Below are positions 1-64,000 of a DNA stretch of 64,000 nucleotides, piece by piece. The notes under the pieces were generated by a model, which worked only from the letters and a program-made list of their open reading frames with translations, was not told the DNA's origin and made no database searches. Every line of letters begins with the position of its first letter. Positions within the stretch are counted from its first letter, which is position 1. The DNA is taken from NCBI RefSeq assembly GCF_000413475.1, contig NZ_ATFK01000004.1:1-64000 (forward strand), read 5' to 3'. Source of the DNA: Streptococcus intermedius SK54 = ATCC 27335. GTDB taxonomy: Bacteria; Bacillota; Bacilli; Lactobacillales; Streptococcaceae. The position numbers were made by a program, and so were the translations under genes.

Positions 1-96
1 GTCTTTTTTTGAAAAATTTGCTAAAAATCAACTCTCCTTTAACTTAAATATTGTTTTTTCTACAAAAGTTTACCACATTCTTGTATGCTCTCCTCT

Positions 97-125
97 TTGA
101 AAAAAATCATGAAAAGTAGTATAAT
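97..125 (+). promoter_or_regulatory. Sigma-A promoter upstream of rnjA
   Basis: A TTGAAA -35 box (97-102) and a perfect TATAAT -10 box (120-125) are separated by 17 bases. Transcription would start near 132, leaving about 80 bases of leader before rnjA. The leader contains a small CTTGG-gaag-CCAAG hairpin (about 165-178) and a 30-codon reading frame at 135-227 that overlaps the rnjA start. Confidence 0.75.
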
Positions 126-213
126 AAATAAAATATGCAAAATACTTGCAAAACTGTAATTCGACTTGGGAAGCCAAGGGCCGTTAGTAAGAAAAATATG
201 AAAAGGAGAATCA

Positions 214-1875
214 ATGAGCAATATTAAATTGATTGCTTTGGGCGGTGTACGTGAAAATGGAAAAAATCTTTACATCGCTGAAGTGGATGAATCTATTTTT
301 ATCCTTGATGTCGGACTAAAGTATCCGGAAAATGAACAGCTTGGTGTGGACTTTGTCATTCCAAATATGGACTATTTATTTGAAAATAAGGACCGCATTG
401 CAGGAGTCTTTTTGACACACGGTCATGCAGACGCGATTGGTGCTCTGCCTTATTTATTGGCGGAAATAAAGGTACCTGTATTTGGTTCGGAACTGACGAT
501 TGAGCTGGCCAAGTTATTTGTCAAAGGAAATGATACAGTCAAAAAATTCAATAATTTTCATGTGATTGATGAAGATACAGAGATTGACTTTGGAGATACG
601 GTTGTGTCTTTCTTTAAAACAACACACTCAATTCCAGAGAGTTTAGGAATTATTTTGAAAACGCCTGAAGGCAATATTGTTTACACAGGTGATTTCAAGT
701 TTGATCAAACAGCTAGCCAGTCTTATGCGACAGATTTTGCTCGTTTGGCAGAGATTGGTCGCGAAGGTGTCCTAGCTCTTCTTAGTGATTCTGCCAATGC
801 GGATAGTAGTATTCAAGTGGCAAGTGAGAGTGAAGTTGCAAAGGAAATTAGTGATACGATTGGGGATTGGGATGGGCGCGTGATTGTTGCGGCAGTTGCG
901 AGCAATCTTTCTCGTATTCAGCAAGTTTTTGAAGCAGCTGCTAGAACGGGACGTCGTGTTGTATTAACTGGATTTGATGTTGAAAATATCGTTCGTACAG
1001 CTATTCGCTTGAAGAAATTATCCCTTGTAGATGAACGCTTGCTGATTAAACCTAAAGAAATGTCTAAGTTTGAAGATCATGAATTGATCATTTTGGAAAC
1101 TGGTCGAATGGGTGAGCCCATCAATGGGTTGCGTAAGATGTCTATTGGTCGTCACCGCTATGTAGAAATTAAGGAAGGCGATTTGATTTATATTGTTACC
1201 ACACCGTCTATCGCAAAAGAAGCCTTGGTGGCACGTGTAGAAAATATGATCTACCAAGCAGGTGGTGTTGTTAAATTGATTACGCAAGATTTACGAGTGT
1301 CCGGTCATGGAAATGAACGCGATTTGCAACTGATGTTAAATCTCTTGCAGCCAAAATTCTTGTTTCCGATTCAAGGAGAATACCGTGAATTAGCAGCGCA
1401 TGCTAAAGCTGCGATGGCTGTTGGAATGTTGCCAGAGAACATTTTTATTCCAAAACGTGGTAGCATTATGGAATATGAAAAAGGCGATTTTTTACCTGCT
1501 GGAGCAGTACCTGCTGGTGACGTCATGATTGACGGAAATGCGATTGGTGATGTGGGAAATATTGTTCTGCGTGACCGTAAAGTTTTATCCGAGGACGGTA
1601 TCTTTATCGTAGCGATTACAGTGAACCGACGTGATAAGAAGATTATTTCCAGAGCGAAGATTCATACACGTGGTTTTGTTTATGCCAAGAAAAGTCGCGA
1701 TATTTTACGTGAAAGTGCTGATTTAATCAATAAGACAGTTGAAGATTACCTCGCAAAGGATAATTTTGATTGGGGCGAATTGAAGGGGGCTGTACGTGAC
1801 AATCTTGCGAAATACCTCTTTGAGCAAACGAAACGTCGGCCAGCCATTTTACCAGTTGTAATGGAAGTGCGTTAA
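214..1875 (+). CDS. rnjA: Ribonuclease J1
   Basis: RNase J1 is a cytoplasmic zinc-dependent 5'-3' exoribonuclease and endonuclease of the metallo-beta-lactamase/beta-CASP family, central to mRNA decay and rRNA maturation in Firmicutes. The 553 residues match the usual length. The metal motif THGHADAIG is at residues 68-76, followed by GDFKFD, SDSANAD and the beta-CASP motif SGHGNERD, with the dimerising C-terminal domain last. AAAGGAG lies just before ATG 214. RNase J2 is not in this window, so J1 is the better call: the sequence resembles J1, and a promoter and terminator make it monocistronic here. Confidence 0.95.
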   Translation: MSNIKLIALGGVRENGKNLYIAEVDESIFILDVGLKYPENEQLGVDFVIPNMDYLFENKDRIAGVFLTHGHADAIGALPYLLAEIKVPVFGSELTIELAKLFVKGNDTVKKFNNFHVIDEDTEIDFGDTVVSFFKTTHSIPESLGIILKTPEGNIVYTGDFKFDQTASQSYATDFARLAEIGREGVLALLSDSANADSSIQVASESEVAKEISDTIGDWDGRVIVAAVASNLSRIQQVFEAAARTGRRVVLTGFDVENIVRTAIRLKKLSLVDERLLIKPKEMSKFEDHELIILETGRMGEPINGLRKMSIGRHRYVEIKEGDLIYIVTTPSIAKEALVARVENMIYQAGGVVKLITQDLRVSGHGNERDLQLMLNLLQPKFLFPIQGEYRELAAHAKAAMAVGMLPENIFIPKRGSIMEYEKGDFLPAGAVPAGDVMIDGNAIGDVGNIVLRDRKVLSEDGIFIVAITVNRRDKKIISRAKIHTRGFVYAKKSRDILRESADLINKTVEDYLAKDNFDWGELKGAVRDNLAKYLFEQTKRRPAILPVVMEVR

Positions 1876-1915
1876 GATCGCTGGAGGCATTTGACAAGAT
1901 AGTAACAAAAATAAT

Positions 1916-1945
1916 GGGGTCAGGACACTTGTTCCAACCCCTTTC
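1916..1945 (+). terminator. Rho-independent terminator of rnjA
   Basis: The arms GGGGT.GGAC and GTTCCAACCCC (1916-1941) pair around an ACTT loop and are followed by a short T-rich tail, 40 bases after the rnjA stop. Confidence 0.65.
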
Positions 1946-1979
1946 TTACATTCATATGTAGATATAAAAAGGAGACAAC

Positions 1980-2771
1980 ATGGCATTTTTTGAAATTGAA
2001 TATCATTCTACAGTATTAGAAATGGAGCGTCGTGTCAATGTCATCTATCCTGATGCAGACGCGGTAGAGCCAAGTCGGATGACAGACACCGATATTCCCG
2101 TTCTTTATCTTTTGCATGGTATGGGTGGAAATGAAAATTCTTGGCGGAAGCGGACAAATATTGAGCGTCTATTACGCCATACAAATTTAATTGTAATTAT
2201 GCCATCAACAGATCTTGCTTGGTACACGAATACTACTTATGGATTAAAATACTATGATGCTATAGCCAAAGAACTGCCTGAAGTCATGCAACGTTTCTTT
2301 CCAAATATGAGTCGAAAACGTGAAAAAACATTTATCGCTGGTTTATCTATGGGAGGTTATGGGGCTTATAAAATAGCATTGACAACAGATCAATTCTCTT
2401 ATGCGGGGTCCTTCTCAGGTGCCATTGGAATCGGTTTGGATGATGTGAATATAGAGGACCTTCCTGGAGGAACACTCAACTATTGGCAAGGTGTGTTTGG
2501 TGATTTGAAAGCAGCTGGTGTTGAGCAACATTTTCTAACAACGATGGCAAAGAAGTCAGATAAAAGAACTAAATTCTATGCTTGGTGTGGAGAGCAAGAT
2601 TTTCTCTATCAAGCAAATGAAATAGCCGTTAAAAAATTACGCGAGTGCGAGTTAGATATTACGTATCATCATGCTCCAGGAAAGCACGAGTGGTATTATT
2701 GGGAAAAACAATTAGAAAAATTTCTTAAATGGTTGCCAATTGGTTTTGAAGTAGAGGAACGCCTATCTTAA
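1980..2771 (+). CDS. estA: Tributyrin esterase / S-formylglutathione hydrolase-like esterase (EstA)
   Basis: This 263-residue alpha/beta-hydrolase of the esterase D group hydrolyses short-chain acyl esters; the streptococcal and lactococcal homologue EstA acts on tributyrin and aryl esters. The nucleophile elbow GLSMGG places the serine at 123. Asp207 (GEQDF) and His236 (GKHEW) complete the likely triad, and LLHGMGG near residue 45 is the oxyanion-hole motif. No signal peptide is visible, so it is cytosolic. AAAGGAG precedes the ATG. It is a single gene between rnjA and the matrixin-like gene. The family is clear; the natural substrate is not. Confidence 0.88.
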
Positions 2772-2912
2772 GTGTGGTATCTTGGGTTCTTATATTTGAC
2801 AGGGAATGATTTTTAGAGATTTGTTATTTCTATTATGCTCTATCTATTTTAAGAATTTTTTAAGTGAATCTCATTATACTTACTCTTTATATTTTAAATT
2901 AGGAGGGCGAGA

Positions 2913-3614
2913 ATGAGGTTTGTATTTGGAATGTTTTCGGCGTTCTTGCGCTTGATGTGGTGTTTGGTTTATACTATTGCCTTGGTAGCACTTCTTTTTG
3001 TAGGAAGTTTGTATATCATGAGTCCTTCTAAAACGAATTTTGTTACAATTCTTCAGCAAGATGTGCGACAACTTTATCGTTATATAAATGGGCAAGATCG
3101 TCAACGAAGCGTTGGGCAACATGTGAAAGATATTACCAAGCAATTATCAGACAATCATGTTCACCAATCTGGTGTTCGGTGGGATAAAGCAAGTGCTACG
3201 GTGTATATAGATACAAAAAATTCAACGCTTCGCTTGGCTTATCAGGAAGCCATTCATGCTTGGAATAAAACAGGTGCATTCACTTTTCAGATAGTAGATG
3301 ATAAAAAGCAGGCGAATATTGTGGCTACGGAGATGAATAATGCTACTGTGAATGCAGCTGGTGAAGCAGAATCACAAACAAATTTGTTGACTAAACGTTT
3401 CACAACTGTAATTGTTCGTTTAAATCGTTATTATCTATTAAACAGTCAATACGGCTACTCTTATGAACGAATCGTAAACACAGCAGAACATGAATTGGGA
3501 CATGCGATTGGATTAGAACACAATGAAGAAAAATCTGTCATGCAGTCCTCTGGTTCATTTTATAGTATTCAAGCAGTGGACGTTCAAACAGTAAAGGAGT
3601 TGTATCAATCATAA
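2913..3614 (+). CDS. Membrane-anchored matrixin-like (M10-type) zinc metalloprotease
   Basis: The 233-residue protein has one N-terminal transmembrane segment (residues about 13-36) and an extracellular domain ending in the extended zinc motif HELGHAIGLEH (His193, Glu194, His197, His203), followed by a Met-turn-like SVMQ (Met210). This is the metzincin signature of matrixins, so a cell-surface zinc protease or autolytic processing factor is likely. AGGAGGGCGAG precedes the ATG. The next gene starts one base after its stop, so the two are translationally coupled. Streptococci carry such proteins as conserved hypotheticals; I know of no established substrate. Confidence 0.82.
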   Translation: MRFVFGMFSAFLRLMWCLVYTIALVALLFVGSLYIMSPSKTNFVTILQQDVRQLYRYINGQDRQRSVGQHVKDITKQLSDNHVHQSGVRWDKASATVYIDTKNSTLRLAYQEAIHAWNKTGAFTFQIVDDKKQANIVATEMNNATVNAAGEAESQTNLLTKRFTTVIVRLNRYYLLNSQYGYSYERIVNTAEHELGHAIGLEHNEEKSVMQSSGSFYSIQAVDVQTVKELYQS

Positions 3615-3615
3615 A

Positions 3616-3981
3616 ATGTTAAAAAATATATTTAAAGTCATTAGATATTTCCCAGAGCAAGTTTTTTTGTTTCTCTTTAATTCTAGTATTTTTGCATGGT
3701 TATGGAAAAGTGGCTCTGATATCGCAAATCGTATTGGAGTGACAGCTGCATGGCGAGAACATATTCCAGCTCCTATCCAAAGTTTTTTTGGCGAAAACAG
3801 TCAGGCAGTTCAAGGCTTTTTCAATCATTCAGCTGTTATGTGGTTGATTGGTTCTATGATGATCCTTTGGGTAATCCGTTTTGTAAAAGGAATCATCAAA
3901 TTCGTTCTTTTCATTTTGATTATTTTATTAGGTATTTACCTCGTGATGCAAAATCAAGAAATTTTACATACTTTTAGATGA
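3616..3981 (+). CDS. Small two-helix membrane protein coupled to the matrixin-like protease
   Basis: I do not recognise this 121-residue protein. It has an aromatic-rich N-terminus (residues 10-30) and a strongly hydrophobic stretch near residues 74-115, consistent with two or three membrane segments and short loops. Its ATG follows the TAA of the protease by one base, so it probably depends on translational coupling; no separate Shine-Dalgarno is evident outside the end of the upstream gene. A membrane partner or regulator of the protease is the simplest inference. A terminator follows directly. Confidence 0.7.
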   Translation: MLKNIFKVIRYFPEQVFLFLFNSSIFAWLWKSGSDIANRIGVTAAWREHIPAPIQSFFGENSQAVQGFFNHSAVMWLIGSMMILWVIRFVKGIIKFVLFILIILLGIYLVMQNQEILHTFR

Positions 3982-3982
3982 A

Positions 3983-4012
3983 ATGCGGTTTATCTTGACC
4001 GTATTTTTATTT
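3983..4012 (+). terminator. Terminator after the protease/membrane protein pair
   Basis: ATGCGGT (3983-3989) pairs with ACCGTAT (3998-4004), with one G-U pair, and runs into TTTTTATTTT. Confidence 0.6.
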
Positions 4013-4039
4013 TCTAGAATGGTAGTTGGACTATGAATT

Positions 4040-4048
4040 TGCTATAAT
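4040..4048 (+). promoter_or_regulatory. Extended -10 promoter directly abutting the ABC-F start codon
   Basis: TGCTATAAT (4040-4048) is a perfect extended -10. Only six bases (AGGGTT) separate it from ATG 4055, so the transcript would start at or very near the A of the start codon. No Shine-Dalgarno fits in between. The same layout recurs before the gene at 58798. Confidence 0.6.
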
Positions 4049-4054
4049 AGGGTT

Positions 4055-5950
4055 ATGATTATTTTACAAGCAAGCAAGATTGAGCGCTCTTTTGCAGGTG
4101 AGCTTCTTTTTAACAATATTAACCTGCAGGTGGATGAGGGTGATCGAATTGCCCTCGTCGGTAAAAATGGAGCTGGAAAGTCAACCCTGCTCAAGATTTT
4201 GGTGGGCGAGGAAGAGCCTACTTCTGGTCAGATCAATAAAAAACGAGACCTGTCCCTGTCCTATCTGGCTCAGGACAGCCGCTTTGAGTCGGAGAATACC
4301 ATCTACGACGAGATGCTGCTGGTCTTTGATAGTCTGCGTCAGCAAGAGAAGCGTTTGCGGCAGATGGAGCTGCAAATGGGAGAATTGTCAGGGGAAGACC
4401 TGACTGCTCTCATGACCCAGTACGACCAGCTGTCAGAGGGCTTTCGCCAGAAAGGTGGTTTTACCTACGAGGCCGATATTCGAGCTATTTTGAATGGTTT
4501 CAAGTTTGACCAGTCCATGTGGCAGATGAAGATTTCTGAGCTTTCGGGCGGGCAGAATACCCGTCTGGCTCTGGCTAAGATGCTTTTGGAAAAGCCAGAA
4601 CTGCTGGTACTGGACGAGCCGACCAACCACTTGGATATCGAGACTATTGCCTGGCTGGAGACTTACTTGATTAACTACAGCGGTGCATTGATTATCGTCA
4701 GTCACGACCGTTATTTCCTGGACAAGGTTGCAACTATCACGCTGGATTTGACCAAACATTCCTTGGATCGTTATGTGGGCAATTATTCTAGCTTCGTGGT
4801 CCAAAAGGAGCAGAAGTTAGCCACTGAAGCTAAGAATTACGAAAAGCAACAGAAAGAAATTGCTGCGCTAGAGGACTTTGTCAATCGCAATCTAGTCCGA
4901 GCCTCCACTACCAAGAGGGCTCAGTCCCGCCGCAAACAGCTGGAAAAGATGGAGCGTTTGGACAGGCCGGAGACTGGCAGCCGCTCGGCTAATATGACCT
5001 TCAAATCCGATAAGGTTTCTGGAAATGTTGTTCTGACTTTGGAAGACGCAGCTATTGGCTACGGAAAGGAAGTCCTGTCAGAGCCGATTAACCTTGATAT
5101 TCGCAAGTTTAATGCGGTAGCTATTGTCGGGCCAAATGGGATTGGAAAGACTACCTTGATTAAATCACTAATCGGTCAAGTGCCCTTCATCAGAGGTAAG
5201 GAGCAGTTGGGGGCTAATGTGGAAGTAGGCTACTATGACCAGACCCAGAGCAAACTGACTCCCAGCAATACGGTTCTCGATGAGCTATGGAATGACTTCA
5301 AGCTGACGCCAGAGGTCGAGATTCGCAATCGCTTAGGCGCTTTCCTCTTCTCGGGAGACGATGTCAAGAAGTCTGTCGGCATGCTATCAGGTGGAGAGCG
5401 GGCGCGGCTGCTTCTAGCCAAGCTGTCTATGGAAAACAACAACTTTCTCATCCTAGACGAGCCGACTAACCACCTGGACATTGATAGCAAGGAAGTGCTG
5501 GAAAATGCCCTGATTGACTTTGACGGCACCCTGCTCTTTGTCAGCCATGATCGTTACTTTATCAACCGTGTGGCCACCCAGATTATTGAGCTCTCTGAGA
5601 CAGGCTCCACCCTTTATCTGGGTGATTATGACTACTATCTGGAAAAAAAGGCAGAGCAGGAAGCCTTGTGTGAGGAGGCGGAGCAGGTCAGTCCTGACAA
5701 GCCAGCACCTGCCAATAACTATCAGCTTCAAAAGGAAAACCAGAAAGAACAGCGCCGGCTGGCCCGCCGCCTAGAGCAGCTGGAAGCGCAAATCGAGGAC
5801 TTGGACAGTCAGATCAGTCAGCTTCAGGAAGCCATGCAGGCAACCAACGACGCCGGCGAACTCATGGAGAGCCAGCAGCAAATCGACCAGCTGACCGATG
5901 CCCAAGAAGAAGTCCTGCTAGAATGGGAAGAACTGGCGGATAAGGTGTAG
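4055..5950 (+). CDS. ABC-F family ATPase (YdiF/Uup-like ribosome-associated factor)
   Basis: The 631 residues contain two ABC domains and no membrane segments, the ABC-F layout. Domain 1 has Walker A GKNGAGKST (about residue 37), LSGGQ and VLDEPTNHLD; domain 2 has GPNGIGKTT, LSGGERARL and ILDEPTNHLD. A long charged linker lies between them, and a coiled-coil C-terminal arm (about residues 545-630) follows. ABC-F proteins act on the ribosomal E site to relieve stalled translation; some protect against antibiotics, but nothing here identifies a resistance subtype. Base composition differs from the neighbours: 52% GC counted for 4201-4260 against 35% for 3841-3900, suggesting acquisition from a higher-GC streptococcus. 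A short or absent 5' leader is likely. Confidence 0.9.
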   Translation: MIILQASKIERSFAGELLFNNINLQVDEGDRIALVGKNGAGKSTLLKILVGEEEPTSGQINKKRDLSLSYLAQDSRFESENTIYDEMLLVFDSLRQQEKRLRQMELQMGELSGEDLTALMTQYDQLSEGFRQKGGFTYEADIRAILNGFKFDQSMWQMKISELSGGQNTRLALAKMLLEKPELLVLDEPTNHLDIETIAWLETYLINYSGALIIVSHDRYFLDKVATITLDLTKHSLDRYVGNYSSFVVQKEQKLATEAKNYEKQQKEIAALEDFVNRNLVRASTTKRAQSRRKQLEKMERLDRPETGSRSANMTFKSDKVSGNVVLTLEDAAIGYGKEVLSEPINLDIRKFNAVAIVGPNGIGKTTLIKSLIGQVPFIRGKEQLGANVEVGYYDQTQSKLTPSNTVLDELWNDFKLTPEVEIRNRLGAFLFSGDDVKKSVGMLSGGERARLLLAKLSMENNNFLILDEPTNHLDIDSKEVLENALIDFDGTLLFVSHDRYFINRVATQIIELSETGSTLYLGDYDYYLEKKAEQEALCEEAEQVSPDKPAPANNYQLQKENQKEQRRLARRLEQLEAQIEDLDSQISQLQEAMQATNDAGELMESQQQIDQLTDAQEEVLLEWEELADKV

Positions 5951-6030
5951 GAGTGTGCAGTTTCTGTGTAAAATGAGCTTCTTAGAGATTACAATGTTTT
6001 CCCTACCCTTACTAAAAGAGAATATAAAAA

Positions 6031-6062
6031 AACTAGGCTGGAATAATTTCCAACCTAGTTTG
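6031..6062. terminator. Bidirectional terminator between the ABC-F gene and lapA-like gene
   Basis: AACTAGG.TGGAA and TTCCAACCTAGTT pair across 6031-6060, with an A-run on the left and T-rich sequence on the right. It can serve both converging transcripts; the stop codon of the minus-strand gene (6055-6057) lies inside the stem. Confidence 0.75.
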
Positions 6063-6312
6063 TTGTATGTGAGTTTTCAAGAGCTTCTTTGGTTTTCTTA
6101 AGTTCTTTTTTCAGTGAGAAATTTTTCACCATGCTGATGAGGAAGGTCGTGACAGAACCCAGGAGAACTGAGATCAAAATCAATATAATCAAGGGAAGTT
6201 TGAAGCTAAATAGGATAAAGCTAACATTGACGCTCTGCATATTGGCCAAGGAAATACCGGCCACCAATAGAATGGTAATTAAAAGCAGGATGTAGTGTAG
6301 TTTTTCTTTCAT
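6055..6312 (-). CDS. LapA/DUF1049-domain small membrane protein
   Basis: The 85-residue protein has two hydrophobic helices (about residues 7-26 and 36-60) followed by a basic, charged tail, the layout of the LapA/DUF1049 family. The motif near residues 22-31 (SLANMQSVNV) resembles the conserved N-x-x-x-V-x-V family segment. It is the last gene after murT-gatD on the minus strand, 30 bases downstream of gatD, so it is probably co-transcribed. A role in envelope assembly is suggested only by that neighbourhood. Confidence 0.75.
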   Translation of the reverse strand: MKEKLHYILLLITILLVAGISLANMQSVNVSFILFSFKLPLIILILISVLLGSVTTFLISMVKNFSLKKELKKTKEALENSHTTN

Positions 6313-6342
6313 AATGATTCTCCAATATATTTATATTATTCT

Positions 6343-7128
6343 TTATTCAAATTCAGCCTTGCTCTTGATATCTCCGTATTCTTCTGGGATTTCTTGAGCT
6401 AGGATATCTTCATAAGCAGCCAGTTCAATATTTGAGCCATACCTGTTTTTCAGAGCGGTGGTCACCAGACGGTAGGCCAAGTTTGCGTTTCGGGATAAAA
6501 TGGGGCCATGGAAGTAGGAGCCAAAGACATTTTTATAATGAACGCCTTCGCAACCATCCTCTTGGTTGTTACCATTTCCATAGACAACCTTGCCCAGTGG
6601 TTTTTCATCATCAGACAGAAACGTCCGTCCTTGATGATTTTCAAAACCATAGTAAGTTTCATCAAATTCTTCATTATGAATCTTGATGTCGCCGATGTAG
6701 CGATTATTAGTCTGATTGAGGGTATAATGTCCCATGATACCTAAGCCCTCGATCCGTCGACCTGATGCTTCGATATAGTATTGGCCTAGGAGTTGGAAGC
6801 CGCCGCAGATAGCTAGCATTACGCCATTTTCGTTAATAAAACTTTCTAAAGCCTCTTTTTTAGCTGGCAAGTCACGAGCCACGATCGTTTGCTCATAGTC
6901 TTGACCACCCCCAAAGAAGACGATGTCGTAGCTGTCCTTGTCAAAGTCATCTTCTAGAGAGACAATATCGACCTCAACCCTAGCGCCTAACTTTTCAGCC
7001 ACATACTTGAGCATGAGCACATTTCCATTGTCCCCGTAGGTATTCATGAGATTGCCATAGAGGTGGGCAATCCTTACATCATAGCGATAATCCTGGTTTT
7101 CAGGAGAAGTGAGGGATCTATAAACCAT
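6343..7128 (-). CDS. gatD: Lipid II isoglutaminyl synthase, glutamine amidotransferase subunit
   Basis: GatD is a cytoplasmic class-I glutaminase of the CobB/CobQ type that supplies ammonia to MurT; together they amidate the alpha-carboxyl of D-Glu at position 2 of the lipid II stem. The 261-residue sequence has the nucleophile in LAICGGFQ (Cys108) and the catalytic His in GSYFHGPIL (His207). Its ATG overlaps the murT stop by one base (TAATG), giving tight coupling as expected for a heterodimer. It has about 15 more N-terminal residues than some homologues; the start is chosen for that overlap. Confidence 0.95.
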
Positions 7129-8471
7129 TAGTTCATCTCCTTTCTGACAACCTGATTAGAAGCAAGTAGTTCACGAAATTCTAACATGGCGGTGTAGGTT
7201 GCTAAGATATAGGCATGTCTGGTTTTCTGATGTTTAATTTCTTCAAAGACTTGACTCAAATCAGCTACTTCATTGATTTGCTTGGCATCATAACCAGTGA
7301 CTCGCAAGCGACGAGCAATTTCAGAATGACGAACACCACCAGCAATGATATGCGAGATATCCATGTCTAAAATTTTCTCAAAATCAGCGTCCCAAATCCA
7401 GCTGGTATCAATGCCATCTGCGTAGTTGGCGTTGAGGAGAACTGACAAACTGAATGAATAAGGAGCAAGCTTGATCATTTCTAGAGCTTGCGTAGCTCCA
7501 ACTGGATTTTTAATCAGAACTAGCGTGCATTCTTTGTCGCCAATCTTGAACGTTTCCTGACGTCCGAAAACGGCTCTACTTTTGTCAAAACCAGCCTTGA
7601 TGGTAGCTGAGTCGACTTCAAAGAACTGAGCAACAGAAACGGCTGCTAAAGCGTTGTAGATGTTATAAAGGCCTCCAATATTGATGTGATAGTCTTGATC
7701 ATCAATGACGAATTCTGAACTATTGTGGTGAAGGCTAGTTAATTGGGTCAGTTTGTAGTTTAATTCAGGGCGTTTAAAATGACAATATTCACAAATATAA
7801 TCACCTAAATTAGCATAAGTATTGAGCTTGTATTTTAGAATATGCTGACACTTGGGACAGAGGATGCCCTCAGTATTATAATGCGCTAACTCAGCTTGCC
7901 CTTTTTTGGTGTCAAATCCATAGTAGCGGACGGGATTCTTCAGTCTGACCGAGTTAAAGAGCGGGCTGTCACCGTTCATCAGTACAGTCGCTTCAGGTAC
8001 TTTCGCTGCAGCATCGAGAATCATTTGGTAGGTCGTGTAAATCTCTCCGTAACGATCCATTTGGTCACGGAAAATATTGGTAAAGACAAAAAGGCTTGGC
8101 TTGATATAGTCACAAATACGAGAAAGACTCGCTTCGTCAATTTCTAGTACAGCAATATTCTTGCCAGATTTGCCTTTCTTAGCGGTCAGGAAAGTTGTGG
8201 TAATCCCCGCAATCATATTGGCACCACTGGGATTGGTCACCACTTCTCCGAAAACTTCCTTGAGAATGCCTACCGTCAGAGCTGTAGTTAGAGTTTTACC
8301 ATTGGTTCCGGTAATAACCACGACCTCATAGTTCTTCGCTAGGTTTTGTAAAATGTTTTTGTCAAATGTTAGGGCAACTTTCCCTGGCAGGGTCGAACCA
8401 CGCCCCATTTTGCTGAGAACAAAGTGGGAGGACTTGCCTGCCAAAAGGCCCAATGCTGTATTTATCTTCAT
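7128..8471 (-). CDS. murT: Lipid II isoglutaminyl synthase, Mur ligase subunit
   Basis: MurT is the Mur-ligase-like ATP-dependent subunit that, with GatD, converts D-Glu of lipid II to D-isoglutamine, needed for efficient peptidoglycan cross-linking. The 447 residues show the P-loop TGTNGKT at about 54-60, a Cys4 zinc ribbon typical of MurT (Cys205, Cys208, Cys227, Cys230), and the C-terminal DUF1727 domain. It heads a minus-strand murT-gatD-lapA operon and diverges from cdaA, with about 100 bases between starts. Confidence 0.95.
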
Positions 8472-8527
8472 AAGAAATATTTTATCATAAAAAAGTAAAG
8501 AAGGTTACAGAAAAATATCTTGAAAAG

Positions 8528-8536
8528 TGATATAAT
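8528..8536 (+). promoter_or_regulatory. Extended -10 promoter for cdaA-cdaR-glmM
   Basis: TGATATAAT (8528-8536) is a perfect extended -10 with no convincing -35. It lies 43 bases before the chosen cdaA start, in the divergent murT/cdaA interval. Confidence 0.65.
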
Positions 8537-8579
8537 AGTCAAGAACGTTTTTTAGGTTGAGAAAGTGAGGACACTGAAA

Positions 8580-9437
8580 ATGAATTTTCAGCAATTGTCC
8601 AATCTCCAATATTGGGCTAGTTTATTTTCTAGCCCTTGGAGTATTGTCATCAATATTATCGATATTGCGCTAATTGCTTGGATTTTATTTTATTTTACAA
8701 AAGCAATCGCTGGTACCAAAATTATGATTCTTGTTCGAGGGGTTTTAATTTTTGTGCTTGCTCAAATTATTGCCAATGCTATTGGTTTAACCACAGTTTC
8801 TTGGTTAATCAACCAAGTCATTACCTATGGAGTAATTGCGGCAGTTGTAATTTTTACACCTGAGATTCGTACAGGTCTGGAAAGATTGGGACGCGCAACG
8901 GATTTGTTTTCGACAGCACCCATCAGCTCTGAGGAAAGAATGGTACAGGCATTTGTCAAGGCAGTAGATTATATGAGTCCTCGGAAAATTGGAGCTCTTG
9001 TTGCTATCCAAGGAAGTAGAACTTTACAAGAATACATTACCACAGGAATTTCTTTAGATGCTGATGTTTCAGGTGAGTTGTTAATCAATATTTTTATTCC
9101 GAATACGCCATTACACGATGGAGCTGTTATTGTAAGAGATAATAAAATAGCCGTTTCTTGCGCTTATCTTCCGCTTACGGAAAACACAGGAATTTCGAAA
9201 GAATTTGGGACGCGCCACCGTGCCGCAATCGGTCTTTCAGAAGTGTCAGATGCTCTTACTTTTGTAGTGTCAGAGGAAACGGGAGGTATTTCCATCACAC
9301 ATAACGGGGTTTTCAAACATGATTTGACCTTAAAAGAATTTGAAGCAGAGTTGCGGAAGGTGTTAGTTTCTGATGAGCAGCCAAAATCATCATTTAGAGT
9401 TCGTGTGCTAGGAGGTCGGAGACATGAGAAATCATAA
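8580..9437 (+). CDS. cdaA: Diadenylate cyclase CdaA
   Basis: CdaA is the membrane-bound cyclase that condenses two ATP into c-di-AMP, the essential messenger for potassium, osmolyte and wall homeostasis. The 285 residues have three N-terminal transmembrane helices (about 20-95) and a DAC domain with the catalytic DGA (180-182) and RHR (212-214) motifs. I start at ATG 8580 (MNFQQLS); an in-frame GTG at 8565 is possible but no better supported. It overlaps cdaR by 14 bases and is followed by glmM, the conserved Firmicutes arrangement in which CdaR and GlmM modulate CdaA. Confidence 0.95.
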   Translation: MNFQQLSNLQYWASLFSSPWSIVINIIDIALIAWILFYFTKAIAGTKIMILVRGVLIFVLAQIIANAIGLTTVSWLINQVITYGVIAAVVIFTPEIRTGLERLGRATDLFSTAPISSEERMVQAFVKAVDYMSPRKIGALVAIQGSRTLQEYITTGISLDADVSGELLINIFIPNTPLHDGAVIVRDNKIAVSCAYLPLTENTGISKEFGTRHRAAIGLSEVSDALTFVVSEETGGISITHNGVFKHDLTLKEFEAELRKVLVSDEQPKSSFRVRVLGGRRHEKS

Positions 9438-10152
9438 GCAGATTTGGTATATTGTTTCTTCTATCTTTTTTGCTGTTGTTTTATTTATTTATGCAACAAC
9501 GACAAATTACCAAAATAACTCAAGTGCCAGACAAACTAAGTCTGAAACATATACCAATACCTTACCTAGTGTTCCAATTGATATCAAATACAATAGCGAA
9601 AAGTATTTTATTAGTGGTTTTGCATCAGAAGTATCAGTAGTGTTAACAGGTTCCAATCGTGTAACACTTGCTAGTGAGATGCAAGAAAGTACTCGAAAGT
9701 TTAAAGTTGTAGCGGATTTAACAAAAGCTACGGAAGGAACAAGAGAGGTACCTTTAGCTGTTAAAAATTTACCAAGTGGGTTGACTGCTACTGTTACACC
9801 GGCTAAGATTACGGTGAAGATTGGTAAGAAGGCAAGTAAAACATTTGAAGTTAAAACAACTATTAGTTCTGCTCAGTTGGCAGAGGGGTTAACAATTGAT
9901 CGAGTGACTGTTGGTGACCATAAAGTAACCGTTACAAGTGATGAGGACACGCTAGCCAAGGTCGATCATGTAGAAGCAGTAGTGCCAACTAGTGAAAAAA
10001 TATCTGCTAACTATTCAGGCAATGCCCCACTACAGGCAGTTGATGCGAATGGTACAGTTTTGCCAAGTGTGATTACTCCTTATGAGACAACCATAAAAAT
10101 TACTGTTAAATCATCAAGTTCGTCTTCAAGTTCGACGAGCTCATCCAAATAA
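9424..10152 (+). CDS. cdaR: CdaA regulatory protein CdaR (YbbR domains)
   Basis: CdaR is a membrane-anchored extracytoplasmic protein that modulates CdaA. The 242 residues have one N-terminal transmembrane helix (about 6-24) and then YbbR-like beta repeats, seen as recurring V-x-L-x-x and K-I-T-V-K-I strand patterns. The tail is a low-complexity run of serines and a threonine (about 229-241). It is shorter than the Bacillus protein, implying fewer YbbR repeats. It overlaps cdaA and precedes glmM by 24 bases. Confidence 0.9.
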   Translation: MRNHKQIWYIVSSIFFAVVLFIYATTTNYQNNSSARQTKSETYTNTLPSVPIDIKYNSEKYFISGFASEVSVVLTGSNRVTLASEMQESTRKFKVVADLTKATEGTREVPLAVKNLPSGLTATVTPAKITVKIGKKASKTFEVKTTISSAQLAEGLTIDRVTVGDHKVTVTSDEDTLAKVDHVEAVVPTSEKISANYSGNAPLQAVDANGTVLPSVITPYETTIKITVKSSSSSSSSTSSSK

Positions 10153-10176
10153 AAGTATTGAAAGGATTTTAAAAAA

Positions 10177-11529
10177 ATGGGAAAATATTTCGGAACGGAC
10201 GGAGTTCGTGGAGAAGCAAATGTGGAATTAACGCCAGAATTAGCGTTTAAATTAGGTCGATTTGGTGGCTATGTATTGAGCCAACATGAAAAAGAAGTGC
10301 CTCGTGTTTTTGTAGGACGTGACACACGCATCTCAGGAGAATTGCTGGAAAGCGCTCTAGTAGCTGGACTTCTTTCTGTTGGGATTCGTGTTTATAAACT
10401 CGGGGTAATTGCAACACCAGGTGTAGCTTATCTGGTGAAATCTGAAAAAGCAAGTGCTGGGGTTATGATTTCAGCTAGCCATAATCCTGCACTTGACAAC
10501 GGTATTAAATTTTTCGGCGGAGATGGTTATAAGCTAGATGATGATCGCGAGTTAGAAATTGAAGCACTTCTTGATGCTAAAGAAGACAATTTACCACGTC
10601 CAAGTGCGGAAGGCTTAGGGACGCTAATGGATTATCCAGAAGGGCTGCGCAAATATCAGCAGTATCTCGTATCGACTGGTCTTGATTTAGACGGAATGAA
10701 AGTGGCTTTGGATACAGCGAATGGTGCTGCTTCAACGAGTGCTCGTCAGGTATTTGTAGATTTGGGAGCTAGATTGACAGTTATTGGAGAAAATCCAGAT
10801 GGGTTGAATATCAATTTAAATGTAGGTTCTACACATCCTGAAAAATTGCAAGAAACAGTTCGTGAATCAGGCTCAGCACTTGGTTTGGCATTTGATGGAG
10901 ATAGTGATCGCTTGATTGCGGTAGATGAAAATGGTGAGATTGTTGATGGTGATAAAATCATGTACATCATTGGGAGATACCTCTCTGGAAAAGGGTTGCT
11001 AGCCCAAAATACAATCGTAACAACTGTTATGTCAAATCTAGGTTTCCATAAAGCCTTGGATCGTGAAGGTATTAATAAAGTGATTACAGCTGTTGGTGAC
11101 CGTTATGTCGTAGAAGAAATGCGCAAATCGGGTTACAATCTTGGTGGTGAGCAATCAGGGCATGTTATTATCATGGATTATAATACGACGGGTGACGGTC
11201 AGCTGACAGCCGTTCAATTGACAAAAGTAATGAGAGAAACAGGCAAAACTTTATCTGAATTAGCTTCAGAAGTAACAATTTATCCGCAAAAATTGGTTAA
11301 TATCCGTGTTGAAAATACTATGAAGGATAAGGCCATGGAAGTTCCTGCTATTAAAGCTGTGATTGAAAAAATGGAAGAAGAAATGGCTGGAAATGGTCGC
11401 ATTCTTGTTCGTCCAAGTGGAACGGAGCCTCTTTTACGAGTCATGGCGGAAGCACCAAGTCATGAGGAAGTCGATTATTACGTTAATACAATTGCAGATA
11501 TTGTACGCGCTGAAATTGGTATTGAATAA
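10177..11529 (+). CDS. glmM: Phosphoglucosamine mutase
   Basis: GlmM interconverts glucosamine-6-phosphate and glucosamine-1-phosphate, feeding UDP-GlcNAc for peptidoglycan; it also binds and inhibits CdaA in several Firmicutes. The 450-residue length is typical. The phosphoserine loop ISASHNP places Ser101 as catalytic, the metal loop is DGDSDR (about 240), and the phosphate-binding RPSGTEP lies near the C-terminus. AAAGGATT precedes the ATG. It is the last gene of the cda operon, with a terminator directly after. Confidence 0.97.
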
Positions 11530-11532
11530 AGT

Positions 11533-11573
11533 AAAAAATCTCTGTTTGTTATATAGGCAGAGATTTTTTACTT
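11533..11573 (+). terminator. Terminator of the cdaA-cdaR-glmM operon
   Basis: AAAAAATCTCTG and GCAGAGATTTTTT pair around a roughly 12-base loop, followed by ACTTTA; it begins four bases after the glmM stop. Confidence 0.85.
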
Positions 11574-11635
11574 TATATTGTAGTTTCTTTTGTCAAGCAA
11601 ATTTTTATATATTCAAAAATGTATGAGGTAATAAT

Positions 11636-12286
11636 ATGAGAGCCATAGGATTATTGGTAATGGATGTGGATAGTACTTTGGTGAAAGAAGAAATAATTGA
11701 TTTACTAGGGGCTGAAGTAGGAGTTGGTGAGCAGGTTGCAGCTATTACAAAATGTGCCATGCAAGGAAAATATGATTTCGAAGCGGCTCTGCTAGAGCGT
11801 GTGACCCTGCTTAAAGGACTCCCTGAGGCCATTTTTAAACAAGTTTCTAAGAAAATTCATTTTACTAAAGGGGCTCGACAGTTGATAGAAGAAATGCATC
11901 AGCGTGGTTATAAGGTTGGTATTGTATCAGGTGGATTTCATGAAATAGTAGATGAATTAGCAGTGAAGTTGGACATAGATTATGTAAAAGCTAATCACTT
12001 GGAAGTAAAAGATGGCCAGCTGACAGGTAGGGTTTTAGGGACAGTTGTCACAAAAGAAGTCAAAAAAGCAATGCTAAAGCAATGGGCAGAGGAAAACAAC
12101 TTGACTCTTGCTCAAACCATTGCTGTAGGAGATGGTGCTAATGACCTTCCAATGATATTAACAGCAGGAATTGGGATTGCTTTTAATGCCAAGCCTATTG
12201 TGAGAGCGCAAGCACCTTATCAAATTCATCAGAATGACTTGTATCAGGTCGTAAAACTTTTGGAAGAGATAGAAAGCGAGGATTAG
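11636..12286 (+). CDS. serB: Phosphoserine phosphatase
   Basis: SerB dephosphorylates L-phosphoserine in the last step of serine synthesis. The 216-residue HAD-family protein has motif I DVDST (Asp10 nucleophile, Asp12 acid), motif II in IVSGGF, and motif III GDGANDLPM; the cap helix region at 20-80 is of SerB type. It starts at ATG 11636 behind GAGGTAATA. The glycerate kinase gene begins three bases after its stop, so both probably share a message linking serine and glycerate metabolism. Confidence 0.92.
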   Translation: MRAIGLLVMDVDSTLVKEEIIDLLGAEVGVGEQVAAITKCAMQGKYDFEAALLERVTLLKGLPEAIFKQVSKKIHFTKGARQLIEEMHQRGYKVGIVSGGFHEIVDELAVKLDIDYVKANHLEVKDGQLTGRVLGTVVTKEVKKAMLKQWAEENNLTLAQTIAVGDGANDLPMILTAGIGIAFNAKPIVRAQAPYQIHQNDLYQVVKLLEEIESED

Positions 12287-12289
12287 AGT

Positions 12290-13402
12290 ATGCATATTTT
12301 AATTGTACCTGACTCTTTTAAAGAAAGTTTATCGGCTAAAAGTGTTGCAGAGGCCATAAAAGAAGGTTTTTCTAAGGCAATCCCGGAAGCAACATTTGAT
12401 TTACTACCTATTGGAGATGGTGGCGAAGGAACAGTTGCTGCTTTAGTCGCCTCAATGAAATTATCCGAATATGAAAGGACAGTAACCGGACCATTCGGCG
12501 AGGCAGTTACGATGAAATATGCTCGTAAAGGCGATGTGGCTCTCTTTGAAATGGCTGACTTGGTTGGGTTGGCGAGTATCTCATCAGAAAAAAGAAACCC
12601 TTTGACTCTTGATACCAGAGGATTAGGAGAGTTAATTTTGTATCTCGCCAAAGAAGATGTGAGGCAAATTTATATTGGCGTAGGTGGTTCGGCTACCAAT
12701 GATGGTGGAATTGGAATGGCAGCTGGATTGGGTTATGAATTTTTTGATAAGGATAATCACTTGCTCCAAGCAAAGGGTTCGTCTTTAGACCGTGTGGCTC
12801 GCATTTCAGCGGATAAAGTTCCTGCAAGTTTAGGAAATTTGGATATTCAGATTCTGACAGATGTTATGAATCCTCTCTGTGGTGAAAACGGATCTACATA
12901 CATTTTTGGGGGTCAAAAAGGCTTGCCTGATTTGCTATTTTCTCAAGTAGATCAAGCCATGGCAACGTTTTATAAACAGGCGAATCCAACAATCTTTTCA
13001 CTGGCTGGTGCCGGTGCTGGAGGAGGTATGGCAGCAGGGCTAGTGACATTTGCGCATGGAAAAATTGTATCAGGGATTGATACTTGTCTCAACTTGCTCG
13101 ATTTTGATAATCGTGTCAAAAAGGCTGATTTAGTGATTGTGGGTGAAGGTCGAATGGATCAGCAAAGTCTGTCAGGTAAAGCCCCTATTGGAGTAGCAAG
13201 GAGAACGCCAATCAATATTCCTGTAATTGCTATTTGTGGTAGTCTAAGGAATGATTTACCAGATTTTCCAGTAGAGAACATTCAGGCTGCTTTTCCAATC
13301 ATTTCTCAAGTCGAACCTTTAATTATTACTTTAGATAGGGCAGAAGAAAACCTCGTCCGAACAGCACAAAATATCGGAAATTTATTGAGAATGAAAATAT
13401 GA
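12290..13402 (+). CDS. glxK: Glycerate kinase (GarK/GlxK type)
   Basis: This 370-residue enzyme phosphorylates D-glycerate with ATP; the family yields 2-phosphoglycerate. Family motifs include PDSFKESLSA at the N-terminus, PIGDGGEGT near residue 40, GVGGSATNDGG near 128-138, and VGEGRMDQQSLSGKAP near 280. No signal peptide or membrane segment is present. It follows serB by three bases. The two-domain length fits the family, so substrate assignment is fairly safe. Confidence 0.9.
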   Translation: MHILIVPDSFKESLSAKSVAEAIKEGFSKAIPEATFDLLPIGDGGEGTVAALVASMKLSEYERTVTGPFGEAVTMKYARKGDVALFEMADLVGLASISSEKRNPLTLDTRGLGELILYLAKEDVRQIYIGVGGSATNDGGIGMAAGLGYEFFDKDNHLLQAKGSSLDRVARISADKVPASLGNLDIQILTDVMNPLCGENGSTYIFGGQKGLPDLLFSQVDQAMATFYKQANPTIFSLAGAGAGGGMAAGLVTFAHGKIVSGIDTCLNLLDFDNRVKKADLVIVGEGRMDQQSLSGKAPIGVARRTPINIPVIAICGSLRNDLPDFPVENIQAAFPIISQVEPLIITLDRAEENLVRTAQNIGNLLRMKI

Positions 13403-13618
13403 CCATCCATTCTGTCGGTTGAATATTAGGAAAATAAAATGTCAAGTTACTTGTGAGTCAGTTGAGGTATTCTTCTCTTAACATAGCTATCATTTTCGAC
13501 TACTGTGATAAGGGATGAGAGAGATAGTATCTTGCCTCCTTAATTTTTTTCTTTGTTGTTTAATCTCACTCCCATTTTTCTTTTTTTTATGATAAACTAT
13601 ATAAGAGGAGGTGTAGAT

Positions 13619-14113
13619 ATGATAAAGATTTTTGGGCAATTGCGTTACCATTGGCAGCCAGATCTTTCTCTTCTAATTATTTATTGGTCTTTATCGGTTA
13701 TTCCGATTTTTATAGGTTTTGCATTTTTGTTTGAAAGTTCAGAAGTTCCGTTTTTAGTCCTGTTCTCTTTCTTTTTATTCATGGTATTATTGGGAATTGG
13801 CGTGCATAGATATTTTACGATATATGACGATGGGATTTTAAGAATCATAACGGCAAACCCATTTACACCTTCAAAGATTGAAATTTCAACGATTCGTAAG
13901 GTAGAGGTAACAAAGACCTCTATTACTCTCTTCTTTGATGGCAAAGAAAAAGGCCGTACGTTTTGTATGCGCAAGTGGCCTAAGAAGTATTTTGTAAATG
14001 CTTTGGCTTTGAATGACCATTTTAAAGGGGAAGTTGAATTAGTGGATAATTTAACCCATGTAGACTATTTTGAACTATATTATGCTCATCCTAAAAAAAC
14101 TACTCTTTCATAA
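13619..14113 (+). CDS. EbsA-like membrane protein
   Basis: The 164-residue protein has two strongly hydrophobic segments (about 20-40 and 45-65) followed by a soluble, PH-like basic region with alternating strands and a cluster of aromatic residues. Size, topology and position next to a ferredoxin and the LysM/cmk genes match the EbsA-like proteins of lactic streptococci and enterococci; EbsA was first described beside a pheromone-responsive adhesin locus. The ATG at 13619 follows GAGGAGGTG, so upstream in-frame codons are ignored. Its 3' end overlaps the converging ferredoxin gene by 14 bases. Molecular function is unknown. Confidence 0.7.
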   Translation: MIKIFGQLRYHWQPDLSLLIIYWSLSVIPIFIGFAFLFESSEVPFLVLFSFFLFMVLLGIGVHRYFTIYDDGILRIITANPFTPSKIEISTIRKVEVTKTSITLFFDGKEKGRTFCMRKWPKKYFVNALALNDHFKGEVELVDNLTHVDYFELYYAHPKKTTLS

Positions 14114-14303
14114 GAGCTTTTGTAGGACAGTTTTTGATCGCTTCAATAATATCAGGTGTTTCGGGAACTTCCTTTTCCAGAAGCTCATTATCTTTATAAA
14201 ATTTGACAATACCATTATCATGGTAATCAAATAGGTCAGAATAGGTTTGACAAAGACCACAAGCAATGCATCGTTCAGGAATGAGTGTAACTTTCATACT
14301 CAT
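14100..14303 (-). CDS. Single-cluster [4Fe-4S] ferredoxin
   Basis: The 67-residue acidic protein carries CIACGLC (Cys12, Cys15, Cys18) and a distal NCPTKA cysteine, the pattern of a single [4Fe-4S] ferredoxin related to B. subtilis Fer. It would shuttle electrons in the cytosol; no partner is visible nearby. It is the only minus-strand gene in this block. It converges on the EbsA-like gene with overlapping 3' ends and diverges from the LysM-protein gene. An internal Met two codons in (14297) is an alternative start. Confidence 0.9.
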   Translation of the reverse strand: MSMKVTLIPERCIACGLCQTYSDLFDYHDNGIVKFYKDNELLEKEVPETPDIIEAIKNCPTKALMKE

Positions 14304-14342
14304 ATTGTAATCGGAATTTGGAAAAAATACAAGGAGGAAGTC

Positions 14343-14795
14343 ATGGCAAAGGAACCATGGGAAGAAGATATTTACGACAAGGGAGAAAATGAATTGGCGA
14401 GAAGCAAAAAAACGAACGGTGTAGTAGCTAATCGTGTGTTGACGATTTTAGCTGTTATTTTTTTCGTTATAGTGATTGTAATGGTAGGAATGATGATTTA
14501 TTTATCTACTGGTGGAAGTAGTAAGAAAGCAGCAACGGAGGGCTTTTATAATGCTGCAAAAACTACTAGTAAATCAAGTGAAAGTTCTAGTGCTCCCACT
14601 TCTTCTAAAGCAGCAAGTGATAGCAGTCAGCCGCAATCATCTGAAGGAACGATTACCGTTCAGGCTGGAGAAGGAGAAGCTGCCATTGCTGCGCGTGCGG
14701 GGATTTCAATTGCGGAATTAGAGCGTTTAAATCCGTCTCACATGACAACAGGTGCGTGGTACGCTAATCCAGGTGATGTAGTAAAAATTCGATAG
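14343..14795 (+). CDS. LysM-domain membrane-anchored surface protein (SAG1386/EF1546 family)
   Basis: The 150-residue protein has a charged cytoplasmic N-terminus, one transmembrane helix (about 36-58), a Ser/Thr/Ala-rich extracellular linker (60-100) and a C-terminal LysM-like module with AAIAARAGIS, LNPSHM and NPGDVVKIR. This is the single-pass LysM architecture conserved before cmk in streptococci and enterococci. It likely sits at the septal or peripheral wall, binding GlcNAc polymers. ATG 14343 is chosen for AGGAGGAAG directly upstream. cmk begins nine bases after its stop. Confidence 0.85.
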   Translation: MAKEPWEEDIYDKGENELARSKKTNGVVANRVLTILAVIFFVIVIVMVGMMIYLSTGGSSKKAATEGFYNAAKTTSKSSESSSAPTSSKAASDSSQPQSSEGTITVQAGEGEAAIAARAGISIAELERLNPSHMTTGAWYANPGDVVKIR

Positions 14796-14804
14796 GAGTG
14801 CCGA

Positions 14805-15482
14805 ATGAAACAGATTCAAATTGCTATTGATGGCCCAGCTTCAAGTGGAAAGTCAACAGTTGCAAAAATTATTGCAAAAGATTTTGATTACACTTACTTG
14901 GATACAGGTGCGATGTATCGTGCAGCGACTTACTTAGCTTTAAAAAATGATTTATCAGCGGAAAAATGGTCTGAAATTGTTGCGCTATTAGATACTTATC
15001 CTGTTAGTTTTGGACGTGGTAAAAATGGAGAGCAACTCGTTTTTGTTGGAGATGTAGATGTGACGCATCCGATTCGAGAAAATGAAGTCACTAACAATGT
15101 TTCTTGGGTGTCTGCAATTCCAGAAGTACGAGAAAAGTTGGTTGATTTACAACGAGAAATTGCCACTCAAGGCGGTATTGTTATGGATGGGCGTGACATT
15201 GGAACAGTTGTTTTGCCTCATGCAGAGTTAAAAATTTTTCTTGTAGCCTCAGTTGAGGAAAGAGCTCAACGCCGCTATAAAGAAAATCTTGAAAAAGGTA
15301 TTCCAACTGATTTGGAAACCCTCAAAAAAGAAATTTCAGATCGTGATTATAAGGACAGTCACCGTTCAGTTTCTCCTTTAAAACCAGCAGATGATGCTAT
15401 TCATTTTGATACGACTGGTGTCGGAATTGTGGAAGTTGTGAATTTTATCGAAGAAAAAGCTAAAAAAATCCTTGACAAATAA
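14805..15482 (+). CDS. cmk: Cytidylate kinase
   Basis: Cmk phosphorylates CMP and dCMP with ATP. The 225 residues match the family. The P-loop GPASSGKST is at residues 10-18, followed by the DTGAMYRA substrate loop, MDGRDIGT and the lid region with [10 protein letters not shown] and [15 protein letters not shown] precedes the ATG. The last codons contain the -35 of the infC promoter, so cmk and the IF3 operon overlap in regulatory DNA. Confidence 0.96.
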
Positions 15483-15500
15483 TCCGAAACTTGTTATCAT
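15472..15500 (+). promoter_or_regulatory. Strong promoter for infC-rpmI-rplT inside the end of cmk
   Basis: A perfect TTGACA (15472-15477) and TATCAT (15495-15500) with an upstream TG are 17 bases apart. The cmk stop (15480-15482) lies within the spacer. Confidence 0.85.
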
Positions 15501-15507
15501 ATAAAAG

Positions 15508-15650
15508 TTGAGAAAAGCAGAAGTGAGAACTTCTCGCCTTGCGACTAACGTTGTCTGGCTCTACGGATTAAGTTTCAGGAATGAAATACTATCATGTAGT
15601 GCGGACTTGCGTTAGCAAGTCCGCTCTTGTTTTTCTCTAAAAATAAAAAA
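15508..15650 (+). ncRNA. infC-rpmI-rplT leader RNA (L20-leader type attenuator)
   Basis: About 145 untranslated bases separate the promoter from the IF3 start. A first hairpin pairs GAAGT with ACTTC (about 15520-15534). CTTGCGACTAACG (15538-15550) can pair, with a three-base bulge, with CGTTAGCAAG (15610-15619), which is the loop and right arm of the terminator. That mutually exclusive pairing is what a transcription-attenuation leader needs. In Bacillus, ribosomal protein L20 represses this operon through such a leader; that L20 is the ligand here is inferred from the genes it controls. Confidence 0.8.
15601..15635 (+). terminator. Attenuator terminator of the IF3 leader
   Basis: GCGGACTTGC (15601-15610), GTTA loop and GCAAGTCCGC (15615-15624) form a perfect ten-pair stem followed by TCTTGTTTTT. 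It sits upstream of the first gene of its own operon, the hallmark of an attenuator. Confidence 0.88.
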
Positions 15651-15662
15651 GAGGTGAAAACC

Positions 15663-16184
15663 ATAGCAAAACAAGACTTATTCATCAATGATGAAATTCG
15701 TGTACGTGAAGTTCGTTTGATCGGTCTTGATGGTGAGCAATTGGGCATTAAACCACTTAGCGAAGCGCAAGCGATTGCTGACGATGCAAATGTGGATCTT
15801 GTTCTGATTCAACCACAAGCTAAACCGCCTGTTGCAAAAATTATGGACTATGGAAAGTTCAAGTTTGAGTATCAGAAAAAACAAAAAGAGCAACGCAAAA
15901 AACAAAGTGTTGTTACTGTGAAAGAAGTTCGTCTTAGTCCAACTATTGACAAAGGTGACTTTGATACAAAACTTCGTAATGCACGCAAGTTCCTTGAAAA
16001 AGGAAATAAAGTGAAAGTTTCTATTCGCTTTAAAGGGCGGATGATTACTCACAAAGAAATCGGAGCGAAAGTATTAGCCGACTTTGCTCAAGCAACGCAG
16101 GATATTGCGATTATTGAACAAAGAGCTAAGATGGATGGACGTCAAATGTTCATGCAGTTAGCACCAATCCCTGACAAAAAGTAA
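15663..16184 (+). CDS. infC: Translation initiation factor IF-3, with an apparent AUA start codon
   Basis: IF3 binds the 30S subunit, prevents premature 50S joining and rejects non-canonical start codons. The protein runs from [12 protein letters not shown] through the N-domain, the Lys-rich linker and the C-domain to QLAPIPDKK, about 173 residues. No ATG lies at the expected N-terminus. The best Shine-Dalgarno in the region, GAGGTGA (15651-15657), ends five bases before an ATA codon at 15663. A GTG at 15654 overlaps that Shine-Dalgarno and a TTG at 15627 falls in the terminator T-run, so both are weaker. A start that IF3 itself would discriminate against gives autoregulation, as known for AUU in E. 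coli infC. Confidence 0.88.
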
Positions 16185-16217
16185 TCTGTTAGAAGTTAGA
16201 AAAAGGAGAAAAATATC

Positions 16218-16418
16218 ATGCCAAAACAAAAAACACACCGCGCATCAGCTAAACGTTTCAAACGTACAGGTTCTGGTGGCTTGAAACGTTTCCGTGCTTA
16301 CACTTCTCACCGTTTCCACGGAAAAACTAAAAAACAACGTCGTCATCTTCGTAAAGCAGCAATGGTGCATTCAGGAGATTTCAAACGTATCAAAGCAATG
16401 CTGACAGGTCTTAAATAA
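16218..16418 (+). CDS. rpmI: 50S ribosomal protein L35
   Basis: The 66-residue, very basic protein begins [15 protein letters not shown] and ends [11 protein letters not shown], the full-length bL35 pattern. It is a late-assembling component of the large subunit. AAAAGGAG precedes the ATG; it lies 33 bases after infC and 46 bases before rplT in the conserved IF3 operon, so it shares the leader-controlled transcript. Confidence 0.98.
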
Positions 16419-16464
16419 GAGATTTTGCAGTAGATTATTCTAGGAAATATTGGAGGAAATATAA

Positions 16465-16824
16465 ATGGCACGTGTTAAAGGTGGCGTTGTATCGCGCAAA
16501 CGTCGTAAACGTATTTTAAAATTAGCTAAAGGTTACTATGGTGCAAAACATATCTTGTTCCGTACAGCAAAAGAACAAGTAATGAACTCATACTACTATG
16601 CATATCGTGACCGTCGTCAAAAGAAACGTGATTTCCGTAAATTGTGGATTACGCGTATCAATGCGGCAGCTCGTATGAATGGACTTTCATATTCACAATT
16701 GATGCATGGTCTGAAATTGGCTGAAATTGAAGTAAACCGTAAAATGCTTGCTGACTTAGCTGTCAATGATACAGCAGCTTTCACAGCTCTTGCAGATGCG
16801 GCTAAAGCAAAATTAGGTAAATAA
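16465..16824 (+). CDS. rplT: 50S ribosomal protein L20
   Basis: The 119-residue bL20 starts [15 protein letters not shown] and contains the extended basic N-terminal helix and the globular C-domain. It binds 23S rRNA early in 50S assembly and, in Firmicutes, is the expected repressor acting on the operon leader at 15508-15650. GGAGG precedes the ATG. The operon ends at the adjacent hairpin. Confidence 0.98.
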
Positions 16825-16831
16825 AGAAAAA

Positions 16832-16859
16832 GAGGCTGGGACGAATTGTTCCCAGCCTC
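16832..16859 (+). terminator. Operon-end hairpin after rplT
   Basis: GAGGCTGGGAC and GTTCCCAGCCTC pair in a long, almost perfect stem. It lacks a good T-run, but its place seven bases after rplT and its similarity to other operon-end hairpins in this window support a 3'-end role. The rest of 16860-17075 shows no gene that I can support. Confidence 0.7.
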
Positions 16860-17076
16860 AAAGCATACTATGGTACAAGTCAATGATGCAGTGCTTGCTA
16901 GTTCAATGGTTTACTTTGAGGTTGCAAGAGGAAATTTTGCGCAACAAGTCTCAAGATGAGTTGCTTTTTGAGCTTAGAAACTTTAGAAGAATGGGATAGG
17001 AATAACTTTTTGGTTAGTCCTATTTGCTGCTATCTGTTTTTTATGGCCGAGGCTAGAGAAAAGTTGTAATTTACGA

Positions 17077-17082
17077 TATAAT
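17077..17082 (+). promoter_or_regulatory. -10 box before gloA
   Basis: TATAAT at 17077-17082 lies 21 bases before ATG 17104, with AAGGAGG between them; the -35 is not clear. Confidence 0.5.
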
Positions 17083-17103
17083 AAAAAGTAAAGGAGGATA
17101 ATG

Positions 17104-17490
17104 ATGACTTCTAAAATGTTACATACTTGTTTGCGAGTGGAGAGTTTAGAACAATCTATTGCATTTTATGCAGATGCATTTGGATTTAAAGAATTACGGC
17201 GCAAAGATTTCCCAGAACATCAGTTTACAATTGCTTATTTGGGACTTGAAGGTGATGAGTATGAGTTAGAATTGACTTATAACTATGATCATGGACCTTA
17301 TATGATTGGAGATGGTTTTGCTCATATGGCTTTGAGTACGCCTGATTTGCTGAAGCTTCACGCTGAACATACTGCTAAGGGTTATGAAGTTACCCAACCA
17401 AATGGTCTTCCTGGGACGAAACCGAATTATTATTTTATTAAAGACCCAGATGGCTATAAAGTTGAAGTTATACAAGAAAAGACCCTTTAA
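17104..17490 (+). CDS. gloA: Lactoylglutathione lyase-like glyoxalase (VOC family)
   Basis: The 128-residue protein belongs to the vicinal-oxygen-chelate fold and resembles glyoxalase I, which isomerises the methylglyoxal-thiol hemithioacetal. Metal-ligand positions are visible: His near the N-terminus (MLHTCLRV), Glu in YELELTYN, His in FAHMALSTPD and Glu in YKVEVIQ. Two paired beta-alpha-beta-beta-beta modules fit the length. Two adjacent ATGs are possible; 17104 sits at better spacing from AAGGAGG than 17101. It is monocistronic, with its own -10 and terminator. Confidence 0.9.
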   Translation: MTSKMLHTCLRVESLEQSIAFYADAFGFKELRRKDFPEHQFTIAYLGLEGDEYELELTYNYDHGPYMIGDGFAHMALSTPDLLKLHAEHTAKGYEVTQPNGLPGTKPNYYFIKDPDGYKVEVIQEKTL

Positions 17491-17509
17491 GTTTTCGCAC
17501 TAAAAAATG

Positions 17510-17546
17510 AAAGGCTTGAAAAATAATTACGTTTTTAGCCTTTTTT
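17510..17546 (+). terminator. Terminator of gloA
   Basis: AAAGGCT..AAAAA pairs with TTTTTAGCCTTTTTT across about 17510-17546, ending in a T-run. Confidence 0.8.
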
Positions 17547-17721
17547 GTTAGATGGAATAGTTTTGGAAATGATATCCTTTGTTGCGCAAGTTGAAGGTAT
17601 AGTTACCGAATTTACAATAGTTTTGTGGTAAAATGCTACGTCTTGCAGTTGGTGTACATAGTTATAAAGTTCTATAATTTTGAAGCAAAGTCATGAAGAG
17701 ATATCTAAGAAAGGTCGTGGA

Positions 17722-19089
17722 GTGAAAAAAATAATTCTCATTGTGCTGAATGTCTTTCTTTTAAGTATTGTTATTTTTGGAAGTTTTCAGGTTAAAAAAT
17801 TATTGCAAAAGAGAAAATTAGATCATCAAATTGTCCAGATTTTAAAAAAGGCAGATACCAAATATAATCAAGATTCAGTACGAAAGCAGACAAGACGCAT
17901 AGGAAGTCGTTATATTACATCTTATTATCCACTAACAGATAGTGGTAAGCAAGATATTGGCATTGTTAAGGAGAAAATCAATGAAGATATTCGAAGGCTT
18001 TCCAATAAAAAAAATCGGAATTTGGAGATTGATAGGTTAGTTTTTTATATTAGCCAACTAACTGCAACAGATTTTTCAGGAGTTAGGAAGGTTAATATTA
18101 AGAGAATTTCTTATCCGATATTGACTACAAAAGTTGGAGAAGTTGAAGAGGATTTCCTTGATTTTGTTTATGTATCATCTGATAATAAAGTGTTTAGCTT
18201 AAATCGTTTGCTTAAAAATGTTGAGCAAGGTAAAAAAATCTTATTAAAAGATATTCACCAGAAGATTGCTGCGCTCAATAAAGTTGAGGGACAGAAAATT
18301 TTACAGGAATTTCAAGCGAAAGATATCTCTCAATGGGTATTTAGTTATGAAAGGGGAAAACTTAAGCTATTTTATAAAAACAATGAGCGAGTTTCAAAGA
18401 TAGAAGTTCCCTTATCAACCTTATATGAAGTGATTGATGAGCATTATTTAAAAGGAGAGGAATTGGTGGCTTATCAGTCTTACCTAGCTAAAAAACAGCA
18501 AAAATTAGTAGCTTTGACGTTTGACGATGGTCCCAATGCAGAAACAACACCACATGCTTTGGATATTTTAGCTAAGTACCATGTCAAGGGAACTTTCTTC
18601 ATGTTGGGAAAAAATGTGGCTGGAAATGAACAACTGATCAAACGCGTCCATAATGAGGGACACGAAATCGGCAATCATAGTTGGAGTCATCCACTGTTGA
18701 CAACTCTTTCTCTTGACCAAGCGAAAAAACAGATTGAGGAAACACAAGTAGCCCTTCAATCTGTTATTGGGGAAAGTCCAAAATTGATGCGTCCACCTTA
18801 TGGAGCAATCAATGACACGATCCGAAATGCGATTGATATGTCTTTTGTTATGTGGAATGTGGATAGTTTGGATTGGAAAAATCGCAACACTCAGTCTATT
18901 ATGGAGCAAGTAAAAAAACAGACAACTTCGGGCTCTATCATTTTAATGCATGACATTCATCAAACGACTATTAACGCTTTACCGAGTGTGATTGAGTATT
19001 TACAAAAGAATGGTTACACCTTGGTTACTGTAAGTGAGCTCTTGCAACATCGACTAGAGGGACATCAGTTATATTATGGAGGATATTAA
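17722..19089 (+). CDS. pgdA: Peptidoglycan N-acetylglucosamine deacetylase (PgdA-like)
   Basis: PgdA removes acetyl groups from wall GlcNAc, conferring lysozyme resistance in streptococci. The protein has a short basic N-terminus, a membrane anchor, a long extracytoplasmic region and a C-terminal NodB domain. NodB motifs are complete: TFDDGP, HSWSHP, RPPYG, a WNVDSLDW segment and ILMHDIH. I start at GTG 17722 because AAAGG lies seven to eight bases upstream and TATAAT at 17673-17678 would place the transcript start near 17685; an in-frame TTG at 17680, adding 14 residues, is the alternative. A bidirectional terminator follows. Confidence 0.9.
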   Translation: MKKIILIVLNVFLLSIVIFGSFQVKKLLQKRKLDHQIVQILKKADTKYNQDSVRKQTRRIGSRYITSYYPLTDSGKQDIGIVKEKINEDIRRLSNKKNRNLEIDRLVFYISQLTATDFSGVRKVNIKRISYPILTTKVGEVEEDFLDFVYVSSDNKVFSLNRLLKNVEQGKKILLKDIHQKIAALNKVEGQKILQEFQAKDISQWVFSYERGKLKLFYKNNERVSKIEVPLSTLYEVIDEHYLKGEELVAYQSYLAKKQQKLVALTFDDGPNAETTPHALDILAKYHVKGTFFMLGKNVAGNEQLIKRVHNEGHEIGNHSWSHPLLTTLSLDQAKKQIEETQVALQSVIGESPKLMRPPYGAINDTIRNAIDMSFVMWNVDSLDWKNRNTQSIMEQVKKQTTSGSIILMHDIHQTTINALPSVIEYLQKNGYTLVTVSELLQHRLEGHQLYYGGY

Positions 19090-19091
19090 AT

Positions 19092-19131
19092 AGAAAAAGG
19101 GATAGGATGATTACTTCCTATCTCTTTTTCT
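19092..19131. terminator. Bidirectional terminator between pgdA and the helicase gene
   Basis: AGAAAAAGGGATAGGA and TCCTATCTCTTTTTCT pair around TGATTACT. A-runs and T-runs flank the stem on both strands, as expected between converging genes. Confidence 0.85.
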
Positions 19132-19140
19132 ATAACATTT

Positions 19141-20226
19141 TTATTTCAGATAAAGTTCACGGTTTTTTAAGATAATTTCTTGAACTTGGGCATATTTTTG
19201 AAGTGTTTTTAATTCTTCTGGGTGGCTGATGAATGTAATGACAGATCCTTTTTTGCCCATTCGTCCAGTTCGCCCAGCACGGTGTGTATAGGTTTCAAGG
19301 TCGATAGGTAGGTCATAGTTGATGACGCATTCGAGAGAATCAATATCAATTCCTCTAGCTACTAAGTCAGTAGCTAGTAACAGCGTAAGTTCGTCATTTT
19401 TAAACTGATCTAAGATAACCTTGCGGAATTTTATGTTGACATCACTAGCTAAGGATACAGCCTGAATGTGACGATATTGTAATTTTTCCTCTGCACTTCC
19501 TAAGTTTGAAAGGATGTTGAAAAAGACAAGAGCACGAAATTCTGATACATGAGCGAGCTTTCGCAAGTATTCAACTTTGTCGCGTTGTTTGACCTGCATA
19601 TAAAAATGCTGAATATTATCAAGTTGTTGATTGTCTAATTTGATTTGAAGTGTATTTTCAGCAAGTTTCTTTTGATCAAATTTAGCAGTCGCACTCATAT
19701 AAATCAATTGATGTTCACGAGGTACATGATGTAGAATATGTTGAATAAAATGATATTGCGAATCACTAAGTAACTGATCAAATTCATCCAGAACGATTGT
19801 ATCAACATTCATCATTTTTATTTTTCGAAGTTTGATAAGTTCAAAGACGCGTCCAGGTGTTCCAATGAGAATTTCTGGCCCTTTTTTTAAACGTTCAATT
19901 TGTCGCTTTTGACTGGAACCGGATAGAAATAATTGAGTTGTTAAGCCAAGTGGTTCAGCCCACATTTTGGTGACGTCGAAAATTTGTCCAGCAAGCTCTG
20001 TATTGGGAGCCAAGATTAGTAATTGCTGGGATCTCTTGGGCTTTAGCTTTAGAAGGTTGGGAAAAAGATAGGCAAGTGTTTTTCCAGTTCCGGTAGGGCT
20101 TATCCCAAGGACATTTTCTCCTTCTGTAATAGGCGAAAAGAGTTGCTCTTGAATAGGAGTTAAATGCTCAAAGCCAAGTTTGGTGAGTTGATTTTGCCAA
20201 ATTTTCGGAAAATTAGTTGTTATCAT
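19141..20226 (-). CDS. DEAD-box-family RNA helicase (DEFD variant)
   Basis: This 361-residue ATP-dependent RNA helicase has two RecA domains and no long extension. It shows the Q motif LTPIQEQ, Walker A SPTGTGKT, motif II as DEFD rather than DEAD, motif III SAT, and motif VI HRAGRTGRMG. Such short helicases act in ribosome assembly or mRNA remodelling and cold adaptation. The start is ATG at 20224-20226 (MITTNFPKIW); a longer frame would run further into the upstream oxidoreductase gene. The chosen start overlaps the end of that gene by 14 bases, so the two are translationally coupled. Confidence 0.9.
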   Translation of the reverse strand: MITTNFPKIWQNQLTKLGFEHLTPIQEQLFSPITEGENVLGISPTGTGKTLAYLFPNLLKLKPKRSQQLLILAPNTELAGQIFDVTKMWAEPLGLTTQLFLSGSSQKRQIERLKKGPEILIGTPGRVFELIKLRKIKMMNVDTIVLDEFDQLLSDSQYHFIQHILHHVPREHQLIYMSATAKFDQKKLAENTLQIKLDNQQLDNIQHFYMQVKQRDKVEYLRKLAHVSEFRALVFFNILSNLGSAEEKLQYRHIQAVSLASDVNIKFRKVILDQFKNDELTLLLATDLVARGIDIDSLECVINYDLPIDLETYTHRAGRTGRMGKKGSVITFISHPEELKTLQKYAQVQEIILKNRELYLK

Positions 20227-21202
20227 GATCAGCCTCAAATCTAATGCCAGCATCTTGTCGCATGCTAAACAGAATTTTATGCACAGTAGTAGCAGCATCT
20301 AGCCAATTTTGGTAAGTTTCTTGTTTTATCTCACCACTTAATACTTGAGCGAATTGTTTGGCTTCTTCTGCCATGGTGTGAGAAGAGCGCGTAATTTCAA
20401 GAGTCTTTTTCTCTTTATTTAAATCTTGAAAAACAGCCGATGTGATAAATTCAATCGAATTTAAGGTCAATGTACCGTCTGTTGTGTAAATCTCGGCAGG
20501 GAAAAAGCTATTGATATTTTTTCCAGTTTGGATAGTCACTTGAAATTCTGGATAGATCAAGCTTCCTATCCCATTTAAATCGATAGTATTTGGCAACTGT
20601 TGAGCGGTGTAATAAGCACTTGCTGGCGCTCCAAACAGCCGTACAGCAGCATAGATAGGATAAATACCTAAATCCATTAGAGCACCGCCTGAAAACTTAG
20701 CAGAAAAGACGTTTGGCTCTTGTCCAGCTAACAGAGCTGGCATTTTGGAAGAATACTTCGCATAGGTGAAATGTGCCCCAAGAATCGTTTTATTTTTGAG
20801 AAAGTCTGTGATGATGTCAAATGCTTGTTCATGATAGTTTCGAGCTGCTTCAAAAATGTAAACATGTTGTTCTTGAGCTAATGTTACCAATTCAGCCCAT
20901 TCTTCTGGGCATGAAACAGCAGGTTTTTCCACAATCACATGCTTATTCGCTAAAATAGCAGCTTTTGCTTGAGGAAAATGTAGAGAATTTGGGCTTGCAA
21001 TATAGACAATATCAATAGAGCTTGCTAAAAAATCAGCTATGTCTGTACTACACTGGACATCTGTATAATGACTGGCAAATGTTTGAGCGGTTTGTATTGT
21101 TCGTGAATAGACCGTAGTCAGTTGATACTGTTTTGTCGAATGAGCAGCCTTGACAAATTGGTGAGCAATATCGCCTGTTCCAATTGTTCCGAGTTTTAAC
21201 AT
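20213..21202 (-). CDS. Gfo/Idh/MocA-family NAD(P)-dependent oxidoreductase
   Basis: The 329-residue enzyme has an N-terminal Rossmann fold with GTIGTGDIAHQF and the family's conserved EKP motif (VIVEKPAV) near residue 95, followed by the alpha/beta substrate domain (EAARNYH). Family members oxidise or reduce sugars, inositols or dihydrodiols; this sequence alone does not fix the substrate. Tandem ATGs exist; 21202 has the better distance from AAGGAG. It is co-transcribed with the downstream helicase and diverges from udk. Confidence 0.85.
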   Translation of the reverse strand: MLKLGTIGTGDIAHQFVKAAHSTKQYQLTTVYSRTIQTAQTFASHYTDVQCSTDIADFLASSIDIVYIASPNSLHFPQAKAAILANKHVIVEKPAVSCPEEWAELVTLAQEQHVYIFEAARNYHEQAFDIITDFLKNKTILGAHFTYAKYSSKMPALLAGQEPNVFSAKFSGGALMDLGIYPIYAAVRLFGAPASAYYTAQQLPNTIDLNGIGSLIYPEFQVTIQTGKNINSFFPAEIYTTDGTLTLNSIEFITSAVFQDLNKEKKTLEITRSSHTMAEEAKQFAQVLSGEIKQETYQNWLDAATTVHKILFSMRQDAGIRFEADHDNN

Positions 21203-21306
21203 CATGATCTCCTTGTGTTTAATCTTGTTATTTCTTTTGTGTTACCTCTTTCATTATATCATGATTTGGTGTAAAATAGATAGGATGATAAGAAATGGAG
21301 TGAATA

Positions 21307-21942
21307 ATGCAAAATAGACCGATTATTATTGGTGTGACAGGTGGGTCTGGCGGTGGTAAGACGAGTGTTTCAAGAGCCATTCTTTCAAATTTTCCAAATG
21401 AAAAAATTTCTATGATTGAGCATGATTCCTATTATAAGGACCAATCTCATTTGACATTTGAAGAGCGAATCAAGACCAACTATGATCACCCTTTCGCTTT
21501 TGATACAGACTTGATGATTGCACAAATCAAGGAATTGTTAGCCGGACGTCCAGTAGACATTCCGACTTATGATTATACAGCTCATACACGTAGCGATAAG
21601 ACCTATCGTCAAGTTCCGCAAGATGTCTTTATTGTAGAGGGGATTCTTGTTTTAGAAGATAAACGTTTGCGTGATTTAATGGATATTAAGATTTTTGTGG
21701 ATACAGATGATGATGTTCGGATTATTCGCAGGATTAAACGAGATATGGATGAACGCGGTCGCAGTTTAGATAGTGTGATTGAGCAATATCTAGGTGTGGT
21801 AAAACCCATGTATCATCAGTTTATCGAGCCCACTAAGCGCTATGCAGATGTGATTATTCCAGAGGGAGCATCTAATACGGTAGCGATTGATTTGATTACA
21901 ACAAAAATTGAAAAAATCTTGCAAGAAGCAAGGGAACAATAA
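21307..21942 (+). CDS. udk: Uridine kinase
   Basis: Udk phosphorylates uridine and cytidine in pyrimidine salvage. The 211 residues match the family. The P-loop is GGSGGGKTS (residues 12-20), followed by HDSYYKDQ, the YDHPFAFD substrate motif and EGILVLED; the lid region is [19 protein letters not shown] precedes the ATG. It is monocistronic: the divergent oxidoreductase lies upstream and a terminator follows. Confidence 0.96.
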
Positions 21943-21945
21943 AAA

Positions 21946-21978
21946 GGAAGTCTAGTGAGAAATTGCTAGACTTTTTAA
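21946..21978 (+). terminator. Terminator of udk
   Basis: AAGTCTAG and CTAGACTT pair around TGAGAAATTG, followed by TTTAAG. Confidence 0.75.
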
Positions 21979-22373
21979 GTTATGAGAATGAATGTTGGCA
22001 AAAGGAAAAGGAAGTTTCGTGCATATTTGATATCTTTTGTATGTTTGCTGACTTTTGTATTGGAGGAGCTACAAAATAATGGTTGTGAGCTAAAGCAAAA
22101 AACTTGTTTTCTTAGTAGCTAGCTAAGTTGAGTTGCTTTGAGAAAGAAGAAAAAGTGAGGCAGACAACGATATTGGCTTTTAGTTTTTGGGGGTGCTAAG
22201 GGAGCAAAATGGACTTTGAAACATTTTTAAGGATTCTTTCATTGCTTTTGCTTTGCAGTCGTACAGGATTTCTATCTGGTCAGCATTCAATCTTTTTATT
22301 GTCTTATTGATTGATTTTTTATGGGTCTAATGGTAAGGCCTTTTAGTAAATTAAAATGGGAGTGGACGAAGAG
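21979..22373. other. Intergenic region without a supportable gene
   Basis: About 395 bases lie between the udk and pepT terminators. A 44-codon frame at 21988-22122 (basic start, one hydrophobic stretch) has no Shine-Dalgarno and I do not call it. I see no RNA structure, repeat or gene remnant I can name. Confidence 0.5.
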
Positions 22374-22415
22374 AAAAAACCTTTAGTTCTACCATAATAG
22401 GAGCTAAAGGTTTTT
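22374..22415 (-). terminator. Terminator of pepT
   Basis: On the minus strand AAAAACCTTTAGC pairs with a CTAAAGGTTTTTT arm around a roughly 15-base loop, ending in a T-run, 16 bases beyond the pepT stop. Confidence 0.82.
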
Positions 22416-22430
22416 CTATTTGATTGGGAG

Positions 22431-23654
22431 CTACTCATCTTTGTAGGAAACAATACCAATAATAGTATCAACGGCACGTTCCATTGTTTGCAGACTGACG
22501 TATTCGAAGCGTCCATGCATGTTTTCACCACCGGCAAAGATATTTGGTGTTGGAATCCCCATAAAGGAAATTTTAGAGCCATCCGTCCCGCCACGAATAG
22601 GTTCAATAATCGGTTTGATGTCCAATTTGTTCATGACTGCTTTTGCGATATTGATTGGTGTCATGTCTTTTTCAATGACTTGGCGCATATTGTAGTATTG
22701 ATCTTTCAGTTCTAAATGAACCCGTTCACCACGTTTTTCGTTCATTTTATTGGTAATGGAGCGCATGAATTCTTTGCGTTTTTCAAAGGTTACTGTATCA
22801 AAGTCACGAATGATATAACTTGCTTTTGCTTCCTCAACAGTTCCTTCTACATTCATAAGATGATAGAAGCCTTCGTAGCCATCTGTTAACTCAGGGCGGT
22901 CACCATTTGGCAATTGATTATGAAAGTCAATAGCTAATTGCAGAGCATTAATCATTTGGCCTTTGGCTGTCCCTGGGTGGACATTGCGTCCTTGGAAAGT
23001 GATTTCTGCACTAGCTGCAGAGAAAGTTTCAAATTGAAGTTCTCCAAGCGGGCCACCGTCAACCGTATAAGCGAAATCTACATCGAAATCTATCGCATCA
23101 AACTTGTCAGCTCCAACACCAATTTCTTCATCTGGACCAAAACCAACTCGAATTTCGCCGTGTTTGATTTCCGGGTGACCTGATAGATACTCAATTGCTG
23201 TCATAATTTCAGCGATACCTGATTTATCATCAGATCCAAGAAGAGTCGTTCCATCGGTTGTAATTAAGGTTTGTCCTTTGTATTTTTTCAAACTAGCAAA
23301 ATCAGCAGGGTCAAGATTAAAACCAGACTGCCCAAGCGGAATCACTTCGCCATCATAATTTTCAATAATTTGTGGATTGACACCTTCTGCGTTGAAATCT
23401 GCGGTGTCCATGTGAGAAATAAGACCGATTTTGCGCGTGAAACTTGGGTCATTTGCAGGAAGAGTACCGATGGCGTAGCCGTTAGGTAAGTAGTAGACAT
23501 TTTCCAAGCCGACCCGCTTCATCTCAGGGATGAGGATATTAGTCGCAAAGTCCACTTGACTCTGGGTGCTGGGAGTAGTAGTGGAGGTCTCGTCTGAGCG
23601 TGTATTGACTTTAACATAAGTCAGAAAACGGTTTAAAAGATTAGGGTATTTCAT
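22431..23654 (-). CDS. pepT: Peptidase T (tripeptide aminopeptidase)
   Basis: PepT is a cytosolic di-zinc aminopeptidase of family M20B that removes the N-terminal residue of tripeptides. The 407 residues contain SHMDTADF (first metal ligands), [19 protein letters not shown] and the late [14 protein letters not shown] motif, all typical of PepT. GAGGAG precedes the ATG on the minus strand. It is a single gene with its own terminator. Confidence 0.96.
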
Positions 23655-24032
23655 AAAAACTCCTCTTTCATTTATTCAAATCTATTTTAGCATAATTGGG
23701 GAAAGGTGAGAAATATTTTTTACTGCTGTCGCTTCTAACTAACGTCTTAAAAACCATTTTATATAAGCGTTAAAAAATATGAATTTCACAGGGAAGGCTT
23801 TAAAAGATGAAGTCGCAAACTATTTTTCAGTTCTGGAGAGCAGCAATCCGTTCTGTTTTATTTTTGTTTTTCAATTGTTAAAATGTCTGAATTATTAAAT
23901 TTGTATTTTCTTCGTAGAGAATGGGATTTTAGGCTATTCAAGTCTTTTTTAAGATGTTAAAATGAAAGAAATTACAAGTAAACCATTGAAAGGCTAGTTT
24001 GGTTTTCACAAGGGGATTGAAGAGGAAAGATG
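23655..24032. other. Intergenic region between divergent pepT and cpfC
   Basis: About 375 AT-rich bases contain no gene I can name. A 24-codon frame at 23807-23881 (start MKSQTIFQFW, hydrophobic end, last residue Cys) is the only peptide-like signal, and its ribosome-binding site is weak. Confidence 0.45.
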
Positions 24033-25127
24033 ATGAAGAAAGCAGTTCTAATGATGACTTTTGGCTCGCCAGAGGAGATTAGCTTTGAGGGAGTGGCTGA
24101 ATTTTTTACCAATATTCGCCGCGGTGTCAGGCCGCAAGACCATGAGATTCAGACCCTCTATGATAACTATGTCCTCATCGATGGAACGCCTCTGCAGCGT
24201 ATCAGTCTAGAAGAGGTGGAAAAGGTCCGTCAGCGTTTATCTGGTGAATATGCGGTTTATTTTGCCAATAAATTCTCACGTCCTTTTATCCCAGACGTGA
24301 TTGAGCAGATGGAAGAGGATGGTATTGAGGAATGTATCTGTTTGATCCTAGAGCCGCATTTTTCTTACTATTCTGTCATGGGCTATGAGAAGTTCATCCA
24401 GAGTGATCGCATCCACTTTAATATCATTAAGGAATGGTATCAAGAAGAAGCTATTCTTGATTATTGGGCAGAGGAACTGAGAAAGATTCTTACAGAAGAG
24501 GTTGGAGAGGAGACCTTCAAGATTTTCTTTTCAGCCCACAGTGTGCCTATTCTGGCTTTAGATTTTGGAGATCCTTACATTGATCAGATCTATGACAATG
24601 CCCGCTTGATTACTGACAGGTTGGGTTTGACAGAGGAGGATTATCTCAATGTTTGGCAGAGTGAGAGTGACATTGGACTCCCTTGGATCAAACCTGACGT
24701 GCTGGACTACATGCGCCAGCAAGAAACACATCCTCAGCATTATATTTTTGTGCCGATTAGCTTTATCAGTGAGCATATAGAGGTCCTTTTTGACAATGAC
24801 GTGGAGTGCAAGGAACTTTGCGAAGATCTGGGTGTTGCCTATCATAGACCGCCTATGCCCAATGCAGATGACCGTTTAATTGAGGCCCTGATTCAAAGTA
24901 TTCGCCGCCATGAGCATGAACCCTTCAAAGAATGTTTTCCAGAAGAAGAAACCTTTGATGAATTGCAGCCGTCGGAGGAGAGCAGTCAGATTCTGGCAGA
25001 AGGTGCAGAGCTGAAAATGCCAGATTTTGTCAAGAAATTGATTGAGAAAAAAGGACGCGAAAATGTTAAAATGCCATACTTTGTCAAGAAAATGCTGGAG
25101 AAAGCAGGAAAACTGCCTAAAAGCTGA
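24033..25127 (+). CDS. cpfC: Coproporphyrin ferrochelatase
   Basis: This HemH/CpfC-family enzyme inserts ferrous iron into coproporphyrin III in Gram-positive bacteria. The 364-residue protein has the catalytic FSAHSVP (His169) and the partner Glu247 in SFISEHIE. It extends beyond the catalytic domain with an acidic linker and two copies of an amphipathic 18-residue unit (328-345 and 346-363; KMP.FVKK..EK). No other heme-synthesis gene is in the window and streptococci generally lack the pathway, so it may act on imported porphyrin or heme. GC is high (52% counted at 24121-24180) against about 32% just upstream. ATG 24033 is preferred over 24030 on spacing. Confidence 0.9.
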
Positions 25128-25174
25128 TTATGCATTTTCGTTGCTGACTTTATAACATGATTTCAGAAGGGAAA

Positions 25175-25506
25175 TTCGCGATACTTTGGCACCAAGATTT
25201 GATCAGGGAACTGCTTTGCCAGTAGTCTTTGTGCCAGCACTAAGAATATGTAACTTTACATGGAGGAAAGCCGTTGCGATGGCCAATTATGTTTTTGGAC
25301 ATAATCCTTATCGGCTTTATGTTTATCATTTTCTAATTATGGAGGAGATGTAGCGGAGCACTCTGGCTGGATTAGGATCATTGTGTTAAGATCTGTTTAC
25401 TGCACCGTATCAGCAGCTTTCTGACAGAAGCTAGGCATTCCCATCTTACCAACTACCTGCAAGTATACTGGAAAATGTGAAAAAAGAAGGGATAGAGATT
25501 TTCTAA
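25175..25506 (+). pseudogene. Decayed pyrimidine-dimer DNA glycosylase-like gene (PF03013 / TIGR02328 type)
   Basis: Pieces of one protein can be read in shifting frames. LWHQDLI appears near 25181, then after a stop comes VAMANYVFGHNPYRLY running to YHFLIMEEM at about 25273-25353, and finally ENVKKEGIEIF followed by a stop at 25504-25506. These match, in order, the N-terminal, central and C-terminal conserved segments I recall for the small Pyr_excise-related family. Internal stops and at least two frame changes make it non-functional. It lies between cpfC and the convergent Cof gene. Confidence 0.7.
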
Positions 25507-25530
25507 TCTCGATACTTTTTAGATTGCAAC

Positions 25531-25563
25531 AAAAAAAGGCTGAGACACTTTTGTTTCAGCCTC
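25531..25563 (-). terminator. Hairpin with minus-strand T-run, likely terminator of the Cof hydrolase gene
   Basis: AGGCTGA.AC and GTTTCAGCCT pair around ACTTTT. The A7 run on the left reads as T7 on the minus strand, so it terminates leftward transcription, about 170 bases past the Cof stop. It belongs to the dispersed hairpin family seen after rplT. Confidence 0.65.
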
Positions 25564-25730
25564 GCTTTGTTCTGATCAACAGTTTCCCAGATTGTTTAAT
25601 CTAACAAGGTAATAAAAGATAAACTAAGTAATAACAAAATAATGTGAAAGATCCTTTTAATCTCAGTCTAGAGGCAAGAGGATGAAGTAAAATTTTAAAA
25701 AATTACTTCTGTCCCACCATCTTTTATATC

Positions 25731-26546
25731 TCATTGATTCAAAATAAACTTTTCAATAGCTGTGGCGACACCGTTCGCATCATTGGTATCTGTCACATAA
25801 TTGGCTAGTTTTTTAACATGATCGCTAGAATTGCCCATAGCAACGCCAAGACCTGCAAATTGGATCATTTCAATGTCGTTGTTGGCATCACCAAGTGCCA
25901 TAATTTCTTGAGGTTCAATCTCTAAGTGTTGAGCTAATTGCTTAAGAGCTGTTGCTTTAGTAGTGCCCTTTGGCATGGCTTCGTAAATGACCGGTTGTGA
26001 GCGAACACCGCTGAAACGTTGAGAAATCTGCGAACCAAATTGTTTTTCAAAGGTATCTAACTCATTAGGCTGGGCTAAAAACATAGCTTGAAATATAATA
26101 TTTTTACCGCTGATAGCTTCTTCGAGACTGATTTCTGTTGGGGTTGTGAAGACAAGGCTAGCGTCATAGGTGACTAGGTCGCTTGGTTTTTCGTCAACTA
26201 CTAAATAGCGTTCTTCGTCAAAAAGAGTCAGTTGGGCAGGAGTTTGCTTGGCGATTCTGTCCAGATAAAGCATATCCTCTGCACTTAGCTCTTTCCAATC
26301 AACAAGCTTCCAATCCTTTGTTTGATGAGTGGAGCAGCCGTTATTGATAATGACATATTCATTATCTCTACTCAGTCCTAATTGTTCATAATAAGGTTTC
26401 ACTCCGACTAGAGGGCGGCCTGTACAAAGAACCAGCTTTACTCCATGTTCGACAGCTTGATGAATCGCTTGAATATGTGCTTGGGGAATTTCTTTTTGAC
26501 TATTTAAAAGCGTACCGTCCATGTCTAATGCGATTAGTTTAATCAT
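25731..26546 (-). CDS. Cof-type HAD-IIB sugar-phosphate phosphatase
   Basis: The 271-residue protein starts MIKLIALDMDGTLLN, giving HAD motif I (DMDGT), then CTGRP (motif II), and ends with motif IV GDANNDIEMI preceded by Lys in TTKATALKQL. The large C2B cap between residues 85 and 190 places it in the Cof/YidA group, which dephosphorylates sugar phosphates and FMN-like substrates. A longer in-frame N-terminus exists but overlaps the lepA promoter and has no family similarity, so I start at 26546. Confidence 0.9.
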   Translation of the reverse strand: MIKLIALDMDGTLLNSQKEIPQAHIQAIHQAVEHGVKLVLCTGRPLVGVKPYYEQLGLSRDNEYVIINNGCSTHQTKDWKLVDWKELSAEDMLYLDRIAKQTPAQLTLFDEERYLVVDEKPSDLVTYDASLVFTTPTEISLEEAISGKNIIFQAMFLAQPNELDTFEKQFGSQISQRFSGVRSQPVIYEAMPKGTTKATALKQLAQHLEIEPQEIMALGDANNDIEMIQFAGLGVAMGNSSDHVKKLANYVTDTNDANGVATAIEKFILNQ

Positions 26547-26644
26547 AGCATTCTCGTTTCTGTAAATGTATTTATTTTTATTATAGCACAAATGAAACGG
26601 AATATGGCATGCCTTTTCAAGACTGGTAAAAGTCACCTTTCTTA

Positions 26645-26653
26645 TGTTATAAT
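26645..26653 (+). promoter_or_regulatory. Extended -10 promoter of lepA
   Basis: TGTTATAAT at 26645-26653 lies 29 bases before the lepA ATG; AAAAGGAAGAG is the ribosome-binding site. No good -35 is visible. Confidence 0.6.
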
Positions 26654-26682
26654 AAATAGAATACCCGAAAAGGAAGAGAAAA

Positions 26683-28506
26683 ATGAATGTAGATGAATTA
26701 AAAAAGCGGCAGGAGCGGATTCGGAATTTCTCCATCATTGCTCACATTGACCACGGTAAGTCAACCTTGGCAGATCGAATTTTGGAAGCGACGGATACTG
26801 TATCCAGCCGGGAAATGCAAGCTCAACTTTTAGATAGTATGGATTTGGAAAGGGAGCGGGGCATTACTATTAAGCTCAATGCGATTGAACTCAATTATAG
26901 AGCTAAGAACGGTGAAACTTATATTTTTCATTTGATTGATACACCAGGGCATGTGGACTTTACTTATGAAGTATCGCGATCGTTGGCAGCCTGTGAAGGG
27001 GCTATTCTGGTGGTCGATGCAGCACAAGGTATTGAAGCACAAACTTTAGCCAATGTTTATCTTGCCTTAGATAATGATTTGGAAATCTTACCAGTTATCA
27101 ATAAAATTGACCTTCCAGCTGCTGATCCAGAGCGAGTTCGAACAGAGATTGAAGATGTCATTGGTTTGGATGCAAGCGAAGCTGTGTTGGCTTCGGCTAA
27201 AGCTGGTATCGGGATTGAAGAAATCTTGGAGCAAATCGTGGAGAAAGTTCCTGCACCGACAGGCAATGTGGCAGCACCGCTCAAGGCTCTCATTTTTGAT
27301 TCGGTTTACGATGCCTATCGTGGAGTAATCCTGCAAGTGCGGGTTATGGACGGTGTGGTCAAGCCAGGAGATACCATTCAGCTCATGAGCAATGGTAAGA
27401 CCTTTGACGTGACTGAAGTCGGCATCTTCACTCCGAAAGCCATTGGTCGTGATTTCTTGGCTACTGGGGATGTTGGTTATATTGCAGCTTCGATTAAGAC
27501 TGTTCAAGATACTCGGGTTGGTGACACAGTGACTTTGGCAGATGATCCAGCAGATGAACCGCTTCATGGCTACAAGCAAATGAATCCTATGGTTTTTGCT
27601 GGCCTCTATCCTATTGAGTCCAATAAGTACAATGACTTGCGTGAGGCTTTGGAAAAACTCCAGCTGAATGATGCTAGTCTACAATTTGAACCAGAGACAT
27701 CTCAGGCACTAGGTTTTGGTTTTCGTTGTGGATTCTTAGGCTTGCTACACATGGATGTCATTCAGGAGCGCTTGGAGCGCGAGTTTAATATTGATCTGAT
27801 TATGACAGCACCTTCTGTTATCTATAAGGTCAATATGACAGATGGTACCTCGCTTGATGTGTCTAATCCGAGCGAGTTTCCGGAGCCAACCAAGATTGAG
27901 TCAATCGAGGAGCCTTATGTTAAAGCTCAAATCATGGTGCCACAGGAATTTGTTGGAGCAGTGATGGAGTTGGCTCAGCGCAAGCGCGGTGACTTTGTGA
28001 CCATGGACTATATTGATGAAAATCGGGTCAATGTCATCTATCAAATCCCGCTGGCGGAAATCGTTTTTGACTTCTTTGACAAGCTCAAGTCTTCTACTCG
28101 TGGTTATGCTAGTTTTGACTATGAAATTTCAGAATATCGTAAGTCTAATCTTGTCAAGATGGATATTCTCCTCAATGGTGACAAGGTTGATGCTCTTAGC
28201 TTTATTGTTCACAAGGAATTTGCTTATGAACGTGGAAAATTGATTGCCGAAAAATTAAAGAAAATTATCCCACGTCAGCAATTTGAAGTGCCAATTCAAG
28301 CCGCTATCGGTCAGAAAATTGTGGCTCGGACAGACATTAAAGCCCTGCGTAAAAACGTCTTGGCTAAGTGTTATGGTGGTGACGTATCCCGGAAGCGTAA
28401 ACTCCTAGAAAAACAAAAAGCTGGTAAGAAACGGATGAAAGCGATTGGCTCTGTTGAAGTACCACAGGAAGCCTTCCTCAGTGTTCTCAGTATGGATGAC
28501 GAATAA
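26683..28506 (+). CDS. lepA: Elongation factor 4 (LepA), back-translocating GTPase
   Basis: LepA is a ribosome-binding GTPase related to EF-G that acts in translation under stress and in 30S maturation. The 607 residues have G1 [10 protein letters not shown]2/switch region RGITIK, G3 DTPGHVDF, G4 NKIDLP and the LepA-specific C-terminal domain with [17 protein letters not shown]. It is full length and starts behind AAAAGGAAGAG. It diverges from the Cof gene and is followed by a hairpin and a decayed lipoprotein gene. Confidence 0.97.
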
Positions 28507-28602
28507 TTTTTTATAAATACGAAAGAAGCTAATAATACATCTCAAAATCTCAAGTTTGTTGTAATTAATAATGAACAACACAGTGTCTATTTTAGTCTTT
28601 GA

Positions 28603-28656
28603 AGAGTGGGACAGAATCAAAATTTGACAATCTTTGGTTCTGTTCTACTCTATTTT
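28603..28656 (+). terminator. Terminator of lepA
   Basis: AGAGTGGGACAGAATCAAA pairs with TTTGGTTCTGTTCTACTCT over 28603-28651, followed by ATTTTT. It lies about 100 bases after the lepA stop. Confidence 0.72.
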
Positions 28657-28688
28657 TAATTATTCAGAAAGTGTTTTTTTAACATAAA

Positions 28689-28991
28689 TATAATAAGAGG
28701 ACAGGAGGTTATGATAAATAAAAGAAAGTAATACTTCATGATATGTTTAACACTGTTAGTTAGCGTTTCCCTTGTGGACTGTAGTTCAAAAGGAACAGTT
28801 GTGCAGATGATAACGAAGCCTATCAAGTGAATCTCGTAATGAAATTAAGGCAGTACCTGATTAACTGAATTTTCAAAAGAGACGAGAAAGATTCTCTTAT
28901 TGCGTTTGAAAGTGATCGAAAGACACTCGTAACGTTCATTTCTTATATTGAAACGAGATGGAGTTTGAGTAAAGAAAACTCAAAGATTTAA
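28689..28991 (+). pseudogene. Decayed small lipoprotein gene
   Basis: An apparent promoter (TATAAT 28689-28694) and an excellent GGAGG lead to ATG 28711. The frame hits TAA after six codons, then reads through a lipoprotein-like signal peptide (CLTLLVSVSLVDCSSKG). It then needs frame changes to continue as ADDNEAYQVNLVMKLRQYL and as DEKDSLIAFESDRKTLVTF before TAA at 28989-28991. At least one nonsense and two frameshift changes are needed. I do not recognise the ancestral lipoprotein. Confidence 0.75.
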
Positions 28992-29028
28992 AGAAAAAAT
29001 TTCAACTTGGTAGTCAAACCTAAACATT

Positions 29029-29088
29029 GAGAGAGCGGGAAGAAGTTGATTTCTATGAAATCATGGATTGTCTCTCGCTCTCTTTTAA
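29029..29088 (+). terminator. Terminator-like nested hairpin before murB
   Basis: GAGAGAGCGGGA pairs with the TCTCGCTCTC segment (about 29073-29082), and an inner GATTTC/GAAATC stem lies between them; TTTTAAAT follows. It isolates murB from the decayed gene. Confidence 0.65.
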
Positions 29089-29186
29089 ATAGCCAATGAC
29101 ATCTACAAGGAAAGAATTTTACAATTATTTTTAGGAGTGATTAAGAGAATATTTTTCTTTAATTTATCGTAAATATTTCTTAAATT

Positions 29187-29195
29187 TGGTATAAT
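29187..29195 (+). promoter_or_regulatory. Extended -10 promoter of murB-potABCD
   Basis: TGGTATAAT (29187-29195) lies 30 bases before ATG 29226, with AGAGAGAG as a weak ribosome-binding site. Confidence 0.6.
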
Positions 29196-29225
29196 AAAGT
29201 GAATTTTGTTTAAGAGAGAGAAAAT

Positions 29226-30128
29226 ATGTCAACTTTAGAAATGTTAAAATCGGAATTGAATGGAATTGATGTTCGCTTCAATGAACCTTTAAAACAATAT
29301 ACATATACAAAAGTAGGTGGAGCTGCTGATTATTTGGTTTTTCCACGAAATCGTTATGAATTGGCACGAGTGGTGAAATTTGCTAATCGGGAACAGATCC
29401 CTTGGATGGTGCTAGGGAATGCAAGCAATATCATCGTTCGTGATGGTGGTATTCGTGGATTTGTGATTATGTTTGATAAGTTAAATAATGTGGCAGTAGA
29501 TGGTTATACGATTGAAGCAGAAGCAGGTGCCAATCTGATTGAGACGACTCATGTTGCACTTCATCACAGTCTGACAGGTTTTGAGTTTGCTTGTGGTATT
29601 CCAGGCAGCATTGGCGGTGCTGTTTTTATGAATGCTGGTGCTTATGGGGGCGAAATTGCACATATTTTACTTTCTTGTAAGGTGCTGACGCGCGATGGAG
29701 AAATCAAGACTCTCAGTGCTCAAGATATGAAATTTGGTTATCGCCGTTCATATGTTCAACAGACAGGAGATGTGGTAATTTCTGCCAAGTTTGCCCTAGC
29801 GCCAGGTATGCATCGTGTGATTCGTCAGGAAATGGAACGATTGACACATCTTCGTCAATTGAAGCAGCCTTTGGAGTATCCTTCTTGTGGGTCTGTTTTT
29901 AAGCGTCCGACGGGACATTTTGCAGGGCAATTGATTAGTGAAGCAAATTTAAAAGGATACCGTATTGGCGGGGTAGAAGTTTCTACAAAGCATGCAGGTT
30001 TTATGGTCAATGTTGATAACGGAACAGCTGCTGATTATGAAAATTTGATTGCACATGTGATTGAGGCTGTCAAAGTTCAGTCAGGTGTTACCTTGGAAAG
30101 AGAAGTTCGAATTATTGGTGAGAAGTGA
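29226..30128 (+). CDS. murB: UDP-N-acetylenolpyruvoylglucosamine reductase
   Basis: MurB is the FAD/NADPH enzyme that reduces UDP-GlcNAc-enolpyruvate to UDP-MurNAc. The 300-residue type II protein has the FAD motif [25 protein letters not shown]-like [20 protein letters not shown], and the catalytic Ser within [11 protein letters not shown]. It is followed closely by potABCD, the arrangement I know from pneumococcus, so they may share transcripts although about 95 bases separate murB and potA. Confidence 0.96.
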
Positions 30129-30223
30129 TAATAATATTGAACTTTTTGATAACATCTCCAAGAAAATGAGTCAAGACAAGACTTTAAACTGTCAATCTAT
30201 GAAAAAGAAGGAATTTATGGCAA

Positions 30224-31381
30224 TTGAACAAACCAATCATTGAATTTAAAAATGTATCAAAAGTTTTTGAGGATAATAATACAGTTGTCTTAAAAGACAT
30301 CAATTTTGAATTAGAAGAAGGGAAGTTTTACACTCTTTTAGGTGCTTCTGGATCAGGAAAATCAACCATTCTAAATATCATCGCTGGCTTATTGGAAGCA
30401 TCAAGCGGTGATGTTTTTCTTGACGGCGTCCGAATCAATGATATTCCGACCAATGAACGTGATGTGCACACAGTGTTTCAGTCTTATGCCCTTTTTCCTC
30501 ATATGACCGTTTTTGAAAATATAGCATTTCCGTTGCGTTTGCGTAAGGTTGAAAAAAAAGAAATAGAGCGTCGTGTTACGGAAGTTTTGAAAATGGTGCG
30601 TTTAGATGGTTTTGGGAAACGATCTATTCGTAAATTGTCCGGTGGACAGCGGCAACGTGTCGCAATAGCACGTGCTATTGTCAATGAACCACGTGTTGTT
30701 TTGTTGGATGAACCTTTATCTGCATTGGATTTAAAGTTACGGACAGATATGCAGTATGAATTACGGGAATTGCAACAGCGTCTGGGAATAACCTTTGTCT
30801 TTGTTACTCATGACCAAGAAGAGGCGCTGGCTATGAGTGACTGGATTTTTGTTATGAATGAGGGAGAGATTGTTCAGTCAGGAACACCTGTTGATATATA
30901 TGACGAACCTATCAATCACTTTGTAGCGACCTTTATCGGCGAATCTAATATTCTTCCAGGAAAGATGATTGAAGACTATCTGGTTGAGTTCAATGGCAAG
31001 CAATTTGAAGCAGTAGATGGAGGGATGCGTCCTAATGAGCAGGTGGAAGTGGTCATTCGTCCAGAAGATTTACAAATTACGCTTCCAGAAGAAGGGAAAC
31101 TACAAGTTAAGGTTGATACGCAACTTTTCCGCGGAGTGCATTATGAGATTATCGCTTATGATGACTTGGGTAATGAGTGGATGATTCATTCGACTCGCAA
31201 GGCCATTGTCGGAGAAGAAATCGGGCTAGATTTTGAACCGGAAGATATTCATATTATGCGTCTCAATGAAACAGAAGAAGAGTTTGATGCTCGGATTGAA
31301 GAATATGTCGAGATGGAAGAGCAGGAAGCAGGCTTAATCAATGCTATTGAGGAGGAGCGCGATGAAGAAAACAACCTCTGA
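30224..31381 (+). CDS. potA: Spermidine/putrescine ABC transporter ATPase
   Basis: PotA energises polyamine uptake through PotBC. The 385 residues include Walker [11 protein letters not shown]-loop FQSYALFPH, signature LSGGQRQRV, Walker [13 protein letters not shown] and a C-terminal TOBE-like regulatory domain (about 240-385). The start is a TTG at 30224. An ATG at 30217, better placed after AAGGAATTT, opens an eight-codon frame in another register that ends at 30243, inside potA, so initiation may be coupled or limited. potB overlaps its 3' end by 20 bases. Confidence 0.94.
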
Positions 31382-32168
31382 TCTTTTTGTTGCTCCTTAT
31401 ATTCTTTGGATTCTATTGTTTGTATTAGCGCCTGTTGCCATGATTGTTTGGCAGTCGTTTTTCAATATTGAAGGTCACTTTACTCTTGAAAATTATAAGA
31501 CCTACTTCGCTTCGCAAAATCTAACCTATCTTAAAATGAGTTTGAATTCAGTCTTGTATGCAGGAATTATCACAGTTGTTACCTTGGTAATTAGTTACCC
31601 TACTGCGTTTTTGTTGACACAATTAAAGCATAAACAGCTTTGGTTGATGCTCATTATTTTACCGACCTGGGTGAATTTGTTGCTCAAAGCTTACGCTTTT
31701 ATCGGGATTTTTGGACAAAATGGTTCAGTCAATCAGTTTTTAAGTTTTATCGGGATTGGTTCTCAGCAAATTTTGTTCACAGACTTTTCTTTTATTTTTG
31801 TTGCTAGTTATATTGAGCTACCCTTTATGATATTGCCGATTTTTAATGTCTTAGAGGACATGGATGAGAATCTGGTTCATGCTAGCTATGATCTGGGCGC
31901 CAATCGCTGGCAAACGTTTCGTCATGTGGTTTTTCCACTTTCTATGAATGGAGTGAGAAGTGGTGTTCAGTCTGTCTTTATTCCTAGCCTCAGTCTCTTT
32001 ATGCTGACGCGTTTAATTGGTGGCAATCGAGTTATTACACTTGGTACAGCGATTGAGCAACATTTCCTAACTACGCAAAATTGGGGCATGGGCTCAACGA
32101 TTGGTGTTGTCTTGATTGTAGCTATGCTCGTTATCATGTGGGCAACAAAAGAAAGGGGGGAACGATGA
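31362..32168 (+). CDS. potB: Spermidine/putrescine ABC transporter permease PotB
   Basis: PotB is one of two membrane permeases of the polyamine importer. The 268 residues have six hydrophobic segments and the EAA-type coupling loop ([19 protein letters not shown]) near residue 180. GAGGAGG lies directly upstream of ATG 31362; a longer in-frame start at 31341 lies before that ribosome-binding site and is not preferred. Its stop overlaps the potC start as ATGA. Confidence 0.95.
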
Positions 32169-32938
32169 AAAAAACAGCTAGTATTTACTTAACAGTCGTC
32201 TTCTTAATTCTTTATTTACCGATTTTCTATTTGATTGGCTATGCCTTTAATGCTGGTGAGGATATGAACAAGTTCACAGGGTTTAGCCTAATACATTTTC
32301 AAAAGATGTTCAGCGACAGTCGTCTGATGTTAATCTTGGCACAAACTTTTTTTCTGGCTTTTTTGTCTTCTTTGATTGCAACAGCTATCGGGACGTTTGG
32401 TGCTATTTATATTTATCAGGCAAGAAAAAAATATCAAGAAGCCTTTTTGTCGGTCAATAATATTTTAATGGTAGCACCAGATGTTATGATTGGTGCGAGT
32501 TTCTTGATTTTATTTACAACCGTCAAATTTCAATTAGGTTTTCTATCTGTTCTGGCCAGTCATATAGCTTTTTCAATCCCGATCGTAGTCTTGATGATTT
32601 TGCCGCGACTAAAAGAGATGAATGATGATATGATTAAAGCAGCCTATGATTTAGGAGCAAATCAAGTTCAGATGTTAAAGGAAATCATGTTGCCTTATTT
32701 GACACCAGCGATTATTGCAGGATATTTTATGGCATTTACCTATTCTTTGGATGATTTTGCCGTGACATTCTTTGTAACTGGGAATGGTTTTTCAACTTTG
32801 TCTGTTGAGATTTATTCGCGAGCTCGCCAAGGAATCTCACTGGAAATCAATGCTCTCTCTGCTTTAGTATTTCTTTTTAGTATTCTTTTAGTAATTGGCT
32901 ATTACTTTATTTCTCGTGAGAAGGAGGATGTGGCATGA
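32165..32938 (+). CDS. potC: Spermidine/putrescine ABC transporter permease PotC
   Basis: PotC is the second permease of the polyamine importer: 257 residues, six membrane helices, and a coupling loop AAYDLGANQVQMLKEIMLP near residue 160. ATG 32165 overlaps the potB stop (ATGA), with GGGGGG immediately upstream, and its own stop overlaps potD in the same way. The longer frame upstream is a shadow inside potB. Confidence 0.95.
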   Translation: MKKTASIYLTVVFLILYLPIFYLIGYAFNAGEDMNKFTGFSLIHFQKMFSDSRLMLILAQTFFLAFLSSLIATAIGTFGAIYIYQARKKYQEAFLSVNNILMVAPDVMIGASFLILFTTVKFQLGFLSVLASHIAFSIPIVVLMILPRLKEMNDDMIKAAYDLGANQVQMLKEIMLPYLTPAIIAGYFMAFTYSLDDFAVTFFVTGNGFSTLSVEIYSRARQGISLEINALSALVFLFSILLVIGYYFISREKEDVA

Positions 32939-34005
32939 AAAAACTTTATTCGTTTTTAATAGGTATTATTGCCATTATCCTTGTTCTCTGGGGATGGAGT
33001 CGCCACATTGAAAGTCGTACAAAAAGAGGATTTGGTGACAAATTAGTCATCTATAATTGGGGAGATTATATTGACCCAGAACTATTAACAAAATTTACTA
33101 AAGAAACTGGTATTCAGGTTCAATATGAAACCTTTGATTCCAATGAATCCATGTACACGAAGATTAAACAAGGTGGGACAACCTACGATATTGCTATTCC
33201 CAGTGAATACATGATTTCTAAGATGATGTCGGAACGATTATTAGAAAAGCTGGACCATTCGCAGATTAAAGGGCTAGAAAATATTGGCAAAAGGTTCTTA
33301 AATCAATCGTTCGATCCTAAAAATCAATATTCTATTCCTTACTTTTGGGGAACGCTAGGTATTGTTTATAATACTGAATTGGTGAAAACAGTTCCTAAGC
33401 ATTGGAGTGACTTGTGGCGACCTGAATATAAAAACTCTATCATGATGATTGATGGAGCACGCGAAGTGATGGGTATCGGCCTAAATGCCCTAGGCTATAG
33501 TTTAAATTCTAAAAATCCCAAGCAATTACAAGAGGCAGTTAACAAACTCTATAGATTGACACCAAATATCAAAGCAATTGTAGCAGATGAGATGAAGGGG
33601 TATATGATTCAAAATAATGCGGCCATTGGTGTTAGTTTCTCTGGGGAGGCACGGCAAATGTTAGCAAAAAACGATAAACTTCGTTACATTGTCCCCACAG
33701 AAGCCAGCAATCTTTGGTTTGATAATATCGTCATTCCTAAGACGGTTAAAAATAAAAAAGCTGCCTATCAATTTATCAACTTTATGTTAAAACCTGAAAA
33801 TGCCTATAAAAATGCTTTGTATGTTGGTTATTCAACACCAAATGTACCAGCTAAGGCAATGCTCCCTAAAGAAGTACAGGAAGATAAAGCTTTTTATCCA
33901 GATGAGGAAACTTTGAAGCATTTAGAAGTCTATCAACAACTCGGCGCAAAATGGTTGGGGATTTATAACGATTTGTATCTTCAAATGAAGATGTATCGGA
34001 AATAA
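32935..34005 (+). CDS. potD: Spermidine/putrescine-binding protein PotD
   Basis: PotD captures polyamines outside the membrane and delivers them to PotBC. The 356-residue protein has a short N-terminal hydrophobic anchor (residues 5-22) without a lipobox cysteine, so it is held as an uncleaved or non-lipid signal anchor, as in the pneumococcal protein. The binding-domain start LVIYNWGDYIDPELL, the segments YDIAIPSEYMI and YFWGTLGIVYN, and the late NLWFDNIVIPKT segment are typical of PotD. It closes the operon. Confidence 0.95.
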   Translation: MKKLYSFLIGIIAIILVLWGWSRHIESRTKRGFGDKLVIYNWGDYIDPELLTKFTKETGIQVQYETFDSNESMYTKIKQGGTTYDIAIPSEYMISKMMSERLLEKLDHSQIKGLENIGKRFLNQSFDPKNQYSIPYFWGTLGIVYNTELVKTVPKHWSDLWRPEYKNSIMMIDGAREVMGIGLNALGYSLNSKNPKQLQEAVNKLYRLTPNIKAIVADEMKGYMIQNNAAIGVSFSGEARQMLAKNDKLRYIVPTEASNLWFDNIVIPKTVKNKKAAYQFINFMLKPENAYKNALYVGYSTPNVPAKAMLPKEVQEDKAFYPDEETLKHLEVYQQLGAKWLGIYNDLYLQMKMYRK

Positions 34006-34271
34006 AAAACAGTGAGAATTTCTTCAAATTTCGTTAGTATTAATAGTCCGAGAGTTTGTGAGAGGTGACAGATGATGAAAGTGAAATTTGTCAATTTTCT
34101 TATAGCTTTTCTTACGGATTTTGTCAGTTTCATCTCAAATCTTAAATGCTCTATCGGAACTTTTGTTCCCTCTTTCTTCCCCTCTAACCTCAATTGTCTG
34201 AAATATGAGATTTACGCAGCGAACATCTTTAAGGCTGTTTGTCAACTGTAGTGAATGCCTTAGCATCAGTA

Positions 34272-34303
34272 TGAGAAAGAATCAAATCGGTTCTTTCTTT
34301 TTT
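34272..34303 (+). terminator. Terminator-like hairpin upstream of asd
   Basis: GAAAGAA and TTCTTTC arms around TCAAATCGG are followed by TTTTTTC; it probably ends the pot operon message. Confidence 0.6.
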
Positions 34304-34313
34304 CTTATAAGTC

Positions 34314-34342
34314 TTTTCAATTTATTAGAAAAGTAGTATAAT
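34314..34342 (+). promoter_or_regulatory. Promoter of asd-dapA
   Basis: TTTTCA (34314-34319), a 17-base spacer and TATAAT (34337-34342) lie 44 bases before the asd ATG; AGAGAGG is the ribosome-binding site. Confidence 0.55.
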
Positions 34343-34385
34343 ACCAGCAATACACAAATTTTTTGAAAATTCAGAGAGGTATGTT

Positions 34386-35462
34386 ATGGGATACACAGTT
34401 GCTGTGGTGGGGGCTACAGGTGCCGTTGGGGCTCAAATGATCAAAATGTTAGAGGAGTCATGCCTTCCAATTGAAAAAGTACGCTATTTGGCTTCAGTCC
34501 GTTCGGCAGGGAAGAAGCTGCGTTTTAGAGACCAAGAAGTGATCATTGAGGAAACAACTGAGGAAGCTTTTGCTGGTGTGGATATTGCCCTTTTTTCAGC
34601 AGGTGGATCAACGTCTGCCAAATATGCACCTTATGCTGTAAAAGCAGGTGCAGTTGTAGTGGATAACACCTCTTATTTTCGACAAAATCCGGATGTTCCA
34701 TTAGTGGTTCCCGAGGTCAATGCGCATGCACTTGCCAACCATAAAGGGATTATTGCTTGTCCAAACTGTTCAACCATTCAGATGATGGTAGCTCTTGAGC
34801 CAGTTCGTCAGAAATGGGGCTTGGAGCGTATTATTGTATCGACCTATCAAGCTGTATCTGGAGCTGGTATGGGTGCTATTCTTGAGACCAAACGTGAACT
34901 GCGTGAGGTTTTAAATGATGAGGTGGCTCCGCGTGATCTTAAAGCTGAAATCCTACCTTCTGGCAGCGACAAAAAACACTATCCAATTGCTTTCAATGCT
35001 CTGGCGCAAATCGATGTCTTTACGGACAATGACTATACCTATGAAGAGATGAAGATGACGAATGAGACCAAGAAAATCATGGAAGATGATACGATTGCAG
35101 TTTCTGCAACCTGTGTTCGTATTCCGGTTCTATCAGCTCATTCAGAATCTATTTATATCGAAACAAAAGAGAAAGCTTCTATTGAGGAAGTGAAAACAGC
35201 GATTGCAAACTTTCCAGGAGCAGTATTGGAAGATGATGTTGCTCATCAAATTTATCCCCAAGCTGTCAATGCTGTTGGGAAACGAGAGACATTCGTTGGA
35301 CGAATTCGTAAGGATCTGGATGCCGAAAAAGGAATTCACATGTGGATAGTGTCAGATAATCTTTTAAAAGGGGCAGCTTGGAACTCTGTACAAATTGCTG
35401 AAACTCTACATGAGCGTGGATTGGTCCATCCAACAGCGGATCTTGTTTTTAAATTGATGTAA
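34386..35462 (+). CDS. asd: Aspartate-semialdehyde dehydrogenase
   Basis: Asd reduces aspartyl phosphate to aspartate semialdehyde, the branch point to lysine/diaminopimelate, threonine and methionine. The 358 residues contain the NADP loop GATGAVG, the catalytic Cys128 in CPNCST, the AVSGAGMGA segment and a late His in LSAHSES-like [10 protein letters not shown]. It is full length and lies 45 bases before dapA, so the two form a lysine-wall precursor pair. Confidence 0.96.
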
Positions 35463-35507
35463 AACATGAGATAGAGTGGGATCTTGTAAACTAGGAGGAC
35501 GATAGTT

Positions 35508-36389
35508 ATGTCTATAGAAGATTTAAAAAAAGCAAGAATAATTACAGCACTTGTCACACCTTTTAAAGGGGATGGTAGTATTAACTTTGAAGTTCTTCCT
35601 AAATTAATTGAACATCTTTTAGCGCATCATACAGAAGGATTGATTATCGCAGGAACGACTGGCGAAAGCCCAACTCTGACGCATGAAGAAGAGTTGGAAT
35701 TATTTGCAGCAGTTCAAAAGATTGTAAAAGGACGCGTTCCGTTGATAGCTGGAATTGGTACAAATGATACTCGAGACTCCGTTGAATTTGCGCGTGAAGT
35801 TGATAAATTTGGTGGTTTTGTTGCTGGTCTTGCTGTGACTCCTTATTACAACAAACCGACTCAAGAAGGCTTATATCAGCATTATAAAGCGATTGCGGAG
35901 GCTTCAAATCTGCCAATTATTGTTTATAATGTTCCTAGCCGAACGGTTGCTGGTTTGACAGTAGAAACTACCTTGCGCTTGGCACAATTGCAAAATATTA
36001 TTGCTATCAAAGACTGTACAGGTATAGAGCCCCTGACTCATTTGGTTGAAAATGCTCCAAAAGACTTTCTAATTTATACTGGAGAAGATGGACAAGCTTT
36101 TCATGCAAAGGCTATTGGAGCTCAGGGAGTTGTATCTGTGGCAGCTCATACCAATGGAGATGATTTTTATGAAATGTTTGCAGCTTTAGATAAGGGTAAC
36201 CTAGAAAAAGCTGCTCAGATTCAACGTCAGTTATTACCCAAAATAGAAGCTCTCTTTTCCATAACAAACCCAGCTCCACTTAAAACTGTGCTAAATAATC
36301 AAGGTTTTGAAGTCGGATCACTCCGCCTCCCATTGGTTGCTTGTACAGAGCAAGAAAAAGCCGTTATTCTTTCAGTTTTTGAAGATTGA
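35508..36389 (+). CDS. dapA: 4-hydroxy-tetrahydrodipicolinate synthase
   Basis: DapA condenses pyruvate with aspartate semialdehyde. The 293-residue TIM-barrel protein has the Schiff-base Lys168 (IAIKDCTG), Tyr140 in VYNVPSRT, and the GTTGESPTL phosphate-binding-like loop at 49-57. AGGAGG lies upstream of the ATG. It uses the product of the gene immediately before it. No strong terminator follows. Confidence 0.96.
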
Positions 36390-36591
36390 AGGAAGCGTTT
36401 TAGGTTTGTAAAATGTTGGGAACATTTACGATGAACTAGTGAATTTTTTATTACGGAGGACTTTAGCATTTAAATCTGCAAGAAGAAATGTTTGAAAAGA
36501 CAAAACTAGGCTGAATGGAAAGACTGATATTACAAGATTGTCATATTTTCTGTTATGATGAGATAAAAGTGGGAGATTTAGTATAATAGAA

Positions 36592-37028
36592 ATGGATAAA
36601 TTGAAAGTTGATGAGAAGTTGGAGCATATTAAGAAAAGAAAATTGAGAATCAGTTCCATTGAAATTATGGCGATTTTAGGATTATTAATTTGGCTACTCA
36701 CAATATTTTTAAGAAAATATTATTCAATTAATTCAGTTGTTCCTATATGTTATGTGGAGGAGCATGGATTGCAACAGCTATGCTAAAACAACCTTTTAGT
36801 CCAACATTCAGTGCAAATAAAGTCTCAACTATTGAATTTTCTAAAAAGACACTTATGTATATATGTATAGTGGTTGTACTGAGGTCTTTTATTAATGAGT
36901 TATTACCATTGGGTAATACTAGTGTAGTATTTGACGTATACGATGTGCTTGCTACTGTACTAGCGGAAATTATAGCTTTTAGCATACTTGTCATTCTAAA
37001 AGAAAAGACTTTAATAGATTACCGTTGA
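36592..37028 (+). pseudogene. Small multi-helix membrane protein, apparently split by a frameshift
   Basis: Two frames overlap: 36592-36786 (64 codons, one helix near residues 22-42) and a second in the +2 frame that is open from 36732 to a stop at 37026-37028, with helices after ILGLLIW..FLRKYY. Joined between about 36735 and 36780, they would give a protein of about 145 residues with four hydrophobic segments. Only one base-level shift is required, so a sequencing error, a recent mutation or two overlapping small proteins are all possible. I do not recognise the family. TATAAT (36582-36587) ends only four bases before the first ATG. Confidence 0.5.
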
Positions 37029-37082
37029 TTTTGGGAAGATTAAAAAGCCAGTGTCGAACTGAACAAGGAATAAAAACACATT

Positions 37083-37114
37083 AGACGGTAGAATGAAACA
37101 TTCTATCGTCTTTT
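37083..37114 (+). terminator. Terminator after the split membrane gene
   Basis: AGACGGTAGAATG and CATTCTATCGTCT pair with a three-base loop and one G-U pair, followed by TTTTCG. Confidence 0.85.
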
Positions 37115-37129
37115 CGTATTAGTTCTTAC

Positions 37130-37290
37130 CATTTTCTCTTTTTCCGACAATTTAATAAATCTACGAATCAAAAGGGATAGCTTTTCACTCCAATTATAAA
37201 AAACGATCAAAAAGTCTTGTAATTTTTTTCTTATGTTACCATTGTTAATAGTTAGAAAAAATTGTCAATTAGTGCAGTAAAAGCTTAGCC
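37130..37290 (+). repeat. Decayed copy of the rplJL promoter region (left copy)
   Basis: This segment aligns by eye with 39340-39505, upstream of rplJ. Shared blocks include TTTAATAAATCT, TCTTGTAA versus TCTTGCAA, TTTTTTTCTTATGTTAC, and a following GAAAAAA/GCAGTA stretch. The -10 here has become TACCAT and the -35 to -10 spacer is three bases shorter (14), so it should be inactive as a promoter. Between the copies lie only the BtrH-like and AraC-like genes. Confidence 0.75.
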
Positions 37291-37451
37291 TTTGATGTGT
37301 TTAGACAATAGTTTCATTTTTTAATAGCTGTTTTGATTTACAATAAAACATGTGAAATTTCTTTCTTCTACGCAAACCTATAAATTCCGTACAAATTTGA
37401 TGGGGGGATAAATTTTCCTATCGTTTATACTATAGGCAAGGAGGTAGGAAG

Positions 37452-38378
37452 ATGAATTTATACTTTGGTGATATTCCGATTTGTTATTCTCATTCGACGG
37501 CTATGGCCTTACAGGCTGCGGGCTATGATTTTCGCTCGGACTACCTAGAAGCTATCATGGTCATGGGTAATGGATCTACCCTTGTGAAAAAAGATGACAG
37601 ACATCCTTTGGTTTTCTTTGATAATGGCATGCCAGATGAGTCCATTAGTCATTGTTTACAAATTCTTGGATTTGACTATGAGGAGTTTTTCTGTGATTCT
37701 TCAGAGCCAGTCAATGTGATAGAACTAAAAGAAAAACTCAAGACATATCTAGACCATGGCTCTGTTATTGTAGGTCCTTTGGATATGGGATATCTGACTT
37801 ATAATCTCAATTATAACCATCTACAAGGTGTGGATCATTTTGTTTCAGTTTATGACATGGATGAGGATTGGATTTATTTCCATGATCCGGCAGGCTATCC
37901 TTGTGTGAAAATGGATTTTCGTGATTTTTGTAAAGCGTGGAAAGCAGAAGCGATTGACTATAAAAGAGGAGCTTATTCCATGTGGGGAAATTTGCAAAGA
38001 AATAAGCTTCCAACAAGTCAGGAGATTTATCACAGTGTATCTGTTATCATGAAACAACGATATGAAAATGGTGAGGTTGGTATAATTGAGGACTATGCTA
38101 AAACTATTCGAGCAAACGGCTTAAATGCGGAACAAAAACAACTCCATCAATTTTTTTCATTTCGTTTGGCAGCAGTTAGAAGTCTTTACTTGAGTCAATT
38201 TTTGAAAGATTATGATCCTGTCAGAGCAGACTTGAAGGAAAAAATTGCTGTGCTTTTTAGCCAAGCCTATCTGGACAGCAGGCAGGAAGCCTATAATTCT
38301 TTAGCAGATACCCTGATGGAGATTGCCCAATTGGATGGACAGTTTAGGAATTTGTGCCTTCAATGTATCAAGGGATAA
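37452..38378 (+). CDS. BtrH-N-like (cysteine-type acyltransferase/peptidase fold) protein
   Basis: The 308-residue protein resembles the BtrH N-terminal family, named after a butirosin acyl-carrier-dependent acyltransferase with a papain/C39-like fold. Candidate catalytic residues are Cys11 (DIPICYSHS), His129 (GVDHFVSVY) and Asp145 (YFHDPAG), in the expected order. The C-terminal half (about 190-305) is helical, as in DUF4872-type proteins. No carrier protein or other biosynthetic gene is nearby, so the substrate is unknown. AAGGAGGTAGG precedes the ATG, and TATACT (37426-37431) may be its -10. Confidence 0.7.
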   Translation: MNLYFGDIPICYSHSTAMALQAAGYDFRSDYLEAIMVMGNGSTLVKKDDRHPLVFFDNGMPDESISHCLQILGFDYEEFFCDSSEPVNVIELKEKLKTYLDHGSVIVGPLDMGYLTYNLNYNHLQGVDHFVSVYDMDEDWIYFHDPAGYPCVKMDFRDFCKAWKAEAIDYKRGAYSMWGNLQRNKLPTSQEIYHSVSVIMKQRYENGEVGIIEDYAKTIRANGLNAEQKQLHQFFSFRLAAVRSLYLSQFLKDYDPVRADLKEKIAVLFSQAYLDSRQEAYNSLADTLMEIAQLDGQFRNLCLQCIKG

Positions 38379-38465
38379 AACTCTGAAAGATTATTGTACT
38401 AAAGGTAAAGAAGTTAGAGATTTTGGTATCTTTACATAGGATAGAAAAATGAATAGAGGTAAAAT

Positions 38466-39308
38466 ATGCAGATAATTCAATTTTTTAATGAAACAATTAA
38501 CTACATTGAAAGTGTGCTGGATAGCGAAATAGATGAAGATAAAATTACCCATTTATCCACTTATTCTTATCCTATGTTTAGCAGACTATTTTCTATATTA
38601 ACAGATACACCATTGTCAGAGTATATTAGAAGTAGAAGGTTGACAGAAGCGGCTGTTTTACTGAGAGATACCAATATTAAAGTTATTGATATAGCGATGA
38701 AGTATGGATATGAATCATCTGATTCATTTGGGACTGCATTCAAAAAATTTCATGGATTTACACCTTCAGAGGTAAGAAATGGAAAACCATTCAAAATAGT
38801 TTCACGAGTGCAGCTAGCACTAAGTGTAAGAGGAGGAAGAAGTATGAACATCACAATTCAAAAGAAAAATTCATTTACAGTTGCAGGTAGGAATGAACAA
38901 AATATCAATTCATCATTATGTCCGAGTGTTTGGAATAAACTATATGGAGAATATCGTCATGATGAATTAGCAAGATTGGGAGAAGGTCAAAGTGTCGGTG
39001 TTTGTTACAATGTAGAACAACCAAGTACTATTAATTACATAGCAGGGTATATCGTTACAGATGTAGATAAAGCAAAAAGTATGGGTTTAGATGTTTTGAA
39101 AGTTGAAGAAGCGGAATATGCCATTGTAGAGTTAACAGGAAGTGTTCCGGAATGTATTCATAATGGTTGGAAATATGCAATAGAAGTATTTTTCCCAGAA
39201 CATGGTTATGTCCATTCAGGAAAACCTGACTTTGAATATTATTATGAAGGGGATATGGATAGTAAAGACTACAAAATGGAACTTTGGATTCCAATTGTAA
39301 AAGCATAA
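38466..39308 (+). CDS. AraC-family regulator with GyrI-like effector domain (Rob/SoxS type)
   Basis: The 280-residue protein joins an N-terminal AraC-type double helix-turn-helix (about 1-110; IDIAMKYGYESSDSFGTAFKKFHGFTP in two halves is the second motif) to a C-terminal GyrI-like small-molecule-binding domain (about 120-280), ending in MELWIPI. This is the architecture of drug- or amphipath-sensing regulators. It lies 88 bases after the BtrH-like gene, so regulation of that neighbour, or sensing of its product, is a reasonable inference. A terminator follows. Confidence 0.88.
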   Translation: MQIIQFFNETINYIESVLDSEIDEDKITHLSTYSYPMFSRLFSILTDTPLSEYIRSRRLTEAAVLLRDTNIKVIDIAMKYGYESSDSFGTAFKKFHGFTPSEVRNGKPFKIVSRVQLALSVRGGRSMNITIQKKNSFTVAGRNEQNINSSLCPSVWNKLYGEYRHDELARLGEGQSVGVCYNVEQPSTINYIAGYIVTDVDKAKSMGLDVLKVEEAEYAIVELTGSVPECIHNGWKYAIEVFFPEHGYVHSGKPDFEYYYEGDMDSKDYKMELWIPIVKA

Positions 39309-39326
39309 TAAACATAAGATAGTTAG

Positions 39327-39356
39327 AGCAGATCTTTATGGTCTGCTTTTTTATTT
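39327..39356 (+). terminator. Terminator of the AraC-like gene
   Basis: AGCAGA and TCTGCT pair around TCTTTATGG, followed by TTTTTATTTTT. Confidence 0.8.
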
Positions 39357-39505
39357 TTCCAATAATTTAATAAATCTGCTAACTAAAAAGAATAGATTTT
39401 CGTTCTAATTATAAAAATTATTAAAAACTCTTGCAATCTTTTTTTTCTTATGTTACAATCATTAATGGTTTGAAAAAACTGCCTAAGACAGTAGGGGAGC
39501 TCGAC
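39340..39505 (+). repeat. Functional rplJL promoter region (right copy of the imperfect direct repeat)
   Basis: This is the intact counterpart of 37130-37290. Similarity by eye runs from TTTTTCC through the promoter into the first part of the L10 leader (GACAGTA.GGGAGCTC). Confidence 0.75.
39431..39459 (+). promoter_or_regulatory. Promoter of rplJ-rplL
   Basis: TTGCAA (39431-39436), a 17-base spacer and TACAAT (39454-39459) with a TG just upstream form a strong promoter about 175 bases before rplJ. Confidence 0.82.
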
Positions 39506-39600
39506 TCATAAAAATCCTACCGAGGACAAAACGGATCATGTAAAAGAAACGTATTGTACTTTCGTGTCTAGGTTTGGGCGCGTTTTTCTTTTGGAAAATC
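39480..39600 (+). ncRNA. L10 ribosomal leader
   Basis: The leader contains the conserved GGGGAGCTCGACTCATAA and CCTACCGAGGAC segments and a downstream hairpin-rich TTTCGTGTCTAGG part, ending in GGCGCGTTTTTCTTTT. This is the streptococcal L10 leader, which binds the L10-L12 complex and attenuates expression of rplJL. Confidence 0.88.
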
Positions 39601-39634
39601 CCCAAGCAAAATAATTACGGAGGTGAAACACTAA

Positions 39635-40135
39635 ATGAGTGAAGCAAGTATTGCAAAAAAAGCGGAACTAGTTGATGTAGTTGCTGAAAAAATGAAAGCA
39701 GCTGCAAGTATCGTTGTTGTTGATGCTCGTGGTCTTACAGTTGAACAAGACACAGTTCTTCGTCGTAATCTTCGTGGAAGCGAAGTTGAGTATAAAGTTA
39801 TCAAAAACTCAATCTTACGTCGTGCAGCTGAAAAAGCTGGACTTGAAGGCCTTGCTGATGCTTTTGTTGGACCATCTGCTGTTGCATTTTCAAATGAAGA
39901 TGTTGTAGCACCAGCAAAAATCATCAATGATTTTACTAAAGAAGCTGATGCACTTGAAATTAAAGGTGGGGCTATTGAAGGTGCTGTTGCATCTAAAGAA
40001 GAAATTGTTGCTCTTGCAACTCTTCCAAACCGCGAAGGACTTCTATCTATGCTACTATCTGTACTTCAAGCGCCAGTTCGCAACGTTGCTCTCGCAGTCA
40101 AAGCTGTTGCAGACAACAAAGAAGAAGCGGCTTAA
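39635..40135 (+). CDS. rplJ: 50S ribosomal protein L10
   Basis: uL10 forms the base of the ribosomal stalk and binds L12 dimers. The 166-residue sequence begins [19 protein letters not shown] and has the typical [11 protein letters not shown] and [15 protein letters not shown] segments and the Ala-rich C-terminal helix that binds L12. GGAGGTG precedes the ATG. It is the first gene of the rplJL operon, controlled by the L10 leader upstream. Confidence 0.98.
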
Positions 40136-40206
40136 TGTTAAGTTGCGCGTAGCCTATGCTACAAACTAATAATAAAATAACGAAAATATATTTGGAGGAA
40201 ATAACA

Positions 40207-40575
40207 ATGGCATTGAACATTGAAAATATTATTGCTGAAATTAAAGAAGCTTCAATCCTTGAATTGAACGACCTTGTAAAAGCTATCGAAGAAGAATTTG
40301 GTGTAACTGCAGCTGCTCCTGTAGCTGTAGCTGCTGCTGGTGCTGGTGAAGCCGCAGCTGCGAAAGATTCATTTGATATTGAATTGACTGCAGCCGGTGA
40401 CAAGAAAGTTGGCGTTATCAAAGCTGTTCGTGAAATCACAGGTCTTGGACTTAAAGAAGCTAAAGAACTTGTTGATGGAGCACCAACTGTTCTTAAAGAA
40501 GGTGTTGCAGCGGCAGAAGCTGAAGAAATCAAAGCGAAATTGGAAGAAGCTGGAGCTTCAGTTACTCTTAAATAA
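40207..40575 (+). CDS. rplL: 50S ribosomal protein L7/L12
   Basis: bL12 is the mobile stalk protein that recruits and stimulates translational GTPases. The 122 residues comprise the N-terminal dimer domain, an Ala/Gly/Val-rich hinge (about 36-53), and the C-terminal domain with [21 protein letters not shown] in the usual helix-loop order. GGAGG precedes the ATG. The operon terminator follows at about 40673. Confidence 0.98.
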
Positions 40576-40672
40576 GGAGTACATACCAATTTGGGAGTGG
40601 AATCCCGATTTACCAGTCTTTGATTGCGATAAGCAAATGAAAAAAACAGGTTAAATCATTTGATTCCCTGCT

Positions 40673-40712
40673 AAAAATCCCTGTCAAAATTTGTTTGGCA
40701 GGGATTTTTGTT
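40673..40712 (+). terminator. Terminator of rplJL
   Basis: AAAAATCCCTG.CAAA pairs with TTTGGCAGGGATTTTT, followed by GTTTTTTT. Confidence 0.9.
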
Positions 40713-40785
40713 TTTTTAAAGAATTATTTATCTCAAGCGAGAACTGTTTTCATAATTCTCGCTTTTTTGCGTTTAAGGAGGAAGC

Positions 40786-41196
40786 ATGCAGAAGGAAATA
40801 CAATCGTCATGTTACATCGTGATTTCCTATCTAGTCCGACAAATGGGGATACCAAGTTTATAAGGAACTCAAAGAACATTACGAGGAAGTGACTGGGGGA
40901 CTCTTCTCGAAGAGAGAAATCACTAGTCAACTAGAAATTGCCCTCCAAGAGCACCGTGAAGTAGACTTTGAAGACCATGAAAGAGAAAGATTATCTGATT
41001 CTTCCTCTCATTCCCATGGCTGTGAGAGTGATTGCCTTGATTCTTTGGTGACCCCTAATCCTAGCAAGTGGGCTATTCTTGATGGACTAGCCTGTGCTAT
41101 CCTTTTACAGAGGTCTACGGATTCTATCTTCTCTTTAAAGAACCCGAGCTTTATACAGCAGATCTGACACAAAATGAATTTCTGAGTTTTACTTGA
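40786..41196 (+). pseudogene. Multiply frameshifted relic of an unidentified membrane-associated protein
   Basis: A good AAGGAGG leads to ATG 40786, but the coding signal jumps frame. It reads EGNTIVMLHRDFLSSPTNGDT, then YKELKEHYEEVTGGLFSKRE and the acidic EHREVDFEDHERE, then a hydrophobic DYLILPLIPMAVRVIALIL, and last FTEVYGFYLLFKEPELYTAD before the final stop at 41194-41196. At least three frame changes are needed. The acidic part followed by a membrane segment suggests a small membrane protein. It precedes an ABC exporter that starts 160 bases later. Confidence 0.65.
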
Positions 41197-41355
41197 CTCA
41201 TTATTTTAATAGATGTATAATGCATTTAAAGAAAAACAAAGAACTTCCTAAGAGATCAGAAACTGTAACCAATACTTGTAATATTTGCAGTTAATAGATT
41301 AGAAACGGTAATATGGAGAGGAATGCTAGCCTCTCTATTTTTCTAGGAGGACATT

Positions 41356-42930
41356 ATGAATAAAATTTTTCACTATCTGGATAAGAAAACGAAATTTTAT
41401 ACTGTCATCGGGGCACTGGCAAATGGAGGATTGGCTCTTGCTCAACCTTTAGTAGTATCTCGAGCTTTGTCCTTAAACCAAGGAGAACTAACCTATTTTA
41501 AGATAGTGCAATTTGCTCTTTTTGGTTTTACAGTCTACTTTGTCTTGTATAGCTTGATGCTCTTTTGCAATCACACGCATAACGTATTTCGACGTGAGAT
41601 TCAGATGAATATGAGAGCAGATTTATTTGGTAAGTTAATGACAAATAAGGATTATAGTGAAGATGAAAAAATCACCATGCTCACACAGGATATGGAGTAT
41701 TTGGGGGATAATTATTTAGAAAAGTACATTAACATAATTTGCTGGGGATTTGTTGCTTTACTAACAGCAATTTATATTATTACGCAAAATCTGTTACTGG
41801 GGAGTATTTTTGTCTTCTTTACTATCTTACGCCCTATTCCTCAATATTTAATGAACAAAAGGCTCAAACATACTGGTGACGATATGGCTCAAGGCAGAGT
41901 GGAGGTTCATAATCAGGTATCTGACAGCATCCGAGGGGCGCAGACTCTGCTTATGAATCAAGCGATTCTGGAAAATAGACAAAAATTATGGAATGTAAAT
42001 TGGAAATATCAACGAGCTATCCAAAACTTTTGCTTCACCCATAATATCGTCTTCTTTTGTAATGGCTTTATGGTATTTCTGAGTCAGGTTTTACCGCTTG
42101 TGTTAGGTTTCTTCTTTGCCATGAATGGTCATAGGGTATCTGTCGCTAGTCTTGTCGCCATGTATATCGCAGCTGGTCAGTTGGTGAGTCCTATCCAGAC
42201 AATCATGTATGATACAGTAGATATCCAAGGGGCAAAAACGACTGCGGACAAGATTTATGGAGTATTAGACAGTAAAGATGATAAACAACTGGCGAAAGAT
42301 GATATGCAAGAACTTCGTGCCCTGCACATCCAAAATTTAAGTAAATCTTATGGTAGCAGACAGCTTTTTACCCATCTGAATTTGGACATCCAAACTGGTC
42401 AGAAAGTTTTAATCAAGGGACCGAGTGGCTGTGGGAAATCGACCTTGTTTCGGATAATTATTGGTGAGGAGCAGGCTGATGAAGGTCAGATTACTGGTGT
42501 GACAACAACTAATAACTATACATCTCATTTTGTATCTAGTGTTGGTATTATTAGCCAGCATCCATTCCTTTTTAATGACACAGTTCGATATAATTTGACT
42601 TTGGGACAAGTCTTTTCTGATGAAGATTTGTGGTTTGTTTTAAAACAAGTCAAGCTCGACAATGAATTAACAGAAGGGTTGGACTTTATTGTCAGTAACA
42701 ATGGTGACAATATTTCGGGTGGTCAGAGGGTTCGGATAGAACTGGCAAGATTTCTCCTGCGTAAAAAGGATGTTTTACTAGTAGATGAGGTAACCGCTGC
42801 TTTGGACGAGGAAAACAGCCAGATGGTGCGTGAGCTACTGTTTTCTCTACCTGTTATGATGCTAGAAATTGCTCACCATATTGAGGATGAAAGTAGATAT
42901 AATCAAATTTTAGACTTAGGAAAATATTGA
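41356..42930 (+). CDS. ABC transporter, fused membrane and ATPase domains (exporter half-transporter)
   Basis: The 524-residue half-transporter has an N-terminal membrane domain (about 15-300, six predicted helices, with the intracellular-loop segment VEVHNQVSDSIRGAQTLLM) and one ATPase domain. ATPase motifs are Walker A GPSGCGKST (about 355), signature ISGGQRVRI, Walker B VLLVDEV and an H-loop His in EIAHHIED. It should work as a homodimer or with a partner not seen here. The Walker B region reads DEV instead of the common DEP/DEA. AGGAGG precedes the ATG. Substrate is unknown; the decayed neighbour upstream may once have been a partner. Confidence 0.85.
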   Translation: MNKIFHYLDKKTKFYTVIGALANGGLALAQPLVVSRALSLNQGELTYFKIVQFALFGFTVYFVLYSLMLFCNHTHNVFRREIQMNMRADLFGKLMTNKDYSEDEKITMLTQDMEYLGDNYLEKYINIICWGFVALLTAIYIITQNLLLGSIFVFFTILRPIPQYLMNKRLKHTGDDMAQGRVEVHNQVSDSIRGAQTLLMNQAILENRQKLWNVNWKYQRAIQNFCFTHNIVFFCNGFMVFLSQVLPLVLGFFFAMNGHRVSVASLVAMYIAAGQLVSPIQTIMYDTVDIQGAKTTADKIYGVLDSKDDKQLAKDDMQELRALHIQNLSKSYGSRQLFTHLNLDIQTGQKVLIKGPSGCGKSTLFRIIIGEEQADEGQITGVTTTNNYTSHFVSSVGIISQHPFLFNDTVRYNLTLGQVFSDEDLWFVLKQVKLDNELTEGLDFIVSNNGDNISGGQRVRIELARFLLRKKDVLLVDEVTAALDEENSQMVRELLFSLPVMMLEIAHHIEDESRYNQILDLGKY

Positions 42931-42956
42931 GCTATTTTTGATAGCTCTTTTTTTGT
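42929..42956 (+). terminator. Terminator of the ABC exporter gene
   Basis: GAGCTA and TAGCTC pair around TTTTTGA, followed by seven T residues; the stem overlaps the stop codon. Confidence 0.82.
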
Positions 42957-43015
42957 GATAGAAGCTCCAAGCTATATATAATACGCTTGAGCTAATTTAT
43001 AGAAAGTATAGGAAA

Positions 43016-43072
43016 ACTCCCCTTATAGTTTTAGTGAATTTTTGTTTTTTCATTGTCCACTATAAGGGGAGT
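43016..43072. repeat. Perfect 14-bp inverted repeat with a 29-base T-rich loop
   Basis: ACTCCCCTTATAGT (43016-43029) and ACTATAAGGGGAGT (43059-43072) are exact inverted copies. There is no T-run after the right arm. The element lies about 40 bases upstream of the rimM promoter; it could be a mobile-element remnant, an operator or an mRNA structure. Confidence 0.7.
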
Positions 43073-43109
43073 ATATCACATCACGGCGTGGGTGGGGTTA
43101 TTTGTTTTC

Positions 43110-43138
43110 TTGAGAATTCCCTTTATTCATGATAAAAT
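43110..43138 (+). promoter_or_regulatory. Promoter of rimM-trmD
   Basis: TTGAGA (43110-43115), a 17-base spacer and TAAAAT (43133-43138) lie 31 bases before the chosen rimM start. Confidence 0.55.
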
Positions 43139-43169
43139 AAATAGGATAATGCTAGTATTTGGAGAGAAA

Positions 43170-43688
43170 ATGAACTATTATAATGTTGGAAAAATTGTAA
43201 ATACGCAAGGTTTGCAAGGGGAAATGCGTGTACTATCGGTGACGGATTTTGCAGAGGAACGTTTTAAAAAGGGAAGTATGTTGGCCCTTTTTGATAAGAA
43301 AGATAATTTTGTCATGAATGTGGAAATTGCTAGTCATCGTAAGATGAAAAATTTTGATATTATCAAATTCAAAGGAATGTACCATATCAATGACATTGAG
43401 AAATATCGTGATTTTACTTTGAAAGTGGCTGAAGAAGATTTATCGGATTTAGATGAGGGCGAATTTTATTATCATGAAATTATTGGCTTGAATGTTTATG
43501 AACAGGATATTTTGATTGGAACAATTAAAGAAATTTTGCAGCCCGGTGCCAATGATGTCTGGGTGGTAAAGCGCAAAGGCAAGCGTGATTTACTGTTGCC
43601 TTATATTCCACCTGTTGTATTGAATATTGATCTTGAAAATAGTCGAGTAGACGTGGAAATTCCGGAAGGACTGGACGATGAAAATTGA
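43170..43688 (+). CDS. rimM: 16S rRNA processing protein RimM
   Basis: RimM assists maturation of the 30S head through binding uS19. The 172-residue protein starts [21 protein letters not shown], the RimM N-terminal barrel, and has the PRC-type C-terminal domain with [19 protein letters not shown] and [10 protein letters not shown] start at ATG 43170 behind GGAGAG; a longer frame upstream passes through the inverted repeat and lacks family similarity. It overlaps trmD by 11 bases, the conserved pair. Confidence 0.95.
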
Positions 43689-44412
43689 TATTTTGACCCT
43701 ATTTCCGGAGATGTTTGCCCCTTTAGAGCATTCAATAGTTGGCAAGGCGCGCGAAAAAGGATTACTAGAGATTCACTATCATAATTTTCGAGAAAATGCA
43801 GAGAAATCGAGACACGTTGATGACGAGCCTTATGGGGGCGGTCAGGGAATGCTGCTCAGAGCGCAACCAATTTTTGATGCTTATGATGCGATTGAAAAAA
43901 ATCAGCCACGAGTCGTTTTGTTGGATCCTGCTGGTCGAACATTTAATCAAGCCTATGCGGAAGAACTTTCTCAAGAAGAAGAATTAATCTTTATCTGCGG
44001 GCATTATGAAGGTTATGATGAGCGGATTAAGAGTTTGGTGACAGACGAGGTTTCTCTTGGAGATTATGTTTTGACCGGTGGAGAGTTGGCTGCTATGACG
44101 ATGATTGATGCGACGGTACGACTGATTCCTGAAGTTCTTGGTAAGGAAGTTAGTCATACTGATGACAGTTTTTCATCAGGTCTTTTAGAATATCCTCAAT
44201 ATACGCGCCCTTATGATTTTCGTGGAATGGTTGTGCCAGATATTTTGATGAGCGGTCATCATGAAAATATTCGAAAATGGCGTCTGTATGAGAGTCTGAA
44301 AAAGACTTATGAACGTCGTCCAGATTTATTAGAAAAATATGAATTAACAGCCGAAGAAGCAGGAATGCTAGAAGAGATTCATAGAGAAAAGAGCAATGAT
44401 ATAAAAGATTAA
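43678..44412 (+). CDS. trmD: tRNA (guanine-N1)-methyltransferase
   Basis: TrmD methylates G37 of tRNAs, preventing frameshifting. The 244-residue SPOUT-fold enzyme has [12 protein letters not shown], the knot region [12 protein letters not shown] and [12 protein letters not shown], and the C-terminal domain with [12 protein letters not shown]. It overlaps rimM, ensuring coupled translation. The gene ends about 55 bases before the zinc-regulated adcAII promoter. Confidence 0.97.
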
Positions 44413-44468
44413 AAGTTTTCTAATTTAGAGGGCTTTTTCTTATTGTAAAAAAAATAGATAAAAAATTC

Positions 44469-44497
44469 TTGACAGTTAATTTCTATCGTGGTATCAT
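44469..44497 (+). promoter_or_regulatory. Promoter of adcAII-pht
   Basis: TTGACA (44469-44474), a 17-base spacer and TATCAT (44492-44497) form a near-consensus promoter immediately before the AdcR-type boxes. Confidence 0.88.
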
Positions 44498-44498
44498 A

Positions 44499-44522
44499 TT
44501 AACCGGTTAATAAACTGGTTAA
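44499..44522 (+). promoter_or_regulatory. Tandem AdcR-type zinc operators
   Basis: TTAACCGGTTAA (44499-44510) is a perfect palindrome matching the AdcR motif (TTAACYRGTTAA). It is followed directly by TAAACTGGTTAA (44511-44522), one mismatch from the motif. They cover the expected transcription start, so zinc-loaded AdcR should block initiation. The second box ends ten bases before the adcAII ATG. Confidence 0.88.
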
Positions 44523-44532
44523 GGAGTGGTTT

Positions 44533-45456
44533 ATGAAATTAAAGAAATATCTATTTTCTATTTTTGTGGTAGGATTGACTTTGTTGTTGACAGCGTGTGG
44601 AACAAGTCCAAAAAAACAGAGTAAAGGTCTGAAAATTGTAACAAGTTTTTATCCGATTTATGCTATGGTCAAAGAAGTATCAGGCGATTTAAATGATGTT
44701 CGGATGATTCAATCCAGTAGCGGTATTCATTCCTTTGAACCATCAGCCAACGATGTAGCAGCTATCTATGATGCAGATGTCTTTGTTTATCATTCTCATA
44801 CGTTAGAATCTTGGGCTGGAAGTTTAGATCCGAGTTTGAAAAAATCTAAAGTGAAGGTACTTGAAGCTTCAGAAGGGATGAAGCTGGAGCGTGTGCCGGG
44901 ATTAGAAGATGTAGCTGCTGGTGAGGGAGTGGATGAAAAGACTCTTTACGATCCACATACATGGTTAGACCCAGAAAAAGTGGCAGAAGAAGCACAGATT
45001 ATCGCTGATAAACTTTCGAAGATTGATAGTAAAAATAAAGAAACCTATCAAAAAAACGCGAAAGAGCTGGTAGGTAAGGCAAAAGAATTGACTAAAAAAT
45101 ATCAACCGATTTTCAAAGCTGCAAGGCAAAAAACATTTGTGACTCAGCATACTGCCTTTTCTTATTTGGCGAAGCGATTTGGATTGAGGCAATTAGGCAT
45201 CGCAGGCATTTCACCAGAACAAGAACCAAGTCCACGTCAATTGACAGAAATTGAAGAATTTGTCAAAACTTATAAAGTTAAAACTATTTTTGTGGAAAGC
45301 AATGCTTCATCAAAAGTTGCTAAAACCCTGGTCAAATCTACGGGCGTTAAACTAAAACAATTAAATCCTTTGGAAGCTGATCCGCAAAATAATAATACTT
45401 ATCTTGAAAATCTAGAAGCCAATCTAGCGACATTGGCAAAAGAATTGAAAAAATGA
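44533..45456 (+). CDS. adcAII: Zinc-binding lipoprotein AdcAII (Lmb)
   Basis: AdcAII/Lmb is the surface lipoprotein of cluster A-I that captures zinc for the AdcBC permease; homologues also bind laminin. The 307 residues start with a signal peptide ending in the lipobox LLTAC (Cys22). Zinc ligands are probably His in IHSFEPS, YHSHTLESW and VTQHTAFSY and an acidic residue near the C-terminus. It lacks the ZinT-like domain of the longer AdcA. AdcR-type boxes precede it and the Pht gene follows by ten bases, matching the known zinc-acquisition pair. Confidence 0.94.
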   Translation: MKLKKYLFSIFVVGLTLLLTACGTSPKKQSKGLKIVTSFYPIYAMVKEVSGDLNDVRMIQSSSGIHSFEPSANDVAAIYDADVFVYHSHTLESWAGSLDPSLKKSKVKVLEASEGMKLERVPGLEDVAAGEGVDEKTLYDPHTWLDPEKVAEEAQIIADKLSKIDSKNKETYQKNAKELVGKAKELTKKYQPIFKAARQKTFVTQHTAFSYLAKRFGLRQLGIAGISPEQEPSPRQLTEIEEFVKTYKVKTIFVESNASSKVAKTLVKSTGVKLKQLNPLEADPQNNNTYLENLEANLATLAKELKK

Positions 45457-45466
45457 GAGGAGAATC

Positions 45467-48040
45467 ATGAAGAAAAAATATCTTATCGGTTCTGTTGCAG
45501 TTGTTGTCCTAAGTTTGTGTAGCTATGAGCTGGGACGTCATCAGTTTGTATCTAGCAAGGAAAATAACCGTGTTGCTTATGTAAATGGAAAATCTAAAGC
45601 AAACAAAGGCAAGCAAGCAGAGAACTTGTCGCCTGATGAAGTGAGCGCAAAAGAAGGAATCAATGCGGAACAGATTGTTGTCAAAATTACAGACCAAGGT
45701 TACGTAACTTCTCACGGTGATCATTATCATTATTATAATGGGAAAGTCCCTTATGATGCGATTATCAGTGAAGAGCTGATTATGCGGGATCCAAACTATA
45801 CCTTGCAGCAGTCTGATATTATCAACGAAGTGAAAGATGGCTACATTATCAAGGTAAATGGGAAATATTACCTTTACTTGAAAGATCCAAATCATACCAG
45901 TAATGTTCGTACAAAAGAAGAAATTGCTCGCCAAAGGGCAGAATATAGTGGCAAAGGCCATAAGAGAGCGAAAGGTGGTGCTGTAACAACAGCTGTCAAA
46001 GAAGCTCGTGCACAAGGTCGTTATACGACGGATGATGGCTATGTTTTCAATCCGACAGATGTGATAGAAGATACTGGAGATGGCTTCATTGTACCGCATG
46101 GCAATCATTTCCATTATATTCCAAAGAAAGATTTGTCTCCTAGTGAGTTAGCAGCGGCTCAAAATTATTGGGATAATAAAATTGGGAAAAATCGTCCGTC
46201 TTATTCAGCAAATCCAGGTCATACTCCTCATCTAAACGGAACTATTCATAATCCGGCATTGAACTATCGTCCGTCAAATCCAGGGGTCTCACCTCGTCCA
46301 GAAAATCATCACGCAAGTCGTCCTTCTCAACAAGCACCCAAACAAGCTGAGCAAAAACGAGGGAATAAAGCTGAAATCATACGATTGCTACGACAATTGT
46401 ATGCAACTCCTTTGAATCAACGGCATGTGGAATCAGACGGTTTAGTGTTTGATCCTGCGCAAATTACAAGTCGAACTTCCAGTGGTGTGGCTGTTCCGCA
46501 TGGCAATCATTATCATTTTATCTATTATCGTGATATGTCTGACTTGGAACGAAAGATTTCTCAAATGATTACACCAGGTGAGGACTATTCGGAAGCTAAA
46601 CAATCGGATCAAGCTCAACAAGGGCATCAAACTACGCCTGGTAAGAACGAGCAAAATGCTGGCAAAACTTCTGATAAAAATGGGAAAAAAGAAGGGTCTA
46701 CTGAAACAGAAGTTAGTGATGAGCAAATTAAAGCCTTTATCGATAAGGCAGAAGCTTTGCTAGATAAAGTGCCAGATAAACGTCAAAAGGCAAGTTTTGA
46801 AGAACAAATTGCTAGTTTGAAATCTAATCTTTTATTAGGTCTAACAGAAAAATCATCCCTTCTTGAACAAGCGAAATCCTTGTTAGCCGAAATGGTGAAG
46901 GCAACTGGTTCAGCTGATAATTCTGCTTCTCAAAGAACAGCGTTTGCGAATAAAGCGAGAGTCGTATTGAATTCTATTCGTAAGACACTGATTTCAAAAG
47001 GAGCTTCAAAGGATAAGTTGGATCAAGTAGATGACTTGCTCCAAAAAGTTGCAGATAAGAATGCAGATAAATTGGCTTTGTTAGATAAAATCTTAAAACT
47101 GTCAACAGAAGTGCTACACCCTGACCGCGCAGGTAAAGCAAATTCGCAAATTGCTTATACGGCTGATGAAGTAGCATTAGCTAAAGCTGCAGGTCGTTAT
47201 GCAACATCGGACGGTTATATCTTTGATCCACATGATGTGATTAAAGATGAAGGAGATGGCTATACTGCTCCACACATGACACACAGCCACTATATTCCTA
47301 AGAATGATTTGTCAGAGTCTGAGCGTAAGGCAACGGAAGAGTATCTGAAAACGAAAACTCCGAAAAAGAAAGAGGAGAAGCCAAGTACGGATCCAAAACA
47401 ACCTCAAAAAGAGACTGCACAAGCAATCTATGAGCGTGTGACACCGGCTAAAAAGGTACCTGTTGAGGCAATGCCATATAATACAGCTTATGTCGTTGAT
47501 TATAAAAATGGTCAATTGATTATTCCGCATTATGACCATTATCATAATATCTCTCTTTCTTGGTTTGATGAAGGACTTTACAAAGCACCTGACGGCTACA
47601 GTATGGAAGATTTTCTTGCTACAGTGAAATATTACGTCACTCATCCAGATGATCGTCCACATTCTAACAACGGTTTTGGGAATGCCAGCCAGCATGGTAA
47701 GAAGAAACAATCATCCGATAGTGACAAGAACTATGCACCAAATGAAGAGCCGAAAGAGAAGGATAACAACGCTTCAAGCAAAGAAAATGCTAATGAAAAT
47801 TCGAAAGCAACTGAAGAAAAGCCAACTGTTGATCCAAAAGAGGAAGCTGAAAAAGCACTAGCTAATAAATATGGCTTATCCTTGCAAGAGTTTAATAAAA
47901 AGCTGATTAATATTGCTCTTAAATACAATGTGAGTTTAGAAAATTTCAGCTATCAACCAGAAAATAAAACAGTTAGCTTTACAGATGCCTCTGGTACGAC
48001 CAAAGTTGTCAATGTTCTCACAGGAAAACTGGTCTCTTAA
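45467..48040 (+). CDS. Polyhistidine-triad surface protein (Pht family)
   Basis: The 857-residue Pht protein binds zinc at the surface and passes it to AdcAII. Its N-terminus carries a signal peptide with the family's LSLCSYELGRH segment. Five HxxHxH triads are visible: HGDHYH (83-88), HGNHFH (211-216), HGNHYH (345-350), HMTHSH (603-608) and HYDHYH (688-693). A Lys/Glu/Ala-rich helical region lies at about 415-555, and a second charged region at about 715-800 precedes a folded C-terminal domain. It forms an operon with adcAII under AdcR-type control. Which pneumococcal paralogue (PhtA/B/D/E) is closest I cannot say. Confidence 0.93.
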   Translation: MKKKYLIGSVAVVVLSLCSYELGRHQFVSSKENNRVAYVNGKSKANKGKQAENLSPDEVSAKEGINAEQIVVKITDQGYVTSHGDHYHYYNGKVPYDAIISEELIMRDPNYTLQQSDIINEVKDGYIIKVNGKYYLYLKDPNHTSNVRTKEEIARQRAEYSGKGHKRAKGGAVTTAVKEARAQGRYTTDDGYVFNPTDVIEDTGDGFIVPHGNHFHYIPKKDLSPSELAAAQNYWDNKIGKNRPSYSANPGHTPHLNGTIHNPALNYRPSNPGVSPRPENHHASRPSQQAPKQAEQKRGNKAEIIRLLRQLYATPLNQRHVESDGLVFDPAQITSRTSSGVAVPHGNHYHFIYYRDMSDLERKISQMITPGEDYSEAKQSDQAQQGHQTTPGKNEQNAGKTSDKNGKKEGSTETEVSDEQIKAFIDKAEALLDKVPDKRQKASFEEQIASLKSNLLLGLTEKSSLLEQAKSLLAEMVKATGSADNSASQRTAFANKARVVLNSIRKTLISKGASKDKLDQVDDLLQKVADKNADKLALLDKILKLSTEVLHPDRAGKANSQIAYTADEVALAKAAGRYATSDGYIFDPHDVIKDEGDGYTAPHMTHSHYIPKNDLSESERKATEEYLKTKTPKKKEEKPSTDPKQPQKETAQAIYERVTPAKKVPVEAMPYNTAYVVDYKNGQLIIPHYDHYHNISLSWFDEGLYKAPDGYSMEDFLATVKYYVTHPDDRPHSNNGFGNASQHGKKKQSSDSDKNYAPNEEPKEKDNNASSKENANENSKATEEKPTVDPKEEAEKALANKYGLSLQEFNKKLINIALKYNVSLENFSYQPENKTVSFTDASGTTKVVNVLTGKLVS

Positions 48041-48053
48041 TAATGCACCCCTC

Positions 48054-48086
48054 AAGAGTTGGAAATTTATTTTCCAGCTCTTTTAT
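48054..48086 (+). terminator. Terminator of adcAII-pht
   Basis: AAGAG.TGGAAA and TTTTCCAGCTCTTTT pair around TTTA, followed by ATATTTTT. Confidence 0.8.
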
Positions 48087-48166
48087 ATTTTTGGACTTAA
48101 AGGTAAAGTAGGTTGAAGCGTTCGAATGAATCGACAGTCTCAACTGAAACTGATTTACCTCGCTAG

Positions 48167-48206
48167 AATGATAGGCGTTTTTTACAAACGGGGAAACTCT
48201 ATCATT
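48167..48206 (+). other. Nested hairpin directly upstream of the SAP-gene promoter
   Basis: AATGATAG (48167-48174) pairs with CTATCATT (48199-48206), with an inner CGTTT/AAACG stem between. A short T-run follows and overlaps the -35 of the next promoter. It could be a second terminator or an operator. Confidence 0.5.
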
Positions 48207-48207
48207 T

Positions 48208-48236
48208 TTGAGGAATTACTTTGCTAGTGGTATAAT
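48208..48236 (+). promoter_or_regulatory. Promoter of the SAP protein gene
   Basis: TTGAGG (48208-48213), a 17-base spacer and TATAAT (48231-48236) with an upstream TG lie 34 bases before ATG 48270. Confidence 0.72.
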
Positions 48237-48269
48237 AGGCTATAGCAAAAGAGAAAAGGAAAATAAGCA

Positions 48270-48896
48270 ATGCAGGATAGACCAGATTTTACAATGATAA
48301 AGACCTATCAAGAGTTTTCACAATACTATTGGTATCGTGCAGAATTAGCAGAGATTTGTAAACAGTTGGGATTGGAGTATTCAGGTATCAAAAAAGAGCT
48401 AGAAGAGGAAATCAAACAGTATTTTGCAGGGAATGTCAGCCAACAGAGAGTCTATAAAAAGATCAAGAAAAAGAAAGGTGCAGAGTTGACTTTAGATACC
48501 TCTTTGTTGTTCTGCGGCTTTGCCTTTAATGCGCACTTTCGGAAGTTTTTTGCTCAGCAAACAGGCATTCAACCTTTTAAATTTACAGCGAATATGGCAA
48601 CTGCTTGGCGGAAGGTAAAAGCAGAAAAAGATGTCGAATTCACACTGCGAGATATGCTAGCGATATATCAAGGACAATCAAGCTATGCTCAATATGATAC
48701 TTCTAGCTGTCAGTGGAATCAATTTGTCAAAGATTTCTGCGCTGACACAAGCAATGCTTCTTTTCAGCCTAAACTAAAAGTTGCCGCGATTCTTTGGCAG
48801 AAAGTAAAAGAAAGCAAGAGTCCGAAAGTGTATTCATCGCAATTGGTTAAGCGATATGAGTCGGAAATTAGTGATTATCGAAGGGAGAAAGTATGA
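48270..48896 (+). CDS. SAP-domain/DUF6434-type protein
   Basis: The 208-residue, basic protein has an N-terminal SAP-like helix-extended-helix motif (about 10-50; YWYRAELAEICKQLGLEYSGIK), a Lys-rich linker with KKIKKKKGAEL, and a C-terminal region with ATAWRKVKAEKD and AAILWQKVKESK. SAP motifs bind DNA or RNA; the remainder resembles DUF6434-type proteins of Firmicutes with no known function. Its stop overlaps the start of the methyltransferase gene as ATGA, so they are expressed together. Confidence 0.78.
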   Translation: MQDRPDFTMIKTYQEFSQYYWYRAELAEICKQLGLEYSGIKKELEEEIKQYFAGNVSQQRVYKKIKKKKGAELTLDTSLLFCGFAFNAHFRKFFAQQTGIQPFKFTANMATAWRKVKAEKDVEFTLRDMLAIYQGQSSYAQYDTSSCQWNQFVKDFCADTSNASFQPKLKVAAILWQKVKESKSPKVYSSQLVKRYESEISDYRREKV

Positions 48897-49543
48897 ATGC
48901 TGTTATCATTAGCGTCGCTATTTTGTTTTTCTTACTTTTTTTATATTTACTCAAACAATCCAAGAAACCGACAGGTCTAGTGGGCATTTGGATGATGAAA
49001 ATCTGGAATCAGGTTTATTTCCCTATGGTTGAGTGGGCGATTAGCCAACTAGAGCAGCAAAATGTCAAAAATATTTTAGATGTTGGAATAGGAAATGGTC
49101 AATCCACTCTCTATCTCAAACAGTATTTTCCAAATAGCAAGGTTGTCGGAATTGATATTTCGAAAACAGCTATTACCCAAGCTAAAAAATGGAACATTGC
49201 AGATTTGAATTTTGAACTCAAAGATGTGGGTCAAACAACTTATTCAGCAGAGTCATTTGACTTGATAACTGCTTTTCAGACACATTTTCATTGGCCAGAT
49301 TTATCCAGAGCTTTTTCTGAGTTGAGGCGAATTCTAAGGCGAGACGGGCTTATCTTGCTGGCCTGTGAATGGAGCAAGTTAACCTACTTCCAGCCAGAGC
49401 TTAAGAAAGAGGAAGAATTTGCAGCTTTTTTAAATAACAAGGGTCTTAAGCTGGTTAGCAGTCAGAGAAAAAATCAATGGATTTTGTATAAAATTGTTAA
49501 AAAGCCAGAAGGTGTTATAGAAAATAAAGTGTGTTATTTATAA
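48893..49543 (+). CDS. Membrane-anchored class I SAM-dependent methyltransferase
   Basis: The 216-residue protein starts with one hydrophobic helix (about 4-20), then a Rossmann-type methyltransferase domain. The SAM-binding glycine loop is LDVGIGNGQS (about 62-71), the acidic motif is VVGIDIS, and FDLITAFQTHFHWPDL is the motif IV region. The substrate is not evident. It overlaps the SAP-domain gene by four bases, so a joint role is likely; the anchor suggests it acts at the membrane. Confidence 0.85.
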   Translation: MNAVIISVAILFFLLFLYLLKQSKKPTGLVGIWMMKIWNQVYFPMVEWAISQLEQQNVKNILDVGIGNGQSTLYLKQYFPNSKVVGIDISKTAITQAKKWNIADLNFELKDVGQTTYSAESFDLITAFQTHFHWPDLSRAFSELRRILRRDGLILLACEWSKLTYFQPELKKEEEFAAFLNNKGLKLVSSQRKNQWILYKIVKKPEGVIENKVCYL

Positions 49544-49653
49544 CAATAGTTGGAGATGCTATGTGTGGTTTATAGATTCTTTAATTTGCTTCCCCTTACA
49601 AAACTGGATAGAAGCAAAAATATAAAGTTTTTAGCACAGTCTGCTGTCTTTTT

Positions 49654-49662
49654 TGATATAAT
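49654..49662 (+). promoter_or_regulatory. Extended -10 promoter abutting the GAF-gene start codon
   Basis: TGATATAAT (49654-49662) ends seven bases before ATG 49670, so the transcript would begin at or next to the start codon. No clear Shine-Dalgarno is present between them. Confidence 0.6.
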
Positions 49663-49669
49663 AGAAAGT

Positions 49670-50167
49670 ATGAATCAATCAGAAAAAATTTCAAATTATC
49701 AATTACTTTTAGACCAGCTTGAAGCACTACTAGAGGGTGAAAGAAATGCTTTGGCTAATTTGTCAAACAGCTCTGCTCTGCTAAACCAAGCCTTGCCGCA
49801 TTCCGTTTTTACAGGTTTTTATCTTTCTGACGGAAATGAGTTGGTTTTAGGGCCTTTTCAAGGTGGTGTTTCCTGTGTACATATTGGTTTTGGGCAAGGC
49901 GTTTGCGGAGAGGCTGCTGCTAGTCGGCAGACAGTAATCGTCGAAGATGTTACTCAGTATGATAACTACATTTCCTGTGATAGCAGGGCACGTAGTGAGA
50001 TTGTGGTGCCTATGGTAAAGGATGGTCGCTTAGTAGGAGTTTTAGATTTGGATTCTCATTTGCTGGGGGACTATGATGAGATTGATCGGGAATATTTAGA
50101 AAATTTTGTAGCTATCTTGCTAGAGAAAACAAATTGGAATTTTGAAATGTTTGGAGACAAATCCTAA
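49670..50167 (+). CDS. GAF-domain protein (free methionine-R-sulfoxide reductase-like)
   Basis: The 165-residue cytosolic protein is a single GAF domain of the fRMsr/YebR type, which reduces free methionine-(R)-sulfoxide. The cysteines expected for that reaction are visible in [18 protein letters not shown] and [14 protein letters not shown] (three Cys around residues 68, 83 and 106). ATG 49670 is chosen because a strong extended -10 lies just upstream; a longer frame from 49550 lacks family similarity. Its TAA overlaps the dnaX ATG by one base. The GAF-dnaX pairing is the arrangement I know from pneumococcus. Confidence 0.85.
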
Positions 50168-51831
50168 TGTATCAAGCTTTATATCGGAAATACAGAAGTC
50201 AAACTTTCGGTCAGTTAGTTGGGCAGAAAGTTGTAGCAACAACTTTACGGCAGGCAGTTGAACAGGATAAAATCAGCCATGCTTACCTTTTTTCAGGTCC
50301 TAGAGGAACAGGAAAGACTAGCGTAGCCAAGATTTTTGCCAAAGCCATGAATTGCTCTCATCAAAAGAATGGTGAACCTTGTAATGAGTGCTATATTTGT
50401 CAAGCTATAACAGAAGGAAGCCTAGAGGATGTTATTGAGATTGATGCAGCTTCCAATAATGGTGTGGATGAAATCCGAGATATTCGCGACAAATCTACTT
50501 ATGCTCCTAGTCTAGCAAAACATAAAGTTTATATCATTGATGAGGTTCATATGCTCTCAACTGGAGCTTTTAACGCTCTTCTCAAGACTTTGGAAGAACC
50601 GACAGAAAATGTGGTCTTTATCTTAGCAACGACAGAATTGCACAAGATACCAGCTACTATTCTGTCACGGGTGCAACGCTTTGAGTTCAAATCAATTAAG
50701 ACCAAGGATATTGTTGCTCATGTTGAATGGATTTTGCAGCAGGAAAATATTGGATTTGAAAATGATGCGGTGCAGGTTATCGCCAGACGGGCAGAAGGTG
50801 GGATGCGGGATGCCTTATCTATCTTGGATCAAGCTCTCAGTCTCACTCAAGACAATCAGCTGACAACAGCTATTTCAGAAGAAATTACTGGCTCTATTAG
50901 TCTAGGTGCACTGGATGCTTATGTGACAGCTGTGTTGATGCATGATACATCAGCAGCATTAGAAAATCTTGATGTGATTTTTGATAGTGGTAAAAATATG
51001 GCTCGTTTTGTCACTGACCTGTTACAATATCTTAGAGATTTGCTCATTGTTAAAACAGGTGGTGAAAATCCCCATATAAGTGAAATCTTTTTAGCTAATC
51101 TCAATACACCACAAGAAAGATTGTTTGAGCTGATTGAGATTGCAACGAAAAGCCTTTCGGAAATCAAAAATAGTTTGCAGCCTAAAATTTATACAGAAAT
51201 GATGACCATTCGACTAGCAGAAGAGCAACAAAAAGTAGAATTACCATCCAATCTAGTAAGCGAGATAGAAACACTAAAAGATGAAATTAGCCAGCTTAAG
51301 GGTCAATTGGCAAATTTACAGCCAAGTTCCACTTTTAGTCAGTCAACACAAACAACCCGTTCAGTCAAATCAAGCAAGGGTTATCGCGTGGATCGACAGA
51401 AAGTAAATGCCATTTTGCAAGAAGCAGTTGAAAATCCTAACTTAGCCCGTAGCAATTTGACTAAATTACAGAATGCTTGGGGAGAAATTATCGAAAGTTT
51501 AGCTGGTGCAGATAAGGCACTTTTAGTTGGTTCGCAACCTGTAGCAGCTAATGAGAATCACGCAATTCTCGCCTTTGAGTCGAGCTTTAATGCAGAGCAA
51601 ACAATGAAGCGGGAAAATCTCAATACGATGTTTGGGAATTTATTAAGTACTGTGGCTGGATTTTCTCCGGATATTTTAGCAGTTTCGATGACTGATTGGA
51701 CAGAAATTCGCGCTGAGTTTTCTGCTAAGGCACGCGGAGAAAGTACCAATTCAACAGAAGAGGAAAAGGAAACTGTCATTCCAGAAGGTTTTGATTTCTT
51801 ATCGGAAAAAATTTCGATTCAGGAAGATTGA
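50167..51831 (+). CDS. dnaX: DNA polymerase III subunits gamma/tau
   Basis: DnaX is the clamp-loader ATPase. The 554 residues contain the P-loop GPRGTGKT (44-51), the zinc module Cys63, Cys72, Cys75, Cys78, Walker B IDEVH and the sensor/SRC motif ILSRVQRFEF. The C-terminal part (about 370-554) is tau-specific, with a charged helical linker and a folded end that in tau binds polymerase. I see no obvious slippery run, so only the full product is expected. It is translated in coupling with the GAF gene. Confidence 0.96.
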   Translation: MYQALYRKYRSQTFGQLVGQKVVATTLRQAVEQDKISHAYLFSGPRGTGKTSVAKIFAKAMNCSHQKNGEPCNECYICQAITEGSLEDVIEIDAASNNGVDEIRDIRDKSTYAPSLAKHKVYIIDEVHMLSTGAFNALLKTLEEPTENVVFILATTELHKIPATILSRVQRFEFKSIKTKDIVAHVEWILQQENIGFENDAVQVIARRAEGGMRDALSILDQALSLTQDNQLTTAISEEITGSISLGALDAYVTAVLMHDTSAALENLDVIFDSGKNMARFVTDLLQYLRDLLIVKTGGENPHISEIFLANLNTPQERLFELIEIATKSLSEIKNSLQPKIYTEMMTIRLAEEQQKVELPSNLVSEIETLKDEISQLKGQLANLQPSSTFSQSTQTTRSVKSSKGYRVDRQKVNAILQEAVENPNLARSNLTKLQNAWGEIIESLAGADKALLVGSQPVAANENHAILAFESSFNAEQTMKRENLNTMFGNLLSTVAGFSPDILAVSMTDWTEIRAEFSAKARGESTNSTEEEKETVIPEGFDFLSEKISIQED

Positions 51832-51855
51832 AGATCTTTTATAATTCTTTAAGAT

Positions 51856-51896
51856 AAAAAAATTGATAATGGTGTTTATACCATTATCAATTTTTT
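51856..51896 (+). terminator. Terminator of dnaX
   Basis: AAAAAATTGATAATGG and CCATTATCAATTTTTT form a perfect 16-pair stem with a TGTTTATA-like loop and a T-run. Confidence 0.93.
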
Positions 51897-51930
51897 GTTA
51901 TCAGCTTTATTGATTCCTTTGATAGATTGA

Positions 51931-51958
51931 ATTATAATTTTTTTAATAAAATTATAAT
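51931..51958 (+). promoter_or_regulatory. AT-rich inverted repeat upstream of the catabolic-cluster promoter
   Basis: ATTATAATTTT (51931-51941) and AAAATTATAAT (51948-51958) are exact inverted copies with a six-base centre, ending six bases before the -35. The position and symmetry suit a regulator-binding site, possibly for the regulator at 57326. Confidence 0.55.
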
Positions 51959-51964
51959 TTTGTG

Positions 51965-51993
51965 TTGAAAACGCATTCGCTTTATTATATAAT
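51965..51993 (+). promoter_or_regulatory. Promoter of the amidotransferase-permease-RidA-lyase cluster with a CcpA-like box
   Basis: TTGAAA (51965-51970), 17 bases and TATAAT (51988-51993) form a strong promoter. TGAAAACGCATTCG (51966-51979) overlaps the -35 and matches 12 of 14 positions of the catabolite-responsive element TGWAARCGYTWWCA, suggesting repression by CcpA when sugar is plentiful. Confidence 0.7.
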
Positions 51994-52053
51994 AAAAGTG
52001 TAATTAAATTATAAAATTTTATAATAAAAATAATATTTATAAAGGAGAATGCG

Positions 52054-52818
52054 ATGCCAATCATAGGAATTTCAGCAAGTATCATTGTTGACCAATCAGG
52101 GATGTTTCCTGGCTACCACAGAAGCTATGTGAATGAAGATTATGTCAATTCGGTTATTCGCAATGGGGGAGTAGCTTGTATCCTTCCGATTTCTGACAAT
52201 GAGGAAGTACTAGATAGTTATTTGGAAATCATTGATGGTTTAATTTTATCAGGAGGACATGATATTTGTTCTTTCAATTATAATGAAGAGCCGAGTCCTA
52301 AAATGGGAGATATTTTTCCAGCTCGTGATAAGTTCGATTTTGCACTCTTGGAACGTGCAACTAAAAAGGGTATTCCTATTTTAGGAATCTGCCGTGGTGC
52401 ACAAATTATTAATGTATATCATGGAGGAGCCTTGTATCAAGATTTATCCTATTGCGATACAGCTAAGATAAAACACTGGCAGGGTAGCTGTCCTGATATG
52501 GTCACTCATTCAGTGGATGTAGAAGACGATTCTTTGTTGCATCAAATTCTACGAGTTAATAAGATTACGGTCAATTCTTTTCACCATCAAATTATGAAAG
52601 ATGTTGCTAAAGAATTTAATGTTGTCGGTAGAGCTCCTGATGGGGTTATTGAAGCCATTGAACATACTGATTATCCGTTTATGATAGGTGTCCAATGGCA
52701 TCCAGAAATGCTTCATAGAGTATCAGAAGAGATGAATCGTATATTTGCTGCTCTAATTGACCATGCTCAACAGAAAAAATTAAAGCAATCGGTTGTAAAT
52801 GTGTGCCAAGCCGGCTAG
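52054..52818 (+). CDS. Class I glutamine amidotransferase-like gamma-glutamyl hydrolase (peptidase C26, PuuD-like)
   Basis: The 254-residue cytosolic protein belongs to the PuuD/peptidase C26 group, which hydrolyses gamma-glutamyl bonds such as gamma-glutamyl-GABA. The nucleophile is Cys113 (LGICRGAQ) and His216-Glu218 (QWHPE) complete the triad; SGGHD near residue 66 is the oxyanion-side motif. It is the first gene of the cluster, eight bases before the permease gene. Here it would release glutamate from a gamma-glutamyl compound brought in by the permease; the real substrate is unknown. AAAGGAG precedes the ATG. Confidence 0.88.
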   Translation: MPIIGISASIIVDQSGMFPGYHRSYVNEDYVNSVIRNGGVACILPISDNEEVLDSYLEIIDGLILSGGHDICSFNYNEEPSPKMGDIFPARDKFDFALLERATKKGIPILGICRGAQIINVYHGGALYQDLSYCDTAKIKHWQGSCPDMVTHSVDVEDDSLLHQILRVNKITVNSFHHQIMKDVAKEFNVVGRAPDGVIEAIEHTDYPFMIGVQWHPEMLHRVSEEMNRIFAALIDHAQQKKLKQSVVNVCQAG

Positions 52819-52825
52819 AAAGTGA

Positions 52826-54205
52826 ATGAAAATGAAGAAGAAACTCGGATTTTATTCCATTGTATTATTGACTATCAACTCCATTATTGGAACAGGAATT
52901 TTCCTCTCGCCAGGGAGCGTTGTTGCTACAGCTGGAGATAAAGCACTGTCAATTTATTTGATGGCAGCTGTTTTCGCTTCTGTTCTAGCAGTAACGTTTG
53001 CTTCTGCAGCCAAGTATGTGGCACAAGGGGGAGCTTCTTATGCTTATGCTAAGGCAGCTTTTGGAGAAAATATTGGATTTTATGTGGGGATTACTCGTTT
53101 TATTGCAGCTAGTATCGCTTGGGGTGTTCTTGGAACGGCTGTTGTGAAAACAGTGCTGAATATCTTCCGTCTAGATAGCTCAAACCTTGTTCTAATTACG
53201 ATTGGTTTTGTATTTTTAATGGGGATTCTAATGGGAATTAACCTTTTAGGAACTCAGATTTTTGAATTGATAAATAACCTTTCAACGATTGGAAAAGTGG
53301 GGGCTCTTTTGACTACGATTTTGGTTGGGGTAGGCATTATCCTCCTTACAGGTGTCAATGAATTTAACACGATTAAAAACTTAACAGATGCTGCAGGTAC
53401 AAAATTGGGAGCTAACTTGGATTTATCAGGCTATGTTACAGCTGTTATAGCAGCTTTCTATGCTTTTACAGGATTTGAGAGCGTGGCAAGTGGTGCACAG
53501 GATATGGAAGCACCAGAGAAAAACTTACCAAAAGCTATTCCATTAGCAATTGGGATTATTGCAGTTATCTATATTGGTATTGTCGGGATAGCTATGATGA
53601 TTAACCCTGCGGCCATTGTGGCAACGAAGGAAGTTGTAGCACTCGCTGCAGTTTTCACAAATCCAATTATTCGCACTATTATTCTAGTTGGAGCGTTAAT
53701 ATCTATGTTTGGAATTAATGTAGCAGCATCTTTCCATACGCCACGAATCTTGGAGGCGATGGCTTTACAAGGGCAAGTGCCAGAGTGGTTCAAAAAACGG
53801 ACAGAAAATGGTTTTCCGACTCGTGCTTTCTTTGTAACAATTGGGATTGCAATTTTACTTCCTATGGCATTCCGTTATAATATGACTAGTATCATTGTAC
53901 TTAGCTCGATCTCTCGCTTTATTCAATTTTTAGTTGTGCCAGTGGCTGTCATTATCTTTTATTTCGGTAAGCAAAAGGAAAGTATTGTTGAAACAGCTAA
54001 AAAGAGTTTTACAACTGATGTTATCATTCCTTTCCTTGGTGCAATTTTGACTGCCGTACTTCTCTATAAATTTAATTGGAGTGGACAATTCACTGTTGTT
54101 AGTAAGACAGGTGCGACTTCTCTAAATATCTTTGCGATTAGTGCGATGGTTATTGGTTATGTTGTGCTCCCTATTGTGCTCATGATTTGGAGAAAGAAAA
54201 AATAG
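52826..54205 (+). CDS. APC-superfamily amino acid permease
   Basis: The 459-residue protein has about 12 transmembrane segments and the APC signature near its start (INSIIGTGIFLSPGS, residues about 17-31) and AFYAFTGFESVASGAQDME near 215, which lines the substrate site in this family. It is probably a proton-coupled importer or exchanger of an amino acid or small derivative. Sequence does not fix the substrate, but its place between the C26 hydrolase and RidA/PLP-lyase genes implies it brings in the compound they degrade. Confidence 0.9.
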   Translation: MKMKKKLGFYSIVLLTINSIIGTGIFLSPGSVVATAGDKALSIYLMAAVFASVLAVTFASAAKYVAQGGASYAYAKAAFGENIGFYVGITRFIAASIAWGVLGTAVVKTVLNIFRLDSSNLVLITIGFVFLMGILMGINLLGTQIFELINNLSTIGKVGALLTTILVGVGIILLTGVNEFNTIKNLTDAAGTKLGANLDLSGYVTAVIAAFYAFTGFESVASGAQDMEAPEKNLPKAIPLAIGIIAVIYIGIVGIAMMINPAAIVATKEVVALAAVFTNPIIRTIILVGALISMFGINVAASFHTPRILEAMALQGQVPEWFKKRTENGFPTRAFFVTIGIAILLPMAFRYNMTSIIVLSSISRFIQFLVVPVAVIIFYFGKQKESIVETAKKSFTTDVIIPFLGAILTAVLLYKFNWSGQFTVVSKTGATSLNIFAISAMVIGYVVLPIVLMIWRKKK

Positions 54206-54221
54206 AAAGTAGGTTATAAAT

Positions 54222-54605
54222 ATGAAACGTTTAACAAGTACAAGCATTCCAGCAGCTGTGGGAAGTTATTCTCCGGCCAGTCAAGTAGGTCATCTCATTT
54301 TCACATCGGGTCAACTTCCGATTAACTGTGAAACCGGGAAAATTGATCAGCCAAATTCAGTTGAATGGCAAGTAGAGCAATCTCTCAAGAATATCCGTTC
54401 AATTCTCGAAGATAATCATTCATCTATGGAACATATTATTAAAACCACGGTTTTTTTAGCAAATATTGAAGATTTTGCTACCTTTAATCAAGTATACCAA
54501 TCATTCTTTGAAGGGAGTTATCCAGCACGTACAGCCTTTCAAGTTGGTGCTCTTCCAATGGGTGCCTTAGTAGAAATTGAAGCTATTGCAGAGGTAGCAG
54601 AATGA
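54222..54605 (+). CDS. RidA-family enamine/imine deaminase
   Basis: RidA proteins hydrolyse the reactive 2-aminoacrylate-type enamines/imines that PLP lyases release, protecting other PLP enzymes. The 127-residue sequence shows YSPASQVGHLIFTSGQLP near the N-terminus and, near the C-terminus, PARTAFQVGALPMGALVEIEA, the conserved site with the catalytic Arg (Arg104 by my count) and terminal Glu. It overlaps the following PLP-lyase gene by four bases (ATGA), directly linking enzyme and detoxifier. A trimer is expected. Confidence 0.92.
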   Translation: MKRLTSTSIPAAVGSYSPASQVGHLIFTSGQLPINCETGKIDQPNSVEWQVEQSLKNIRSILEDNHSSMEHIIKTTVFLANIEDFATFNQVYQSFFEGSYPARTAFQVGALPMGALVEIEAIAEVAE

Positions 54606-55741
54606 AACAGAACACAAAATTATTGCATGGTTACAAAGTGATTGATCCTTATACAGGGGCTGCGTCGATTCCAATTTACCAAACATCAACGTTTCATAAT
54701 CAGTGTTTGTACGATGACTGTCAACAGTATCTCTATACTCGTTTTTCAAATCCGACAGTTGAAGCGTTAGAAGATGGTTTGAAATCTCTTGAAAATGCAA
54801 ATTATGCTGTCAGTTTTTCATCTGGCATGGCGGCAATTTCAAATGTGCTCATGTTACTCAACGCAGGAGACCATGTTATTTTTCCAAAGGAAGTTTATGG
54901 TGGTACTTGCCAGTTTGTAACCAAGATTTTGTCAAAGTATCAGATAGACTATACCTTTGTGGATATGGCGGATTTAGCGCAAGTAAAGAGAGCATTACAA
55001 GAGAATACACGTATGCTTTATCTAGAAACACCATCAAATCCTTTGTTAAAAGTATGTGATATTCGTGCTTTAGTTGATTTAGCGAAACAATATCATTTGA
55101 TTACTGTGGCGGATAATACATTTATGACGACTTTGTCTCAAGAGCCATTGGCACTTGGTGTGGATATTGTGGTAGAAAGCATTACTAAGTTTATCAATGG
55201 TCACAGTGATGTAGTTGCAGGTCTGGTTGCGACAAATTCAAAAGAACACTATGAAACTTTGAAACTATTTCAGAAGAATTTTGGTGCAATCTTAGGAGTC
55301 GAAGATGCTTGGTTGATTCTTCGTGGTATGAAAACAATGGGGATTCGTATGGATCACGCAGTCAGTAACGCTCAGAAAATGGCAGAATTTTTAAAACAGC
55401 ATCCCAAGATTAAAACAGTTCATTATCCAGGATTAAAGACACATCCAAATCATGATATTCACATGAATCAAGCAAAAGATGGTGGAGCGGTTTTATCTTT
55501 TGAATTGGAAAGTTGTGAGGATTTAATGACATTTACAAATAAAGTGACGATTCCCATTCTTGCTGTAAGTTTAGGTGGTGTGGAGTCCATTCTCTCTCAT
55601 CCGGCAACAATGTCACATGCCTGTCTAAGCCCAGAAGAACGCGAAGAACAAGGTGTAGTTGATGGACTCCTGCGTTTGTCTTGTGGCATTGAAAATATTG
55701 ACGATTTGATAGCAGATTTTGAACAGGCATTAGCAGATTAA
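54602..55741 (+). CDS. Cys/Met-metabolism PLP-dependent lyase (cystathionine gamma/beta-lyase type)
   Basis: The 379-residue enzyme belongs to the PLP family of cystathionine synthases and lyases and methionine gamma-lyase. PLP-binding features are SFSSGMAA (about 71-78), Tyr99 in VYGGT, Asp171 in ADNTF and the Schiff-base Lys196 in ESITKFINGHSD. Sequence alone cannot separate C-S lyase from gamma-synthase activity. The overlap with ridA and the neighbouring hydrolase and dipeptidase favour a degradative C-S lyase that yields an enamine, a keto acid and a thiol. Confidence 0.88.
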   Translation: MKQNTKLLHGYKVIDPYTGAASIPIYQTSTFHNQCLYDDCQQYLYTRFSNPTVEALEDGLKSLENANYAVSFSSGMAAISNVLMLLNAGDHVIFPKEVYGGTCQFVTKILSKYQIDYTFVDMADLAQVKRALQENTRMLYLETPSNPLLKVCDIRALVDLAKQYHLITVADNTFMTTLSQEPLALGVDIVVESITKFINGHSDVVAGLVATNSKEHYETLKLFQKNFGAILGVEDAWLILRGMKTMGIRMDHAVSNAQKMAEFLKQHPKIKTVHYPGLKTHPNHDIHMNQAKDGGAVLSFELESCEDLMTFTNKVTIPILAVSLGGVESILSHPATMSHACLSPEEREEQGVVDGLLRLSCGIENIDDLIADFEQALAD

Positions 55742-55808
55742 AAAATGCAGAATGAGGCATAAAATATTTTAGATGTTTTGTGCCTTTTGTATAGAAAGAA
55801 AGATAAAT

Positions 55809-57224
55809 ATGGAAAAAACAAAAATAGATTGGCTTGATGAAGTATTGGTGCGCAAAGCAGAGCTATTGGAGATATTAGAGAAATTATTGCGTATTCCCTC
55901 AGTAAGAAATGAAATGAATGCAAATTCGAATTGTCCAGTTGGGATTGAATCCAGACGTGCTTTGGTAGAGATGATGAAAATTGGACAAGAAGCTGGTTTT
56001 ACTCCTCGTGATTTTGGTCCTCTGGTAGGACGACTTGATTGGGGAGCAGATGATTTAGAGCCTTTTGCAATTCTTGGGCATGTTGATGTAGTACCCGTAG
56101 GTGATGATTGGAAGACTGATCCTTTTGTTCCGACTTATAAAGACGGCAAACTCTATGCGAGAGGAAGTTTGGACGATAAAGGCCCACTGGTTTGCGCTTT
56201 CTTTGCGATGAAATTACTCAAAGAATTAGGTTTTACTCCGAAAAAACAAGTACAAATGATCATTGGAACGGATGAAGAATCGGACTGGAAGTGCTTGACA
56301 TCTTACCAAAAACAAGCTACATTACCAGAACAAGGATTTGTACCGGATGCGTATTTTCCAATTGTTAATGGTGAGAAAGGTGTAGCGCATCTGATTTTCC
56401 ATTATGAAGCGGAACAAGTTATTGCTAAATATCAACTTTTACAATTTACAGCAGGCTTAAAGGAAAACATGGTACCAGCATTAGCCCAAGCAATACTTGT
56501 CGGAGATAAAATTACAAAATTAGCTATAGATTATGAAATTTATTTAGATCAGCAAGGGTTATTAGGAGAATGTTCTATTGAAGGCAATCAACTTCATCTA
56601 ACTTTACACGGTAAGTCTACCCATGGGTCATCTCCGCAAAAGGGGATCAATGCTGCAACCTATTTAGCAGCATTTCTAAAACATTATGACTTTGGTTCAA
56701 GACATGTAAGTTCATTTTTATATACAGCAGGTGATTTGTTGCATCTCTCTCATAATGGAATGAAATTAGGAATTGCTAACCATGATGAGCAAATGGGAGA
56801 TTTAACTATAAATCTTGGCTTAGCCAACTTCAATTTGCAACATGGCGGTAAATTAGTGATTGATATTCGTTATCCAAAAAGTATAACTCCAAATGAGATG
56901 ACTAAAGCGATTCTTCAAGTTGGAGAGGAATCACAACAGTTTGAAGTCATAGAGCAAAAACCCCCTCACTATGTGTCTGGAAGTTCTCCATTGGTGAAAA
57001 AACTACTTGATATATATGAAGAGCAAACTGGTCAAAAAGGGAGTGAACGGGTTATTGGAGGTGCAACCTATGCAAGATTGCTGAAGGAAGGTGTAGCGTT
57101 TGGAGCGCTTTTTCCAACTACGCAGGATACCATGCACCAAGCTGATGAACATATCCCTGTAGCAGATTTATTAAAAGCAACTGCCATCTATGCGCAAGCG
57201 ATAGCAGAGTTAGCATGTATGTAG
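55809..57224 (+). CDS. M20-family dipeptidase (PepV-like)
   Basis: The 471-residue di-zinc peptidase resembles PepV, which cleaves dipeptides with broad specificity. Metal ligands are visible in LGHVDVVPVG (His91, Asp93), SLDDKGP (Asp122) and GTDEES (Glu156, Glu157), with a late conserved His (DTMHQADEH) and a dimerisation-like insert at about 190-380. ATG 55809 is the conserved start; upstream in-frame codons lack a ribosome-binding site. In the cluster it could open a Cys-Gly or other dipeptide conjugate before the C-S lyase acts. Confidence 0.9.
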   Translation: MEKTKIDWLDEVLVRKAELLEILEKLLRIPSVRNEMNANSNCPVGIESRRALVEMMKIGQEAGFTPRDFGPLVGRLDWGADDLEPFAILGHVDVVPVGDDWKTDPFVPTYKDGKLYARGSLDDKGPLVCAFFAMKLLKELGFTPKKQVQMIIGTDEESDWKCLTSYQKQATLPEQGFVPDAYFPIVNGEKGVAHLIFHYEAEQVIAKYQLLQFTAGLKENMVPALAQAILVGDKITKLAIDYEIYLDQQGLLGECSIEGNQLHLTLHGKSTHGSSPQKGINAATYLAAFLKHYDFGSRHVSSFLYTAGDLLHLSHNGMKLGIANHDEQMGDLTINLGLANFNLQHGGKLVIDIRYPKSITPNEMTKAILQVGEESQQFEVIEQKPPHYVSGSSPLVKKLLDIYEEQTGQKGSERVIGGATYARLLKEGVAFGALFPTTQDTMHQADEHIPVADLLKATAIYAQAIAELACM

Positions 57225-57325
57225 CAATAGAATCTTACTAACTAAATGAGATAGATATTCCACTAAAGTATCTTAAACATTTGTGATTTAAAGATGAATG
57301 TGATAGACTGAACAAAGATAAAGCA

Positions 57326-58018
57326 ATGAATAGGATGACGATTATGGATAAACGTTTGCAAATCTATGTTCCTTTACTAGATTTTCTATCAGCAATTCTT
57401 GGAGAAGATACTGAAGTAGTATTACAAGATCTTACAAAAGGATTCGACCACTCTTTGGTCTACATCCGTAATAATCTCTCAAATAGAGAAGTTGGCGCTC
57501 CAGCAACGGATTTTGTATTAGATATTGTACAGTCAAAATTGTATAAACAGACAAATTTTCTAGTCAATTATCGAACGAAAACAGAATCGGGAAGACAGCT
57601 ATATTCATCCAGTTTTTTTATAAAAGACAAACGAGATGGACTGCTGGGGATGATTTGTATAAATGCAGATAAATCAAAAGAAATGAACCTAAAATATATG
57701 TTGGAATCTACTTTGGAGATTCTGAATAATAGCTTAACTCCTTCAAAAGAGAAAATACATGAGGAGGAAAATATTGTTGAGAATTTTTATGCAACAGCAG
57801 AATCTTTGATTGACGATGTTATTTTTAGAGAAACACAAGGAAAAGATTTGTCAAAAACAAAACTTACGAAGGTAGAAAAAGTAGCGATTGTTCAATCTTT
57901 GTATACAAAAGGATTTTTTGATTTGAAAGAATCTGTTTCAAAAATGGCAGAAGCATTTGGAATGTCAGAAGTTAGTATTTATAAATATATTCAAGATATT
58001 AAAAAGAAAGAATCATAA
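57326..58018 (+). CDS. YheO/DauR-like PAS-HTH transcriptional regulator
   Basis: The 230-residue protein has an N-terminal YheO-like PAS domain (about 10-120; VPLLDFLSAILGEDTEVVLQD) and a C-terminal DauR-type helix-turn-helix (about 165-228; SLYTKGFFDLKESVSKMAE, then MSEVSIYKYI). Such regulators respond to small molecules; DauR controls D-arginine catabolism. It lies in the cluster after the dipeptidase and is the obvious candidate controller, perhaps through the inverted repeat at 51931-51958. Alternative in-frame starts are 57335 and 57344; the latter has a better-spaced AGGA. Confidence 0.85.
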   Translation: MNRMTIMDKRLQIYVPLLDFLSAILGEDTEVVLQDLTKGFDHSLVYIRNNLSNREVGAPATDFVLDIVQSKLYKQTNFLVNYRTKTESGRQLYSSSFFIKDKRDGLLGMICINADKSKEMNLKYMLESTLEILNNSLTPSKEKIHEEENIVENFYATAESLIDDVIFRETQGKDLSKTKLTKVEKVAIVQSLYTKGFFDLKESVSKMAEAFGMSEVSIYKYIQDIKKKES

Positions 58019-58021
58019 TGT

Positions 58022-58678
58022 ATGGAATTTGATACCTTTATTCTGATTTGCAATTATATTGGAACAATAGCTTTTGCAGCTTCAGGCGCGATTAAGGGCT
58101 TTGATAAAAAATTGGATATTTTTGGAATCACACTTTTAGCCATTGTAACCGCAGTAGGCGGCGGTATGTTGAGAGATAGCATTATTAGTCATTTTCCATT
58201 TGCTTTATCTGATCCAAGTTCTATTTATCTGTCAATTGTAGTTGCACTTGTTATGTATGTTTTCGTTATCAATAGGCGTTTAAATAATATACAAACTAAG
58301 AGTTTTTACTTATTTTTACGATGGGCAAATTTAGTATTTGATGCTGTTGGTTTAGTTATTTTTTCGCTGATTGGGGCAACAGTTTTAGATAGTAGTCAAC
58401 AAAATATGATGGCAGTTGGAATGTTAGCAACTTTAACAGGAGTTGGTGGTGGAATTATCCGTGATTTGCTAAGTAATGAAGTGCCTAGTGTTTTGAAAAA
58501 GGATATTTATGCCGTGTTTTCTTTTGGTGTTGGCGTGACTTATTATTTGTTGATAACCATTCTTCACCTTCCCAGAATTCCATCATTTATAGCTGTATTT
58601 GTTATAGGACTTTTTCTTAGGCTATATATTATTAAGCATTGTTTGGCTTTACCAAATATGGATAAGTTACATAAATAA
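58022..58678 (+). CDS. TRIC/UPF0126 membrane protein (YicG-like)
   Basis: The 218-residue protein has seven hydrophobic segments and two internal repeats, each with the family motif (GGGMLRD about residue 44, GGGIIRD about residue 140) and FDA/FDK segments. UPF0126 proteins are trimeric cation channels of the TRIC type; some bacterial members have been proposed as glycine transporters. It starts three bases after the regulator's stop. If it exports glycine or balances ions during the cluster's metabolism it would fit, but that is inference. Confidence 0.85.
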   Translation: MEFDTFILICNYIGTIAFAASGAIKGFDKKLDIFGITLLAIVTAVGGGMLRDSIISHFPFALSDPSSIYLSIVVALVMYVFVINRRLNNIQTKSFYLFLRWANLVFDAVGLVIFSLIGATVLDSSQQNMMAVGMLATLTGVGGGIIRDLLSNEVPSVLKKDIYAVFSFGVGVTYYLLITILHLPRIPSFIAVFVIGLFLRLYIIKHCLALPNMDKLHK

Positions 58679-58782
58679 GAATAAGGCCGGGATTGCCAGA
58701 CCTTAAAAATCACTTCGCTCAAAGTCTATAGAAGAGATATTGAACTGAATGAGGACTGAATTTAGATTTTTCTATTTTTTCG

Positions 58783-58791
58783 TGCTATAAT
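58783..58791 (+). promoter_or_regulatory. Extended -10 promoter abutting the DUF3272 start codon
   Basis: TGCTATAAT (58783-58791) is followed by six bases (AGAATT) and ATG 58798, the same layout as before the ABC-F gene at 4055. Confidence 0.65.
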
Positions 58792-58797
58792 AGAATT

Positions 58798-58992
58798 ATG
58801 ACAAGACAACAATTTCTTACAACAGCTTTTTTTACGGCAATTGAAACCTATTTTTTTAACGAAGCAATAATGTCAGGACACTATTTATTTGCTGTTTTTT
58901 GGGCATTTCTAGTCATTCGCAATTTACAAGTGAGCTACGTCATGGGAAAAATAGTGGATGAAATTGATAAACATATCAAACGTAAAAAATAA
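58798..58992 (+). CDS. DUF3272 family small membrane protein
   Basis: The 64-residue protein has one or two hydrophobic stretches (about 6-22 and 27-42) and a basic tail (KHIKRKK). Size, the FFTAIETYFFNEAIMSGHY segment and the organism match the streptococcal DUF3272 family, whose function is unknown. Its ATG lies six bases after an extended -10, with no room for a Shine-Dalgarno, so its mRNA may have almost no leader. A terminator follows within five bases, so it is a single-gene unit. Confidence 0.82.
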   Translation: MTRQQFLTTAFFTAIETYFFNEAIMSGHYLFAVFWAFLVIRNLQVSYVMGKIVDEIDKHIKRKK

Positions 58993-58996
58993 GCAG

Positions 58997-59032
58997 AAAG
59001 GTTGTGACAAAAATCCTCAACCTTTTTTCTTT
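58997..59032 (+). terminator. Terminator of the DUF3272 gene
   Basis: AAAGGTTGTG pairs with the CCTCAACCTTT arm across about 58997-59026, followed by TTTCTTTT. Confidence 0.8.
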
Positions 59033-59090
59033 TGTTTGATTCAAAAAAATATGCACATGGTTAAATAAAAGGAATTGATTTTGTGCTGAA

Positions 59091-59138
59091 AAAAAGAAGG
59101 GAATAAGTTGAGTAAAAATCAACTTATTCCCTTCTTTT
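59091..59138. terminator. Bidirectional terminator downstream of birA
   Basis: GAAGGGAATAAGTTGA and TCAACTTATTCCCTTC pair perfectly around GTAAAAA-type loop (59096-59134). A-rich left flank gives minus-strand T-run; TTTTCT lies on the right. Confidence 0.9.
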
Positions 59139-59140
59139 CT

Positions 59141-60076
59141 TTACCAACTTGTTAAAGAAATTTCACCACTATTTAGCCACATTTCTTGGCCTGTATCTAA
59201 TTGAACTAATAGTTGGCCATGATCTGATATTTCTTTGGCAATTCCTTTATAGTCTTGATCGTTCTGGTAAAAAGTGATTGTCCGACCCAAGACAAGGGAA
59301 TGCTGTTTGTAAAGATAAATCAGCTCATCTGGGTCACATTCATAAAAATTTTTCCAAATCTCACTAATAAGTTCATTTCGCGTGATAGGATGTTTTTTAT
59401 GGAAGAGAGAGGCAGCCTTATGCTGTAATTCTTTTGGAAAATCAGCAATGGCAAAGTTGATGCCTACTCCAATAATTACATCCGTTACCAGCCCCGTCTC
59501 AATAGAAGTAATAGCTTCAGTTAAAATACCAGCTATTTTTTTACCTTTGTAATAAATGTCATTCACCCATTTAATTTCCATCTCCATTAAAGTGAGCTCT
59601 TTGATGGCCTTGTAAATGGCTCCAGCAGTCAAGACAGTGTAGGCGGGAATTTGTGGAAAAGGCAGATTGGGCTTCAAGTGAAGCGTCATATAAATTCCTC
59701 CTTGTTCTGGAGCAAAATAACTTCTGCCAAAGCGTCCACGACCAGCTGTCTGAGAAGAAGCAAGATAGAGCGTATTTGCAGGCTTACCAGCCTCAATACC
59801 AGCTTTGGCATCCAACTGAGTGGATTTGCAGTTTGGATTGAAGGAAACTTGGATGGGAGCGGCTTCTTCTATTTTTTTAGTAATCAGCAAGTCACCAGAG
59901 ATGAGTTTATAACCTTTATTTTTTATGGATTCAATGTGAATCCCTTCTTTTTCCAAGCGCTGAATAGCTTTCCAGATAGAAGTACGTGAAATACCTAACT
60001 TTTGTGCTAATTTTTCACCACTGACATAGTCAGACTCTTTGCTAAGAATATCAAATAAAATTTCATATGTTTTCAT
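59141..60076 (-). CDS. birA: Bifunctional biotin-protein ligase / biotin repressor
   Basis: BirA attaches biotin to carrier domains through biotinyl-AMP; the N-terminal winged helix-turn-helix also lets it repress biotin uptake genes. The 311 residues show the helix-turn-helix at about 18-60 (SGEKLAQKLGISRTSIWKAI), the ligase loop GRGRFGRSYF near residue 112, KWVNDIYYKGKKIAGIL near 168, and an SH3-like C-terminal domain. The gene begins two bases after the galR stop, so galR and birA are probably co-transcribed, an uncommon pairing of unrelated functions. Confidence 0.95.
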   Translation of the reverse strand: MKTYEILFDILSKESDYVSGEKLAQKLGISRTSIWKAIQRLEKEGIHIESIKNKGYKLISGDLLITKKIEEAAPIQVSFNPNCKSTQLDAKAGIEAGKPANTLYLASSQTAGRGRFGRSYFAPEQGGIYMTLHLKPNLPFPQIPAYTVLTAGAIYKAIKELTLMEMEIKWVNDIYYKGKKIAGILTEAITSIETGLVTDVIIGVGINFAIADFPKELQHKAASLFHKKHPITRNELISEIWKNFYECDPDELIYLYKQHSLVLGRTITFYQNDQDYKGIAKEISDHGQLLVQLDTGQEMWLNSGEISLTSW

Positions 60077-60078
60077 GT

Positions 60079-61122
<1,044 letters not shown>

Positions 61123-61221
61123 TTAAAAATTAGTAAAATACAAAAAATATTTAGTAAAAGAGAAAGCCCTTTTGGGAATAGATTTTATCTTTGATTATAG
61201 CTTTATTTGATAACTACACAT

Positions 61222-61235
61222 AGTAAAAATTTACT
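61222..61235. promoter_or_regulatory. Palindromic operator candidate upstream of the galK -35
   Basis: AGTAAA-AA-TTTACT (61222-61235) is a six-plus-six palindrome seven bases upstream of the -35. Half-site copies (TTAGTAAAA) recur at about 61131 and 61150, nearer galR. Confidence 0.6.
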
Positions 61236-61242
61236 AAAATAC

Positions 61243-61271
61243 TTGAACTTTTACTGATGATATTTTATAAT
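61243..61271 (+). promoter_or_regulatory. Promoter of galK-galT
   Basis: TTGAAC (61243-61248), a 17-base spacer and a perfect TATAAT (61266-61271) lie 46 bases before the galK ATG; AAAGGAG is the ribosome-binding site. Confidence 0.85.
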
Positions 61272-61278
61272 AAAGATA

Positions 61279-61292
61279 CTAAAACGGTTACA
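61279..61292 (+). promoter_or_regulatory. LacI-family/CcpA-like operator at the galK transcription start
   Basis: CTAAAACGGTTACA matches 11 of 14 positions of the catabolite-responsive element and contains the AACGGTT-type centre typical of LacI-family operators. It lies right at the expected transcript start, so GalR or CcpA bound here would block initiation or early elongation. Confidence 0.55.
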
Positions 61293-61317
61293 AAACCATA
61301 TAAAAAGGAGACCTCTT

Positions 61318-62496
61318 ATGTCAACTACTATGTCTATTCAACAATTGCGTTCAAAATTTGAAAAAGTTTTTGGAACAGAAGCAGATCATACATTCTTCTC
61401 ACCAGGTCGCATTAACCTGATTGGTGAGCATACCGATTACAACGGCGGGCATGTCTTTCCTGCAGCTATTTCATTAGGAACTTATGGAGCAGCGCGTAAG
61501 CGTGAAGACAAGAAACTCCGTTTTTATTCTGCGAACTTTGAAGAACAAGGAATCATTGAGGTTTCTTTAGAAAATCTTTGTTTCAACAAGAAGCACAATT
61601 GGACGAATTATCCAAAAGGGGTTATTTATTTCTTACAGAAAGCAGGACATATCATTGATAAAGGAATGGATATCTATGTCTCTGGGAATATTCCAAATGG
61701 TTCAGGCCTCTCTTCGTCAGCTTCATTGGAACTATTGACAGGAATTACTGTAGAGAAACTGTTTGATTTAAAATTAGACCGTTTAGATTTAGTAAAAATC
61801 GGTAAACAAACGGAAAATGAATTTATTGGTGTGAATTCAGGAATCATGGATCAGTTTGCTATTGGCATGGGAGCAGATCAACGAGCGATTTATCTGGATA
61901 CCAATACACTTGAATATGATTTAGTACCGCTTGAACTTAAGGATAATGTGGTTGTTATCATGAATACAAATAAGCGCCGTGAACTTGCGGACTCTAAATA
62001 CAATGAACGCCGTGCTGAGTGTGAAAAAGCTGTTGAAGAGCTCAATCGTAAGCTGTCTATCGCAACCTTAGGCGAGTTGGACGAGTGGTCCTTTGACGAA
62101 TACAGCTATCTGATTGAAGACGAAAATCGTCTCAAACGGGCTCGCCATGCTGTTTTAGAAAATCAACGTACTTTGCAAGCACGGGCAGCTTTGCAGGCAG
62201 GCGATCTTGAAAAATTTGGCCGTCTCATGAATGCTTCCCACGTTTCATTGGAGCATGACTATGAAGTGACTGGTCTAGAGCTGGACACCTTGGTTCACAC
62301 AGCCTGGGAGCAAGAAGGTGTTCTGGGGGCTCGTATGACTGGGGCTGGCTTTGGCGGATGTGCTATTGCTTTAGTGCGTAAGGATGCTGTGGATACTTTT
62401 AAGGAAAATGTCGGCTCTAAGTATCAAGAGGTTGTCGGCTATGCACCTAGCTTCTACATCGCAGAAGTAGCCGGCGGTAGCTGTCTATTGGATTAA
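61318..62496 (+). CDS. galK: Galactokinase
   Basis: GalK phosphorylates galactose to galactose-1-phosphate, the first step of the Leloir pathway. The 392-residue GHMP kinase shows the galactokinase signature [15 protein letters not shown] (about 29-43), the ATP loop [14 protein letters not shown] and the late motif [11 protein letters not shown] shifts strongly inside the gene: 27% counted at 61741-61800 against 50% at 62041-62100 and 57% at 62281-62340, which suggests a recombinant gene. It is controlled by GalR and followed by galT. Confidence 0.97.
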
Positions 62497-62520
62497 GTAA
62501 TGTGTTACGTACTAGCAAAG

Positions 62521-62549
62521 AGAGGCCGATGAAGATCTCAGCCTTTTCT
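62521..62549 (+). other. Hairpin between galK and galT
   Basis: GAGGCCGAT and ATCTCAGCCTT form an imperfect stem with a TTTT tail, 25 bases after galK. It may partly attenuate galT or mark processing; galT has its own AGAAAGGAAA ribosome-binding site just after it. Confidence 0.45.
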
Positions 62550-62568
62550 ATGAAAGAAAGGAAAAATA

Positions 62569-64000
62569 ATGGCAGGAAATTTACTAGATGACTTTGTAAC
62601 AGAGGTCATAGCAAATAGTTCTTTTACAGAAATGGATCGAACCTATTTGATAAATCGTGTCATGGGTCTAATTGGGGAAGAGGCTGAGAAACAGAAAACA
62701 TCAGCAAGTGGTTTAATTGATCTCAAAGATGATTTACTAAAAATTGCTTTAGCAACTGGGAATGTTGATTCGACTCATGCAGAACAGGATGTTCTTGGGG
62801 CAAAGTTGATGGATTTAGTCACCCCAGCTCCTAGTCAGCTAAATCAACAATTTTGGCAGACCTACGAACAAGCTCCTGAGCAGGCCATTGCTAATTTTTA
62901 TGAGCTCAGCAAGTGCAACGATTATATTAAATTGAAAGCCATTGCTAAAAATATTGCCTATCAAACAGCTACTGAATATGGGGATTTGGAGATTACCATC
63001 AATCTTTCTAAACCAGAAAAAGATCCCAAAGAGATTGCAGCAGCTAAGAAGGCCAAAACGAGCCATTATCCAGCCTGTCAGCTTTGTTTTGAAAATGAAG
63101 GATATCAAGGCCGACTAGATCATCCAGCACGATCTAATCATAGAATTATCCGTTTTGACTTAGTCGGGCAAGAATGGGGCTTTCAGTATTCGCCCTATGC
63201 TTATTTTAATGAGCATTGCATTTTTTTAGATAGCAAGCATACTCCTATGACTATCAGTCGTGCTACTTTTGAGCGCCTTTTGGACATTGTAGAAATTTTT
63301 CCGAGCTATTTTGCAGGTTCTAATGCTGATCTTCCTATCGTGGGAGGATCTATTCTCACACATGATCATTATCAAGGAGGAAGGCATAGTTTTCCTATGG
63401 AAAAAGCAAATCTGGACAAAGTTTTCACCTTTGTGGGATTTGAAACCGTAGAAGCTGGTATTGTCAACTGGCCTATGTCGGTTTTGCGGTTGAAATCAAC
63501 TGATAAAGCTGCATTAATAAAGTTGTCGGATACGATTTTACAGAAATGGCGTGCATACTCTGATCTGACTGTTCAGATTTTAGCTGAGTCAAATGGTGAG
63601 CAACATCACACTATTACTCCTATTGCTCGGCGAAAAAAGGGCAAGTTTGAATTAGATTTGGTTCTTCGAGATAATCAAACATCCAAAGAGCATCCGGACG
63701 GTATTTATCATCCTCATAAAGATGTTCAGCATATCAAGAAAGAAAACATTGGTTTGATTGAGGTCATGGGCTTAGCGATTCTTCCACCTCGTTTGAAAAA
63801 TGAATTAAAAGAAGTTGAAGAATTTCTTTTGGGACAAAGAGAAGAAGTGGCTCCTTATCATCAAGCATGGGCTGACCAGTTAAAAGCTCATCATCCAGAT
63901 GTAACACTAGAATCAGCGCAAACAATCGTGCGTGCTTCAGTCGGTCGGATTTTTAAACGCGTCTTGGAAGATGCGGGTGTTTACAAGCGAACAAAAGAAG
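62569..64000 (+). CDS. galT: Galactose-1-phosphate uridylyltransferase (type 2, Firmicutes), 3'-truncated by the window end
   Basis: GalT exchanges galactose-1-phosphate with UDP-glucose. From ATG 62569 the frame is open to the window end (477 codons) with no stop. It reads MAGNLLDDFVTEV, contains SHYPACQLCFENEGYQGR, and has the catalytic segment SILTHDHYQGGRHSFP with the active-site His region. This is the long Firmicutes GalT of about 490 residues, so only roughly 15 residues are missing. It lies 72 bases after galK. The gene appears intact as far as it is seen. Confidence 0.95.
   Translation, partial: MAGNLLDDFVTEVIANSSFTEMDRTYLINRVMGLIGEEAEKQKTSASGLIDLKDDLLKIALATGNVDSTHAEQDVLGAKLMDLVTPAPSQLNQQFWQTYEQAPEQAIANFYELSKCNDYIKLKAIAKNIAYQTATEYGDLEITINLSKPEKDPKEIAAAKKAKTSHYPACQLCFENEGYQGRLDHPARSNHRIIRFDLVGQEWGFQYSPYAYFNEHCIFLDSKHTPMTISRATFERLLDIVEIFPSYFAGSNADLPIVGGSILTHDHYQGGRHSFPMEKANLDKVFTFVGFETVEAGIVNWPMSVLRLKSTDKAALIKLSDTILQKWRAYSDLTVQILAESNGEQHHTITPIARRKKGKFELDLVLRDNQTSKEHPDGIYHPHKDVQHIKKENIGLIEVMGLAILPPRLKNELKEVEEFLLGQREEVAPYHQAWADQLKAHHPDVTLESAQTIVRASVGRIFKRVLEDAGVYKRTKE

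Follow-up and report, generated by a model that had tools for sequence, protein, structure and literature searches.

Known starts of infC and the locus studied

The gene of initiation factor IF3, infC, is known to begin at a non-canonical codon in several bacteria. According to the parts of the publications consulted, the start is AUA in Staphylococcus aureus, where it was located by Ribo-Ret (PMC13009471, Nat Commun 2026), ATT in Bacillus subtilis (PMC6097659, PMC1805508) and AUU in Escherichia coli (PMC1805508). The ATT start of Listeria monocytogenes infC is described as fixed and experimentally confirmed, in a study whose reporter ranks the codons ATG > ATA > ATT (PMC13068326, seen in part). 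For Streptococcus, we saw no statement of an AUA infC start among the papers listed by our searches of the open-licence PMC literature, and the main text of the S. pneumoniae Ribo-RET paper (PMC9426450) does not mention infC.

We analysed a stretch of 64,000 nucleotides of Streptococcus intermedius SK54 = ATCC 27335 (contig NZ_ATFK01000004.1, positions 1 to 64,000), hereafter the window, for which a preliminary description made from the letters alone had proposed that IF3 starts at AUA. Genome comparison, the strength of the Shine-Dalgarno duplex and the precedent in the available text on S. aureus (PMC13009471) sustain this proposal, and infC of this Streptococcus almost certainly begins at AUA 15663.

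Organisation of the infC operon

Read from the ATA at 15663..15665 (+), infC spans 15663..16184 (+, stop codon included) and encodes 173 amino acids. The product matches NCBIfam TIGR00168 with 223.8 bits (cut-off 60; E 1.1e-66) and is up to 98% identical to the IF3 of named Streptococcus loci. Downstream lie two ORFs that, from their position and sequence, we take to be rpmI-like (ribosomal protein L35; 16218..16418, +; Shine-Dalgarno spacing 8) and, third in the operon, rplT-like (ribosomal protein L20; 16465..16824, +). The region upstream of infC holds a full-length match to the L20 leader (15509..15638, +; Rfam RF00558) that exceeds the gathering score (79.5 bits against 58.7), and the fold of 15509-15720 has a z-score of -5.1. 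Within this leader, an intrinsic terminator-like stem-loop with a T-rich tail occupies 15601..15634 (+; stem at 15601-15624). The ORF preceding the leader is presumably cmk-like, a name given by inspection. At its end we found a promoter-like site (TTGACA-17-TATCAT with TG before the -10; 15472..15500, +) with 11 of 12 matches, which is weak when taken alone: one such site was found for 0.9 expected in shuffled sequences.

Elsewhere in the window, a match to Rfam RF01470 (rli38, a name given to a Listeria sRNA) lies at 40568-40711 (+) and scores 59.1 against a gathering score of 49. An L10 leader (39464-39598) is located about 1 kb upstream of it.

Three in-frame candidates for the start codon

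The ATA at 15663 shares the infC reading frame with two upstream codons that are canonical starts, TTG 15627..15629 (+) and GTG 15654..15656 (+). The preliminary description had placed the first in the run of T of the attenuator and the second inside the Shine-Dalgarno, and both placements are correct: the TTG lies just past the terminator stem, within the T-rich tail, and the GTG is part of GAGGTGA (15651..15657, +). Direct reading also confirms that this motif ends five bases before the ATA; counted from the last G of GAGG, the spacing is 8. Duplexes with the 16S tail amount to -11.7 kcal/mol for the ATA, -4.9 for the TTG and -1.7 for the GTG, in agreement with the claim that the strongest site serves the ATA. 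The value for the ATA compares with a median of -9.3 for the 55 ATG ORFs of the window. Among 161 ATG starts of the contig, for which spacings of 4-11 were allowed, the spacing peaks at 5-7 and equals 8 in 13 cases. The AUH codon of infC is accordingly served by a strong Shine-Dalgarno at normal spacing, on the longer side of the range.

Such a configuration is rare in the window. Of the 2832 ATA triplets on both strands, five have a Shine-Dalgarno at spacing 6-9 that reaches or surpasses -11.7. The infC codon is the only one of the five that has both an open frame of at least 50 codons and a 9-nt neighbourhood free of ATG. The ATT and ATC sites that pass the same filter (24522, 59935 on the minus strand, 1186, 4148 and 42193) all lie inside longer ORFs and were discarded. 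We also rejected a downstream start at TTG 15717, which has a weak duplex (-4.4) and would remove a conserved stretch of 11 residues.

The protein family points to the same codon. The TIGR00168 match aligns profile position 3 with residue 16 of the TTG-started ORF, a Gln three codons past the ATA; extrapolated by two positions, the profile begins at the residue directly after the ATA, where the preliminary description had put the beginning of the family. Its expectation that gene finders would miscall this start agrees with the choice of a mechanical ORF caller, which picks TTG 15627 and an ORF of 185 aa.

Conservation of the start codon across Streptococcus

We read the infC start codon in 247 Streptococcus genomes and found ATA in 233, ATC in nine and AGA in one, the other four being unreadable or without infC; no ATT, ATG, GTG or TTG was seen at this position in the genomes that could be read. 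These numbers derive from a single pattern accepting ATA, ATC or ATT, which matches 241 of the 247 genomes. Its ATC/ATT form matches nine of the 247, always with ATC, one of these (G136:C23) being a second match in a genome whose infC, with ATA, lies on another contig; hence 233 genomes with ATA and eight with ATC by the pattern. The six unmatched genomes comprise one with ATC (G246), missed owing to an AGA codon downstream of the start, the one with AGA at the start itself (G141, also L348), two with N over the start (G109 and G145) and two without an infC match (G006 and G052). The AGA genome has a completeness of 89% and an internal TAG in the infC frame, and its infC record may be erroneous or decayed. 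Three genomes (G077, G127 and G246) show two partial infC matches each, as if the gene were split. A set of 80 named loci (78 from Streptococcus, one from a Streptococcaceae MAG and one from Enterococcus, with some assemblies overlapping the 247 genomes) has ATA in 77 and ATC in three (S. massiliensis, S. macacae and S. sobrinus).

The preliminary description had asked whether ATA is conserved in streptococci and had regarded its substitution in close relatives as evidence against an AUA start. Conservation stands for the great majority of genomes. Substitutions do occur to the letter, in the nine ATC genomes and the AGA genome, but ATC, like ATA, is a non-canonical start belonging to the AUH class, and the AGA lies in a broken frame. 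With this one exception, an AUH codon stands at the start of the family, and canonical starts are excluded in some relatives. Comparison of sequences thus strongly supports a predicted AUA start that is maintained in the genus as well as in its relatives.

The canonical candidates were weighed against this background. A start at GTG 15654 (giving MKTIAKQD...), with the ATA as an ordinary internal Ile codon, might be chosen by a table-11 gene finder. Of 123 distinct Streptococcus sequences, 113 have this GTG in the infC frame, and G141 retains it in frame upstream of the AGA. Its conservation is explained by its being part of the Shine-Dalgarno; the codon has no Shine-Dalgarno of its own, and S. 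suis closes its frame. In all eight named S. suis loci, one extra A in the spacer brings a TGA into frame two codons upstream of the ATA, so that neither the upstream GTG nor the TTG can start infC there, and the Shine-Dalgarno is still directed at the ATA. The start at TTG 15627 (MFFSKNKK...) yields the longest table-11 ORF, yet it sits in the tail of the L20 leader terminator, has a weak duplex and is in frame in just 41 of the 123 distinct sequences (36 nt before the start), the frame being lost in relatives. We consider the GTG very improbable, all the more so given the codon variation described below, and the TTG hardly conceivable.

Codon variation marks where coding begins

We compared codons around the ATA in 119 distinct Streptococcus sequences. 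Before the ATA, the residue would be T, I, A, N or V at codon -1 and K, N or T at codon -2, and codon -3 is a TGA stop in 10 of the 119. Differing codon pairs, which are not independent of each other, number 2770 synonymous against 5155 non-synonymous at codons -2..-1, and 25513 synonymous against 3106 non-synonymous at codons +1..+12. Variation is therefore mostly amino-acid-changing or frame-breaking before the ATA and mostly synonymous directly past it, where the residues read A-K-[QK]-D-L-F-I-N-D despite many synonymous changes, with N for D at +9 as the single exception. Codons that vary as freely as -2 and -1 speak against translation from the GTG.

The choice of Ile codon is equally telling. 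ATA is a rare Ile codon, with a share of 11% on this contig, and it is used at none of the 15 Ile codons inside the window infC after the start. The conserved Ile codons +7 and +11 are almost always ATC or ATT across the genus (ATA at +7 in 4 of the 119 sequences). For a start codon one would expect this pattern, a rare codon nearly fixed at one position and shunned at the next Ile; it fits poorly with an internal Ile downstream of the GTG.

Predicted AUH starts across the class Bacilli

Reading by eye of 36 Streptococcaceae loci outside the genus gave ATA in 35 and ATC in one; the upstream sequences of these loci are for the most part unrelated. In wider searches infC was present in 118 of 118 genomes at the level of the order and in 119 of 121 at the level of the class. 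From these we chose 120 Bacilli loci of 43 families, taking the 30 best-scoring loci of each search and 60 that represent genera and families not yet covered. In each of the 120, an in-frame AT[ATC] follows the Shine-Dalgarno at 4-9 nt (49 ATA, 56 ATT and 15 ATC). The procedure used for these calls is unable to report ATG in that column; the rows were also read by eye. The third base differs between lineages: families f2-f9, of the same order (59 loci), have 45 ATA, 9 ATC and 5 ATT, and families f10-f44 (61 loci) have 51 ATT, 6 ATC and 4 ATA. A stop lies within two codons upstream of the start in 31 of the 59 and 12 of the 61 loci, respectively. Between GGAGGTG and the start lie 6 or 7 nt in 116 loci of the 118 called, and 8 nt in the other two (L257 and L259). 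The shift between 6 and 7 nt changes the frame of the GTG of the Shine-Dalgarno, in frame in some lineages and out of frame in others; the interval therefore behaves as a spacer and not as a coding stretch. Three loci of one family, f17 (L312, L313 and L330), which we presume from their protein sequence to be Staphylococcaceae, read GAGGTG-TCAACC-ATA-GC with an in-frame GTG within the Shine-Dalgarno. Their geometry is that of the window, and they differ from it in having GGAGGTG where the window has GAGGTGA.

Some lineages carry an ATG close to the AUH codon. In families f2, f3, f5 and f8, each of the 20 loci (L233, L239, L244, L246, L281-L286, L289-L291, L293, L294, L296, L298, L300, L301 and L306) has it two codons upstream of the ATA, one base past GGAGGTG or AGAGGTG and mostly as ATG ACC ATA; in L320 (f28) it stands immediately before the ATT. 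The infC start may have shifted to that ATG in these four families and in L320. The ATG of the four families could be usable, though it nearly touches the Shine-Dalgarno, and a canonical start beside the ancestral one is a possible reading of the 20 loci. Several Bacilli genomes also have a second, weaker infC-like match of about 90-118 bits, one of them lower (for example G482:C1:98608-99090 and G407:C2:419897-420385), apparently an IF3 paralogue.

Taken over the class, these data suggest that an IF3-sensitive start has apparently been kept while its third base changes. Such changes offer a testable case for how strongly IF3 polices each AUH codon.

The triplet preceding the start

The triplet directly before the infC start is ACC in the window (15660-15662), and it conforms to R-Y-Y in 91 of the 113 loci called among the 120 Bacilli loci (L218-L337), which are related by descent. 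Averaged over 41 families the fraction is 0.70, and 23 of the 41 are wholly R-Y-Y. As a control, taken from one contig of one species, ATG starts with a strong Shine-Dalgarno have R-Y-Y in 25 of 161 cases and ACC in none of the 161. At base -1, distinct ATA spacers mostly have C (26 of 28) and ATT spacers mostly T (27 of 37).

The R-Y-Y bases are able to pair with the GGU of the Shine-Dalgarno; spacers shuffled 2000 times never reach the observed counts for any of the three start codons. In the window a speculative mini-hairpin GGU-GAAA-ACC (15653..15662, +; -2.9 kcal/mol) would join the two. Folds in the ACC lineages are weak: examples with GGU paired to ACC reach -1.5 or -1.6. We rejected the idea that a hairpin masks the Shine-Dalgarno throughout the Bacilli, because in most ATT lineages the R-Y-Y bases would pair mainly by G-U and most example folds are at 0 kcal/mol. 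The pairing is convincing only in the ACC lineages. Among the Bacilli sampled, AUU is found in most and AUC in some, AUA characterises most Lactobacillales and the presumed Staphylococcaceae, and R-Y-Y is mostly ACC in the AUA lineages. It is conceivable, if doubtful, that infC of Bacilli starts at a composite element, made of a near-constant GGAGGTG, a spacer of 6-7 nt ending in R-Y-Y and an AUH codon with a lineage-switched third base, in which R-Y-Y tunes the sensitivity to IF3, perhaps via a small hairpin with the GGU.

A putative role of the weak start in IF3 feedback

In the mechanism that we propose, ribosomes would bind GAGGTGA at 15651-15657 and initiate IF3 at AUA 15663 with initiator Met-tRNA. 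IF3 would favour AUG, GUG and UUG and destabilise initiation on AUH codons, so rising IF3 would lower its own synthesis through the weak AUA start, and the L20 leader upstream would set transcription of the whole operon. Given the AUA start, feedback by IF3 in Streptococcus seems to us somewhat more probable than its absence, by analogy with the AUU of E. coli, and it is the likeliest purpose of the codon.

Its main competitor is that the AUA acts as a fixed throttle, holding IF3 low relative to L35 and L20 with no feedback by IF3. We judge this less probable, though a serious contender: selection for a steadily low rate would favour this codon too, and, in the parts consulted of the respective papers, AUG outperforms AUA and AUU starts in S. 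aureus, with reporters of other genes (PMC13009471), and in the Listeria reporter (PMC13068326). Also in favour of a throttle, cleavage by RNase Y already raises L35 and L20 over IF3 in B. subtilis (PMC6097659, seen in part). Against a fixed throttle, a weaker Shine-Dalgarno would suffice for it, yet a strong one is kept together with an IF3-sensitive codon, and, to judge from the title of a reference in PMC13009471, IF3 of E. coli regulates its own gene at the level of translation. Considered as a whole, our explanation of the infC start, with the AUA as its core and IF3 feedback as its less certain part, appears highly probable.

With the AUA start, the N-terminus of an essential protein would be settled throughout a genus of bacteria found in humans and animals. 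Under translation table 11, gene finders have no choice at Streptococcus infC but to move upstream, to GTG or TTG, and tools limited to ATG, GTG and TTG conceal regulatory starts of this kind.

Comparison with described systems

The closest described system is infC of S. aureus, which, in the text available to us, shares with the window the gene, the AUA codon and a strong start-proximal Shine-Dalgarno; it differs in that its start was shown by Ribo-Ret, that of this Streptococcus being assigned by comparison (PMC13009471). The infC genes of B. subtilis, Listeria and E. coli have in common with it a non-canonical AUH start of IF3, and differ in using AUU where this Streptococcus has AUA, as far as the consulted parts of those sources go. 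Since AUA exceeds AUU in the Listeria reporter (PMC13068326, seen in part), AUA may by analogy be a milder brake than AUU. The operon further resembles that of B. subtilis in carrying a full-length match to the L20 leader (RF00558), an element that, unlike the AUA start, acts on transcription and is separate from the start codon. AUH starts of infC are already known in other bacteria and the Streptococcus AUA adds one case; it is a solid correction of the annotation and not a new kind of system.
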